A program made the position numbers and the translations under genes. Positions 1 to 64,000 of a stretch of DNA of 64,000 bases are shown in pieces; position 1 is the stretch's first letter; every line of letters begins with the position of its first letter. Source of the DNA: Acidimicrobiaceae bacterium (GTDB taxonomy: Bacteria > Actinomycetota > Acidimicrobiia > Acidimicrobiales > RAAP-2); the NCBI GenBank assembly GCA_027314705.1, contig DAHVAJ010000061.1:34843-98842 (forward strand), given 5' to 3'. The notes below the pieces were generated by a model. The model was not told where the DNA came from. It searched no databases and was given only the letters and a program-made list of their open reading frames with translations.

Positions 1-29
1 CGAAGGGACCGAGGCGCCGCCCCGCGTGC

Positions 30-920
30 TCAGCCCAGTGCCCGGACGACGTCGACCATGGCCTCGCCGGCCTCGGTCGGGTTGAGGGCGACGGTCACTC
101 CCGCCGCCGAGAGGGCCTCCATCTTGGCCTGGGCGGTCCCCTTCGAGCCCGAGATGATGGCGCCGGCATGGCCCATCTTGCGACCCGGGGGGGCGGTGAC
201 CCCGGCCACGTAGGAGACCACCGGTTTGGTCACCGAGCCGGTGATGAACTCGGCGGCCTCCTCCTCGGCCGAGCCGCCGATCTCCCCGATCATCATGATG
301 GCCCGGGTGTCGGGGTCGGCCTCGAACGCGGCCAGGCAGTCGATGAAGCTGGTGCCCGGCACCGGATCGCCGCCGATGCCCACGCAGGAGGTCTGGCCCA
401 CGCCCTGCTGGCTCAGCTCGTGAAGGGCCTGGTAGGTGAGGGTCCCCGAGCGGCTCACGATGCCCACCGGACCGCCGGCCAGGGCGATGTCGCCGGAGGT
501 GATCCCGATGTTGCACTTGCCCGGGGAGATGATGCCCGGGCAGTTGGGCCCCAGCAGGCGGGTGCCGGGGAACTCGCGCACCAGGCGGTTGTAGGTCACG
601 GCCTCGTCCTGGGCGGGGATGCCCTCGGTGATGCAGACCACGAAGGGCACGCCGGCGGCGGCAGCCTCGACGATGGCGTCGGCGGCGAACTTGGGCGGCA
701 CCGAGATGAACGAGGCGTTGGCCCCGGTGGCCTCGACGGCCTCGGCCACCGTGGCGAAGACGGGGATGCCCTCGATCTCCTCGCCTCCCCGTTTCGGGTT
801 GGTGCCGGCCACGACCCGGGTGCCGTAGGCCCGGTTGCGCAGACCGTGGTAGAGGCCCTGGCTGGTGGGGCTGATGCCCTGGATGACGACGTTGGTGCGC
901 TCGTCCACGAAGATGCTCAT
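30..920 (-). CDS. sucD: Succinate-CoA ligase alpha subunit
   Basis: 296 aa; GPNCPGIISPGKCNIGI and GHAGAIISGSKGTAQAK active-site His motif. Confidence 0.97.
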   Translation of the reverse strand: MSIFVDERTNVVIQGISPTSQGLYHGLRNRAYGTRVVAGTNPKRGGEEIEGIPVFATVAEAVEATGANASFISVPPKFAADAIVEAAAAGVPFVVCITEGIPAQDEAVTYNRLVREFPGTRLLGPNCPGIISPGKCNIGITSGDIALAGGPVGIVSRSGTLTYQALHELSQQGVGQTSCVGIGGDPVPGTSFIDCLAAFEADPDTRAIMMIGEIGGSAEEEAAEFITGSVTKPVVSYVAGVTAPPGRKMGHAGAIISGSKGTAQAKMEALSAAGVTVALNPTEAGEAMVDVVRALG

Positions 921-2065
921 GACTGGCCTCCGGCAAGGGCGACCGCCCGGCGGGCGGCGTCGAGCATGGTCGGCTCGGCGACCAGGCGATCGGACAGGTG
1001 GGGGGCCAGGATCTGGCGGCCGGCCTCGGCGTTGGTCCCGTCGAGGCGGAGCACGATGGGTGAGGAGATGTCGACCCGGTCGAGGGCCTCGAGCACTCCC
1101 TTGGCCACCTCGTCGACCCGGGTGATGCCGCCGAAGATGTTGACCAGGATGGACAGGACGGCGGGGTCGGAGTTGATGACCTCCAGAGCGGCGGCCATGA
1201 CGTCGGCGTTGGCACCGCCCCCGATGTCGAGGAAGTTGGCGGCCGACCCGCCCACCTGGTTGACCACGTCGAGCGTGCTCATGGCCAGCCCGGCGCCGTT
1301 GGCGATGATGCCCACCGATCCGGACAACCCGATGTAGTTGAGGCCGCGTGCCCTGGCCCGCGCCTCACGCTCGTCCTCCACGTCGGTGCCGGCGAACTCC
1401 TCCCACTCGGGATGGCGGAAAGCGGCGTTGTCGTCCAGGGTGACCTTGGCGTCGAGGGCGTGGACGCGGCCCTCGGGTGTGAGGATGAGGGGGTTGACCT
1501 CGGCCAGGTCGCAGTCTCCCTCGGTGAAGCATGCGTAGAGTCGCACGAGGAGCTCGGCCGCCTGCTCGCGGGCCGCCGGGTCGAGGGTGGCCCGGGCCAC
1601 CCACTCGCGGGCGGCCTCCAGCGAGAGCCCGTCGACCGGATCGACGTGCAGGAGGGCGATGGCGTCGGGGTTGGTGGCCGCCACCTCCTCGATCTCGACG
1701 CCGCCCTCGGCCGAGAGCATGCCCAGGTGCTTCTTGGCGCTGCGGTCGAGGGTGAAGCTGGCGTAGTACTCCTTGGCGATGTCCGAAGCGTGCTCGATCC
1801 AGAGGCGCTTCACCACGTGGCCCTTGATGTCGAGGCCGAGGATGGCACCGGCGTGCGTCCGGACCTCGGCGGCATCGGCGGCCAGCTTGACGCCCCCGGC
1901 CTTGCCGCGTCCGCCCACCTTGACCTGGGCCTTCACCACGACCGGGTAGCCCGCATCCTCGGCGCGGGCCACGGCCTCGTCCACGGTGTCGGCCACCCCG
2001 CCCTTGGAGATGGGGATGCCGAACCGGGCGAAGTACTGCTTCCCCTGGTACTCGAAGAGATCCAC
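917..2065 (-). CDS. sucC: Succinate-CoA ligase beta subunit (start trimmed to GTG, VDLFEYQGKQYFARFGIP)
   Basis: ATP-grasp sequence, ORF extends upstream spuriously; overlaps sucD by 4 nt. Confidence 0.95.
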   Translation of the reverse strand: MDLFEYQGKQYFARFGIPISKGGVADTVDEAVARAEDAGYPVVVKAQVKVGGRGKAGGVKLAADAAEVRTHAGAILGLDIKGHVVKRLWIEHASDIAKEYYASFTLDRSAKKHLGMLSAEGGVEIEEVAATNPDAIALLHVDPVDGLSLEAAREWVARATLDPAAREQAAELLVRLYACFTEGDCDLAEVNPLILTPEGRVHALDAKVTLDDNAAFRHPEWEEFAGTDVEDEREARARARGLNYIGLSGSVGIIANGAGLAMSTLDVVNQVGGSAANFLDIGGGANADVMAAALEVINSDPAVLSILVNIFGGITRVDEVAKGVLEALDRVDISSPIVLRLDGTNAEAGRQILAPHLSDRLVAEPTMLDAARRAVALAGGQS

Positions 2066-2213
2066 CGGATCCGATTCCTCTCTGTCTGGCTGCTGTCGAT
2101 TCGCTGTTCTGGTGCTCGGAGGTGGCCGAGCACCACCGGGGGTCCGGGCGCGGGCGGCGGAGCCGCCTCGGGCGCCCCGGGGATGCGGCCGGGGCCGGGG
2201 CCCCGCGCCGGGG

Positions 2214-2627
2214 TCAGGCCACGCCGTCCCCCCGCTCGTCGAGGGCGTCGCCCAGCCACGAGCCGATGGCCGGCAGGGGTGCCCCGGGCGTGAAGACGGC
2301 GGCCACCCCCATCTCCTCGAGGACCGGGATGTCGGCCTCGGGGATGATGCCGCCGACCATGACGAGGACGTCGTCCCGCCCCTGCTCGCGCAGGCCCTCG
2401 ATGACGCGGGGCACGAGGGTGAGGTGTGCTCCCGAGAGCATCGAGAGCCCGACGGCGTCGGCGTCCTCCTGCACGACGGCCTGGACCACCTGGTCGGCCG
2501 TCTGGTGGAGGCCGGTGTAGATGACCTCGAACCCGGCGTCTCGGAGGGCCCGGGCAATGACCTTGGCCCCGCGATCGTGCCCGTCCAGACCCGGCTTGGC
2601 CACGACCACTCGATAGGGGCGCTTCAC
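2214..2627 (-). CDS. Stand-alone cobalamin-binding domain protein, methylmalonyl-CoA mutase small/C-terminal type
   Basis: VVVAKPGLDGHDRGAKVIARALRDAGFEVIYTGLHQT, DxHxxG B12 motif, GLSMLSGAH, GGIIP; 137 aa. Confidence 0.9.
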   Translation of the reverse strand: MKRPYRVVVAKPGLDGHDRGAKVIARALRDAGFEVIYTGLHQTADQVVQAVVQEDADAVGLSMLSGAHLTLVPRVIEGLREQGRDDVLVMVGGIIPEADIPVLEEMGVAAVFTPGAPLPAIGSWLGDALDERGDGVA

Positions 2628-2793
2628 GGCCGCTGATCCTAGGCGCGGCCGCCCCGGCGCGTCCCATCCGGGGCCGGCGCCGGGTGCCTGACGACCGCTC
2701 GTTCCCCGGGGCCGGTGCCCAGGCCCTAGCCTTGGGGGGAGCCCCGCCGCGCCCGACGCGACCGCAGGCGGGCCCGACCACCCAGAGGGACGA

Positions 2794-3756
2794 GTGACGA
2801 CACCGGCCGAGGCTGTGGACAGACCCGACGAGCAAGCCGAAGCCACGGAACCACCTCCCTCCGAGTCGCTCGGACACGGCCTCGTCCGGCTGGCCCGTCC
2901 CAAGCAGTGGGTCAAGAACCTCCTGGTCTTCGTGGCCCCCGGGGCCGCCGGGGTCCTGCTCCACGCCACCGTGCTGGCCCACGCCGCCGGCGCCTTCGGG
3001 ATCTTCTGCCTGGCCGCCTCGGGCACGTACTGCCTCAACGACGCCCGCGACGCCGAGGCCGACCGCCGCCATCCCACCAAGCATCTCCGTCCGGTGGCCG
3101 CCGGGGTCGTGCCCGTCTCCCTCGCCATCGCCCTCGGGACGGCCATGCTGGTCGGGGCGGTGGCCCTCGCCGTCCTGCTCGCCGGATGGCACCTCGGCGT
3201 GGTCATGGGCGCCTACCTGGCCGTGCAGTTCGGCTACTCGTTCGGCCTGAAGAACGAGCCCATCCTGGACCTGTCCTGCGTGAGCGCCGGATTCATCCTC
3301 CGGGCCATCGCCGGGGGCGTCGCCACCTCCGTCTCCCTCTCCAACTGGTTCCTCATCGTGGTCTCCTTCGGGTCGTTGCTGGTGGTCACGGGCAAGCGCT
3401 CCGGTGAGCAGCAGCTGCTCGCCTCCGAGGCTGCCGACCACGGGGCCATCCGCCAGACGCTGGGTCTCTACTCGGCCTCCTTCCTCCGCACCGTGCGGAC
3501 GCTGTCGGCCGCCGTGACCGTGACCGCCTACTGCCTGTGGGCCTTCGAGCGGGCCGGCCAGGTCCACCGGGGCCACGACCCCGTCTGGTTCCAGCTGACC
3601 ATCATCCCCTTCGTCATCGCCCTGCTGCACGTGCTGCGCCTCCTCGACTCCGGAGAAGGCGCGGCCCCCGAGGAGCTCGCCCTCCACGACCACCGGCTCC
3701 AGATCTACGGGATCTGCTGGGTGGCCCTCTTCGCCGTCGGGGCCTACGCCGGATGA
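2794..3756 (+). CDS. ubiA: Decaprenyl-phosphate phosphoribosyltransferase (UbiA family, Rv3806c-like)
   Basis: RPKQWVKNLLVF, NDARDAEADRRHPTKHLRPVAAG prenyltransferase motif; precedes dprE1/dprE2. Confidence 0.85.
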   Translation: MTTPAEAVDRPDEQAEATEPPPSESLGHGLVRLARPKQWVKNLLVFVAPGAAGVLLHATVLAHAAGAFGIFCLAASGTYCLNDARDAEADRRHPTKHLRPVAAGVVPVSLAIALGTAMLVGAVALAVLLAGWHLGVVMGAYLAVQFGYSFGLKNEPILDLSCVSAGFILRAIAGGVATSVSLSNWFLIVVSFGSLLVVTGKRSGEQQLLASEAADHGAIRQTLGLYSASFLRTVRTLSAAVTVTAYCLWAFERAGQVHRGHDPVWFQLTIIPFVIALLHVLRLLDSGEGAAPEELALHDHRLQIYGICWVALFAVGAYAG

Positions 3757-5402
3757 GCGCCCCCGCGGCCCCCCGCAGCCGGAGGGCGCTCCTCACCGGC
3801 TGGGGCCGCACCGCGCCCACCGCGGCCCGGGTCGTCCACGCCGTCCACCCTGACGTGGTCGACGCCGCCGTGGCCGCGGCCGTGGCCGGCGGCGCACCGG
3901 GACGGGGCCTCGTGGCCCGGGGGCTCGGCCGCAGCTACGGCGACGCGGCCCAGAATGCCGGCGGCACGGTCCTCGACGGCACCTGGCTGGACGCCGTCCA
4001 CGCTGCCGACCTCGAGCGCGGCATCGTCACCGTGGGCGGGGGGATCAGCCTGCAGACCCTCATGGAGCGATTCGTGCCGCTCGGGTGGTTCGTCCCGGTG
4101 ACGCCGGGGACGAGGCTCGTCACCGTGGGTGGCGCCATCGCCGCCGACATCCACGGAAAGAATCACCACGTGGACGGCAGCTTCTGCTCGCACGTGCTCG
4201 CCGTCACCCTCGTGACCCCGACCGGCACCCGCACGGTCACCCCGGGGGACGACCCCGCCCTCTTCTGGGCGACGGCCGGGGGCATGGGCCTCACCGGCGT
4301 CGTGACCGAGGCCACCCTGCAGATGCTCCCGGTCGAGACCAGCTGGATGCTCGTGGACACCGAGCGGGCGGACGACCTCGACGACGCCATGGGCCGGATG
4401 CACTCGGGAGACGCCGCCTACCGGTACTCGGTGGCCTGGATCGACTGCCAGTCGACCGGGAGCCGGCTCGGCCGCTCGGTCCTCACCCGCGGAGACCATG
4501 CCCGGCTCGGGGACCTCCCCGTCCGCCTCCGGTCGGACCCCGACCGGGCCCGGTCCTTCGTCCCCCGCACCCTGGCCCGGGTGCCCCTCACCCCACCGGG
4601 TGGACTCCTCAACCCCCTGACCGTGGCGGCATTCAACGAGTTCTGGTTCCGCAAGGCCCCCCGCCACCAGGTGGGCAGGCCCCACCACATGACCGGCTTC
4701 TTCCACCCCCTCGACGGGGTGGCCGAGTGGAACCGTCTCTACGGCAGTCGCGGCTTCCTGCAGTACCAGTTCGTGGTGGGCGACGCGCACGGCGAGACGG
4801 TCCGGCGGGTCATCGAGCGCCTGACCGAGGTCCGGCTGGCCTCCTTCCTGGCCGTCCTCAAGCGGTTCGGGCCGGGTGACCCGGGGCCGCTCTCCTTCCC
4901 CATGCCCGGGTGGACGCTCGCCCTCGACCTTCCCGTCGGCCACCCCGGCCTCGACCGCCTCCTCGACGAGCTCGACCGCCAGGTGGTCGAGGCCGGCGGC
5001 CGCGTCTACCTGGCGAAGGACTCCCGGTTGGCCCCGGACACCTTCCGGGCCATGTACCCGCGGGTGGACGAGTTCCTCGAGGAGCGCCGCCGGGTCGACC
5101 CTGCGGGCGTCCTCCGCTCCGACCTCGGGCGCCGCCTCGGGTTGTGCCCGACCGGCCCGACGGACCGGCCGGCCGGCCCCGGCCGGAAGGGGCGCCCGGC
5201 CCGGAAGGGGCGCCCGGGTCGGACCGCCAAGGAGGCTGCCTCCGCCGCCCCCGCCAGACCGGCGGCCGCCACCAAGGCAGCCGCGCCCACCAAGGCCACC
5301 AAGGCAGCCGCGACGCCAGCGGCATCCCGGCCGGCCTCGAAGAAGGCGACGGCAGCCCCAGCCCCCAGAGCCACCCACGACCCGGATCGGACAGAACCAT
5401 GA
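3753..5402 (+). CDS. dprE1: Decaprenylphosphoryl-beta-D-ribose oxidase, FAD-dependent, with Ala/Lys/Pro-rich C-terminal tail
   Basis: GRSYGDAAQNAGGTVLDGT FAD-binding region, GGAIAADIHGKNHHVDGSF, LSFPMPGWTLALDLP, AKDSR..YPRVDEF; 4-nt overlap with ubiA. Confidence 0.9.
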   Translation: MSAPAAPRSRRALLTGWGRTAPTAARVVHAVHPDVVDAAVAAAVAGGAPGRGLVARGLGRSYGDAAQNAGGTVLDGTWLDAVHAADLERGIVTVGGGISLQTLMERFVPLGWFVPVTPGTRLVTVGGAIAADIHGKNHHVDGSFCSHVLAVTLVTPTGTRTVTPGDDPALFWATAGGMGLTGVVTEATLQMLPVETSWMLVDTERADDLDDAMGRMHSGDAAYRYSVAWIDCQSTGSRLGRSVLTRGDHARLGDLPVRLRSDPDRARSFVPRTLARVPLTPPGGLLNPLTVAAFNEFWFRKAPRHQVGRPHHMTGFFHPLDGVAEWNRLYGSRGFLQYQFVVGDAHGETVRRVIERLTEVRLASFLAVLKRFGPGDPGPLSFPMPGWTLALDLPVGHPGLDRLLDELDRQVVEAGGRVYLAKDSRLAPDTFRAMYPRVDEFLEERRRVDPAGVLRSDLGRRLGLCPTGPTDRPAGPGRKGRPARKGRPGRTAKEAASAAPARPAAATKAAAPTKATKAAATPAASRPASKKATAAPAPRATHDPDRTEP

Positions 5403-6160
5403 TCGACGCCATCGGACGCCCCCAGTCGCTGCTCGTCCTCGGAGGCTCCTCCGAGATCGCCCAGGCCGTCGTGGACGGCCTGGTGCCGGCCCGGTGCCGG
5501 ACGGTGCTGCTGGCCGGCCGGCCCGGCCCGCGCCTCGACGCGGCCGCCGAACGGGCCCGGGCCGCCGGGGCCGCCGTGGTGGAGACGGTCCCCTACGACA
5601 CGACCGACGTGGCCGACCACGCCAAGCTGGTCGACGAGCTCTTCGACCGTTACGGCGACATCGACCTGGTGCTGGCCGCGGCCGGGGCGCTCGGCACCCA
5701 GGCCGTCCTGGAACGCGACCCGGGCGCGGCGGCCGACCTGGTGACCACCAATTTCACCGGGCTCGTCTCCTCGCTGCTGGCCGTGGCCGGGCGCATGCGC
5801 CAGCAGGGCCACGGCCGCATCGTCGTGCTCTCCTCGGTGGCCGGCATCCGGACCCGCAAGGCCAATTTCGTCTACGGCTCCACCAAGGCCGGCCTCGACG
5901 CCTTCGCCCAGGGGCTGGGCGACGCCCTGGTGGGCACCGGGGTGGGCGTCACCGTGGTCCGCCCCGGCTTCGTGCACGGCCGCATGACCGAGGGCATGGA
6001 GCCCGCCCCGTTCGCCACCACCCCCGAGGCCGTGGCCGCCGCCGTAGTCCGCGGCATCGAGACCGGCGCCGAGGTGGTCTGGGTGCCGCCGGTGCTGCGG
6101 TGGGTCTTCGCGGCCCTGCGGGTGCTGCCCCGGCCCCTCTGGCGTCACCTGCCTGGCTGA
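5399..6160 (+). CDS. dprE2: Decaprenylphospho-beta-D-erythro-pentofuranosid-2-ulose 2-reductase (SDR)
   Basis: MIDAIGRPQSLLVLGGSSEIA, SSVAGIRTRKANFVYGSTKAGLDAF (YxxxK); overlaps dprE1 stop. Confidence 0.88.
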   Translation: MIDAIGRPQSLLVLGGSSEIAQAVVDGLVPARCRTVLLAGRPGPRLDAAAERARAAGAAVVETVPYDTTDVADHAKLVDELFDRYGDIDLVLAAAGALGTQAVLERDPGAAADLVTTNFTGLVSSLLAVAGRMRQQGHGRIVVLSSVAGIRTRKANFVYGSTKAGLDAFAQGLGDALVGTGVGVTVVRPGFVHGRMTEGMEPAPFATTPEAVAAAVVRGIETGAEVVWVPPVLRWVFAALRVLPRPLWRHLPG

Positions 6161-6239
6161 GCCGGACAGGCTCCCCGGGGCCCGGGACGGTCGCGGCCCG
6201 ACGGGCCCGGCGCCAAACCCGGGGCCGGGCGGTCGGCGC

Positions 6240-7037
6240 CTAGTCGAGCAGGGTGGCCGCGTAGTCGGGAACGTAGTGGTACAGGTCCAGGGGGGGACGC
6301 CGGTAGCCGTCACCCTCCACCCGCTTGGGCAGCTTGAGGCGGGTCTGGTCGACCGGCTGGTAGGGCACCTGGTCGAGCAGGTGGGCCATGCAGTTGAGCC
6401 TGGCCCGGCGCTTGTCCTCGGCGTCGACCACGAACCAGGGGGACTCCGGGGTGTCGGTGTGGAGGAACATGACGTCCTTGGCCCGGGAGTAGTCCGACCA
6501 CCGCTGGCGGGCCTCGAGGTCGATGAAGCTGAGCTTCCACCGCCGCAGGGGGTCGTCGAGCCGGCTCTGGAAGCGGCGCTCCTGCTCGGCGTCGCTCACC
6601 GAGAACCAGTACTTGACCAGGATGATCCCGTCGTCGATGAGCAGGTGCTCGAAGGTCGGGCACTGCTGGAGGAAGCGGTGGTACTCCTCCGAGGTGCAGA
6701 AGCCCATGACGTGCTCGACGCCCGCCCGGTTGTACCAGCTGCGGTCGAAGAGGGCGAGCTCACCGGCCGCGGGCAGGTGGACCGCATAGCGCTGGAAGTA
6801 CCACTCCGAACGCTCCCGCTCGGTGGGGGCCGGCAGGGCGACGATGCGGCAGACTCGGGGGCTCAGGTACTCGGCGACGCGCTTGATGACCCCGCCCTTG
6901 CCCGCCGCGTCCCGGCCCTCGAAGACGACCACCACCCGGGCGCCCGACTCCCTGATCCACTCGGCCATCGCGGTGAGTTCGGCCTGGAGGTCGAGGAGGG
7001 CCTTCTCGTAGGTGCGCCGGGGCAGTTGGCGGGACAC
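6240..7037 (-). CDS. ppk2: Polyphosphate kinase 2 family protein
   Basis: VVVFEGRDAAGKGGVIKRVAEYLSPR Walker A, FDRSWYNRAGVEHVMGFC; start trimmed to GTG. Confidence 0.92.
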   Translation of the reverse strand: MSRQLPRRTYEKALLDLQAELTAMAEWIRESGARVVVVFEGRDAAGKGGVIKRVAEYLSPRVCRIVALPAPTERERSEWYFQRYAVHLPAAGELALFDRSWYNRAGVEHVMGFCTSEEYHRFLQQCPTFEHLLIDDGIILVKYWFSVSDAEQERRFQSRLDDPLRRWKLSFIDLEARQRWSDYSRAKDVMFLHTDTPESPWFVVDAEDKRRARLNCMAHLLDQVPYQPVDQTRLKLPKRVEGDGYRRPPLDLYHYVPDYAATLLD

Positions 7038-7054
7038 GGCGCCTCCTCCTCCCT

Positions 7055-7078
7055 CGGGGCGGCCCACGGGCCGCCCCG
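7055..7078 (-). terminator. Perfect hairpin between glycosidase stop and ppk2 start
   Basis: CGGGGCGGCCC-AC-GGGCCGCCCCG, 11-bp stem, ends 2 nt before the glycosidase stop; no T-tract. Confidence 0.55.
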
Positions 7079-7080
7079 GC

Positions 7081-8526
7081 TCAGTGGACCCTGGGCGGGA
7101 TCGACGCAGCTGCGCTCGACCGGACCGACATCGTAATGAAGTCCCGGGAGAGGGTGCTGAAGTACCGGCTCGGGGAGGTCGCCTCGTCGTAGGTGAGGAG
7201 GGTGCCGTTGGCCGCCGAGGCCGGCTGGCCCGGTGCCGGGGCGAAGCTGGTGAAGTTGACCCAGTCCGTGTTGATGTCCATCTCCATGGCCCGCACCGCG
7301 CCGGCCCGAGCCAGCAGGTTGGCCAGGTCCACGATGGACAGGCCGGAGCCGCCGACGTAGACGAGTGCCCCGTCCGAGGTGACGCCGAGGCCCGACCGCC
7401 ATACCTGGACCCGGCCACCGAGGGTGGCGCCCCACTTGATGTTGTCGTTCACCGGGAGGCCGGGCACCGGGGCCCCGTTGTCGACGATGAGGTCGAGGTT
7501 CTGGCGGACGGCCACGACCGACGGCGACATCGAGACCTGGGAGCCCCACGCACCGATCTGGACGTTTCCGTTCGAGTTGATGACCAGCGAGGCGCGCCCG
7601 GGCACGAGCGGGTACCCGGCGGAGGTGACCCCGTCGAGGTAGAAGCCGCCGTGCGAGTCCTGCATGCGGAAGCCCGAGTTGAAGGCCGCGGCCAGGGTGT
7701 TGAGGGCCGCCCCCTGGAGGGGGGCCATGTTGGCGAAGGTCTGGCCGGTGCCCGGGATGGACGTGCCGGCGTACAAGGTGGCCGACAGCAGCTTCGTGTC
7801 CATCCAGGCCACGCCGGTCACCAGACTGGTGTTGACGGCGTTCGGCCGGAGATATGCGGCGTACATGGTGGGGATGCCGTCGACCGTCCGGCCGATCGGG
7901 TGCCACTGGCCCTCGCCCGGGGTCGGATTTGAGACGAAGGGGACGATGGCGGGCGGGGGCGGGAGGTGGGCCGGACCCGAGGACGTGGCGGTCGGAGCCG
8001 CCGCCGGCGCGGGGATGGCGCCCTTGGCCGGCTTGCCGCCCTTGGGCGGCGCGTTCCACGTGTAGTAGGCGTTCTCGACCCAGGTCACGAACGAGGCGCC
8101 GCCGTGGCCCCGCACCCACTCGGCCACCCGGCCGGTCACCGAGACGCCGAGGGCCGGGTTCGTGGCGGCCGAGCCCAGCGACACCCACACGGGCGTCAGC
8201 AGGATCACCAGGGCGAGGGCGACGGCCGTCTTCGGATGGCGCCCGACCACCGTCCTGCGGCGGGCGATCTGCTCCTTGCGGATGGCCTTGCGCTCCTTGC
8301 GCGTGCCCCGGGCCCGGCTGTGGGCCCGGCTGTGGGCATGGCGGACGCCGGTGGGCGTCGACCCGCCGCCCCGGGAGGTCGCGGCCACCGAGGGCAGCGA
8401 CGTGGCCGTCCGCGTCGGCCGGGCGGACCCGCCCGCGTGCCGGTCCCACTCGTCGTCCTGGCCGGTGTCCGGCCCGCCGCCATGGGCGGGCGCGTCGGGG
8501 TAGGTGGTGCGGGAGGGTTCGGTCAT
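7081..8526 (-). CDS. Membrane-anchored phosphodiester glycosidase (NAGPA-domain) family protein
   Basis: Basic N-terminus, one TM (TAVALALVILLTPVWVSL), then AAFNSGFRMQDSHGGFYLDG...GALVYVGGSGLSIVDLANLL; start (MTEPSRTTY) uncertain. Confidence 0.7.
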   Translation of the reverse strand: MTEPSRTTYPDAPAHGGGPDTGQDDEWDRHAGGSARPTRTATSLPSVAATSRGGGSTPTGVRHAHSRAHSRARGTRKERKAIRKEQIARRRTVVGRHPKTAVALALVILLTPVWVSLGSAATNPALGVSVTGRVAEWVRGHGGASFVTWVENAYYTWNAPPKGGKPAKGAIPAPAAAPTATSSGPAHLPPPPAIVPFVSNPTPGEGQWHPIGRTVDGIPTMYAAYLRPNAVNTSLVTGVAWMDTKLLSATLYAGTSIPGTGQTFANMAPLQGAALNTLAAAFNSGFRMQDSHGGFYLDGVTSAGYPLVPGRASLVINSNGNVQIGAWGSQVSMSPSVVAVRQNLDLIVDNGAPVPGLPVNDNIKWGATLGGRVQVWRSGLGVTSDGALVYVGGSGLSIVDLANLLARAGAVRAMEMDINTDWVNFTSFAPAPGQPASAANGTLLTYDEATSPSRYFSTLSRDFITMSVRSSAAASIPPRVH

Positions 8527-8986
8527 CGCCGGGGAGTCTGACGGTCTGACCTGACGGCCCGATGACGCCGCCGAGGTCGCCGGGGGCCGACCCGGGCCCA
8601 TCGGGCGCCCGGTCGGCGCGGTCCGGCTTCCCGACGGGCGGCGGGGGGAACGCACCTGGTCGACGGGCGGACCGGGGCGGCGGGTGTCCCTCCCGCCGGC
8701 AGTCGGCGCCTCGTCCTGGTCGTAGATGATCCTGCCTGCCACGGTCTCCCTGCGTCCTCGCTGCCTGTCCTGGGCCGGCCCCGGCCCGGCGCCCCGGGCC
8801 GACCACCCCGCTCGTCGCCCGTACCGGGCGCGGCGCGGCGAGGGCTCCCGGGCCGGCACGAGCCGGGCCCGGCACCCGGGCGATGCTCCGTCGGGCGGCG
8901 CTCCCCACCAGTCTCGCATGCCCGGCGGGGCCGCGGGCAGCATCACCCGGGCCAACGTCGCGGCCCGGATCCGGGGCGCGGTTCGC

Positions 8987-11425
8987 TCAGGCCCGGGTCA
9001 GCGGAGCCATCCGGAGCAGGAGTCGCTTGCGGCCGACCGAGGCGAAGACCACGACGGCCTCGGACTCCTCGCCGGTGCCCGCCGTCTCCACGACGGTGCC
9101 CGGTCCCCAGGTGGCGTGCACGACCGTGTCGCGGGGGGCCAGTCCGAGCTGGTGCGCCCCGGTCGACGGCGGGGACGTGCGTTGCCCGGGAGCGCCCGGC
9201 GAGGGAGCGGGCGCCCGGCCACTGCCGAACACCGACCGTCCCGGGGTGCCGGTAGGGCCCTCGTCCTGGGAGCCCCACCACGGGCCGGTGCGCCCGGCCC
9301 CTCGGCCCGTGGCCCGGGCCCCCTCCACGTCCCGGACGAGCTCGGCCGGCAACTCACCGAGGAAGCGGCTCGGGAGGTTGGTGCTGGTGTTTCCCCACAA
9401 CATGCGGCTCCACGCGTGCGAGACGTAGAGGCGGCGCTCGGCCCGGGTGATCCCGACGTAGCAGAGGCGGCGCTCCTCCTCCAGCTCGACCGGGTCACCG
9501 AGGGCCCGCAGGTGGGGGAAGACCCCGTCCTCCATGCCCACGAGGAAGACCGCAGGGAACTCGAGCCCCTTGGCGATGTGCATGGTCATGAGGGAGACCC
9601 GGCTGCCGTCGCCCCCGAGGTCGTCCGAATCGGCCACCAGGGAGGCCGCCTCCAGGAACTCCGCCAGGGTCGGGTACTCGTCGGCCACGCCGGCGAGCTC
9701 GTCGACGTTCTCGACCCGGCCCAGGGCCTCGATGGATCCCTCGGCCAGCAGCTCGCTGCGGTAACCGGTGCGCTCGACCACGGCGGCCACCAGGTCGCCG
9801 GGGCCGAGGCGGGCCACCCGGTCGGTGGGTGCCGCCTCGCCGGGCACGATCGCCCCGGTGGCGGACGGTGGCGGGAGCGCCTCGTGCCCCGGCGCTCGGT
9901 CGGGGCCCTCGGGGCCTTCGGGCCCGAACCCGTCGTCGCCGCCGGGACCGGCGGCGGGCACGGCCATCCGCTCCCGCAGCTCGTCGAGGAGGGCGGCCAG
10001 CTCCACCAGGGCCCGCCCGGCCTTGCCGCCGACACCGGCGTCGGCGGCGCGGGCCACCGCCTCCCCGAACGAGGACCCCTCGCGCCCGGCCCAACCGGCC
10101 AGTTTGGCCACCGAGGTCTCGCCGACCCCGCGCCGCGGCACGTTGACGACGCGCCGCCAGCTCACCTCGTCGTCGGGGTTGACCAGCACCCGCAGGTAGG
10201 CGAGGACGTCTTTCACCTCGCGACGGTCGTAGAACTTGGTGCCGCCGACGACCTTGTAGGGGACCTCTGCCCGGACCAGGGCCTCCTCCAGGGCCCGGCT
10301 CTGGGCGTTGGTGCGGTAGAAGACGGCGACGTCGCCCCAGCGTGCGTCCTCGGTGGCATGGAGGCGCCGGATCTCGTGGGCCACCCACTCGGCCTCGTCG
10401 TGCTCGTCCTCGGCCCGGTAGCGGACGATCTGGTCGCCGGGCCCCCGGTCGGTCCAGAGGGTCTTCGGCTTGCGCGACACGTTGTTGGCGATGACGGCGT
10501 TGGCCGCGTCGAGGATGGTCTGGGTCGAGCGGAAGTTCTGGTCGAGGGTGACGGCCGTGGCGTCGGGGAAGGCGCCCTCGAAGTCGAGGATGTTCGAGAT
10601 GTCGGCGCCCCGGAACCGGTAGACGGACTGGTCGCTGTCGCCCACCACGACGATGTTTCGGTGCTCGCCGGCCAGCAGGACGGCGAGGGCGTTCTGGACG
10701 GCGTTGGTGTCCTGGTACTCGTCGATGAGGACGTGGGCGAACCGGGCCCGGTAGTGCTCGAGGACGTCGCCGTGCTCCCGGAAGAGACGGACGGTGTTGA
10801 GCAGCAGGTCGTCGAAGTCCATGGCGTTGGCCGCCCGCATCCGCTCCTGGTAGCGGTCGTAGACGTCGGCCACCCGACGGTCGAAGATGGTCATGGCCGC
10901 GGCGCGGAATTCGACCGGGCCCTGCTGGCGGGACTTGGCCTGGCTGATCTGGCCCAGGACGGAACGGGGCGACAGCTTCTTCGTGTCGATGTCGAGCTCG
11001 CGGCTCACCAGCTCGACCAGCCGACGCGAGTCGGCGTCGTCGTAGATGGTGAAGCTTCCCTTGTAGCCCAGCCGGTCGCCGTGGGACCGCAGGATCCGAA
11101 CGCAGGCCGAGTGGAACGTCGAGACCCACATGCGCTCGGCCCGCGGCCCGACCAGGTCGGCCACCCGCCGGCGCATCTCGTCGGCCGCCTTGTTGGTGAA
11201 GGTGATGGCCAGGACCTGCCAGGGGGCGGCGTCGCCGGTGGCGATCAGGTGGGCGATGCGGCGGGTGAGCACCCGGGTCTTGCCGGAGCCGGCCCCGGCC
11301 ACCACCAGCAGCGGCCCGCCCCGATGGACGACCGAGGCCGCCTGGGTCGGGGTCAGGCCCTCCAGGAGCGCGTCCGGACCTCCGGGTCCGAGGTGCTGGT
11401 CGCCGCCCCGGAGGGTCATTCCCAC
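8987..11425 (-). CDS. pcrA: UvrD/PcrA-type ATP-dependent DNA helicase
   Basis: [58 protein letters not shown]-terminal Tudor-like region. Confidence 0.95.
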
Positions 11426-13017
11426 TCGATGGTGCCCGGCGGCTTCGACGTGATGTCGAGGGCCACCCGGTTGACGCCCCCGACCTCGTTGATGATGCGG
11501 GACGAGAGCCGCTCCAGCAGGTCGTAGGGGAGGCGTGCCCAGTCGGCCGTCATGGCGTCGTCACTGGTGACGGCCCGGATGACGACGGGGTAGGCGTAGG
11601 TCCGGCCGTCGCCCATCACCCCCACGGTGCGCACGGCGGGAAGGACGGCGAAGCTCTGCCACAGCTCCCGGTAGAGGCCGGCCCTGCGGACCTCCTCGAC
11701 CACGATGGCATCGGCGGCCCGGAGGATCTCGGCCCGCTCGGGCGTCACCTCCCCCACGATGCGCACGGCCAGTCCGGGCCCGGGGAAGGGCTGGCGCCAG
11801 ACGATCTCGTGGGGCAGCCCCAGTTCCTCGCCCACGGCGCGGACCTCGTCCTTGAAGAGGAGACGGAGGGGTTCGACGAGGTCGAAGGCCAGGTCGTCGG
11901 GGAGCCCCCCCACGTTGTGGTGGGACTTGATGGTGGCGGCCGAGTCGGAGCCCGACTCGATGACGTCGGGGTAGAGGGTGCCCTGGACCAGGTAGCCGGC
12001 CGCCTCGCGTCCCCCTCCCTCGTCCAGGTGGCCCTTCTCGACGACCAGGTCGCGGGCGACCTCCTCGAAGATGCGGATGAAGAGACCGCCGATGATCTTG
12101 CGCTTGTCCTCGGGCTCGGTGACCCCGGCCAGGGCCTCGAAGAACCGGTCGGCCGCCTTCACGTGGACGAGGTCGATGTGGAACTGGCGCCGGAAGGTCT
12201 CTTCGACCTGTTCGCTCTCGCCGGACCGCATGAGGCCGGTGTCGACGTAGACGCAGGTCAGCTGGGTGCCGACGGCCTTGTGCACCAGCGCCGCGGCCAC
12301 CGCCGAGTCGACACCGCCCGAGAGGGCGCACAGGACGGGCGAGGTGCCGACCTGGGCCCGGACCGCGGCGACCTGGCTCTCGATGATCGAGGTGTGGGTC
12401 CAGTGCGGCGGACAGCCGCAGACGTCGTAGAGGAAGCGCTCGAGGAGGTCGCGTCCCCGCTCGGTGTGGACCACTTCGGGGTGGAATTGGACGCCGTAGA
12501 GGGCGCGCTCGGCGTCGTGGAAGGCGGCGACCGGCGCGTCGGGACAGGAGGCCGTGGCCACGAACCCCGCCGGCACCTCGGCGATGGCGTCGCCGTGGCT
12601 CATCCAGACCTCAGCGGCCTCCGGCCAGTCGACGAAGAGGGGCGAGTGGCCGGTGACGGTCATCGGGGTCCGCCCGTACTCGCCGCGCCCGGTCCGGGCC
12701 ACCTCACCCCCGAGCTGGCGGGCGAGGAGCTGGGCGCCGTAACAGATGCCGAGGATGGGGACGCCCAGCCCGTAGACGGCCGGGTCGATCAGGGGGGCGG
12801 GCGAGTCGTTGACCGACTTCGGCCCGCCCGAGAGGATGATGCCCGCCGGGCGGCGGGCCGCCAGCTCGGCGGCCGTGGCCTGGTGGGGGACGATCTCCGA
12901 GTAGACGTGGGCCTCGCGCACCCGCCGGGCGATGAGCTGGGCGTACTGGGCGCCGAAGTCGACGACCAGGACGGGCCCCTCGCGGGGGTCCTCGGCGCCC
13001 GGGGCGGACGGGGTCAA
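11416..13017 (-). CDS. guaA: GMP synthase (glutamine-hydrolysing)
   Basis: [34 protein letters not shown]-terminal [13 protein letters not shown]. Confidence 0.98.
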
Positions 13018-14177
13018 TGGCCCATGCCGACACCCTGCGAGCGCTGCAGGTCCTTGCCCTCGGTCTGGAGGGCCGGGGCCACCATGACCTCGGCCTTCTG
13101 GAACTCCTTCACCGTCTGGTACCCGCAGGTGGCCATGGCCGTGCGCAGGGCGCCGAAGAGGTTCATCCGGCCGTCGTTCTCGTGGGCGGGGCCGAGCAGG
13201 ATCTCCTGGAGGGTGCCGCGGGTGGTGGTCCGGACCCGGGCGCCCCGGGGCAGGGTCGGATGGAAGGTGGCCATGCCCCAGTGGTAGCCGCGTGCCGGGG
13301 CCTCGACGGCGGACGAGAGGGGCGATCCGAGCATGACCGCGTCCGCCCCGCAGGCGATGGCCTTGGCGATGTCACCGCCCTTGGACATGCCGCCGTCGGC
13401 GATCACGTGGCAGTAGACGCCCGTCTCGTCGAGGTGGCGCATGCGCGCCCCGGCCACGTCGGCGATGGCCGTGGCCTGGGGCACGCCGATGCCCAGCACG
13501 CCCCGGGTGGTGCAGGCGTTGCCCGGGCCGACGCCCACGAGCACACCGACCGCGCCGGTGCGCATGAGGTGGAGCCCGGCCTGGTAGGAGGCGCAGCCGC
13601 CGACGATGACGGGGATCTCGAACTCGCGGATGAACCGTTTGAGGTTGAGGGGCTCGGCCGACTTGGACACGTGCTCGGCCGAGACGACCGTGCCCTGGAT
13701 GACCAGGATGTCGAGCTCGGCGGCGAGCAGGGCCGGGGCGAACTGCTCGGTCCGTTGCGGGGTGACCGAGGCGGCCGTGGTGATGCCGGCGGCCTTCATC
13801 TCTCGGATGCGTTGGGTGACGAGGTCGAGCTGCACCGGCTCGGCGTACATCTGCTGCATCCGGGCGGTGGCCTTCTCGGCCGGGAGCTCGCGGATCTCGT
13901 CGAAGAGGGTGGTGGGGTCCTCGTAGCGGGTCCAGAGACCTTCGAGGTTGAGGACGCCGAGGCCCCCGAGGCGCCCGATCTCGATGGCCGTGGTGGGACT
14001 GACCACACCGTCCATCGCCGAGGCCATGAGGGGGAGGAGGAACCGGTAGGCGTCGATCTCCCAACTGATGTCGACGTCCTCGGGGTCGCGGGTGCGCCGG
14101 CTCGGCACGATGGCGATGTCGTCGAAGCCGTACGCCCTCCGTCCGGACTTGAAGATGCCGATCTCTAGCTCAGCCAC
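13014..14177 (-). CDS. guaB3: IMP dehydrogenase-family protein GuaB3
   Basis: [46 protein letters not shown]; lacks CBS domains. Confidence 0.92.
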
Positions 14178-14303
14178 GTGGTCGTCCTCCGCACCAAGGT
14201 TGTCGTCCGTACCCCCTGGCCGGCGGCTGCCCCGACACTGCGACGACCGGCCATCCCCCACGATACCGCCTGGGCCGGCGGGCCCGGGCCCGGCGCGGGC
14301 GTC

Positions 14304-15065
14304 TCAGGGGATCCGGCGGGTCGGGCCCGAGCCGGGGCCGGGAAGACCGAGGACGAGGCAGAGGAGCTCGGTGAGGACCCGGGCCGTGGCCCCCCAGATC
14401 GTCTCGCCCGCCGCCGCGAAGAACCACACCGGGAACTCCGTGCCCGGGCGGCCGTCGCTGCCGGTCCGCCCGGGAACGGACCACAGCTCCTCCGCGAAGA
14501 CCCCGTCGGCCAGGAGCTCGGCCAGGGCCACGTCGAAGACCCGGGCCACCTCGTCGGGGGCCGGGTCGGTGGCCGGGCGACCGGGCAGGATGGCCACCAC
14601 CGGGGTCATGAAGGTGTTCGAGGAGACGGTCGCCATGGCCGTGAGCCGACCGAGGACGGCCGCCCCGGCGGGGTCGAGGCCCACCTCCTCGCGAGCCTCC
14701 CGGAAGGCCGCCTCGACGATCGTCTCGCCCGCGTCGAGCTTCCCTCCGGGGAAGGCCACCTCGCCCTGGTGGGCGCGGAGGTGGCTCGAGCGCACGGTGA
14801 GGAGGACCCGGGCCTGGCCCGCCTCCTCGAAGAGGGGGACGAGGACGGCCGCCGGGGCGGTGGCGGCCCCGGCCACTTCCGGACCGACGGCGGCGACCGG
14901 GCCAGGACGGTCGGGCCGGGCCAGGGCGGCGGCCACCCGGGCCAGGGGCACGGAGGACCGCTCCTCGGCCCCGAGGTCGACCCAGGGCGCCGGGCGGCCC
15001 GGTCGGTGGCCCGGGGGCCGGGGGATGGCCTGGGGGCCGGCGCGGTGTCGGGGGACGGCGATCAT
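14304..15065 (-). CDS. NUDIX hydrolase, CoA pyrophosphatase-like
   Basis: GEVAFPGGKLDAGETIVEAAFREAREEVGLD Nudix box. Confidence 0.9.
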   Translation of the reverse strand: MIAVPRHRAGPQAIPRPPGHRPGRPAPWVDLGAEERSSVPLARVAAALARPDRPGPVAAVGPEVAGAATAPAAVLVPLFEEAGQARVLLTVRSSHLRAHQGEVAFPGGKLDAGETIVEAAFREAREEVGLDPAGAAVLGRLTAMATVSSNTFMTPVVAILPGRPATDPAPDEVARVFDVALAELLADGVFAEELWSVPGRTGSDGRPGTEFPVWFFAAAGETIWGATARVLTELLCLVLGLPGPGSGPTRRIP

Positions 15066-15190
15066 CGTGGTCCGAGGATACGGGGGCCGATCGCCGGTCG
15101 GCCCGCCCATCCCGTCTCGGTCGGAGGGCCGCTCGGTACGCTGCAGGTGCCGGGCCGGTGGACCGCCGGTCCCGGCGGGAGAGGAGCGCC

Positions 15191-15553
15191 ATGACCGAGG
15201 CCACCGGGACCCAGGGGACCGAGAGCCAGTTCCCCATCACGACCGCCCTCGAGTTCCCCGAGTGGCACATCGAGCGCAGCGTCGGCATGGTCTTCGGCCT
15301 CGTGGTCCGCTCCATGGGGGCCGCCAAGGGCATCACCGCCGGGTTCCGGGCCCTGGCCGGCGGCGAGGTCAAGCAGTACACCAAGCTGCTCGAGGACAGC
15401 CGCCGCCACGCCCTCGACCGCATGATCGAGAACGCCCGCGTGCTCGGAGCCAACGCCGTCGTCCAGTTCCGGTTCGACTCGTCCGAGATGGGCCAGTCGC
15501 TCACCGAGATCGTCGCCTACGGCACGGGCGTGATCGTCGGTCCGCGGTCGTGA
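15191..15553 (+). CDS. YbjQ/UPF0145 family protein
   Basis: GGEVKQYTKLLEDSRRHALDRMIENARVLGANAVVQFRFDSSEMGQSLTEIVAYGTGVIV. Confidence 0.85.
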   Translation: MTEATGTQGTESQFPITTALEFPEWHIERSVGMVFGLVVRSMGAAKGITAGFRALAGGEVKQYTKLLEDSRRHALDRMIENARVLGANAVVQFRFDSSEMGQSLTEIVAYGTGVIVGPRS

Positions 15554-15581
15554 CGGTACCGGCCGGCCCCCGGCGGGACCG

Positions 15582-15785
15582 GTGGTGATCGTCCTCGCCT
15601 TCGTCGCCGCGGCCGTGGTGGTGGCGGTGGCCGTCTCGCTCTTCGTGCGGCGTCACGGCGAGTCCGACCGGCCCGAGGCCGGGTGGTCCCCGACCGACGA
15701 GGTCTTCCGCGACCCCGGCACCGACCGGACCATGCGGGTGTGGCTCGACCGGGTCGGCGGGCGCCACTACGTGCCCGACCGGTAG
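15582..15785 (+). CDS. Small single-TM hypothetical protein
   Basis: 67 aa, N-terminal hydrophobic helix VIVLAFVAAAVVVAVAVSLFV; follows YbjQ gene. Confidence 0.6.
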   Translation: MVIVLAFVAAAVVVAVAVSLFVRRHGESDRPEAGWSPTDEVFRDPGTDRTMRVWLDRVGGRHYVPDR

Positions 15786-15806
15786 GGCGTCGGGGCCGGG
15801 ACGGCA

Positions 15807-15836
15807 CGACGGCCGGGCCCCGGGGCCCGGCCGTCG
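15807..15836. terminator. 30-bp perfect palindrome between convergent genes
   Basis: CGACGGCCGGGCCCCGGGGCCCGGCCGTCG between small plus-strand ORF and groL stop. Confidence 0.65.
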
Positions 15837-15874
15837 CCGCTGCCTGCACCTCGGCCGGTGGGCCGGGGGGATGG

Positions 15875-17842
<1,968 letters not shown>

Positions 17843-17869
17843 TTAGCAGTCGACGGTTTCGAGTGCTAA
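17843..17869 (-). promoter_or_regulatory. CIRCE (HrcA operator) upstream of groES-groL
   Basis: TTAGCAGTC-N9-GAGTGCTAA on plus strand; one arm carries one mismatch to TTAGCACTC. Confidence 0.93.
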
Positions 17870-17897
17870 CGATACAGGTCGTCGACCCGGTTGGCAA
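17869..17897 (-). promoter_or_regulatory. groE promoter candidate (-35 TTGCCA, 17 nt, -10 TATCGT)
   Basis: Read on minus strand immediately upstream of and abutting CIRCE. Confidence 0.65.
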
Positions 17898-17946
17898 ACG
17901 GGGCGGGCGAGTGCCAGACGAGGGGCCCGGCCCGGCGGACGGGCCC

Positions 17947-18993
17947 TCAGGCCGTCGGGGCGAGCCGGAGGTTGGGATCGGCGCCGAGGGTGAGGGGGCT
18001 GGTGTCGCCCGCCTCGAGGTGCCAGTAGCCGGCAGCGGCGACCATGGCCGCGTTGTCCGTGCACAGGGCCCGGCTGGGCAGGAACGCGCCGATCCCGTCC
18101 TCGGCGCACGCCTCCTCGACCCGGTCCCGCAGCAGCGAATTGGCCGCCACCCCGCCGGCCAGGCAGAGGGCCCGGGCCCCGATCTCCCGGGCGGCCCGGC
18201 GGGCCCGGGTGACGAGCACGTCGACCACGGCCTCCTGGAAGGACGCGGCCACGTCGGCCGTCGGGGCCCCGGGCTCCTTGCGGACCCGGTTGACCACCGA
18301 GGTCTTCAGCCCGCTGAAGGAGAAGTCGTGACCGTCGCCCGGATAGGAGCGGGGGAAGGCGAAGGCCGCCGGGTCCCCCTCCCTCGCCACCCGGTCGATT
18401 TCCGGGCCACCCGGGTAGCCGAGGCCGAGGAACCGGGCCACCTTGTCGAAGGCCTCGCCGGCCGCATCGTCGATGGTGCCTCCGAGGAGACGGTAGCGAC
18501 CCGGACCGGTGACCTCGAGCAGGAGGGTGTGGCCACCCGAGACGAGCAGGACGCACAGGGGCCAGCCCAGGTCGGGCTGCTCGAGGAGGGACGCGAAGAG
18601 GTGGGCCTCGAGGTGGTTGACCCCGACCAGGGGCACGTCCCACACCATGGCCAGGGCCTTGGCCTCGGCCACGCCGACCAGGAGAGCGCCGACGAGGCCC
18701 GGCCCGTGGGTCACGGCCACGGCGTCGATGCCGGCCCCGTCCGGTCCGGAGCCGGCGCCGGCCAGGGCGTCGGCCAGCACGGGGGTCAGCAGCTCGACAT
18801 GGGCCCGGCTGGCCAGCTCGGGCACGACGCCGCCGTAGCGGGCGTGGAGGTCGACCTGGCTCGAGACGATCGAGGAGACGATGACCGTGCCGCCGTCGAC
18901 CACGGCGGCAGCCGTCTCGTCGCAGGAGGTCTCGATGCCGAGGACCCGGGTGCCGGGGCCGCGGCCGGCGGTCGCGGACGTCACGGCGGGCAC
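17947..18993 (-). CDS. tsaD: tRNA N6-adenosine threonylcarbamoyltransferase
   Basis: VLGIETSCDETAAAVVDGG, HLEAHLFASLLEQPD, VSGGHTLLLEV. Confidence 0.97.
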   Translation of the reverse strand: MPAVTSATAGRGPGTRVLGIETSCDETAAAVVDGGTVIVSSIVSSQVDLHARYGGVVPELASRAHVELLTPVLADALAGAGSGPDGAGIDAVAVTHGPGLVGALLVGVAEAKALAMVWDVPLVGVNHLEAHLFASLLEQPDLGWPLCVLLVSGGHTLLLEVTGPGRYRLLGGTIDDAAGEAFDKVARFLGLGYPGGPEIDRVAREGDPAAFAFPRSYPGDGHDFSFSGLKTSVVNRVRKEPGAPTADVAASFQEAVVDVLVTRARRAAREIGARALCLAGGVAANSLLRDRVEEACAEDGIGAFLPSRALCTDNAAMVAAAGYWHLEAGDTSPLTLGADPNLRLAPTA

Positions 18994-19041
18994 CGGCGCA
19001 GGATACCGGCCCCGGACCGAGGACCGCCCTTCCGCACCCGG

Positions 19042-19599
19042 TCAGTCCCGTCGCTCGATCTCGAGGGCGGGGGCCAGGTCGGACTCGAGGCCGCCGAGCC
19101 GGACGGCGTACTCGGGGCCGTCGATGTCCCGGGCCCACATGACGAGGGCGTCCGCCCCGTGTCCGTAGTAGTCCCGGCGCACGCCCACCGGAGCCAGACC
19201 GAAGCGGGAGTAGAGGCCGAGGGCGGCTTCGTTGCCCACCCGCACCTCGAGGGTGAGGTGACGGGCCCGCCGGTCGAGGGCGGTGTGCACCAGGTCGGCG
19301 AGGAGCGCCGAGCCGAGTCCCCGTCCCTGGTCGTCGGGGGAGACGGCCAGGGTGTTCACGTGGGCCTCGTCGTCGACGAGCATGAGGCCGGCGTACCCGA
19401 CGAGGCGCCGGCCGACCCACGCCGCCCGGTAGACGCGGCTGGTGCGCTGGGCCAGCTCCTCCTCGAAGAGCCGGCGCGACCACGGTTCCTCGGCGAAGAC
19501 GGCCTCCTCGATGCGGACCACCGCCCGCAGGTCGGTCACCCGGAGGGGCGCCACCACCACCCGCACCGGGCCGTCCGACGGGCGGGCGTCCCGGCTCAC
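19042..19599 (-). CDS. rimI: Ribosomal protein S18-alanine N-acetyltransferase
   Basis: GNAT fold, NTLAVSPDDQGRGLGSALLADLV, between tsaD and tsaB. Confidence 0.88.
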   Translation of the reverse strand: MSRDARPSDGPVRVVVAPLRVTDLRAVVRIEEAVFAEEPWSRRLFEEELAQRTSRVYRAAWVGRRLVGYAGLMLVDDEAHVNTLAVSPDDQGRGLGSALLADLVHTALDRRARHLTLEVRVGNEAALGLYSRFGLAPVGVRRDYYGHGADALVMWARDIDGPEYAVRLGGLESDLAPALEIERRD

Positions 19600-20366
19600 G
19601 GGGGGGCGCCGGACCCGGACCGCCGCGGCGTCCGCTCCTCCCAGTGGATGCGGGCGTCGGCGTGGCGTCGGTAGTCGGGCACGACGTCGGCGGCCGGGAC
19701 GGGACGGGCGCCGGCGGCGAGGCGACGGGCGGCCAGGCGGGCCAGGACCGCCGGCGGAGGGGCGGTCAGTTCGGCCGCCAGCCCGAGGTCGGCACCGGGC
19801 CGGGCCACCAGCAGGTCGAGGTGGCGCACGGCGCCGTCCCCCACCACCAGCACCGGGCCGGCCGCCCCCAGCTCCTCCACCCAGGCGGCGAGCTCGGCGG
19901 GGGCCACCGCCTCGGGACGATCGTCCCTGCCCGCCGCCGGGTCGGCGGCGGGGCCGGCCCGGCCGCCGAAGCGGTAGGCGGCGCAGAACACCTCGCCCCG
20001 GCGGGCGTCGACCACGGACACGACGGTGGCCGCCCGCTCCGGGCCGCCCACCTCGCCGGCGGCGGCGGCCAGCACGTCGAGGCTGGTCACGGTCACCACC
20101 CCGAGGCCGAGGGCCTGGCCCAGGGCCTTGGCCGTGGCCACCCCCACCCGGAGGCCGGTGAACAGGCCCGGCCCGACGTCGACGGCCAGGGCGGTGACGT
20201 CGGCCAGCGTGCAGCCCGAGAGGGCGCAGACCTCGGCGACGGCCGGGGCCAGCAGCTCGCCGTGGGCCCGGCCGCCGGGGTGGGAGCGCTCGACCACGGT
20301 CCCGCCCTCGTCGACCACGGCGGCGCCCACGAGGTCGGTGGCCGTCTCGAGGGCGAGGAGCCTCAC
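19596..20366 (-). CDS. tsaB: tRNA threonylcarbamoyladenosine biosynthesis protein TsaB
   Basis: LLALETATDLVGAAVVDEGG, VDVGPGLFTGLRVGVATAKALGQAL. Confidence 0.93.
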   Translation of the reverse strand: MRLLALETATDLVGAAVVDEGGTVVERSHPGGRAHGELLAPAVAEVCALSGCTLADVTALAVDVGPGLFTGLRVGVATAKALGQALGLGVVTVTSLDVLAAAAGEVGGPERAATVVSVVDARRGEVFCAAYRFGGRAGPAADPAAGRDDRPEAVAPAELAAWVEELGAAGPVLVVGDGAVRHLDLLVARPGADLGLAAELTAPPPAVLARLAARRLAAGARPVPAADVVPDYRRHADARIHWEERTPRRSGSGAPP

Positions 20367-20884
20367 GTGGCCCGCCACGGGGCCAGCCCGGCGGCGAGGG
20401 CCGCCCACCGCCCGGCCCACGACCCACCGGAGGCCGAGAGGACGAACGAGCGGTCGTCGTCGCCGGCACCGGCCGTCACGGCCACGGTGAGGGCGTCGCG
20501 CCCGAGCACCGGCTCGGCGGCGTCGCCCCACTCCACGAGGGCCACCGCCCCGTCCTCCACGAGCTCTCCGAGGCCGAGGTCGGCGACCTCCTGGAGGTGT
20601 CCGAGCCGGTAGACGTCGGCGTGGAGGAGGGTGCGCACGCCACCGTGCCCGTCCCCCACCTCGTACTGGCGGACCAGGGTGAAGGTGGGACTGGTCACCG
20701 GCTCGATGATCCCGAGGGCCCGGCCCACGCCCTGGGCGAAGGTGGTCTTGCCGGCGCCGAGCCCACCGGCCAGCAGGACCACGTCCCCGGGCCGGCAGCA
20801 CGACGCCACCGCGGCGGCCAGGGCGCGGGTGGCCTCGGCCGAACCGGTGGCGGCGAGGAGCGGGGTCGGGACGCCGTCACTCAC
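20363..20884 (-). CDS. tsaE: tRNA threonylcarbamoyladenosine biosynthesis ATPase TsaE
   Basis: LLAGGLGAGKTTFAQGVGRALGI, SPTFTLVRQYE, HADVYRL. Confidence 0.95.
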   Translation of the reverse strand: MSDGVPTPLLAATGSAEATRALAAAVASCCRPGDVVLLAGGLGAGKTTFAQGVGRALGIIEPVTSPTFTLVRQYEVGDGHGGVRTLLHADVYRLGHLQEVADLGLGELVEDGAVALVEWGDAAEPVLGRDALTVAVTAGAGDDDRSFVLSASGGSWAGRWAALAAGLAPWRAT

Positions 20885-21449
20885 GGGGCGACCGGAGGAG
20901 CTGCTTGGCCCGGACGAGGTCGGCCCGCATCTCGGCCACGACCGTGCCCCCCGACCGCAGGGCGGCGGCCGGGTGGTAGGTGGGGACGAGGTGGGCCCGG
21001 CCGAACGGGTAGGACCTCCCGCGCACGTTGGTGATGCCCCGGTCGGTGGCCAGGAGGCGTCTGGTGGCGAAGTTGCCGAGGGTCACGACGACCCTCGGGT
21101 CGATCAGCTCGATCTGGTGCTCGAGGAAGTGGCCGCATGCGGCGATCTCCTCGGGGCGGGGGTCGCGGTTGTCGGGCGGCCGGCACTTGACCACGTTGGC
21201 GATGTAGCACTGCGAGCGGTCCATGCCGAGCTCCTCGGCCAGGAGCCGGTCGAGCAGTCGCCCGGAGCGCCCGACGAACGGCTCGCCCCGGAGGTCCTCC
21301 TCGCGGCCCGGACCCTCGCCCACGAAGAGCAGGTCGGCCGCGGGGTCGCCCACGCCGAAGACGACCTGGGTCCGGGTGGCCGCCAGCGGGCAGGCCGTGC
21401 AGCCCGCCGCCTCGGCGGCCAGCTCGGCGAGTGTGGTGCCGGTGGCCAC
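20877..21449 (-). CDS. Uracil-DNA glycosylase, Fe-S family
   Basis: [57 protein letters not shown]. Confidence 0.93.
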
Positions 21450-21528
21450 GGCCGCATGGTACCGCCCGACCCGCCGGGCCCGGTCGGGGCGGGTGGCGGC
21501 GGGAGCGGCGGGGCGGCGGCGGGGGTGC

Positions 21529-22704
21529 TCAGGCCGGCCGGTCCCCGTGGGCCAGCCGGGGCACACGGGGTCCGATGGCGCACAGCACCTCGTAGCTGAT
21601 CGTGCCGAGCAGCCGGGCCCACTCGTCGGCCGTGATCTGCTCGTCCCCCTGGGCCCCGAGGAGCACCACCTCGTCGCCGACGGCCACCGGCGCCGATCCG
21701 GCCGGGCCGCAGTCGATCATGATCTGGTCCATGGTCACCACGCCGGCCAGCGGCCGGCGCACGCCACCCACGAGCACCTCGCCGCCCGCGTCGAAGAGCC
21801 GACGGGCCACGCCGTCCGCATACCCGATGGGGGCGGTGGCCACGGTGGCGCGGGTGGGGAGCGGACGGCGGCGGCCGTAGGAGGGGCGCTCGCCGGCCTC
21901 GAGGTCGCGCACGTAGGTGACCCGGGTGCGCAGCGAGAGCACCGGCTCGAGCCGCCGACCCCCGGAGGCCGCGGCCACCAGCTCGGCCAGGGCCGGGGTC
22001 GGGGCCACTCCGTAGAGGCCCAGGCCGCACCGCACGAGCGAGCGCCGGGCGTCCGGCCAGGCGATGGCTCCGGCCGAGTTGGCCACGTGCAGGAGGGGCG
22101 GCCGGTGGCCGACGGCGGCCAGCAGGGCCGCGGCCTCGTCGAACCGGGTCACCTGGGCGGCCGTGAACTGGCGCTCCTCGGCCGAGGTGCCGTCGGCCAC
22201 GGCCAGGTGGGTCCACAGGGCGGCCAGGCGGAGGGCCGGGTCGGCGGCCACCCGGTCGGCCAGGCTCACGAGCTCGGAGACGTCGGCTCCGACCCGGTGC
22301 ATGCCGGTGTCGACCTTGAGGTGCACCTCGACCGCGCCGGCCCCGGCGGCGGCGGCCACCCGGCCGAGGGCCTCGATGCCGGCGTGGGTGTAGACGGTGG
22401 GCACCAGTCGGCGGGCCACGGCCTCGGCCAGGGCCTCGACCGGCGGCTCGGAGAGGAGGAGGACGGGCGCCACGATGCCGGCGTCACGCAGGGCCACGCC
22501 CTCCTCCACCAGGGCCACGGCCAGCCACGTGGCCCCGCCGGCCAGGGCGGCCCGGGCAACGGGCACGCTGCCGTGACCGTAGCCGTCGGCCTTGACCACG
22601 GCGCAGAGGGCGGCCGGGGCGGCCAGGGCGGCCAGCAGGGCGGCGTTGGCCGCTACCGCGTCGAGGTCGATGTCGGCCCAGGCCGGACGCCAGCCCTCAG
22701 CCAC
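21529..22704 (-). CDS. alr: Alanine racemase
   Basis: [23 protein letters not shown]-Lys motif, GCGLYGVAP-like [11 protein letters not shown]. Confidence 0.95.
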
Positions 22705-24094
22705 GACCGTCCCCCGGCGGCGTGGGGGGCGGGCCGGCCAGCACCCGGGCCACGAGGGCCGGGAGGTCGGAGGCGAGCGTGGCCGCCCCCGGGCCGAGGG
22801 CCCCGGCCCGGCCGTGCACGTGGGCACCGAGCGCGGCTGCCTCCTGGGCGGCCACACCGCGGGCCAGCAGGGCCCCGATGACCCCGGAGAGGACGTCGCC
22901 GGTGCCGGCCGTGGCCAGGGCGGTGGTGCCGGTGCGGCCGAGCAGGACCCGGCCGTCCGGGACGGCCACCGCAGTGGTCGGCCCCTTGAGCAGCGCGGTC
23001 ACCCCGCCGACGGTGGCCAGGCGGCGGGCGGCGGCGATGCGGTCCGGGCCGGGGGGGGCACCGAGGAGCGAGCGGTACTCACCGTCGTGGGGCGTGAGGA
23101 CCACCGGGCCGCCGGACCGCAGCGGGCCGGAGGCCCCGAGGTCGCCGAGCACGGCGAGCCCGTCGGCGTCGACCAGGACCGGGACGCCCGAGCCGGCCAG
23201 CAGGCGGCGCACCTCCTCGCCGGTCCCCGGGGCCCGCCCGAGCCCAGGGCCCACGACCACGGCCCGGCACCGGCCGGCGACCTCCAGGGCGGCCGCCGCC
23301 CAGCCGGTGGCGGGCAGGGCCACCCCCACCGCCTCGGAGGCGGGGAGCGCGGAGAGGTCGGCACCGGGCACACCGAGGAGGACCATCCCGGCGCCGGCCC
23401 GGTAGGCGGCCCGGGCGCAGAGGGCGGCGGCCCCGGTCATCCCCGGCGATCCGGCCACCACCAGCACCGCCGTCGACCACTTGTTTCCCGCCGGGTCGCG
23501 CCGCGGCACGAGGGTGGTGACGTCGGCGTCCTCGACCACGGCGACGGCCGGCTCGCCCGGTGCGAGGCCGATGTCGGCGACCACGAGCTCGCCGGCCAGG
23601 CGGGCCCCGTCGCCCTGGACGTGCCCGGGCTTCAGGGCCACGAAGGTGACCGTGCGGGTGGCGGCCAGGGCCCGGCCGTCCACGGCTCCGGTGTCGCCCT
23701 CCACCCCCGAGGGGATGTCGACGGCCAGCACGGGCACGCCCGGCGCCACGTCGGGGGCCTCGTAGCTGCCGCGGAAGCCGGTGCCGAAGGCGGCATCGAC
23801 CACCAGGTCGAGCGGGGGGCCGGCAGTGCCCAGGGACGCCGCCTCGCCGGGGGCCACGACTCGCACCCGGGCGCCGCGCCGGGCGAGCAGACCGGCCGCC
23901 ACCCGGCCGTCCGCCCCGTTGTTGCCCTTGCCGGCGATGACCGCCACCCGGCGGCCGTAGGCCCCGCCGATCAGGTCGAGTGCCGATCGGGCCACCGCCG
24001 TGCCGGCCCGGGACACGAGCTCGTCGAGCGACGTGGTCGCCGCGGCGCGTTCGTCGACCGCGCGCATCTCGGTGGTGGTGAGGACCGGCTGCAT
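22697..24094 (-). CDS. Bifunctional NAD(P)HX epimerase/dehydratase
   Basis: [24 protein letters not shown]-terminal [35 protein letters not shown]. Confidence 0.93.
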
Positions 24095-24105
24095 CGCCTC
24101 CGACG

Positions 24106-24582
24106 CTACGACCCCGGCGAGCGCGCCGGGTGGCTCCCGGCGTCGCGAGCGGCCGCGGCCACGGCCACGGCCAGGGCCACGAGGTCGGTGTGGGTGAGGG
24201 AGAGGTGCCAGGTGCCCGCTCCCGCGGCCCGGGCCCGGGCGGCGGCCGCACCGTGCAGGACGAGGACGGGGCCGTCGAGGCCGTCCCGCACCACCTCGAC
24301 GTCCCGGAACGGGAAGGCCCCGAGGCCGGCCCCGAGGGCCTTCAAGACGGCCTCCTTGGCCGCGAACCGCGTGGCCAGGCGGGGAAGGGGGTCGGGTGCG
24401 CGGGCGGCGTAGGTCCGCTCGCCGGCGGTGAAGAGGCGATCGGCCACGGCCGGGCGCCGGGCCAGCACGGCCCGGAAGCGTCCGAGGTCGACCGCGTCGA
24501 TCCCCACGCCCACCACCGCTCCCCCGAGCGCGGCGGCGGCGGCTCCCCCGAGCGCGGCAGCGGCCTCACGACTGGTGCTCAC
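24106..24582 (-). CDS. acpS: Holo-[acyl-carrier-protein] synthase
   Basis: VGVGIDAVDLGRFRAVL, RFAAKEAVLKALG, WHLSLTHTDLVALAVAVA; GTG start. Confidence 0.93.
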   Translation of the reverse strand: MSTSREAAAALGGAAAAALGGAVVGVGIDAVDLGRFRAVLARRPAVADRLFTAGERTYAARAPDPLPRLATRFAAKEAVLKALGAGLGAFPFRDVEVVRDGLDGPVLVLHGAAAARARAAGAGTWHLSLTHTDLVALAVAVAAAARDAGSHPARSPGS

Positions 24583-24617
24583 CCGACGGTGACCACCCTC
24601 ACTCGACGGTGACCACC
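24578..24617. repeat. 20-bp tandem duplication spanning glmS stop and acpS start
   Basis: CTCACCCGACGGTGACCACC / CTCACTCGACGGTGACCACC, 19/20 identical, directly adjacent. Confidence 0.9.
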
Positions 24618-26488
24618 TTGGCCAGATTGCGGGGTCGGTCCACGTCGAGGCCGTGGAGGCGGGCCAGCGAGTAGGCGAACAGCTGGAGGGGGACCACGTC
24701 CACCACCGGGCTGAAGAGGTGTTCGGTGGCCGGGACCCACAGGACGTGGTCGGCCAGGCCGGCCGTCTCCTGGTCGTCCTCCTCGACCACCAGGACGACC
24801 GTCGCCCCCCGGCTCTTGACCTCGGCGACGTTGGCCACCAGCTTCTCCCACACCGGCGTCCGGGTGGCGACCGCCACCACCACGGTGCCCGGCTCGACCA
24901 GGGCGATGGGACCGTGCTTGAGCTCGCCCGCCGGGAAGCCCTCGGCCCGCAGGTAGGAGAGCTCCTTGAGCTTGAGGGCGCCCTCGAGGGCCACCGGATA
25001 GCCCACGTGGCGGCCGAGGAAGATGAACGACGGCGAATCCCGGCAGGCCCCGGCCACCTCGGCCACCTCGTCGGCCCGGGCCAGGACCGCCTCCACCTTG
25101 GCCGGTAGGCGGCCCATGGCCGCCAGCAGCCCCCGCGCCGCGGCCACCGACAGCGTCCCCCGGGCCTGGGCCAGGTAGAGGGCGAGGACCTCGAGGGCGG
25201 TGATCTGGGCCAGGTGGGTCTTGGTGGCCGCCACCCCGATCTCCGGGCCGGCCCGCGTGTAGAGCACGGCGTCGGACTCGCGGGCCATCGACGAGTCGAC
25301 CACATTGGTGATGACGAGGACCTTGGCCCCGAGGCGGTCGGCCTCGCGGACGGCCTGGAAGGTGTCGACCGTTTCCCCCGACTGGCTCACCCCGATGACC
25401 AGGGTTTGCCCGTCGAGGACGGGCTGGCGGTAGCGGAATTCGCTGGCGATGTCGATCTCCACGGGCAAGCGGGCCCACTGCTCGATGGCGTACTTGGCCA
25501 TGAGCCCGGCGTGGTAGCTCGAGCCGCACGCCACCACGAAGACCTTGGTCACCGCCCGGAACTCGGCGTTGGTGATGCGCACCTCGTCGAGGACGAGCGT
25601 GCCGTCGGGCAGGAGCCGGTCGAGGAGCGTGTCGGCCACGGCCTTGGGCTGCTCGTGCATCTCCTTCGACATGAAGTCGTCGTAGCCGTCCTTGCGGGCG
25701 GCGTCGAGGTCCCACTCGACGTGGAGGGGGACCGGCTCGACCGGCGATCCGTCGGCCAGGGAGACCACCGAGACGGACCCGGGCCGCAGCTCGGCCACCT
25801 GGTCGTCGTCCAGGACGAAGAAATCGTGGGTGAGGCCGAGGATGGCGGGGATGTCCGAGGCCAGGAAGGCGGCCCCGTCGGTCACCCCGAGGAGGAGGGG
25901 GGAGACCCGGCGGGCGGCCACCACCACCTCCGGGTCGTCGGCGTGCACGGCGGCGAGGGCGAAGGCGCCGCGGACCCGCCCCAGGGCGGCGCGCACGGCC
26001 CCGACCAGTCCCCCGTCCGGGTGGCCGGCCAACTCGGTTTCGATCAGGTGGGCGAGGACCTCGGTGTCCGTCTCCGACGTGAACCGGTGGCCGTCGGCCA
26101 GGAGCGCGTCGGCCAGCTCGACGTGGTTCTCGATGATGCCGTTGTGGACGAGGGCGAGCCGGCCGGAGCAGTCGACGTGGGGGTGGGCGTTGCCCTCCGT
26201 GGGCCGGCCGTGCGTGGCCCACCGGGTGTGCCCGATGCCGGCCACGGCGCCGTCGGGCCCGTGTTCGGCCCGTTTGGCGAGGTCCTCGAGGGAACGGGTG
26301 CCGTCGGCCGCCCGGGCCCGCCACAGCCCCCCGGGTCCGGTCAGGGCCAGACCGGCCGAGTCGTACCCGCGGTACTCGAGGCGGGCCAGACCCTCGAGGA
26401 GGGTGGGCAGCACTCCGGGGGTGGTCCCGCCGGGTGGCTCCCCGCCCGCGACGGCCGCACCCGCCGTGATGCCGATGATCCCGCACAT
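24599..26488 (-). CDS. glmS: Glutamine-fructose-6-phosphate aminotransferase
   Basis: MCGIIGITAG, two SIS domains, C-terminal DVDRPRNLAKVVTVE. Confidence 0.98.
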   Translation of the reverse strand: MCGIIGITAGAAVAGGEPPGGTTPGVLPTLLEGLARLEYRGYDSAGLALTGPGGLWRARAADGTRSLEDLAKRAEHGPDGAVAGIGHTRWATHGRPTEGNAHPHVDCSGRLALVHNGIIENHVELADALLADGHRFTSETDTEVLAHLIETELAGHPDGGLVGAVRAALGRVRGAFALAAVHADDPEVVVAARRVSPLLLGVTDGAAFLASDIPAILGLTHDFFVLDDDQVAELRPGSVSVVSLADGSPVEPVPLHVEWDLDAARKDGYDDFMSKEMHEQPKAVADTLLDRLLPDGTLVLDEVRITNAEFRAVTKVFVVACGSSYHAGLMAKYAIEQWARLPVEIDIASEFRYRQPVLDGQTLVIGVSQSGETVDTFQAVREADRLGAKVLVITNVVDSSMARESDAVLYTRAGPEIGVAATKTHLAQITALEVLALYLAQARGTLSVAAARGLLAAMGRLPAKVEAVLARADEVAEVAGACRDSPSFIFLGRHVGYPVALEGALKLKELSYLRAEGFPAGELKHGPIALVEPGTVVVAVATRTPVWEKLVANVAEVKSRGATVVLVVEEDDQETAGLADHVLWVPATEHLFSPVVDVVPLQLFAYSLARLHGLDVDRPRNLAKVVTVE

Positions 26489-26526
26489 GGACGTCCACGC
26501 TACCGGGGTCCGGGGTCGGTGCGGCC

Positions 26527-26542
26527 CCCCGGCCGGCCGGGG
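26527..26542 (-). terminator. GC-rich palindrome between glmS start and glmM stop; terminator candidate for glmM
   Basis: CCCCGGCCGGCCGGGG perfect 16-bp palindrome just downstream of glmM stop; no T-tract. Confidence 0.4.
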
Positions 26543-26544
26543 CC

Positions 26545-27912
26545 CTACCCCGGCGTGGCCGCCGCCGCCCGCAGCTCGTGGTCGACCAGGGCGGCCAGGC
26601 GGCCGGCCACGGCCTCGGCCACGCCCTCGCCGGTGGCCTCGACCATGACCCGCACGACCGGCTCGGTGCCGCTGGCACGGAGCACGACCCGGCCGGTCCC
26701 GTCGAGGCCGGCCTGCTCCTCGTCCACGGCATCCCACACGGCCCGCGCCCCGTCGAGGAGCTCCGTGCTGGGCACCTGCACGTTGACCAGTACCTGGGGC
26801 ACGTGGGCCACGAGGCCGTGGAGGAGCTCACCGAGCGGGCGGCCGCTGCGGGCCACCACGTCGGCGAGGAGGAGGCCGGTGAGGAGACCGTCCCCGGTGG
26901 TGGCCAGGCGGCGGAAGATGAGGTGGCCCGACTGCTCGCCCCCGAGGGCCAGGCCCTCCTTGTCCAGCGCGGCCAGCACGTGGCGGTCGCCCACCGGCGT
27001 CTCCTTCACCACGATGCCCTGTGCGTCCATGGCCAGCCGGAAGCCGAGGTTGGTCATCACGGTGACCACCACCGTGTTGCCGGCCAGCTGGCCCCGCTTG
27101 GCCAGGTCGAGGGCGAAGAGGGCGAGCAGCTCGTCACCGTCGACGAGCTGGCCGGCCGCGTCCACGGCCAGCAGGCGGTCGGCGTCGCCGTCGAGGGCGA
27201 GGCCGAGGTCGGCGCCGTGCTCGACCACGGCCCGGGCCAGGACGGCCGTGTCGGTCGAGCCGCAGCCCTCATTGATGTTGGTGCCGTCGGGCTCGCACCC
27301 GATGGCCACCACGTCGGCGCCCAGTCGCTCGTAGACCGCACCGGCCAGGGCCGAGGCGGCGCCGTTGGCGCTGTCGACCACGAGGCGCAGTCCCTCCAAT
27401 CTGCGCCCGTCGAGGACCGAGGTCAGCCAGCTCACGTACTCGGCGGCGAGGCCGTCCTCGACGCGGATGGTGCCGACGCCGTGGCCGTCGAGGGCGCGGG
27501 GTCCCCTGACCTCCGGGTCGAGGACGCGGGCCAACTCCTCCTCGACCGCGGCCTCGGCCTTCTCGCCGAGCTTGGTGCCGCCGGCGGCGAACACCTTCAC
27601 ACCGTTGTCGGCGAAGGGGTTGTGGGAGGCCGAGATGACGATGGCCGGCAGGTCGCGGCGGGCCGACAGCCAGGCCAGGGCCGGGGTGGGGAGGACGCCC
27701 ACGTCGACCACGTCCGCCCCCTCGCTGGCCAGACCGGCGGCCACGGCCGCCTCCAGCAGGGGTCCGGACCGCCGCGTGTCGCGTCCGACCAGGAACGTGG
27801 TGGCGGTGATGGTCCGGGCCACGGCCCGCCCGAGGGCGAGGACCAGCTCGGGGGTCAGCTCGACGTTGGCGATGCCCCGGACGCCGTCGGTGCCGAACCG
27901 GGTGCGGGCCAC
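26545..27912 (-). CDS. glmM: Phosphoglucosamine mutase
   Basis: FGTDGVRGIANVELTPEL, VISASHNPFADNGVKVFAAGG, DGDADRLLAVD. Confidence 0.98.
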   Translation of the reverse strand: MARTRFGTDGVRGIANVELTPELVLALGRAVARTITATTFLVGRDTRRSGPLLEAAVAAGLASEGADVVDVGVLPTPALAWLSARRDLPAIVISASHNPFADNGVKVFAAGGTKLGEKAEAAVEEELARVLDPEVRGPRALDGHGVGTIRVEDGLAAEYVSWLTSVLDGRRLEGLRLVVDSANGAASALAGAVYERLGADVVAIGCEPDGTNINEGCGSTDTAVLARAVVEHGADLGLALDGDADRLLAVDAAGQLVDGDELLALFALDLAKRGQLAGNTVVVTVMTNLGFRLAMDAQGIVVKETPVGDRHVLAALDKEGLALGGEQSGHLIFRRLATTGDGLLTGLLLADVVARSGRPLGELLHGLVAHVPQVLVNVQVPSTELLDGARAVWDAVDEEQAGLDGTGRVVLRASGTEPVVRVMVEATGEGVAEAVAGRLAALVDHELRAAAATPG

Positions 27913-27916
27913 CGGC

Positions 27917-28315
27917 CTACCGCTTGGAGTACTGCGGCGCCTTGCGGGCCTTCTTCAGGCCGTACTTCTTCGATTCCTTCTCGCGGGCGTCGCGGGTGAG
28001 GAAGCCGGCCTTCTTGAGGGCGGGACGCAGGTCGGGGTCGAGCTCGCAGAGGGCCCGGGCGATGCCGAGGCGGAAGGCGCCGGCCTGGCCCGAGACGCCG
28101 CCCCCGTCGATGGTGACGTCGATGTCCCAGGACTCGACGGTGTCGGTCAGTCGGAGCGGCTCGGTCACGATCATGCGGTGGGTGGCCGAGGTGAAGTACT
28201 CCTCGAAGGGGCGGCGGTTGACCTTGATGGCGCCCTGGCCGGGACGGACGCGGACCCGGGCGACAGCCTGCTTGCGGCGGCCGGTGGTCTGGCAGATGGG
28301 GGGGGCGGTGGCCAC
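27917..28315 (-). CDS. rpsI: 30S ribosomal protein S9
   Basis: [46 protein letters not shown]. Confidence 0.99.
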
Positions 28316-28357
28316 GGTGGGTTCCTCGTGTCTCTTCGGTGCGTGCGGGTCGCCCGG

Positions 28358-28825
28358 TTAGGCGCCGCTCCGGGCGGACGGCATCCGCCGGGCCCCGGGG
28401 ATCTCCAGGGGCTCGGGCGACTGGGCGGCGTGCGGGTGGTCGGGGCCACGGTAGACCTTGAGCTTGGTGGCCATCTGGCGCCCCAGGCGGTTCTTCGGGA
28501 GCATGCCCACCACCGCCTTGCGCACCACCTGGTCGGCCCGGTCGGCGAGCAGGTCGGCGTAGCGGGTGGCGGTGAGACCGCCCGGGTAGCCGCTGTGCCG
28601 GTAGGCGATCTTGGCGTCGGCCTTGTTGGAGGTCAGCACGACCTTGTCGGCGTTGACCACCACGACGTGGTCGCCGGTGTCGACGTGGGGGGCGAAGCCC
28701 GGCTTGTGCTTGCCCCGCAGCAGGACGGCCACCTCGGTGGCCAGACGGCCGAGCACCAGGCCATCGGCGTCGACGACGTGCCAGGCACGGGTGATGTCCG
28801 CCGGGGTGGGAGTGTACGTGCGCAC
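28358..28825 (-). CDS. rplM: 50S ribosomal protein L13
   Basis: [48 protein letters not shown]. Confidence 0.98.
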
Positions 28826-28976
28826 GGGTGTCCTTGGGGTTGGTTCGGTGCCGGGCGACCGCATCGGGCCTCGGGCGGGGGTGGCCGGGACCGGGCGGGA
28901 GCCCGGGAACTGGTCGAGGCGACCGTGGTCCCGAAGGCGCTGCCCTACCGGCCGGGGCCCGTCCCGGCGACCTACT

Positions 28977-29006
28977 ACAGTACGCCGCCGCGGGGCCCGA
29001 CGGCAA
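28977..29006 (-). promoter_or_regulatory. rplM-rpsI promoter candidate (-35 TTGCCG, 18 nt, -10 TACTGT)
   Basis: Minus strand in truA-rplM intergenic region. Confidence 0.45.
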
Positions 29007-29022
29007 GCCGGCCGGGTCCCGG

Positions 29023-29913
29023 TCACTCCCGGTAGCGCACGGCCATGAGGGTGAGCCCGTGGGGCGGGGCGGGCTGGGCGGCCCGGGCCCGGTCGGCCGA
29101 CACCAGGATGGCGGGAACGTCGGCCGGTCGCAGTCGGCCGCGACCCACGGCGACCAGGGTGCCGACCAGGGCCCGCACCATCTGGTGGCAGAAGGCGTTG
29201 GCCTCGATCTCGAACGCGTAGAGGCGGCCCTCCGCGGGAAGCAGTCCCGGGCCACGCTCCTCGCCGACGGGGGCGGGTCCAACGGTGCCCGCCGCGACCG
29301 GACGAACGGGCCGGCGCTCGAGAAGCGTCCACCGGGCGTCGGTCACCCGCCGGTGGATGGGCACCTCGGGCCCGGTCCCCGGCACGCGTCGGCAGAAGGC
29401 CCGGAAGTCGTGCTCGCCGACGAGAGCGTCGGCCCCCGCCCGCAGCGAACGCAGGTCGAGCGGGTCGGCCACGTGCCAGGCCAGGGGGGCGAGGAGGGGA
29501 TCGGGGACCGGGGCGTTGACCACCAGGTAGCGGTAGCGGCGGGCCACCGCCGACCTGCGAGCGTCGAAACCGTCCGGGGCCGGGCCGGCCTCGCGCACGA
29601 CCACCTCCGGGCCCAGCAGGCGGTTGAGCGACCGGACCAGGGTCGCCGGGTCGAGGGCGGCGGACCGGTCGGTCGGGAGGTCGACGTGGACCACCTGGTC
29701 GAGGGCGTGGACCCCGGCGTCGGTGCGGCCGGCGCAGGTGATCGCCACCGGGGTGCGGGACACCCGCTCGAGGGCGGCGGCCAGGACCCCGGCCACGGTG
29801 GTCTGGCCCTCCTGGGCGGCGAAGCCCCGGAACGGGGCGCCGTCGTAGGCGACCCGCAGGCGCCAGCGGACCGTCCCCGTGTCGCTCCCCCCGGGCTCGG
29901 GGGGCGGGCTCAC
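29023..29913 (-). CDS. truA: tRNA pseudouridine synthase A
   Basis: [44 protein letters not shown]. Confidence 0.96.
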
Positions 29914-30263
29914 ACCAGTTCGATGCGGGCCATCGGGGCGTTGTCGCCCGGACGGGGGCCCAGCTTGAGGATGCGCGTGTACCCGCCGGGACGCTCGGCG
30001 TAGCGGGGGCCGATCTCGTCGAAGAGCTTGCGGGACATGTCACGGTCACGGATGAAGGCGACCACGTGGCGCTGCCGGGCCACGCCGCCCTTGGCCGCCG
30101 CGGTGATGACCTTCTCGGCCACGGGGCGCAGGGCCTTGGCTTTGGCCTCGGTGGTGACCACGTACTCGGCGGCGATCAGGGAGGCCACCAGGTTGCCCAT
30201 CATCGCCTTCTGGTGCGAGGCGCTGCCGCCGAACCGGCGACCCTTCTTCGGGGTACCGAGCAT
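29910..30263 (-). CDS. rplQ: 50S ribosomal protein L17
   Basis: [47 protein letters not shown]. Confidence 0.98.
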
Positions 30264-30269
30264 CGGTCC

Positions 30270-31208
30270 TCAGTCCTTCACCCGCAGGGACAGGCCCCGC
30301 TCGTCGAGCTTCTGGAGCACCTCGTCGAGCGACTTCTGCCCGAAGTTGGTGATGTTGAGCAGGTCGTCGAGGGTGCGGTCGACCAGCTCGCCGATGGTGT
30401 TGATCTGGGCCCGCTTGAGGCAGTTGCGAGGGCGCTCGGTGAGGTCGAGGTCCTCGATGCGCAGGTCGAGATCGGGTGAGCCGCTGGTGGTCGTGCCCAC
30501 CTCACCGAGCTCGAGGCCCATGGGCTCGTCCTCGAGGTCGGCCACCAGGCTGACCAGGGTGCGCAGGGTGTCACCGGCCGAGGCGAGGGCCTCCCGGGGC
30601 GTGAGCGAACCGTCCGTCTCGATGTCGAGCACCAGGCGATCGAAGTCGGTCGACTGCTCGACCCGCACCGGCTCGACCGTGAAGGCCACCCGCCGGACCG
30701 GGGAGAAGATGGCGTCCACCGGGATCACGCCGATGGCGCCCGAGCGCTTGGTCTTGTCCGAGGAGAGGTAGCCACGGCCCCGCTCGACGGTGAGATCGAC
30801 GGCCAGGCGGCCCTTGGCGTTGAGGGTGGCGATCGGCTGGTCGGGGTTGAGCACCTCGACGTCGGCCGTGACCTGGAGGTCGCCGGCGGTGGTCTCGCCC
30901 GGACCGCGCTTGTCCAGGCGCACGGTCACCGGCTCGTCGGTGTGGACCCGGAGCAGGACGTCCTTCAGGTTGAGGATGAGGTCGGTGACGTCCTCCTTCA
31001 CGCCGGGCAGGGTCGTGAACTCGTGGAGGGCCTCGTCGAAGCGGACCTGGGTGACGGCGGCGCCGGGGATGGAGGAGAGCAGGGTCCGCCGCAGCGAGTT
31101 GCCGAGCGTGTGGCCGAAACCCGGGTCGAGCGGGCCGATGGCGAAGCGCTGGCGGTTGTCCTCCTCCTCGCCGAGGGCTTCGACGGTGGGGCGCTGGATG
31201 ATGAGCAT
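30270..31208 (-). CDS. rpoA: RNA polymerase alpha subunit
   Basis: GPLDPGFGHTLGNSLRRTLLSSIPGAAVT; CTD LTERPRNCLKRAQINTIGELV. Confidence 0.99.
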   Translation of the reverse strand: MLIIQRPTVEALGEEEDNRQRFAIGPLDPGFGHTLGNSLRRTLLSSIPGAAVTQVRFDEALHEFTTLPGVKEDVTDLILNLKDVLLRVHTDEPVTVRLDKRGPGETTAGDLQVTADVEVLNPDQPIATLNAKGRLAVDLTVERGRGYLSSDKTKRSGAIGVIPVDAIFSPVRRVAFTVEPVRVEQSTDFDRLVLDIETDGSLTPREALASAGDTLRTLVSLVADLEDEPMGLELGEVGTTTSGSPDLDLRIEDLDLTERPRNCLKRAQINTIGELVDRTLDDLLNITNFGQKSLDEVLQKLDERGLSLRVKD

Positions 31209-31289
31209 GCTTGTCGCTCCTCTGCGGTGTGGTGCGCAGGTTGTGGTCGGATCGGTTCGGTCGTGCGCCGGCGCTGCGGCGGCGCCGGG

Positions 31290-31937
31290 CTACTTCGAGT
31301 AGAGCTCCACGATGAGCTGCTCCTGCACCGGCTCGTCGATGTGCTCGCGCAGGGGCAGCGAGAAGACGCGGACCTCGAAGCGGTCCCCCGCCGTCTCGAG
31401 CCAGGGCGGGAGGGCCCGGTCCAGTGTGTCGAGGTTTCGCCGCACGTGGAACAGCTCACGCGACGACGGCTTCAGCGCCACGGTGTCGCCCTGGCGGACT
31501 CGGTACGAGGGAATGGTCACCCGTTTGCCGTTGACCAGCACGTGGCCGTGGCGGACGAACTGGCGGGCCTGGGACCGGCTGGCGCCCCACCCGGCTCGGA
31601 AGGCCAGGTTGTCGAGCCGGAGCTCGAGCATGCGCAGCAGGTTCTCACCGGTGATGCCCGGGGCCCGGCTGGCCTCGACGTAGAGATTGTGGAACTGGCG
31701 CTCGAGGAGGCCGTAGATGCGCCGGGCCTTCTGCTTCTCGCGCAGCTGACCGAGGTACTCCGAGCCCTGGCGCATGCGGTCGCGACCGTGCTCGCCGGGC
31801 GGGTAGGCGCGGCTGTGCCGGTCGGAGACCGCCTCGGAGACGGGGCACTTCATCGAGTAGCAGCGCTCACCCTTCAGGAAGAGCTTGGTGCGCTCCCGGC
31901 GGCAAAGCCGACAGACGGGTCCGGTGTATCGAGCCAT
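31290..31937 (-). CDS. rpsD: 30S ribosomal protein S4
   Basis: MARYTGPVCRLCRRERTKLFLKGERC; S4 RNA-binding domain. Confidence 0.99.
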   Translation of the reverse strand: MARYTGPVCRLCRRERTKLFLKGERCYSMKCPVSEAVSDRHSRAYPPGEHGRDRMRQGSEYLGQLREKQKARRIYGLLERQFHNLYVEASRAPGITGENLLRMLELRLDNLAFRAGWGASRSQARQFVRHGHVLVNGKRVTIPSYRVRQGDTVALKPSSRELFHVRRNLDTLDRALPPWLETAGDRFEVRVFSLPLREHIDEPVQEQLIVELYSK

Positions 31938-31970
31938 GCGTGGTTCCCTTGGTTCCCTTCGGCCCCGGCC

Positions 31971-32375
31971 CTACACCCGCCGCCGCTTCTTGGGGCGGCA
32001 GCCGTTGTGGGGGATGGGGGTGACGTCCTTGATCCCGGCCACCTCGATGCCGGCGGCGGCCAGCGAGCGGATGGCGGTCTCCCGACCGGAGCCGGGGCCC
32101 CGCACCAGGACGTCGACACGACGGACCCCGTGCTCCATGGCCCGCTTGGCGCACTGCTCGGCAGCCAGCTGGGCGGCGAACGGGGTCGACTTGCGCGAAC
32201 CCTTGAAGCCGACGTTGCCGGCCGAGGCCCAGGCCAGGACGTTCCCCTCGGGATCGGCGATGGAGACGATGGTGTTGTTGAACGAGCTCTTGATGTGGGC
32301 GACGCCGAAGGTGACGTTCTTGCGCTCGCGCTTGCGGGGGCGGCGGGCGGCCCCGGGCTTGGACTGCTTGGCCAT
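31971..32375 (-). CDS. rpsK: 30S ribosomal protein S11
   Basis: [40 protein letters not shown]. Confidence 0.99.
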
Positions 32376-32752
32376 TACTTGCGCACCTTCTTCTTTCCGG
32401 CGACGGTCTTCTTCGGGCCCTTGCGGGTCCGGGCGTTGGTGTGGGTCCGCTGGCCGTGTACGGGAAGGCCCTTGCGGTGCCGGATGCCCTGGTAGCAGCC
32501 GATCTCCATCTTGCGTTTGATGTCCTGGGAGACGTCCCGGCGGAGGTCGCCCTCCACCTGGAGGTTGGTGTCGATGTGGTTGCGGAGCCGGGTGACCTCC
32601 TCGTCGGTCAGATCGCGGACCCGGGTGTCGGGGCTGGTGTCGGTGGCGGCGCAGATCTGTTGCGCGGTCGTCCGGCCGATGCCGAAGATGTAGGTCAGGG
32701 AGATCTCCAACCGCTTCTCGCGGGGGATGTCCACGCCGGAAATACGGGCCAC
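32375..32752 (-). CDS. rpsM: 30S ribosomal protein S13
   Basis: [46 protein letters not shown]-like. Confidence 0.99.
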
Positions 32753-32787
32753 TCGCTCTTCCCTCTCGTCGTACGCCTACAGGTGCG

Positions 32788-32901
32788 TCAACCCTGCCGC
32801 TGCTTGTGGCGGGGGTTGTCGCAGATCACCAGGACCCGCCGGTGTCGGCGGATCACCTTGCACTTCTCACACATCGGCTTGACACTCGGTCGGACCTTCA
32901 C
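32788..32901 (-). CDS. rpmJ: 50S ribosomal protein L36 (Zn-binding, C+ form)
   Basis: Translated by hand: [37 protein letters not shown]; not in supplied ORF track. Confidence 0.97.
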
Positions 32902-32988
32902 GCTCTCGTCCTCGTCCTCGTCCTCGAACCTGCACTGCCCTGCTGCTGGCCCAACCCGCCCGCCGTCGCCCGGCGCCGGACCGCACCG

Positions 32989-33213
32989 CTACTTGTACCG
33001 GTAGGTGATCCGTCCCCGGCTGAGGTCGTAGGGCGTGATCTCCACCTGGACCTTGTCCCCGGGGAGGATGCGGATGCGGTGCATCCGCATCTTGCCGGAG
33101 CTGTGGGCGAGCACGCTGTGGCCGTTCTCCAACTCCACCCGGAACATGGCGTTGGGCAGCGGCTCGACGACCGTCCCTTCCAGCACGATGGCATCTTCTT
33201 TGGGCTTGGGCAG
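32989..33213 (-). CDS. infA: Translation initiation factor IF-1, probable CTG start
   Basis: [80 protein letters not shown] Shine-Dalgarno 6 nt before CTG. Confidence 0.93.
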
Positions 33214-33469
33214 GTGAATCTCCTCGGTACTCTCTCGAACATCCCTCGCCGACCGCAGCGCCGGCGAGCGCCCGCGCCACGGCGCCGTGGTCTGGACTTC
33301 CGCTCCGAGGGCACGCCCGAGGGGCGCCTCCGGCGTGCGGGGGTGGCCGGCCACGGCACAGCCACGGACAGCCGAAGGAACAGTCTAGCCCCCTGTCAGG
33401 GAATTGCCAGTCCGGCCCGGTCAGGACCCCGGCGGCGTCCCGGGGCCGGGGGGTGGGGTGGGCTCGGGC

Positions 33470-34213
33470 TCACGGGAGGGTGAAGACCTCGGGACCGTCG
33501 TCGGTCACGGCGATGGTGTGCTCGAAGTGGGCCGACAGGCGCCCGTCGGCGGTCACCACGCTCCAGCCGTCGTCCAGGAGGACCGTCCCCGGGCCCCCGG
33601 CGTTGACCATGGGCTCCACCGCGAACACCATCCCCGACTTGAGGGTCGGCCCCGGCGTGCCGGGCCAGTAGTTGGGGACCTGGGGCTCCTCGTGCATGGC
33701 CGTCCCGATGGCGTGGCCCACGTACTCCCGGACCACCGAGAACCCGGCCGCCTCGGCCACCTGCTGGACGGCCCGGCCCACCTCATGGAGGCGGTGGCCC
33801 GGCCGGAGCAGCTCGATCCCCGCGTGCAGGCTGGCCTCGGTCACCTCCATGAGCCGGGCCGCCTCGACGCTCACCTGGCCGATACCGGCCGTGTAGGCGG
33901 CGTCGCCGTGGTAGCCCTCGACGATGGCACCGCAGTCGACCGAGATGATGTCCCCCTCCTCGAGGACGACCGCCTCGGAGGGGATGCCGTGCACGATCAT
34001 GGCGTTGGGGGAGGTGCACACCACGGCCGGGAAGCCGTGGTAGCCGAGGAAGTTCGACCCCGCACCCCGCGTCTCGAGCACGCTGCGGGCGGCCCGGTCG
34101 ATGTCGGCCGTGGTGACCCCGGGGCGAAGGACGGCCCGGGTGGCCTCATGGATCTCGGCCACGACCTTCCCGGCCCGGCGCATCTTGGCCAGCTCGGCGG
34201 CGTTGCGCCTCAT
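33470..34213 (-). CDS. map: Type I methionine aminopeptidase
   Basis: GYHGFPAVVCTSPNAMIVHGIPS, ISVDCGAIVEGYHGDAAYT, GHAIGTAMHEEPQVPNY. Confidence 0.97.
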   Translation of the reverse strand: MRRNAAELAKMRRAGKVVAEIHEATRAVLRPGVTTADIDRAARSVLETRGAGSNFLGYHGFPAVVCTSPNAMIVHGIPSEAVVLEEGDIISVDCGAIVEGYHGDAAYTAGIGQVSVEAARLMEVTEASLHAGIELLRPGHRLHEVGRAVQQVAEAAGFSVVREYVGHAIGTAMHEEPQVPNYWPGTPGPTLKSGMVFAVEPMVNAGGPGTVLLDDGWSVVTADGRLSAHFEHTIAVTDDGPEVFTLP

Positions 34214-34890
34214 GTGAATCGCCCGCCCTTGCGGTTGCGCCGGTCCTCGATGGCCCGGACCATGCGCCGGGTCACGGCGTCGGGAGCGCCGGTGCCCGCG
34301 ACCGAGGCCAGCAGGTCCCGCTCCCGATACCACTCGATGAGCGGGGCCGTCTGGCGCTCGTAGAGCTCGAGTCGGCGCTGGATGGCCTCCTCCTTGTCGT
34401 CCTCCCGCTGGATGACGTCGCCCCCGCAGACGTCGCACGTCCAGTTGATGAGCGGCGGCTGCGAGAGCGAGTAGTTGGTGCCGCAGTCCACGCACACCCG
34501 ACGGGAGGCGAGCCGGCGGAGCACCTGCCCGGTGGCGATTTCGATGTCGATGACGAGGTCCAGGTCGGAGGGGGCGAGGATGTCGGCCAGCAGCTCGGCC
34601 TGGGTCACCGTCCGGGGGCAGCCGTCGAGCACGAAGCCCCGGTCGCGGACGTCGCGCTCACCCAGGCGCTCAGTGACCAATTCCATGATCAGCCCGTCGG
34701 AGAGGAGGTCGCCTCGGTCCATGAGCTCCTTGGCCTTGCGACCGAGGGGGGTCCCCTGCTTGACCGCGGCCCGCAGCATGTCCCCCGTGGAGACGTGCGG
34801 GATGACGTAGTGGTGGGAGAGCCGCACGCATTGCGTCCCCTTCCCCGCCCCCTGCTTGCCGAGGACCACGAGCCTGGCGCCGGGTACCAC
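34210..34890 (-). CDS. adk: Adenylate kinase with Cys4 LID domain
   Basis: LGKQGAGKGTQCVRLSHHY, VSTGDMLRAAV, DGCPRT, CVDC...CDVC. Confidence 0.95.
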   Translation of the reverse strand: MVPGARLVVLGKQGAGKGTQCVRLSHHYVIPHVSTGDMLRAAVKQGTPLGRKAKELMDRGDLLSDGLIMELVTERLGERDVRDRGFVLDGCPRTVTQAELLADILAPSDLDLVIDIEIATGQVLRRLASRRVCVDCGTNYSLSQPPLINWTCDVCGGDVIQREDDKEEAIQRRLELYERQTAPLIEWYRERDLLASVAGTGAPDAVTRRMVRAIEDRRNRKGGRFT

Positions 34891-36183
34891 CTACTTGAGG
34901 AAGCCCTCGTAGTTCCGCATCATGAGCTGGCTGTCGATCTGCCGCATGGTCTCGAGGGCCACGCCCACGGCGATGAGCAGGGTCGTGCCGTAGAAGGGAT
35001 AGCTCGTGATGTTCCAGGCGGACATGAGGAGCGAAGGGGTCACCGCCACCGCGCCCAGGAAGAGCGCCCCCGGCCAGGTGATGCGGTTGAGGATGTGGGC
35101 CAGGTACCGCTCGGTGGGCTGGCCGGGGCGGATGCCGGGGATGTAGCCGCCCTGCTTGCGGATCTGGTCCGCCTGCTGGTGGGGGTCGAAGGCCACGTAG
35201 ACGTAGAAGAAGGTGAAGAGGAGGATGAAGAGGAAGTAGGTGAGGATGTAGAAGACGCTGGTCGGGGTGATGTTGTGGTTCACCCAGGTCCGGAAGGCCT
35301 GCGAGGGGACGATGTTCGACAGCAGGACGGGGATGTAGAGCACCGAGCTGGCGAAGATGATCGGGATGACGCCGGCCTGGTTGACCTTGAGGGGGATGTA
35401 GGTGTTGGAGCCGCCGTACATCTTCCGACCCACCACCCGCTTGGCGAACGTGACCGGGATGCGTCGCTGGCCCTGGTCGACGAAGACGATGAGGACCAGC
35501 AGGCCCAGGGAGACCAGCAGGATCACCGAGAACTTGAGCCGGCCCCCCTCCTGGAGGACGGTGTTCAGGCCCGAGGGGATGCCGGCCACCACGTTGGCGA
35601 AGATGAGGATCGACATGCCCTGGCCGATGCCCCGCTGGGTGATGAGCTCGGCCAGCCACATGACGAAGGCGGTGCCGGCCGTCAGGGTGAGGACGATGAA
35701 GGCGGCCCTCCAGACCGAATAGTTGAGGATGAGGTCGATGTTCTGGGTCGAGCCGAAGAGACCCCCGCCGCCCTTGTGGAAGAGGTAGACGAGACCGGTC
35801 GACTGCATGAGGGCCAGCGCCACGGTGAGGTACCGGGTGGTCTGGGTCAGCTTCTTCTGGCCCACCGCACCCTGGTCGCGCCACTGCTCCAGCTTGGGGA
35901 TGACCGTCGAGAGCAGCTGGATGATGATGCTCGAGGTGATGTAGGGCATGATGCCCAGCCCGAAGACGGCCAGCCGGGTGAGCGCCCCGCCGCTGAACAG
36001 GTTGATGAAGCCGAGGACGCCGGAGTTCTTGGCCGCCGCCTCCAGCTGGGCGACCTTCGAGAAGTTGACGAAGGGCACCGGCACGTTCGCCCCGAACTGG
36101 TACAGGGCGATGATCGTGAGCGTGAAGAGGACCTTCTTCCGGAGGTCGGGGATGCGGAAGATGTTGGCCAGACTGGCGAGCAT
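34891..36183 (-). CDS. secY: Preprotein translocase SecY
   Basis: RIPDLRKKVLFTLTIIALYQFGANVPVP, GIMPYITSSIIIQLL. Confidence 0.99.
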   Translation of the reverse strand: MLASLANIFRIPDLRKKVLFTLTIIALYQFGANVPVPFVNFSKVAQLEAAAKNSGVLGFINLFSGGALTRLAVFGLGIMPYITSSIIIQLLSTVIPKLEQWRDQGAVGQKKLTQTTRYLTVALALMQSTGLVYLFHKGGGGLFGSTQNIDLILNYSVWRAAFIVLTLTAGTAFVMWLAELITQRGIGQGMSILIFANVVAGIPSGLNTVLQEGGRLKFSVILLVSLGLLVLIVFVDQGQRRIPVTFAKRVVGRKMYGGSNTYIPLKVNQAGVIPIIFASSVLYIPVLLSNIVPSQAFRTWVNHNITPTSVFYILTYFLFILLFTFFYVYVAFDPHQQADQIRKQGGYIPGIRPGQPTERYLAHILNRITWPGALFLGAVAVTPSLLMSAWNITSYPFYGTTLLIAVGVALETMRQIDSQLMMRNYEGFLK

Positions 36184-36213
36184 GGGTCTCCTCGAGGCCG
36201 GGGTGGCCCGATG

Positions 36214-36702
36214 CTACCGGTTGGTGAGCGCGTTGCCCTTGGCCGGCGGGCGGCCGTGGCCGAAGGGGAGCGGGACGACCGTGACCGTGCCGCCGGCGGC
36301 CCTGATGGCCGCGTCGGCCGAGCGCGAGAACGCGTGGGCCTCGACCCGGAGGGACCGGGCGAGCTCACCCCCGCCCAGGATCTTGACGAGGGCGCCCTTC
36401 TTGGCCAGGCCCGCGGCCACGATGGCCGGGAGGTCGGCCACGTCGCCCCCTACGGCGTCCAGGGCCGACAGGTTGACCGGCGTGTACTCGACCCGGAAGG
36501 GGTTGGTGAAGCCGCGCAGCTTGGGGATGCGCTGCAGGAGAGGGAGCTGGCCGCCCTCGAAGCCCATGGGGATGGTGTCACGTGCACCCTGGCCCTTGGT
36601 GCCGCGTCCGGCGGTCTTGCCACCCTTGCCTGCAATGCCCCGGCCGACGCGCCTGCGCTGGCGGTTGGCTCCCTTCGGGGGTCGGAGGTCGTGGACCTTC
36701 AT
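36214..36702 (-). CDS. rplO: 50S ribosomal protein L15
   Basis: MKVHDLRPPKGANRQRRRVGRGIAGKGGKTAGRGTKGQGAR. Confidence 0.98.
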   Translation of the reverse strand: MKVHDLRPPKGANRQRRRVGRGIAGKGGKTAGRGTKGQGARDTIPMGFEGGQLPLLQRIPKLRGFTNPFRVEYTPVNLSALDAVGGDVADLPAIVAAGLAKKGALVKILGGGELARSLRVEAHAFSRSADAAIRAAGGTVTVVPLPFGHGRPPAKGNALTNR

Positions 36703-36704
36703 GG

Positions 36705-36926
36705 TCAGCCTTTCTCGTCTTCGGTGGCCGGCGTGACGTCCACCAGGTGGGGAACCCTGGCCAGCATCCCACGGATCTCCGGACGGTCGGGCAGCACGTT
36801 GGAGCGCCCGATGCCCCGGAGCCCCAGGGCGCGCAGGGTGCCCCGGTGCTTGGGCTTGGTGCCGATGGCAGAGCGCACCTGGGTCACGCGCAGCCAGCCG
36901 GTCCGGTCGGCCTCGGCCGCGGCCAT
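36705..36926 (-). CDS. rpmD: 50S ribosomal protein L30
   Basis: LRVTQVRSAIGTKPKHRGTLRALGLRGIGRSNVLPDRPEIRGMLARVPHLV. Confidence 0.97.
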   Translation of the reverse strand: MAAAEADRTGWLRVTQVRSAIGTKPKHRGTLRALGLRGIGRSNVLPDRPEIRGMLARVPHLVDVTPATEDEKG

Positions 36927-36927
36927 C

Positions 36928-37482
36928 TCAGTTCACCTCCGTGAACAGGTCGGCCTCGCGCCGCCGCTCGCGGTAGGCCCGGAGCAGGGCGGCGGGCACG
37001 ACCTCTTCGACCGGTTTGCCCCGGAGGGCGGCGATCTCGTCGGGTCGCTTGAGGTCCTGCAGGCCGGCGATGGTGGCGTGGGCCACGTTGATGCCGTTGG
37101 ACGAACCGAGGGACTTGGCCAGGATGTCGCGGATCCCGGCCATCTCAAGGATGGCCCGGGCGGCGCCGCCGGCGATGACGCCGGTCCCCGGTGCGGCCGG
37201 CTTGAGCAGGACCCGGCCCGCGCCACTCTCACCGATCACCGGATGGGTGATGGTCGAGCCGGCCAGCGGGACATCGAACATGTTCTTGCGGGCCTCTTCG
37301 ATGCCCTTCTGAACGGCCAGTCCGGCCTCCTTGGCCTTGCCGTAGCCGAGGCCGACGCGCCCGTTGCCGTCGCCGACCACCATGAGGGCGGCGAAGGAGA
37401 ACCGTCGGCCGCCCTTGACCACCTTGGACACCCGGTTGACGCGGATGGTCCGCTCTTCGAACTGCAGGTCGTTGCTGGCCAT
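36928..37482 (-). CDS. rpsE: 30S ribosomal protein S5
   Basis: [36 protein letters not shown]. Confidence 0.99.
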
Positions 37483-37483
37483 C

Positions 37484-37846
37484 TCAGAACTCCAGTCCTT
37501 CGGCCCGGGCGGCGTCGGCCAGGGCCGCCACACGCCCGTGGTAGGCGAATCCACCGCGGTCGAAGACGACGGTGGTGATCCCGGCGTCCTTGGCCCGCGA
37601 GGCCACGAGGGCCCCGACGGACTTGGCCGCCTCGACGTTGCCGCCCCCCACGTCCCGAAGGACGGGCTCGGTCGTCGACGCGGCGGCAAGCGTGCGGCCG
37701 GTGCTGTCGTCGATGACCTGGGCGGAGATGTGCCTGCTCGACCGGAAGACGGCCAGGCGGGGCCGCTCGGCGGTCCCCGTCACGCGCCGGCGTACCCGCC
37801 CGTGACGGCGGCGACGCAGCTCCAACTTGTGATCGGTACGTGCCAT
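37484..37846 (-). CDS. rplR: 50S ribosomal protein L18
   Basis: [35 protein letters not shown]. Confidence 0.98.
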
Positions 37847-38388
37847 TACTTGGCTGCCTTCCCGGCCTTGCGGACCACGCGTTCGCCGGCGTAGCGGATG
37901 CCCTTGCCCTTGTAGGGCTCGGGCTTGCGCAACTTGCGGATGTCGGCGGCCACCTGTCCGACCTTCTCCTTGTCGATTCCCCTCACGATGATGCGGGTGG
38001 CCGTCGGCACCTCGAAGGTGACACCTTCGGGGGCGGCCACATGCACCGGGTGCGAGAAGCCGAGCGCCAACTCCAGGGCGGCAGGACCCTTGGGCAGGGC
38101 CCGGTAGCCGACACCCACGATCTCGAGCTCCTTGGTGAACCCCTCGGTGACTCCGGTCACCATGTTGGCCACGAGCGACCGGGTCAGGCCGTGGAGGGCC
38201 CGGTTCTGGCGCTGGTCGTCGGGGCGCTCCACCACCAGGGCGTCCCCGTCCTGGCGGACGGTGATGCCGGCCGGCACCGTGCGGGCCAACTCACCCTGGG
38301 GGCCCCTCACGGTGACGCTGTGGTCGGCGCCGACGGCCACCGAGACCCCGGAGGGGACGGTGATCGGGGCGCGTCCGATGCGGGACAT
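37846..38388 (-). CDS. rplF: 50S ribosomal protein L6
   Basis: [44 protein letters not shown]. Confidence 0.99.
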
Positions 38389-38421
38389 CAGCAGCTCCTC
38401 CCCGTGGTGCGGTCCCTGGAC

Positions 38422-38826
38422 TCACCACACATAGCAGAGCACCTCGCCCCCGATTCGGCGCTTGCGAGCCTCGCGGTCGGTCATCAGGCCCTTCGAGGTC
38501 GAGACCACGGCCACGCCAAGACCGCCGAGCACCCGGGGCAGCTTGTCGGCCTGGGTGTAGATGCGCAGCCCGGGCTTGGAGACGCGCTTGATCCCCGAAA
38601 TCGTGCGGGCGCGGTCGGGCGCGTACTTCATGGTGATCTCGAGCGTCTTACCCGGCTTGTCCGGCACCTCCTCGATGCGGTAGCCGCCGATGTAGCCCTC
38701 GTCGGCCAGGATGGCGGCCAGCGACTCCTTGAGCTTCGAGCCGGGCATGGACACGGTGTCGAAGTGGGCGGTGTTGGCGTTCCGGATGCGGGTCAGCATG
38801 TCGGCGATCGGATCGGTCATCGTCAT
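38422..38826 (-). CDS. rpsH: 30S ribosomal protein S8
   Basis: [31 protein letters not shown]. Confidence 0.99.
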
Positions 38827-38842
38827 CGTTCGTCGCCTCCTC

Positions 38843-39028
38843 TCACCAACTGGCCTTCGTCACGCCCGGGATCTCCCCGGCGTGGGCCATTTCGCGCAGG
38901 CAGATGCGGCACAGGCCGAACTTTCGGTACACCGACTTGGGTCGGCCGCAACGCCGACACCGGGTGTATCCGCGCACCTTGAACTTGGGCGTGCGTTGCT
39001 GCTTCTCGATCAGAGCCTTCTTCGCCAT
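38843..39028 (-). CDS. rpsN: 30S ribosomal protein S14 type Z
   Basis: 61 aa, [38 protein letters not shown] zinc-binding form. Confidence 0.99.
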
Positions 39029-39032
39029 GGGG

Positions 39033-39605
39033 TTACTGGTTCTCCTGTCGGAACGGGAAGCCGAAGGCGGCGAGCAGAGCCCGCCCCCCCTCGTCGGTGC
39101 GTGCGGTGGTGGCGATGGTGATGTCCATGCCCCGGGTGGTGTCGATGCGGTCGTAGTCGATCTCCGGGAAGATCAGCTGCTCGGTCACGCCGAACGTGTA
39201 GTTGCCGTGGCCGTCGAACGAACGGGGCGAGAGCCCGCGGAAGTCCCGGATGCGCGGGATGGCCATGGAGATCAGCCGGTCGAAGAACTCCCAGGCCCGG
39301 TCGCCTCGCAGGGTGACCTTGGCGCCGATCTCCTGGCCCTCGCGCAGCTTGAAGGAGGCGATCGACTTGCGGGCCCGGGTCACCACCGGCTTCTGCCCGG
39401 CGATGATCTCGAGGTCCCGCAGGGCGCCCTCGATGAGGGAGCGTTGCTGGGTGGCCCGGCCCACACCCATGTTGATCACGACCTTCGAGAGCCGGGGCAC
39501 CTCCATGATGTTGCCGAGGCCCAGGGTCTCCTTGAGCTGGGCCCGGATGGTGTCGTCATAGCGTTGCTTGAGGCGCGGGCGGGCGGGGGCTGCGGTCGAG
39601 GTCAT
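39033..39605 (-). CDS. rplE: 50S ribosomal protein L5
   Basis: [27 protein letters not shown]; start trimmed to [10 protein letters not shown]. Confidence 0.98.
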
Positions 39606-39910
39606 CACAGGTCCGTCCCGCACTTTCGGCAGACGCGCAGCTTGCGCCCCTGTTCGTCGATGCGCATCCCGATGCGGGTGGGCCCGCACGAGTCGCACAC
39701 GATGGCCACCGAGGACACCGCCACCGGCATGAACTTGTCGATCACGCCGCCTTGCATGGTGGCACGCGTGGGCTTGGCGTGGCGCTTGGCCACGTGCACG
39801 CCCTCCACGATGACACGGCCCTCGGTGGGCAGGGCGCGGACCACGTGGGCCTGCTTCCCCTTGTCCTTGCCCGAGAGCACCTGGACCTTGTCGCCCTTCT
39901 TGATCCGCAT
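39605..39910 (-). CDS. rplX: 50S ribosomal protein L24
   Basis: [29 protein letters not shown]-terminal CxxC...CxxC. Confidence 0.98.
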
Positions 39911-40279
39911 CTACAGCACCTCCGGCGCCAGCGAGATGATCCGCATGAACCGCTTGTCGCGCAGCTCGCGGCCGACCGGGCCGAAGATGCGGGTGCCTCG
40001 CGGCTGCTGCTGGTCGTTGATGAGCACGGCCGCGTTCTCGTCGAAGCGGATGTAGCTGCCGTCTGGCCGGCGCTTCTCCTTCTTCGTGCGGACGACGACG
40101 CACTTGACGACGTCGCCCTTCTTCACCGCCGCGCCCGGGATGGCGTCCTTCACGGTGGCCACGAACACGTCCCCGATCGAGGCGTACCGGCGGCGCGAGC
40201 CGCCGAGCACCTTGATGCAGAGGACCTCCTTGGCCCCCGAGTTGTCGGCCACCCGGAGTCGGGATTCCTGTTGGATCAT
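39911..40279 (-). CDS. rplN: 50S ribosomal protein L14
   Basis: [37 protein letters not shown]. Confidence 0.99.
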
Positions 40280-40557
40280 CGGGCGCGCTCCAGCACCTCG
40301 GCCAAGCGCCACCGCTTCAGCTTGGACAGGGGGCGGGTCTCGACGACGCGCACCCGGTCCCCCACTTTGGCGCTGTTGTCCCCGTCGTGGACGTACAGGC
40401 GCTTCGTCCGCTGCACGGTCTTGCCGTAGCGGGGGTGACGAACCCGTTCGATGACGGCCACGACCACGGTCGCCTCCATGGCGTCGGACACCACCAGGCC
40501 CTCGCGGACCTTGCGGGTGGCCACCCTCGGCCCGGTCTGCTGCTCGTCGGCCATCAC
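40276..40557 (-). CDS. rpsQ: 30S ribosomal protein S17
   Basis: [43 protein letters not shown]. Confidence 0.98.
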
Positions 40558-41081
40558 TCGCTCTCCTCTGCGTCCTCGTCGACCTCGTCGTCCCCGGCGA
40601 CCCCGTCGACCTCGTCGACCTCGGCGTCGCCGTCGACCTCTGCGTCCCCGGCGACCTCGTCGTCCCCGGCGACCTCGTCGACCTCGTCGTCCCCGGCGGA
40701 CAGCGCATCCCCGGCCTCGTCGGTCCCGGCCCCGCGTTCGGCGTCGGCCGCCGCCTCGGCCTCGGCCTTCGCCGCGGCGCGGCGCTCCGACGCGGTCGTC
40801 TGCGACCGGCCCAGGGCCTCGTCCTCGCTGCGCCTCCGGGCGGCGGCCTTGTGGGCCGGGAGCTCCTCGAGGGCCAGGCCTTCGGCTTCTGCGATCTCGC
40901 GGTTGCGCAGCTCGGTGAGCATTCGGGCCACGTCCTTTTTGACCTGTCCCAGTCGGGCCGAGTTGTCCAACTGGCCGGTCGCCATCTGGAACCGGAGATT
41001 GAACAGCTCGCGGCGGGTCTCGCCGAGCTGGCGCTCCAGCTCCTCGGTGTCGTACTCGGAGATCTCGGCGGTGGTGGCCAT
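40554..41081 (-). CDS. rpmC: 50S ribosomal protein L29 with about 100-aa acidic repeat tail
   Basis: L29 core [51 protein letters not shown] followed by Asp/Glu/Val/Ala repeats. Confidence 0.93.
40570..40700. repeat. Degenerate tandem repeats encoding L29 acidic tail
   Basis: Repeated CGTCGACCTCGTCGTCCCCGGCGA-like units on plus strand ([12 protein letters not shown] units on minus). Confidence 0.8.
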
Positions 41082-41512
41082 CAGACCTGCACCTCCGGCG
41101 TGCCGTGGGTGCCCGGACGGACCACGAACCGGGCCTTGAACGGGAGCTTCTGGATGGCCCGGTCCATGGCTTCCCGGGCCAGGTCCTGGTCGACGCCGGC
41201 CAGTTCGAAGAGGATTCGGCCGGGCTTGACGACGGCCACCCAGAGCTCCGGATTGCCTTTGCCCGACCCCATGCGGGTCTCCGCCGGCTTCTTGGTCACC
41301 GGGCGGTCCGGGAACACCCGGATCCAGATCTTGCCGCCACGTCGGACGTGGCGGGTCATGGCGACACGGGCCGCCTCGATCTGGCGAGCCGTCATCCAGG
41401 CCGGCTCGAGGGCCTGGATGCCGAAGTCGCCGAAGGTGACCTCGCTTCCGCCCTTGGCCTGACCGGTCATCCGCCCCCGCTGCTGCTTGCGGTGCTTGAC
41501 CTTCCGGGGCAT
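41081..41512 (-). CDS. rplP: 50S ribosomal protein L16
   Basis: [55 protein letters not shown]. Confidence 0.99.
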
Positions 41513-41519
41513 GAGCACG

Positions 41520-42485
41520 TCAGTCCACCTCCTTGCGGAAGTGCGGAGTCTCATGGTGCTCGCGGGTGCGACGCTCCATCTCCTCGTCCTCAGTCAGAAT
41601 GCGCTCGAGCTCGTCGGGTTCGGACGGGCTGGCCACGATGTCGGCGGTCGGGCGGTCCAGGTCGTCGGGGCCCTCGGCCTCCGACTCGTCCGGCGGGATG
41701 GCGACCACGCTCCCCGGAGCGCCCTGCTCGGCCCGGCGGCGACCGCCACCGGCCGTGATGAGGCGGCGGGGTGCGGCCTCGCCGGACTGGCCGGACGTCT
41801 CGCCCACGGCCATGGCCGCCTCGCGGGTGATCTTCTCGTCGGTGGAGACCTTGTAGGGCAGGATGTCGCCCTTGTAGATCCAGACCTTGACACCGATGCG
41901 GCCGTAGGTGGTGCGGGCCTCGCGGAAGCCGTAATCGATGTCGGCCCGCAGTGTGTGGAGCGGCACCCGGCCCTCGCGATAGGACTCCTTGCGCGACATC
42001 TCGGACCCGCCCAGGCGGCCCGAGCACTGCACGCGCACGCCCAGGGCGCCGGCCTTCAGTACCGTCTGCATCGACCGCTTCATGGCCCGGCGGAAGGCAA
42101 CCCGGCGGGCCAGCTGGTCACAGATGCCCTGGGCGATGAGGGCGGCGTCGAGCTCGGGCTGCTTGATCTCCTGGATGTTGAGCTGGATCCGGTTGTTGAG
42201 ACCGGTGATCTCCTCGATCTTCTTCTTGAGACGGTCGGCCTCCGCGCCGCGGCGGCCGATGACGATGCCCGGCCGGGCGGTGTGGATGTCGACCCGCAGA
42301 CGGTCACGGGTGCGCTCGATTTCGATGCGGCTGACCGCCGCCGACTCGAGTTGCGACATGAGATAGTCGCGGATCTCCCAATCCTCGATCACGCAGTTCT
42401 GGTAGTTGCGCTCCTCGAACCAGCGCGACTTCCAGTCGGTCGTGACGCCGAGTCGGAACCCGTACGGGTTTACCTTCTGGCCCAT
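41520..42485 (-). CDS. rpsC: 30S ribosomal protein S3 with extended C-terminus
   Basis: [23 protein letters not shown]; core ends near [18 protein letters not shown], about 100 further residues. Confidence 0.97.
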
Positions 42486-43160
42486 CTACTCGCCCTTCTC
42501 CTCGGCGTGCCCGCCGTCCGTGCCGTCGATCTCGCCGTCGGCGGTCTCGACCTGGCCACCGCCGGTGGCCTCGGCTGCGTCTTCGGATCCCCCGGCCTCC
42601 GTGGTCTCGAACTCGTCCGCTCCGGCGTCCACGGCCTCGGCCTCGTCGGGCTCGGCGGTCGTCAGCTCCTCGTCGACGGCCTGCTCCCTGACCCTGGCCG
42701 CGGTCGCGGCCTGCTGGCGCCGGCGCGAGCCGGCCACCCGGCGCGAGCGCTGGCCGGAGGCAGCTGACTGCTTGACCCGGCGACGGGCGATCCGCTCATC
42801 GGGCATCCGGCTCACGATGATGGTGACGTGCGAGGTCCGCTTGCGGATCCGGGTGGCTCGGCCGCGGGCCCGGGGACGCCAGCGCTTGAGTGTGGCGCCC
42901 TCGTCTGCGAAACAGGCCGACACGAAGAGATCCTCGGCGTCGAGTCCGTCGTTGTGGACGGCGTTGGCCACGGCCGAGGCCAGAACCTTCCCGATGGTGG
43001 CCGAGGCCTCGCGCTCGCCGTTGGCCAGGATCTCCGCGGCAAGGGTGACGTCCTGGCCCCGGATGAGGTCGAGGACCTGTCGGGCCTTGCTGGCCGACAT
43101 CCGGCTGTGGCGGAGCACGGCCCGGGTGCCCTGGCGCTCGTTGGTCTTCACCCCGGGCAC
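42486..43160 (-). CDS. rplV: 50S ribosomal protein L22 with extended acidic C-terminus
   Basis: RAVLRHSRMSASKARQVLDLIRGQDV...RARGRATRIRKRTSHVTIIVS then about 100-residue tail ending TDGGHAEEKGE. Confidence 0.97.
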   Translation of the reverse strand: MPGVKTNERQGTRAVLRHSRMSASKARQVLDLIRGQDVTLAAEILANGEREASATIGKVLASAVANAVHNDGLDAEDLFVSACFADEGATLKRWRPRARGRATRIRKRTSHVTIIVSRMPDERIARRRVKQSAASGQRSRRVAGSRRRQQAATAARVREQAVDEELTTAEPDEAEAVDAGADEFETTEAGGSEDAAEATGGGQVETADGEIDGTDGGHAEEKGE

Positions 43161-43161
43161 G

Positions 43162-43440
43162 TCAGCGCCTCCCCGCCCGCTCTTGGCCGGCGTGGTACTT
43201 GAAGGTCCGGGTGGGGGCGAACTCGCCCAGCTTGTGGCCGACCATCGATTCGGTCACGTAGACCGGTATGTGCTTGCGACCGTCGTGGACGGCGACGGTG
43301 TGACCGACCATGTCGGGGATGATGGTCGAGCGGCGCGACCAGGTCTTGATGACCTTCTTGTCGCCGGCCGCGTTGAGGGCGTCCACCTTCTTCAGGAGGT
43401 GGTCGTCAACGAACGGGCCCTTCTTGAGGCTGCGGGGCAT
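43162..43440 (-). CDS. rpsS: 30S ribosomal protein S19
   Basis: [40 protein letters not shown]. Confidence 0.99.
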
Positions 43441-43460
43441 GTGTCGTTCCTCTGTCTTCC

Positions 43461-44297
43461 CTACCGCCGGGCACCGCGTGTGCGGCGCCGGCGGACGATC
43501 ATCTTGTCGGAGGCCTTGTCGCGGGCCCGGGTACGTCCCTCCGGCTTGCCCCACGGCGACACCGGATGCCGGCCTCCGGAGGTCTTGCCTTCGCCGCCGC
43601 CCAGCGGGTGGTCGACCGGGTTCATGGCCACGCCGCGGGTCTGCGGTCGGACGCCCTTCCAGCGGTTTCGGCCGGCCTTGCCCAACTTGACGAGCTCGGC
43701 CTCGGCGTTGCCCACGACCCCGAGGGTGGCCCGGCAGTCGATGGAGACCCGTCGCATCTCGGTCGACGGGAGGCGCAGGGTGGCGAACGCCCCCTCCTTG
43801 GCCACCAACTGGATGCTCATCCCCGCACCCCGGGCCAGCTTGCCGCCGCCACCGGCACGCAACTCGACGTTGTGCACGGTCGAGCCCACCGGGATGTAGC
43901 GCAGGGGCAGGGCGTTGCCCGGCCGGATCTCGGCGCCGTGGCCCGATTGGAGGCGGTCGCCCACCTGGACCTGGGCCGGGGCCAGGATGTAGCGCTTCTC
44001 GCCGTCGAGATAGTGGAGCAGGGCGATCCGAGCGTTGCGGTTGGGGTCGTACTCGATCGAGGCGACCTTGGCCGGGACGCCGTCCTTGTCGCGCCTGAAG
44101 TCGATGATGCGGTACTGCTGCTTGTGGCCGCCACCGCGGTGCCGAGCCGTCTTGCGGCCGTGGCTGTTGCGACCGCCGGTCGACGGCTTGGGGGCGAGCA
44201 GCGACTTCTCGGGGCGGTCGGTCGTGATCTCGGCGAAGTCCGAGACGGTCTGGAACCGCCGGCCGGCGCTGGTGGGTTTGCGGGAACGCAGTGCCAT
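43461..44297 (-). CDS. rplB: 50S ribosomal protein L2
   Basis: [50 protein letters not shown]. Confidence 0.99.
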
Positions 44298-44313
44298 GGT
44301 GGGTCCTCGTCCC

Positions 44314-44604
44314 TCAGCTCTCGAAGAGGTCGATCGAGTCACCCGGGGCGAGGGTGACGATGGCCCGCTTGGTGTCGGGACGGTGGCCCATGCCGCCGCC
44401 CTTGCGGTTGCGCTTGGACTTGCCCTTGCGGTTGAGCGTGTTGACGTTGGTCACGTGGACGCCGAAGGCCCGCTCGACGGCGTGGCGGACGTCGACCTTG
44501 GTGGCCTGCGGATCGATGACGAAGACGTAGACGTTGTCGTCCATGAGCCGGTAGGACTTCTCGGACACCACCGGACGGATGAGGACGCTGTGGGGGTCCC
44601 TCAC
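44314..44604 (-). CDS. rplW: 50S ribosomal protein L23
   Basis: [45 protein letters not shown]. Confidence 0.98.
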
Positions 44605-45410
44605 GCCTCGCTCCCTTCTGTGCCGCCGTCGGCCTCGCCGTCGCCGGTCTCCTCGGCGGGTTCCTCGCCGGGTTCCTCGCCGGTCTCTTCGGCGAGTTCC
44701 TCGCCGGCCTCCCTGGCAGGGGCCGGGGCCTCGGTGGCCTCGCCCGGCAGGGTGGCGTCGGTGAAGACCACCCAGTCGTTGACCAGCACGTCGTAGGCGT
44801 TGAGCTCCCCATTCACCAGGACCTGGACGTCGGAGAGGTTGGCGAACGAGCGACCGGCCGCCCAGTCGTCCGGGGCCACGACGACGAGCACCTTGCCGGT
44901 CAGCTCGAGTGCCTCGAGGGCGGACACGGCCGCCTTGGTCTTCGGCTCGTCGAACGCCCACCCGTCGACCAGGGCCACCCGCCCGTCGGCCGCCCGGTCG
45001 GAAAGGGCGGAACGGAGGGCCAGCTGGACCATCTTCTTCGGGGTCCGCTGGGCGTACGACCGCGGCTTGGGACCGAGGGCGACACCCCCGCCGATCCACA
45101 CCGGCGAGCGGCTGGAGCCGGCCCGGGCCCGACCGGTGCCCTTCTGTCGGAAGGGCTTGACCCCGCCGCCCCGGACCTCGGCCCGGGTCTTGGTCGACTG
45201 GGTGCCGGATCGGGCGGCGGCCAGCTGGGCCGTGACCACCTGATGGAGGACGGCCTGGTTCGGCTCGATGCCGAAGATGGACGGGTCGAGCGCGACGTGG
45301 CCCAGGACGTCCCCCTGCGGGGAACGGCGGGGGACCGTGCGCTCCACCGGCGCCGGGCGTAGGGCCCGACGGAGTTCGGCCGGCGACGTCTCGAGGGTCG
45401 TGGGGCGCAC
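44601..45410 (-). CDS. rplD: 50S ribosomal protein L4 with acidic C-terminal tail
   Basis: RSGTQSTKTRAEVRGGGVKPFRQKGTGRARAGSSRSPVWIGGGVALGPKPR; tail [34 protein letters not shown]. Confidence 0.98.
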   Translation of the reverse strand: MRPTTLETSPAELRRALRPAPVERTVPRRSPQGDVLGHVALDPSIFGIEPNQAVLHQVVTAQLAAARSGTQSTKTRAEVRGGGVKPFRQKGTGRARAGSSRSPVWIGGGVALGPKPRSYAQRTPKKMVQLALRSALSDRAADGRVALVDGWAFDEPKTKAAVSALEALELTGKVLVVVAPDDWAAGRSFANLSDVQVLVNGELNAYDVLVNDWVVFTDATLPGEATEAPAPAREAGEELAEETGEEPGEEPAEETGDGEADGGTEGSEA

Positions 45411-45412
45411 GG

Positions 45413-46069
45413 TCAGGCACCTCCCTTCGCCGCCGGGGCCTTCACCGCGTCACGGAGCACGACCACGCCGCCACGGGGGCCGGGGACGGCGCCCTTCACC
45501 AGTACCAGCTCGCGCTCGGGGTCGGCCTGGACGATCTCGAGATTGAGCGTCGTCACCTGCTGACCGCCCATCCGGCCGGCCATGCGGGTGCCCTTGAACA
45601 CGCGGGAAGGAGTGGCGCAGGCGCCGATCGACCCCGGTGCCCGGTGGTGCTTGTGGTTGCCGTGGCTGGCGCCCTGGCCCTTGAAGTTGTGGCGCTTCAT
45701 GCCCCCGGCGAAGCCCTTGCCCTTGGAGACGGCCGTGGCATCCACCAGCTCGCCGGGCCGGAGGAGGTCGGCGGTCAGCTGCTGACCGACCTCGTACCCA
45801 GAGGCGTCGTCGATGCGGAGCTCGACCAGCCGGCGACCCGGGTCGACGCCGGCCTTGCCGTAGTGGCCCTGCTCGGGCTTGGTCAGCGTGGTGGCCCGCC
45901 GGTGGCCCCAGGTCACCTGCAGCGCCGAATAGCCCTCGTGCTCAGGAGTCTTCACCTGGACCACCCGGACCGGCGAGACGCGCAGCACCGTCACCGGGAT
46001 CGCCCGGTGCTGCTCATCCCAGATCTGGGTCATGCCGACCTTTTCGCCCACGATCGCCTTGGTGGCCAC
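45413..46069 (-). CDS. rplC: 50S ribosomal protein L3
   Basis: VATKAIVGEKVGMTQIWDEQHRAIPVTVLRVSP; GGMKRHNFKGQGASHGNHKHHRAPGSIGA. Confidence 0.98.
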   Translation of the reverse strand: MATKAIVGEKVGMTQIWDEQHRAIPVTVLRVSPVRVVQVKTPEHEGYSALQVTWGHRRATTLTKPEQGHYGKAGVDPGRRLVELRIDDASGYEVGQQLTADLLRPGELVDATAVSKGKGFAGGMKRHNFKGQGASHGNHKHHRAPGSIGACATPSRVFKGTRMAGRMGGQQVTTLNLEIVQADPERELVLVKGAVPGPRGGVVVLRDAVKAPAAKGGA

Positions 46070-46271
46070 TGGAGCTCTCCGTCTCGACTCTTCGTTCTCG
46101 CCCGACGCCGGCCGGCGTCGATCCGCTGTTGCAGTCCTGCTCGTTCCGCCGGGTCCCGGCCCGACGGCGGTCGCCCCGGGGCACCGCCGCCCACCGGGCG
46201 CCGTCCGTGATCGCCCCGGGCCGGACCGTCCGGCACGGGCGCCCACCGGCACCCGCCGGCTCGCACGCAGA

Positions 46272-46301
46272 CGCTCCGCTCGGAGTCCTCCGAGCGGAGC
46301 G
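46272..46301 (-). promoter_or_regulatory. Strong hairpin in rplC upstream leader
   Basis: CGCTCCGCTCGGAG-TC-CTCCGAGCGGAGCG, 14-bp perfect inverted repeat about 200 nt upstream of rplC start; no T-tract. Confidence 0.6.
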
Positions 46302-46462
46302 CTCGCCTGGTTCGGCCCGAGGTCCCCACCGCCTGCGGCGGGCGCTCGAACACGTCGTCTCGTCCTTCCGGCCCGGAAGTGGGCCGACTGGTCACACTAC
46401 ACCATCCCGCTCCGCCCGGCGAGGGCGACCCCGACCCGGTGGCGGGGTGGGCCCGCGGGACC

Positions 46463-46520
46463 GGTCAGACCGTCTGGATGGTGATTCAAGAAGTGCCGAG
46501 TCTGCACGCCCGGTCTGACC
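46463..46520. repeat. 10-bp perfect inverted repeat with 38-bp spacer
   Basis: GGTCAGACCG (46463-46472) and CGGTCTGACC (46511-46520). Confidence 0.8.
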
Positions 46521-46903
46521 TGCGGTCATGCCGCGCTCCGTTCCAGAGGTACGTGGCCACTGCGCCCGGCGTCGGGGCCTGTGAGCATCCCGCACGGCCC
46601 GGGACCGGAGCCGACGGCCGGGGGATTGGCGGGCCGCAGGCCCAGCGGAGGATCCCCCTGTCTACGGAGCCCTCGACCCGAGGCCCCAGGCAGTCCCCCG
46701 TCCGAGCCGATACCTGGGCTCGACGGGCCCCGGCTCCGGCGGCGAGCACGCCCTGTCACCAGGTTCGGAGCCATGCCTGACCTCGGGACAGCGGACGCCC
46801 GACGGCGGTCTCCGGCGGCCCGGTCCCGGGCCGAGCGCAGGCACGGCGAGCGAGGCCCGGAGGCCGGAGGATCGGATTCGAAAAGAAGGCTGCAATTCCC
46901 GTG

Positions 46904-46950
46904 GGTGTCCATTGGTGTCCACCGCTGGCCGTTGGTGACCGTGCGTCACC
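46904..46950. repeat. Phased GGTGTCC/GGTGACC repeats and hairpin upstream of Rep-like ORF
   Basis: GGTGTCC at 46904 and 46914, GGTGACC at 46934 (10/20-bp spacing), GGTGAC-CGTGC-GTCACC inverted repeat 46934-46950. Confidence 0.6.
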
Positions 46951-47016
46951 GTTGGGACCCGTTGTCGCAGCTCAAACGGCCATTCGCGCGTCACATCCGA
47001 CCGTGAAGGTCGGACC

Positions 47017-47805
47017 ATGGACATCGACCCGGGATCACGCGATGACCAGAGCGGCCGCCGCCACGTGGGCGTGGCCACGCCGGGCGGCATGAAGCTCACG
47101 TCCCACTGGCAAGGGAAGTGGCCGCCCGACGGTGGGCGGGTCGGGCGCCCGACCGGGCGGTCCACCAGTCCGGTCACGACGGTCACCCCCAAGGCGAGGC
47201 CACGGATGCGCTGGACAGGGAACGCCCTGCCGTGGGACGAGTTGGACCGTCTCACCCTACTGACCCTGACCTACCCGGCCGACTGGCACAGGTGGTGCCC
47301 CGACGGAACGACCTTCAAGAGGCATCTTCGGGCGTTCCGGGAGCGCTGGTGTCGCCGATGGGGGGTGCCCCCGGGCGCACGGGTGCTCGAGTTCCAACCG
47401 AGGGCGCTCCGGCCAGCCCAGGAGAGGTTCGCCTCCCACTCCCACCTCTACGTCGATCTCCCCGAGGACCCCGAGCTCTGCCACGACGGGAACACAGGCG
47501 GTGAGGTCTGGGACTGGGCCCGCCAGGCCTGGTGGGAGATCGTGACGTCCGACGGCAGCGACCACCGATCCCGCAGCGTCCACGCCCGCCCCTGCTTCGA
47601 CGGCACCTACGAGAGCCGCTCGACCACGACCAAGCGGGTGGGCGACGGCTTCTGGCGTGAGTCGGACGAGCTCAGCCAGAAGGCCGCCCCGGACGGGTTC
47701 GAAGGCGTCATGCGACGGGGCGTCTGGGGCATGGCCCCCGTCGAGGGCCTCCAGGAGGTCGACGAGGACGAGTTCGTGAAGGTGCGTCGGATGCTCCGAC
47801 GGTAG
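47017..47805 (+). CDS. HUH-endonuclease / rolling-circle Rep-like protein, probably catalytically degenerate
   Basis: LLTLTYPADWHRWCPDGTTFKRHLRAFRERWCRRWG (motif I-like), SHSHLYVDLPED (HxH), WDWARQAWWEIV, SQKAAPDGFEGVMRRGVWGM; high GC3. Confidence 0.6.
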   Translation: MDIDPGSRDDQSGRRHVGVATPGGMKLTSHWQGKWPPDGGRVGRPTGRSTSPVTTVTPKARPRMRWTGNALPWDELDRLTLLTLTYPADWHRWCPDGTTFKRHLRAFRERWCRRWGVPPGARVLEFQPRALRPAQERFASHSHLYVDLPEDPELCHDGNTGGEVWDWARQAWWEIVTSDGSDHRSRSVHARPCFDGTYESRSTTTKRVGDGFWRESDELSQKAAPDGFEGVMRRGVWGMAPVEGLQEVDEDEFVKVRRMLRR

Positions 47806-47823
47806 CGGGACGAGGTGGCCGGC

Positions 47824-47970
47824 GTGAAGGTCAGGATCCGGGATCAGAACGGGCGGCTCGTGTCCCACCGGCGGGAGCTGTCTCTCGACGGGATGACGGT
47901 CACCAACCTGACCGACGGTCTCCTGTTCTCTGAGAAGCTCCTCAGGTGGGTCCAGGTCGACGCCGCACGG
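47824..47970 (+). pseudogene. Possible truncated small ORF after Rep-like gene
   Basis: VKVRIRDQNGRLVSHRRELSLDGMTVTNLTDGLLFSEKLLRW with high GC3, then frame runs antisense into methyltransferase gene. Confidence 0.35.
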
Positions 47971-47982
47971 ACACCTCGCAGT

Positions 47983-48786
47983 TCAGCCGGGCGCCTGCGC
48001 CGCGACGAAAAGGTGGCTCGCGGCGGCCAGGGCCGAGGGTTCGGATTCCATGAGCCTCGCGGCGGCCAAGATCGCCTCCCTCCGCTGCGGATCGGCCCAC
48101 CTGCTCTCGAAGTCGCTCACCAGGAACCCCGGACCCTCCACGCTGAAGATCCTCGGGTTCTGGAATCCCGCGTCGGCCACCTCGTCCACCAGGTCCTGGG
48201 GAAGGTGAAAATAGGCCGTGGTGAACATGGGTGCGTCCTCCAACACACCGGTGGCGACAGCGTCCTCCACAGCGCGCAACACCTCGGGTTCGTGCAGCCG
48301 ATCCAGACGGACGAGGAGGTCCATCACGGCGGCAAACCTGGCTATCCCCGCCGCGAACACCCACCCGCCGGATCGGAGGATGCGCAGCGCCTCATGCAAC
48401 GCCTGGCCACGGCCGTCCCGATCGACGAGGTGGTACAGCGGACCCATCAACAGGACGACATCGAAACTGTCCGAGGGCTGGTCGAGGGCCCGAGCATCAC
48501 CCACCGTCGCACGGACGCCAGGGTGATCGGCCGTGGCCTGCTCGACATGGAGAGGAACCGGATCCACCAGCTGCACGCTGTGGCCTAGTCCGGCCAGCCA
48601 CCCGGCGTAGATTCCAGCGGCACCGCCTATGTCGGCGATCCGCAGGGGACCGGGAGGCAGGAACCTCAGGATCAACTCCTGCGTGCGAGCGAACTCGAGC
48701 GGACCAGAAGGGACGTCTCCCCGGAGGCGCCCCGCTTCGCGTCCCTGTCCGTAGAACGCCAGGATTCTCGGATCCAATTCTGGCAT
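47983..48786 (-). CDS. Class I SAM-dependent methyltransferase
   Basis: LRIADIGGAAGIYAGWLAGLGHSVQLVDPVPLHVEQA, FDVVLLMGPLYHLVDRDGRGQALHEALRILRSGGWVFAA. Confidence 0.85.
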   Translation of the reverse strand: MPELDPRILAFYGQGREAGRLRGDVPSGPLEFARTQELILRFLPPGPLRIADIGGAAGIYAGWLAGLGHSVQLVDPVPLHVEQATADHPGVRATVGDARALDQPSDSFDVVLLMGPLYHLVDRDGRGQALHEALRILRSGGWVFAAGIARFAAVMDLLVRLDRLHEPEVLRAVEDAVATGVLEDAPMFTTAYFHLPQDLVDEVADAGFQNPRIFSVEGPGFLVSDFESRWADPQRREAILAAARLMESEPSALAAASHLFVAAQAPG

Positions 48787-48904
48787 TCCCGAACCTCTCA
48801 CGAGACAGCGAACTGCCGCACCCACGAGCTGGAATCGATCAGATCGGCAGAGCCGGGAGTACGACGTACAGGATCCCCCGATGGCACGTCGACGCCGGAG
48901 ATGC

Positions 48905-49219
48905 TCAACCGGCTCGACGCCGCTCCATCTTCGTTACGCCGTCGAGGATTCGCTTGCGCTGTCGGAGCAGTGTCCATGCCATCACTCCGGAGGCCAGCAC
49001 CCACAGGACTGAAGTCCAGCGAAACGCACCGTGTCCGAACACGGCAGAACACAGCCAAAGCAAAGAGACGGCAGCAAAGACGAGCGCCAACGGCCCGGAC
49101 CAGCGAATCTGGGCCAGAACCCGGCGAACCGTGTCGTAGTCCTCACTTGGGACGAGCTCGCCCTTGTAAAGAGCTACCCTGATCCGCTGACGCTCACGCC
49201 GGTCCGCCGTCCCCGCCAC
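48905..49219 (-). CDS. Small two-TM hypothetical protein (start uncertain; ORF extends to 49294)
   Basis: GPLALVFAAVSLLWLCSAVFG and TSVLWVLASGVMAWTLL segments, basic C-terminus. Confidence 0.55.
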   Translation of the reverse strand: MAGTADRRERQRIRVALYKGELVPSEDYDTVRRVLAQIRWSGPLALVFAAVSLLWLCSAVFGHGAFRWTSVLWVLASGVMAWTLLRQRKRILDGVTKMERRRAG

Positions 49220-49318
49220 AGTGACATGGTATCGCTCCGCCGCCGTCGAGGCCCTTACCCCCGACCACGTGGCAGTCGCCCGTTGGCGCTCCAATCAGCG
49301 CTGGCTGCTAGAAGCCCG

Positions 49319-49420
49319 TCAGTCGAGCGCACCGGCGGTCCGGAAGAGGTCGCCCAGCTCGGCCAGGCACCGGTGGCAGGTCTCGGGGTTGGGGTACCGC
49401 TCGGAGAACTCCGAGATCAG
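49319..49420 (-). pseudogene. C-terminal gene fragment
   Basis: [33 protein letters not shown] with nearly all third positions G/C; no ATG/GTG/TTG start between it and rpsJ stop. Confidence 0.5.
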
Positions 49421-49463
49421 ACCACACGGAGTGGCGGCCGGCTGAGGGCCACCACCTTGCGTG

Positions 49464-49793
49464 TCACACGGTCTGGATCTTGATCTCGATGTCCACGCCG
49501 GCCGGGAGGTCGAGCCGCTGGAGCGAGTCGACCGTCTTCGGCGTGTGCTCGACGATGTCCACCAGGCGCTTGTGGACCCGCATCTCGAAGTGCTCCCGGC
49601 TGTCCTTGTACTTGTGGGGCGACCGGATGACCGTGTAGCGGTGCTTCTCGGTCGGCAGGGGCACCGGTCCCAGCACCTTGGCCTGGGTGCGCAGCACGGT
49701 CTGCACGATCTTCTCGGTCGACTGGTCGAGGATCTCGTGGTCGTACGCCTTCAGGCGGATGCGGATCTTCTGGCGGGGGCCGTCAGCGGCCAT
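49464..49793 (-). CDS. rpsJ: 30S ribosomal protein S10
   Basis: [42 protein letters not shown]. Confidence 0.99.
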
Positions 49794-49835
49794 GGGTGCG
49801 GTCGTCCTCTCGTGGGTGGGTGCGGCCGGGTCCGG

Positions 49836-51023
49836 TCACTCGATGATCTTCGTGACCCGGCCGGAGGCCACCGTGCGACCACCCTCGCGGATGGCGAACC
49901 GCAGGCCCTCGTCCATGGCGATCGGCTTGCCCAGCTCCACCGTCATGTCGGTGTTGTCGCCGGGCATGACCATCTCGGTGCCCTCGGGGAGGGCGATGGT
50001 CCCGGTGACGTCCGTCGTCCGGAAGTAGAACTGCGGCCGGTAGTTCGTGAAGAACGGCTTGTGCCGACCGCCCTCGTCCTTGTTCAGGACGTACACGGTC
50101 GCCTCGAACTTGGTGTGCGGGGTGATCGAGCCGGGCTTGCACAGCACCTGGCCGCGCTCGACCTCCTCCTTCTTCGTGCCCCGGAGCAGGGCGCCGATGT
50201 TGTCGCCGGCCCGACCCTCGTCGAGGAGCTTGCGAAACATCTCGATACCGGTGACGGTGGTCTTCTGGGTGTCGCGCAGGCCGACGATCTCGACCTCCTC
50301 GCCCACCTTCAGCACACCCTGCTCGATCTTGCCGGTCACCACCGTGCCCCGCCCGGTGATGGACATCACGTCCTCGACCGACATGAGGAAGGGCTTCTCG
50401 ACGTCGCGCTTGGGCTCGGGGATGTAGGAGTCCACCGCCTCCATGAGCTCGGTGATCTTGGCGGCCCATTCTGGGTCGCCCTCGAGGGCCTTGAGGGCGC
50501 TGACCCGGACGATGGGAGTGTCGTCGCCGGGGAATTCGTACTCGTTGAGCAGCTCGCGGACCTCCAGCTCGACCAGGTCGAGGAGTTCCTCGTCGTCGAC
50601 CGTGTCGGCCTTGTTGAGGGCGACCACGATGTAGGGCACGCCCACCTGGCGGGCGAGCAGCACGTGTTCACGGGTCTGGGGCATCGGGCCGTCGGCAGCG
50701 GACACCACCAGGATGGCCCCGTCGACCTGGGCGGCACCGGTGATCATGTTCTTGATGTAGTCGGCGTGACCCGGCATGTCGACGTGGGCGTAGTGCCGGT
50801 TGGGCGTCTCGTACTCGACGTGGGCGATCGAGATGGTGATGCCGCGTTGCTTCTCCTCGGGCGCCTTGTCGATCTGGTCGAACGGCGTGAACGAGGTGGT
50901 GGGGTCGTTGTCGTGGAGGACCTTGGTGATGGCCGCGGTGAGCGTGGTCTTCCCGTGGTCGATGTGTCCCATCGTGCCCACGTTCACGTGGGGCTTCGTG
51001 CGCTCGAACTTCTGCTTGGCCAT
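49836..51023 (-). CDS. tuf: Elongation factor Tu
   Basis: [35 protein letters not shown]. Confidence 0.99.
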
Positions 51024-51217
51024 GGCTGGGGTGGTGCTCCCTGATCTCGGGCGGTACCCCCTCGGGCCCGCCACGACGGCGGCGGATGCCGCCGTCTCCT
51101 CGTGTTCGGTGGTACTGCGTGCTGCGGTGCTGTCCTGTCTGGTGCTGCTGGTGCGGAACGACTGCGTACGGCCGACCCGACCGGCCCGGCCCCCGGTGCG
51201 ACCCGGTGGCGGACCGC

Positions 51218-53314
51218 CTACTCGCCGCGGGCCTTGGCGATGATCTCCTTGGCGATCGACTCGGGGACCTCGTTGTACGCGGCGAACTGCATCGAGTACG
51301 TCGCCCGTCCCTGGGTACGCGAGCGCAGGTCGGTAGCGTAGCCGAACATGTCGCTCAGCGGTACCTGGGCCCGGACGATGTGGCTGTTCCCCCGCTGTTC
51401 CATCCCCTCGACCTTGCCCCGGCGGGCGGACAGATCGCCGATGACGTCGCCCATGTACTCCTCGGGGGTGGTCACCTCGACGGCCATGACCGGCTCGAGC
51501 AGCACCGGGCTGGCCATGGCCGCGGCCTTCTTGATGGCCATGGAGCCGGCGATCTTGAAGGCCATCTCGGAGGAGTCCACGTCGTGGTACGAGCCGTACG
51601 TGAGGTGGACCCGCAGGTCGACCGTGGGGTAGCCGGCCAGGACGCCCGAGGTGAGGGCTTCCTGGATGCCCTGGTCGACCGAGGGGATGTACTCCTTCGG
51701 GATCACCCCGCCGGTGATGTCGTCGTCGAACTCGTAGCCCCCGCCCGGCCCCGTGGGCTCGACGGAGATGACCACATGGCCGTACTGACCCTTGCCGCCG
51801 GTCTGGCGGATGTGCCGGTACTCGACCTTCTCGACCGGTTTGCGGATGGTCTCGCGGTAGGCGACCTGGGGCTTGCCCACGTTGGCGTCGACGTTGAACT
51901 CCCGCAGCATGCGGTCGACCAGGACCTCGAGGTGGAGCTCACCCATGCCGGAGATGACGGTCTGGCCGGTCTCCTCGTCGGTCTGGACCCGGAACGTCGG
52001 GTCCTCCTCGGACAGGGCGTAGAGGGCCCTCGACAGCTTGTCCTGGTCGGCCTTGGTCTTCGGCTCCACGGCCACGTGGATGACCGGCTCCGGGAAGGTG
52101 AGCGACTCGAGGACCACCGGGTTGTCGGGGTCGCAGAGGGTGTCGCCGGTGGTGGTCTGCTTGAGGCCGACGGCGGCCACGATGTCGCCGGCGAAGACGG
52201 CGTCGAGGTCCTCGCGGGAGTTGGCGTGCATCTGGAGGATGCGGCCCACCCGCTCCTTGCGGTCCTTGGTGGAGTTGAGGACGGCCGATCCCTTGGTCAG
52301 GGTGCCCGAGTAGACCCGCATGTAAGTGAGCTTTCCCACGTAGGGGTCGGTCATGATCTTGAACGCCAGCGCGGCGAACGGGGCCGAGTCGTCGGCCGGC
52401 CGCTCCACGTGCTCGTCCTCCTTGCGCGGGAGGGTGCCGGGGGTGGGCGGGATGTCGAGAGGGCTGGGCAGGTAGTCGACGACCGCGTCGAGCATCGGCT
52501 GGACGCCCTTGTTCTTGAAGGCCGAGCCGCACAGGATGGGTACGGCGTGGCTGCCCAAGGTGGCGGCGCGCAGGGCCCGCTGCAGGTCCTCGGGCAGGAT
52601 CTCCTCCTCGCTCAGGTACTTCTCCATGATGGTGTCGTCGTGGTTGGAGAGCACGTCGATGAGGTCGTGGTGGGCGGCCTCGGCGGCGGCCTTGAGGTCG
52701 GCCGGGATCTCCTCCTCCTGCCAGTCCTCGCCCATGCCCTCGGCCCAGACCAGCGACCGCATGTGCACGAGGTCGACCACGCCCCGGAAGTCACCCTCGA
52801 CGCCGATGGGGAGCTGGACGACCGCCGTCGTGCAGTCGAGCCGGTCGTGGATCATCTCCACGCAGCGCTCGAAGTCGGCACCGGTCCGGTCCATCTTGTT
52901 GACGAAGCAGATGCGGGGGACGCCGTACTTGTTGGCCTGGCGCCAGACCGTCTCGGTCTGGGGCTCGACGCCGGCCACCGCGTCGAAGACGGCCACGGCA
53001 CCGTCCAGCACGCGCAGGGAGCGTTCGACCTCGACGGTGAAGTCCACGTGGCCGGGGGTGTCGATGATGTTGATGGTGGTGTCACGCCACCGGCACGTCG
53101 TGGCGGCGGACGTGATGGTGATGCCGCGCTCTTGCTCCTGGACCATCCAGTCCATGGTGGCCGCGCCCTCGTGGACCTCGCCGATCTTGTAGTTCTTGCC
53201 CGTGTAGTAGAGGATCCGCTCGGTCGTCGTGGTCTTGCCCGCGTCGATGTGGGCCATGATGCCGATGTTGCGGGTCTCGGCAAGGGGGTGGGTGCGGGTC
53301 GGGGTATCAGCCAT
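51218..53314 (-). CDS. fusA: Elongation factor G
   Basis: [44 protein letters not shown]. Confidence 0.99.
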
Positions 53315-53382
53315 GCTCGTTCAGCTCTCAGGTCGGTCTCGTGCGGGTGCGCGGCGTCTGCAGGGCGGTGCGACCGCCCCTG

Positions 53383-53853
53383 CTACCAGCGGTAGTGGGC
53401 GAAGGCGCGGTTGGACTCGGCCATCTTGTGGAGGTCCTCCCGCCGCTTGGCGGCGGCGCCGATGCCGTTGGCCGCGTCGCGGATCTCGTTGGAGAGGCGC
53501 TCGGCCATCGTCTTCTCCCGGCGCTGCTGGGAGAAGCCGACCAACCACCGGATGGAGAGCGTGGTGGCCCGACGGGGGCGGACCTCGACGGGCACCTGGT
53601 AGGTCGCGCCACCGACCCGCCGGCTGCGGACCTCGAGCTCCGGTCGGGTGTTCTCGACGGCCTTCTTCAGGACGGCGACGGGGTCGTTGCCGGACTTCTC
53701 GGCCACGTCGGCCAGGGCGTCGTAGACGATCCGCTCGGCCAGGGTCCGCTTGCCCCGGGAGAGGACCCGGTTGACCACCTGGGTCACGAGGACGGAGTGG
53801 TAGACGGGGTCCGGTACGAGCTCGCGGCGGGGGGCCGGTCCTTTGCGGGGCAC
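53383..53853 (-). CDS. rpsG: 30S ribosomal protein S7
   Basis: [36 protein letters not shown]. Confidence 0.99.
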
Positions 53854-53854
53854 G

Positions 53855-54226
53855 TCAGCTCTCCTTCTTAGCGCCGTAGCGGCTGCGGGCCTGGTTGCGC
53901 TCGCGCACTCCGGAGGCGTCGAGGGTGCCCCGGATGACCTTGTAACGGACCCCCGGCAGGTCCTTCACCCGGCCGCCGCGCACCAGGACGATGGAGTGCT
54001 CCTGGAGGTTGTGGCCCTCGCCGGGTATGTAGGCCGTGACCTCCATCCCGCTCGTCAGGCGCACGCGGGCCACCTTGCGGAGGGCCGAGTTGGGCTTCTT
54101 CGGGGTGTGGGTGTAGACGCGAGTGCACACGCCCCGGCGCTGGGGGGCGCCCTTGAGGGCCGGGGTCTTCGACTTGGTCGGCTTGGTGGCCCGTCCCTTG
54201 CGGACGAGCTGGGAAATCGTGGGCAC
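53855..54226 (-). CDS. rpsL: 30S ribosomal protein S12
   Basis: [32 protein letters not shown]. Confidence 0.99.
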
Positions 54227-54361
54227 GCGTGACCTCTAGGTTGTGGACTGCGGGGATGCTTCAGGGCGCCTTCGCACTGCCGGACGACCTGCTCGGGCGG
54301 GCCGTTCCGGCTTGCCTGCACAGGCAGGGCGCACCGGACGGCGCACGGCCGTGAATGACCC

Positions 54362-54390
54362 ATGGTACGGCATGGCCCCGGGCTGGGCAA
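54362..54390 (-). promoter_or_regulatory. rpsL (str operon) promoter candidate (-35 TTGCCC, 17 nt, -10 TACCAT)
   Basis: Minus strand, about 135 nt upstream of rpsL start. Confidence 0.45.
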
Positions 54391-54509
54391 GCGCGCCCCT
54401 CGGCCCCGGCGGCCAGGTCCGAGGACCCGCGGTCCTGCTGAGGGCCGTTCTGCGGACGCCCGGCACCGTCGTCGGTCCCCGCGGCCCGGACCCAGGCCGG
54501 CGCCGGGCC

Positions 54510-54528
54510 GCCACCCCGCCGGGGCGGC
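54510..54528 (-). terminator. Hairpin abutting rpoC stop
   Basis: GCCGCCCC-GGC-GGGGTGGC on minus strand, 8-bp stem with one G-U; no T-tract. Confidence 0.4.
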
Positions 54529-58574
<4,046 letters not shown>

Positions 58575-58575
<1 letters not shown>

Positions 58576-61500
58576 CAGAAACCCCTCTCCGCGGCACGCC
58601 GGGCATCTTCCTCGTCCGACCCGCGCTCGGGTCGGCTGATGTCGATCCCGAGCTCCTCGGCCGTGCGGAACACGTCCTCGTCCAACTCTCGCATCTCGAT
58701 CTCCTCCCCACCGGGTGCCAGCACCTCGACGTCGAGGCAGAGGGACTGCATCTCCTTGATGAGCACCTTGAAGCTCTCGGGGATCCCGGGTTCGGGGATG
58801 TTCTCCCCCTTCACGATGGCCTCGTAGACCTTGACGCGGCCGAGCACGTCGTCCGACTTGATGGTGAGCAGCTCCTGGAGGGCGTAGGCGGCGCCGAAGG
58901 CCTCGAGGGCCCACACCTCCATCTCCCCGAAGCGCTGGCCGCCGAACTGGGCCTTGCCGCCGAGCGGCTGCTGCGTGATCATCGAGTACGGGCCGGTCGA
59001 ACGGGCGTGGATCTTGTCGTCCACCAGGTGGTGGAGCTTCAGGATGTACACGTACCCGACCGAGACGGTGTTGTCGTAGGGGTCGCCGGTCCGGCCGTTG
59101 TAGAGCTGGGCCTTGCCGTCGTCGGTGACCTGCACGGCGCCGTCCACCCCGTCGGGGTTGAGCCGGCCGAAGATCTGCTTGATCGTCGGGTGGCGGCCGG
59201 CGTCGGCCTCCTCGTCCCAGTGGGCACCGTCGAAGACCGGGGTCGAGACCCACACGGCCGGCTCGGTGCGCGGCCGCGTCTTCGTTTCGGTGCCCCGCAC
59301 CGGGGCCCGGGCGACGTCGCCGGCGCCCTCCCAGCCCCAGCGGGCGGCGTAGCCGAGATGGGACTCGAGGACCTGTCCGACGTTCATCCGGCTCGGGACG
59401 CCGAGCGGGTTGAGGATGATGTCGACCGGGGTGCCGTCGGCCAGGAACGGCATGTCCTCCACGGGGAGGATCTTCGAGATCACGCCCTTGTTGCCGTGCC
59501 GGCCGGCCAGCTTGTCGCCCTCGGAGATCTTGCGCTTCTGGGCCACGTACACCCGGACCAGCTGCTCGACGCCGGGGGGCAGCTCGTGGGCGTCGTCCCG
59601 GGAGAAGACACGGACGTCGATGACCGTGCCCTGCTCTCCGTGGGGCACCTTGAGGGAGGTGTCTCGGACTTCGCGGGCCTTCTCGCCGAAGATGGCCCGC
59701 AGCAGGCGCTCCTCGGGGGTCTGCTCCGTCTCGCCCTTCGGGGTGACCTTGCCCACCAGGACGTCACCCGGCCCGACCTCGGCCCCGATGCGGATGATGC
59801 CCCGCTCGTCGAGGTCGGCCAGGATCTCCTCGGAGAGGTTGGGGATGTCCCGGGTGATCTCCTCGGCGCCCAGCTTGGTGTCGCGGGCGTCGACCTCGTG
59901 CTCCTCGATGTGGATCGACGTGAGGACGTCGTCCTTCACCAGGCGCTCCGAGAGGATGATGGCGTCCTCGTAGTTGTAGCCCTCCCAGGGCATGAAGGCC
60001 ACCAGCAGGTTCTTTCCCAGGGCCAGCTCCCCGTTGTGGGTGGCCGGGCCGTCGGCCAGGACGTCACCGCCCGACACCTTCTGGCCCTCGTCGACGAGGA
60101 CCTTCTGGTTGATGGCGGTGTTCTGATTGGAGCGGCGGAACTTGGCCAGCCGGTAGGTCTTCTTGCCCAGGGTCGCGCCGTAGCGGTCCTTGGCCCCACC
60201 CTTGTAGTCGACGGTGATCTGGTTGCCGGACACCTCGGTGACGGTGCCGTCGGCCTCGGCCATGACCACGTCGCCGGCGTCGCGGGCGGCCCGGGCCTCC
60301 ACACCGGTGCCGATGTAGGGCGCCTCGGGCACCACCAGGGGCACGGCCTGCTTCTGCATGTTGGCGCCCATCAGCGCGCGGTTGGCGTCGTCGTGCTCGA
60401 CGAAGGGGATGAGGGCGGTGGAGACCGAGACGATCTGCTTGGGCGAGACGTCCATCAGGTCCACCTCGCTCGGGGAGACGAAGTCGATCTCCGAGGTGGT
60501 GCCGTACGAGGTGGTGGCCACGCCCACACGGACGCCGGTGCCCTGCGGACCGCGGCGGACGAGCACCTTCTCCTCGGTGAAGTGCCCCTTGGCGTCGACC
60601 GAGGCCGACGCCTGGGCGATGACGTGCTCCTCCTCCTCGTCGGCGGCGAGGTAGACGATCTCGTCGGTCACCCGGCCGTCGACGACCCGGCGGTAGGGCG
60701 TCTCGATGAAGCCGTACTCGTTCACCCGGGCGTAGGTGGCCAGCGAGCCGATGAGGCCGATGTTCGGCCCCTCCGGCGTCTCGATCGGGCACATCCGGCC
60801 GTAGTGGGAGGTGTGGACGTCACGGACCTCGAAGCCGGCCCGCTCACGCGAGAGGCCGCCGGGGCCGAGGGCAGAGAGACGCCGCTTGTGGGCCAGTCCC
60901 GAGAGCGGATTGTTCTGGTCCATGAACTGGCTCAGCTGGCTGGTGCCGAAGAACTCCTTCACGGCGGCCACCACCGGCCGGATGTTGATGAGGGTCTGGG
61001 GCGTGATGGCCTCGACGTCCTGGGTGGTCATGCGCTCGCGCACCACCCGCTCCATGCGCGACAGGCCGACCCGGACCTGATTCTGGATGAGCTCGCCCAC
61101 GGAGCGGATGCGGCGGTTGGCGAAGTGGTCCTGGTCGTCGATGCGGTAGTGGGACTCGCCGTCGGCCATGTGCTTGGCCAGGTGGAGCATGTAGGTCGAG
61201 GAGGCCAGGATCTCCGAGGGGCTGAGGACGCCCTGGGTGGGGGTGGGCCGCTCGAGGTCGACGGCGAACAGCTCGGAGATGCGCTCGATCTCCGGGCCGA
61301 GCTTGCGGTTGAGCTTGTACCGGCCGACCCGGGTGAGGTCGTAGCGCTTCGGGTTGAAGAAGGCGTTCTCGAAGTACTGGCGGGCGGCCTCGACCGAGAG
61401 GGGCTCGCCGGGTCGGGCCCGCTTGTAGATCTCGAGGAGGGCCTCCTCGCGGGTCGGAGCGAGGTTCTGCTCCTTTTCCCACTGGCCCTCGAGGAAATCG

Positions 61501-62150
61501 AAGTGACGGACGAACCGCTCGAGAAAGTCCGGGTCCTCGTAGCCGAGGGCCCGGAGCAGCACGAACAGGGAGAGGCGTCGCTTGCGGGCCACGCGGGCAC
61601 CGGCGGTGACGTCCTTGCCCGGTTTCGCCTCGACGTCGAATTCGATCCACTCGCCGCGGTAGGGGTGGATGGTACCGGTGAAGACCGTCTTGGCGTCGCG
61701 GCCGGGCTGGAAGATGACGCCCGGGGAGCGCACCAGCTGGCTGACGACCACCCGCTCGGTGCCGTTGACGATGAAGGTGCCCTTGTCGGTCATCACGGGG
61801 AAGTCGCCCATGAAGACCGTCTGCTCCTTGATCTCGCCGGTGCCGGCGTTCATGAACCGCGCCCGCACGAAGACCGGCGCGGCGTAGGTCATGTCCTTCT
61901 CCTTGCACTCCTCCACCGAGAACTTGGGCGGCGGGCGCAGGTCGGGGTCGGTCGGGTCGAACTCGAGCTCGAGGCTCAGCTGACCGGTGAAGTCCTCGAT
62001 GGGGCTGATGTCGGCGAAGGTCTCCGCCAGCCCACGATCGAGGAACCACTGGAACGAGTCCCGCTGGATGGCGACGAGGTCCGGCAGCGGCAGGGCCTCA
62101 TCGATATTGGCAAACGAGAAACGTTCCGGGCTGTTGGACCGTGTAGGCAA
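58575..62150 (-). CDS. rpoB: RNA polymerase beta subunit
   Basis: [47 protein letters not shown]. Confidence 0.99.
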
Positions 62151-62344
62151 CGCCTACTCCTCCCAGTAGCAAGGCGAATGGTGCACAGGCGGGGTGGTGC
62201 GGTGGTGCGGGGTCGAAGATGGCACTTCTCGGGCGTTCACAGGGGTCGGCGACCGCCCGCCGGAGCGGCCGTCGGGGCGCCGGGGCGCGCGTCAATCAGC
62301 CGACAAACGGGGTGAGGCAGAAGGAGCAGGCACGGCAACCGACA

Positions 62345-62373
62345 AGCATACCTGGGGACGCAGAAGAACACAA
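62345..62373 (-). promoter_or_regulatory. rpoB promoter candidate (-35 TTGTGT, 17 nt, -10 TATGCT)
   Basis: Minus strand in 383-bp rplL-rpoB intergenic region. Confidence 0.5.
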
Positions 62374-62489
62374 CCCCTGGGGGTCGGTCCCACTGCGGGC
62401 CCGCTCAACGTACGAGACCCGGCCCTCGGCGTCAAGGATCCGGGGTCACCCGGTGGAGCTCGCGGTCGCGGCGGGACGGTGGACCCGTG

Positions 62490-62528
62490 ACCGGCCCCGG
62501 CCGCCGACGGGCGGCGTCCGGGGCCGGT
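62490..62528 (-). terminator. Long GC hairpin after rplL; attenuator/processing candidate
   Basis: ACCGGCCCCGG ... CCGGGGCCGGT (11-bp stem), loop holds a second CCGCC/GGCGG-type stem. Confidence 0.55.
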
Positions 62529-62533
62529 GGGGA

Positions 62534-62932
62534 CTACGTGAGCTCGACGGTGGCCCCGGCGCCCTCGAGCTGGGCCTTCGCCTTCTCGGCGTCTTCCTTG
62601 TTGGCCTTCTCGAGCACGGGCTTGGGTGCGCTCTCGACGAGGTCCTTGGCCTCCTTCAGGCCCAGGCTGGTCAGGGCCCGGACCTCCTTGATGACCTGGA
62701 TCTTCTTGTCGCCGGCATCGGTGAGGACGACGTCGTACTCGCTCTTCTCCTCCTCGGCGGCGGCCTCGCCACCACCGGCGGCCCCGGCGGCCGGCGCGGC
62801 GGCCACGGCCACCGGCGCGGCGGCGGTCACGCCGAAGCGCTCCTCGAACTCCTTCAGGAGCTCGCTGAGCTCGAGCACGGACAGCTCAGCGATGCCGTCG
62901 AGGATCTGGTCCTTGGTGAGGGTTCCTGCCAT
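62534..62932 (-). CDS. rplL: 50S ribosomal protein L7/L12
   Basis: [64 protein letters not shown]. Confidence 0.99.
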
Positions 62933-62995
62933 CGTGGGTACTCCTTGTTCCGTTGTGGGTCGTTGTCAGGTCGCGGGTGGACGGGGCGTGGGTCG

Positions 62996-63577
62996 CTACT
63001 CGGCCGGCGCCTGGTCGGCGCCCCCTCCTGCGGGGGCCTCGGCCCCGCCCCCCTCGGTCTGGCGCTGGTCGAGCAGGGCCGAGAGTCCGTAGGCCAGGCT
63101 GCGGGGCAGGGCCTCGACCAGTCCGGCCAGTTGCCGGAGCGGGGCGGCCAGCGTGGCGGCCAGCTGGGCCAGCAGGACGTCGCGGGACGGAAGGGCGGCC
63201 AGGCGCTCGACCTCGGCGGCCGAAAGCAGGCCACCGGCGACGACGCCGCCCTTCACCACCAGGTTGGGGTTGGTGCGGGCGAAGTCCCGGAGCGCCTTGG
63301 CCACCGCGCTCACGTCGCCCCGCACGAAGGCGATGGCGGTGGGCCCGCTCAGGAGGTCGCCCACCCCCTCCTCGGTCCTCCCGGCGATGGCCAGCCGGAC
63401 CAGGGTGTTCTTGTAGACCTTGTAGTCGCCGCCGGCGGCCGTGAGCTCGCGGCGGAGCTGGGCCAGCTCGGCGACCGTGAGGCCCCGGTATTCGGTGACG
63501 ACCGATGCCGCCGCCCCCTCGAGGCGCCCTCGCACCTCTTCGATGACGGCGACCTTCTCAGGCCTCGGGTTGTCCAT
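62996..63577 (-). CDS. rplJ: 50S ribosomal protein L10
   Basis: KVAVIEEVRGRLEGAAASVVTEYRGLTVAELAQLRRELTAAGGDYKVYKNTLVRLA. Confidence 0.98.
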   Translation of the reverse strand: MDNPRPEKVAVIEEVRGRLEGAAASVVTEYRGLTVAELAQLRRELTAAGGDYKVYKNTLVRLAIAGRTEEGVGDLLSGPTAIAFVRGDVSAVAKALRDFARTNPNLVVKGGVVAGGLLSAAEVERLAALPSRDVLLAQLAATLAAPLRQLAGLVEALPRSLAYGLSALLDQRQTEGGGAEAPAGGGADQAPAE

Positions 63578-63765
63578 GGTTCCTCCACCGTGTCGGAAGC
63601 AGCGCCACGACGGTCCGGTGGGGGGACGGGGCCGGGCTGGGCCCGGAAGCACGTCACCTCGTCAGGCGGGCCAGTGGCCCCTTCGGCGCCCGGAGGCGCA
63701 CCGGATGTCTGCGGCGATCGGTTGATCTTGTGCCCGTCGGCGACGGGCTGCGGTTGGGCAGCGTA

Positions 63766-64000
63766 TCAGGCGGTGATCGCCAGTTCCTCTTCGAGCTCTC
63801 GGGCCCGGGCCGGGTCGACGCGCACGCCGGGGCCCATGGTCGACGACAGGGTGACTGCCAGCAGGTAGCGCCCCTTGGCCGCAGCCGGCTTGGCCCGCAC
63901 CAGCTCCTCGACGACCGCGTGGACATTGGCGGCAAGAGCTCCCCGCTCGAAGGAGACCTTTCCCACGGGGAGATGCACGTTGCCGACCTTGTCCGTCCGG
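63766..64000 (-). CDS. rplA: 50S ribosomal protein L1, partial (runs off window end)
   Basis: RTDKVGNVHLPVGKVSFERGALAANVHAVVEELVRAKPAAAKGRYLLAVTLSSTMGPGVRVD. Confidence 0.95.
   Translation of the reverse strand, partial: RTDKVGNVHLPVGKVSFERGALAANVHAVVEELVRAKPAAAKGRYLLAVTLSSTMGPGVRVDPARARELEEELAITA

Follow-up and report, generated by a model that had tools for sequence, protein, structure and literature searches.

Judged from sequence comparison, the 262-residue Rep-like protein encoded between rpsJ and rplC in this Acidimicrobiaceae contig was very probably the initiator of a small integrative element, composed of a tyrosine integrase, an HUH Rep and cargo, that inserted at the 3' end of rpsJ, and the present copy would be an immobile relic of that element. 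The window (the whole stretch of 64,000 nucleotides that was analysed) carries the S10 ribosomal operon on its minus strand, and the Rep open reading frame (ORF) lies inside an insertion of ~3.0 kb that separates rpsJ from rplC (Table 1).

Table 1. Features of the rpsJ-rplC interval, with positions counted from the first letter of the window.
Feature	Position	Strand	Basis or remark
rplC (ribosomal protein L3), next operon gene beyond the insertion	45413..46069	-	
attR-like repeat, displaced rpsJ 3' end	46464..46485	-	ATCCAGACGGTCTGA
Rep-like HUH protein, 262 aa	47017..47805	+	motif 1 LTLTYP, HUH H141-S142-H143, Gly211 at the place of the motif-3 Tyr
HUH pair H141-S142-H143	47437..47445	+	P-H-U-H-L in homologues, S-H-S-H-L in the window
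Codon GGC (Gly211) in place of the motif-3 catalytic Tyr	47647..47649	+	alignment to homologues
Putative rest of the Rep C-terminus, same frame past the TAG at 47803	47806..47961	+	codon-position GC 0.69/0.37/0.92
Gene for a SAM-dependent methyltransferase, either cargo or a later addition	47983..48825	-	
Small ORF (orf129), probably a two-helix membrane protein	48905..49294	-	
Remnant of a tyrosine integrase N-terminus, ~34 residues, then stop; no catalytic domain	49328..49429	-	similarity to rpsJ-adjacent integrases
attL-like repeat, rpsJ 3' end with stop codon	49463..49484	-	ATCAAGATCCAGACCGTGTGA
rpsJ (ribosomal protein S10), 3' end is the integration target	49464..49793	-	

The gap between rpsJ and rplC measures ~3.4 kb in the window, compared with 0.30-0.41 kb in all 12 of the congeners in which it was readable. 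In an alignment, the spacer of the congeners corresponds to the part of the window spacer next to rplC, which places the additional ~3.0 kb beside rpsJ. Two copies of the rpsJ 3' end stand 2999 bp apart. The core of the attR-like copy (ATCCAGACGGTCTGA) equals the rpsJ end of two congeners (L027 and L028) at 15/15 bases and is the only 15/15 match on either strand of the 64 kb; the attL and attR cores of the window match each other at 13 of 15 bases. A repeated gene end that flanks an insertion in this way is the sequence pattern that site-specific integration into the 3' end of a gene leaves. The target is rpsJ, and no tRNA genes were found in the window.

The insertion lies upstream of a conserved intergenic sequence before rplC, which may explain why it was tolerated. 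Ahead of rplC (46259-46324, minus strand) the window and 12/12 congeners (L027-L038) have a conserved hairpin-like sequence, CCAGGCGAGCGCTCCGCTCGG...CCGAGCGGAGCGTCTGCGTGC, behind a GGTATAGAGT-like stretch that is conserved as well; together these are perhaps a promoter and a ribosomal-protein leader, and an Rfam search of the leader gave no match. As a separate observation, a second rpsJ fragment, divergent (77% across residues 3-58) and accompanied by its own str-operon genes, lies close to the end of a contig in one congener (L071, G002:C112), possibly through contamination of that draft genome.

Directly behind rpsJ, and on the same strand, the insertion holds what is left of an integrase, and the Rep ORF is convergent to it. 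Although only ~34 N-terminal residues survive, this stub came out at E=1.9e-6 when the whole window was searched in all six frames, with the next best match at E=4.9, and it scored 26.0 bits against 4.5 bits for the best of 5000 shuffles. The insertion has two more genes, for the methyltransferase and orf129, and none of the sibling elements examined carries a counterpart of either. No near relative of the methyltransferase was found at the rpsJ-rplC site of other genomes, and its PADLOC match to mad2 probably reflects the generic methyltransferase domain. For orf129 there is one relative, 44% identical, which lies elsewhere in the genome of a congener. Just upstream of the Rep ORF, at 46908-46962, words resembling GTTGGTG(T/A)CC are repeated; they are possible old origin or operator repeats, and the old origin probably lay within the ~530 bp that precede the ORF.

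Integrase and Rep genes, or their remains, also lie beside rpsJ in six further genomes from two families (G057, G064, G493, G938, G951 and G933), so that, with the window genome included, the arrangement is present in seven genomes. A family-wide Rep search yielded G057 and G064, and an integrase search of the family of G493 yielded G933, G938 and G951; within the window's own family the Rep occurs in 3 of 173 genomes (the window genome, G057 and G064). In G057 and G064, rpsJ is followed by the integrase (Phage_integrase, E=2.5e-13) and then by a convergent Rep. Tandem copies or several sites occur in G057, G493, G938, G951 and G933, and the copies, of about 2-5 kb each, are often separated by attachment sites; G057, for example, has one such site at rpsJ, one internal and one near rplC. 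The right-end sites of the siblings have the form CGTGCAACTAC.G ... GGATCAAGAT(A/C)CAG in common. Across the order, a looser form of this att and arm motif occurred in one genome (G493) of the 139, against 0 for the reversed control, and no copy of the att motif was found in viral contigs.

The siblings have the rpsJ target in common with the window copy, as well as the place and orientation of an integrase behind rpsJ on its strand, of which the window retains the N-terminal stub, and a convergent Rep; att and arm motifs are shared among them. Ahead of the right att of the window, the best counterpart of the arm motif CGTGCAACTAC.G matches at just 9/14 positions (at 46509), a score tied with two other places, and the motif pattern has no match in the whole source genome. 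They differ from it in their longer integrases, some of which are complete, in Reps that retain the Tyr wherever the segment survives, and in toxin-antitoxin-like cargo instead of a methyltransferase. This cargo comprises a GNAT acetyltransferase, DUF4258 with a following small ORF, DUF4160, PadR and HTH_17 (L100 = G938:C165, L070 and L049). Some sibling copies are broken as well: stops or frameshifts occur in G951:C63, G951:C42 and G064, and the second G938 copy is without the Tyr segment. One locus, L104 (G951:C63), is a divergent integrase-Rep pair that does not lie beside rpsJ on its contig and has no att motif; of all subtypes its motif 3 is the closest to that of the window Rep.

The Rep ORF itself runs from an ATG at 47017 to a TAG at 47803-47805 and contains the motifs LTLTYP, PDGTTFKRHLRAF, EFQ and HSH. 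Its GC contents at the three codon positions (0.67/0.56/0.90) are similar to those of the adjacent ribosomal genes and hence coding-like, and it is present as a single copy in the source genome. The preliminary description had recognized a Rep-like HUH protein and had proposed a profile search as a check. That search bears the assignment out: the curated Pfam family REP_ORF2-G2P aligned to residues 81-175 below threshold (E=0.0028, 18.4 bits, cut-off 27.8), and a profile built from 13 homologues, with the window protein left out, recovered the ORF at E=1e-30 when all six frames of the window were scanned, the runner-up having E=1. In addition, tblastn matched it to Reps in six small-plasmid records from Streptomyces, Rhodococcus and Couchioplanes, and five of these regions were read. 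On the strength of the Pfam alignment, the plasmid matches and the profile result, we regard the family assignment as firm: by sequence the protein is unambiguously a homologue of the plasmid-type HUH Reps of actinobacteria. The nearest Reps are only ~31-33% identical to it, and we found neither an intact element closely related to this one nor a close relative of its Rep. No family could be assigned to the Rep with confidence from Pfam, NCBIfam, PHROGs or PADLOC, and no match was obtained against phage records or PDB sequences. Low-scoring tblastn matches in G063, G015, G049 and G055 were not used; where read (G015 and G049), they looked spurious.

In motif 2 the window protein retains both histidines, with a Ser between them, and a second Ser replaces the invariant Pro that precedes the first. 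A further change is in motif 3. This segment reads AVYFxKHG in plasmid Reps and AAYMAGE in the fuller integrated elements, and its Tyr is present in every homologue that retains the segment. When motif 3 of the closest subtype, L104 (RVAQYLAREAGKFAQK), is aligned to the window protein (RVGDGFWRESDELSQK) the alignment is free of gaps and places Gly211 opposite the Tyr. The loss of the catalytic tyrosine, which had been suspected from the sequence of the ORF, is thereby confirmed. Just behind this place the window Rep carries a further substitution, K218E. Over the whole protein 22 of 32 family-invariant columns are kept and 10 are changed, the Pro of P-H-U-H among them. In the same test most single homologues keep 88-100% of the columns, but the Reps of integrated elements keep 55-59%, for which reason the count of kept columns alone cannot separate decay from divergence.

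An AlphaFold model of the window Rep, built with six sequences, was weak (mean pLDDT 48.7). Its core, residues 80-178, is arranged as strand-helix-strand-strand-helix, and nothing is predicted with confidence for residues 181-248. The best Foldseek matches of this weak model in the PDB include the HUH nucleases AAV Rep and the TnpA proteins of IS608 and ISDra2, none of them significant. In the model of a homologue, likewise weak, a helix at residues 325-333 bears the usual Tyr331.

Beyond the TAG the frame continues through a stretch with suggestive homology to the Rep C-terminus. Taken alone this fragment did not score above shuffles, and we therefore do not claim that the Rep gene was broken by a nonsense codon.

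From the families to which these proteins belong we infer that, in an intact element, the integrase would recombine the att of the element with the last ~15 bp of rpsJ, thereby rebuilding the rpsJ coding sequence, and that after excision an intact Rep would nick the origin through its Tyr and start rolling-circle replication. The window copy would be unable to excise by itself, because its integrase has been cut down to an N-terminal stub, and its Rep should not nick the origin or start rolling-circle replication, because the motif-3 Tyr is lost. In a rough neutral simulation started from the present Rep sequence the frame was still open in ~25% of the runs at 0.1 substitutions per site and in 5% at 0.2. 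This suggests either that decay of the Rep is recent or that some constraint, or a non-cutting role, persisted for a time. The preliminary description had offered two fates for the protein, an inactivated relic or repurposing for DNA binding. The relic is the better supported of the two, since the ORF proves to lie in the centre of an integrative element in decay, with an integrase stub, att repeats and siblings that decay likewise at rpsJ; the second branch persists through a frame that is open and coding-like.

That second branch would have the Tyr-less Rep retained as a non-cutting DNA-binding protein that attaches to the old origin of the element or to incoming relatives and prevents these from replicating or integrating, or that regulates local genes. 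The open frame with a GC content of 0.90 at third positions speaks for such a role, as do the differences from the nearest subtype (L104), which are in frame, and the preserved HxH, LTLTYP and EFQ blocks; the tandem stacking of siblings at the rpsJ site could moreover make exclusion useful. It sits poorly with an integrase that is already a stub, with the changes at 10/32 invariant positions (including the Pro of P-H-U-H) and at K218E, and with a model that has no confident structure across residues 181-248, and no relative was found that combines the same Tyr loss with an intact frame. We consider it unlikely. A broader proposal, in which an undescribed minimal Int+Rep family has its dedicated att site at the rpsJ 3' end and accretes there in tandem, and in which the window copy has kept its Tyr-less Rep to bind origins without cutting and to interfere with incoming relatives, appears quite improbable when taken as a whole.

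The preserved HxH pair would also fit an HUH enzyme that is still active with a different nucleophile, and a candidate exists in the Tyr of GTYESRS, which precedes the motif-3 place by ~14 residues and which the preliminary description had named as the alternative that would overturn its reading. This Tyr falls on a non-conserved column, occupied by Y, W, F or other residues in the homologues (VDY/LDW/VSF), and not on motif 3; the residues surrounding this Tyr have no confident structure in the model, and the homologue model has the usual Tyr in its helix. An active enzyme of this kind is therefore very improbable. As little credit is due to a chance rearrangement or assembly artefact in place of an integrated element: the genome is a draft of 131 contigs and the repeat ends match at just 13/15 core bases, but in six further genomes the same gene family occurs at this position, together with common att and arm motifs, the integrase stub is in the right place and on the right strand, and the contig runs on beyond the insertion in both directions, by ~80 kb and ~14 kb.

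As a probable relic of an rpsJ-specific element, the window copy can be compared with known systems. The Reps of small actinobacterial plasmids (pTSC1, pDYM4.3k, pREC02, pCAZ1 and p7; REP_ORF2-G2P) have the same order of LTLTYP, EFQ, HUH and W..IV as the window Rep, and that of pTSC1, which scores above the Pfam cut-off, touches RepSA of pSAM2 as well. These plasmids are free and their Reps keep the Tyr in AVYFxKHG, whereas the window Rep is chromosomal and without it. An annotated FtsK-type transfer gene is present on four of the five (pTSC1, pDYM4.3k, pREC02 and p7) and not on pCAZ1. AICEs, the actinomycete integrative and conjugative elements of the pSAM2 type, have an integrase, a rolling-circle Rep and an FtsK-type Tra, and those with a tyrosine recombinase integrate mostly at tRNA genes (PMC3218068). 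The rpsJ elements are likewise integrated and combine an integrase with a Rep of the rolling-circle type, but they use the rpsJ 3' end as their site and span about 2-5 kb per copy; no FtsK/SpoIIIE-type Tra was found among the ORFs of the window insertion or noticed in the ORF lists of the siblings, part of which were scanned with Pfam. Streptococcal ICEs with a tyrosine integrase use the 3' ends of rplL, rpsI and rpmG, and their direct repeats, 12-54 bp long, may include the precise end of the gene (PMC4701971). The use of a tyrosine integrase, the 3' end of a ribosomal protein gene and direct repeats is common to both groups, but the ICEs belong to another phylum and have other modules, and no conjugation module was seen in the rpsJ elements. 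That paper makes no mention of rpsJ, and a limited search of open-licence papers found none on rpsJ as an integration site.

A dead Rep alone is a common kind of relic, and it is the location that makes this one useful. The S10 operon, among the most conserved operons of bacteria, would serve repeatedly as a landing site for small elements that pile up in tandem and carry only an integrase, a Rep of the rolling-circle type and toxin-antitoxin-like cargo. With its intact and broken copies, the group offers a series in which the loss of integrase and Rep function may be followed.
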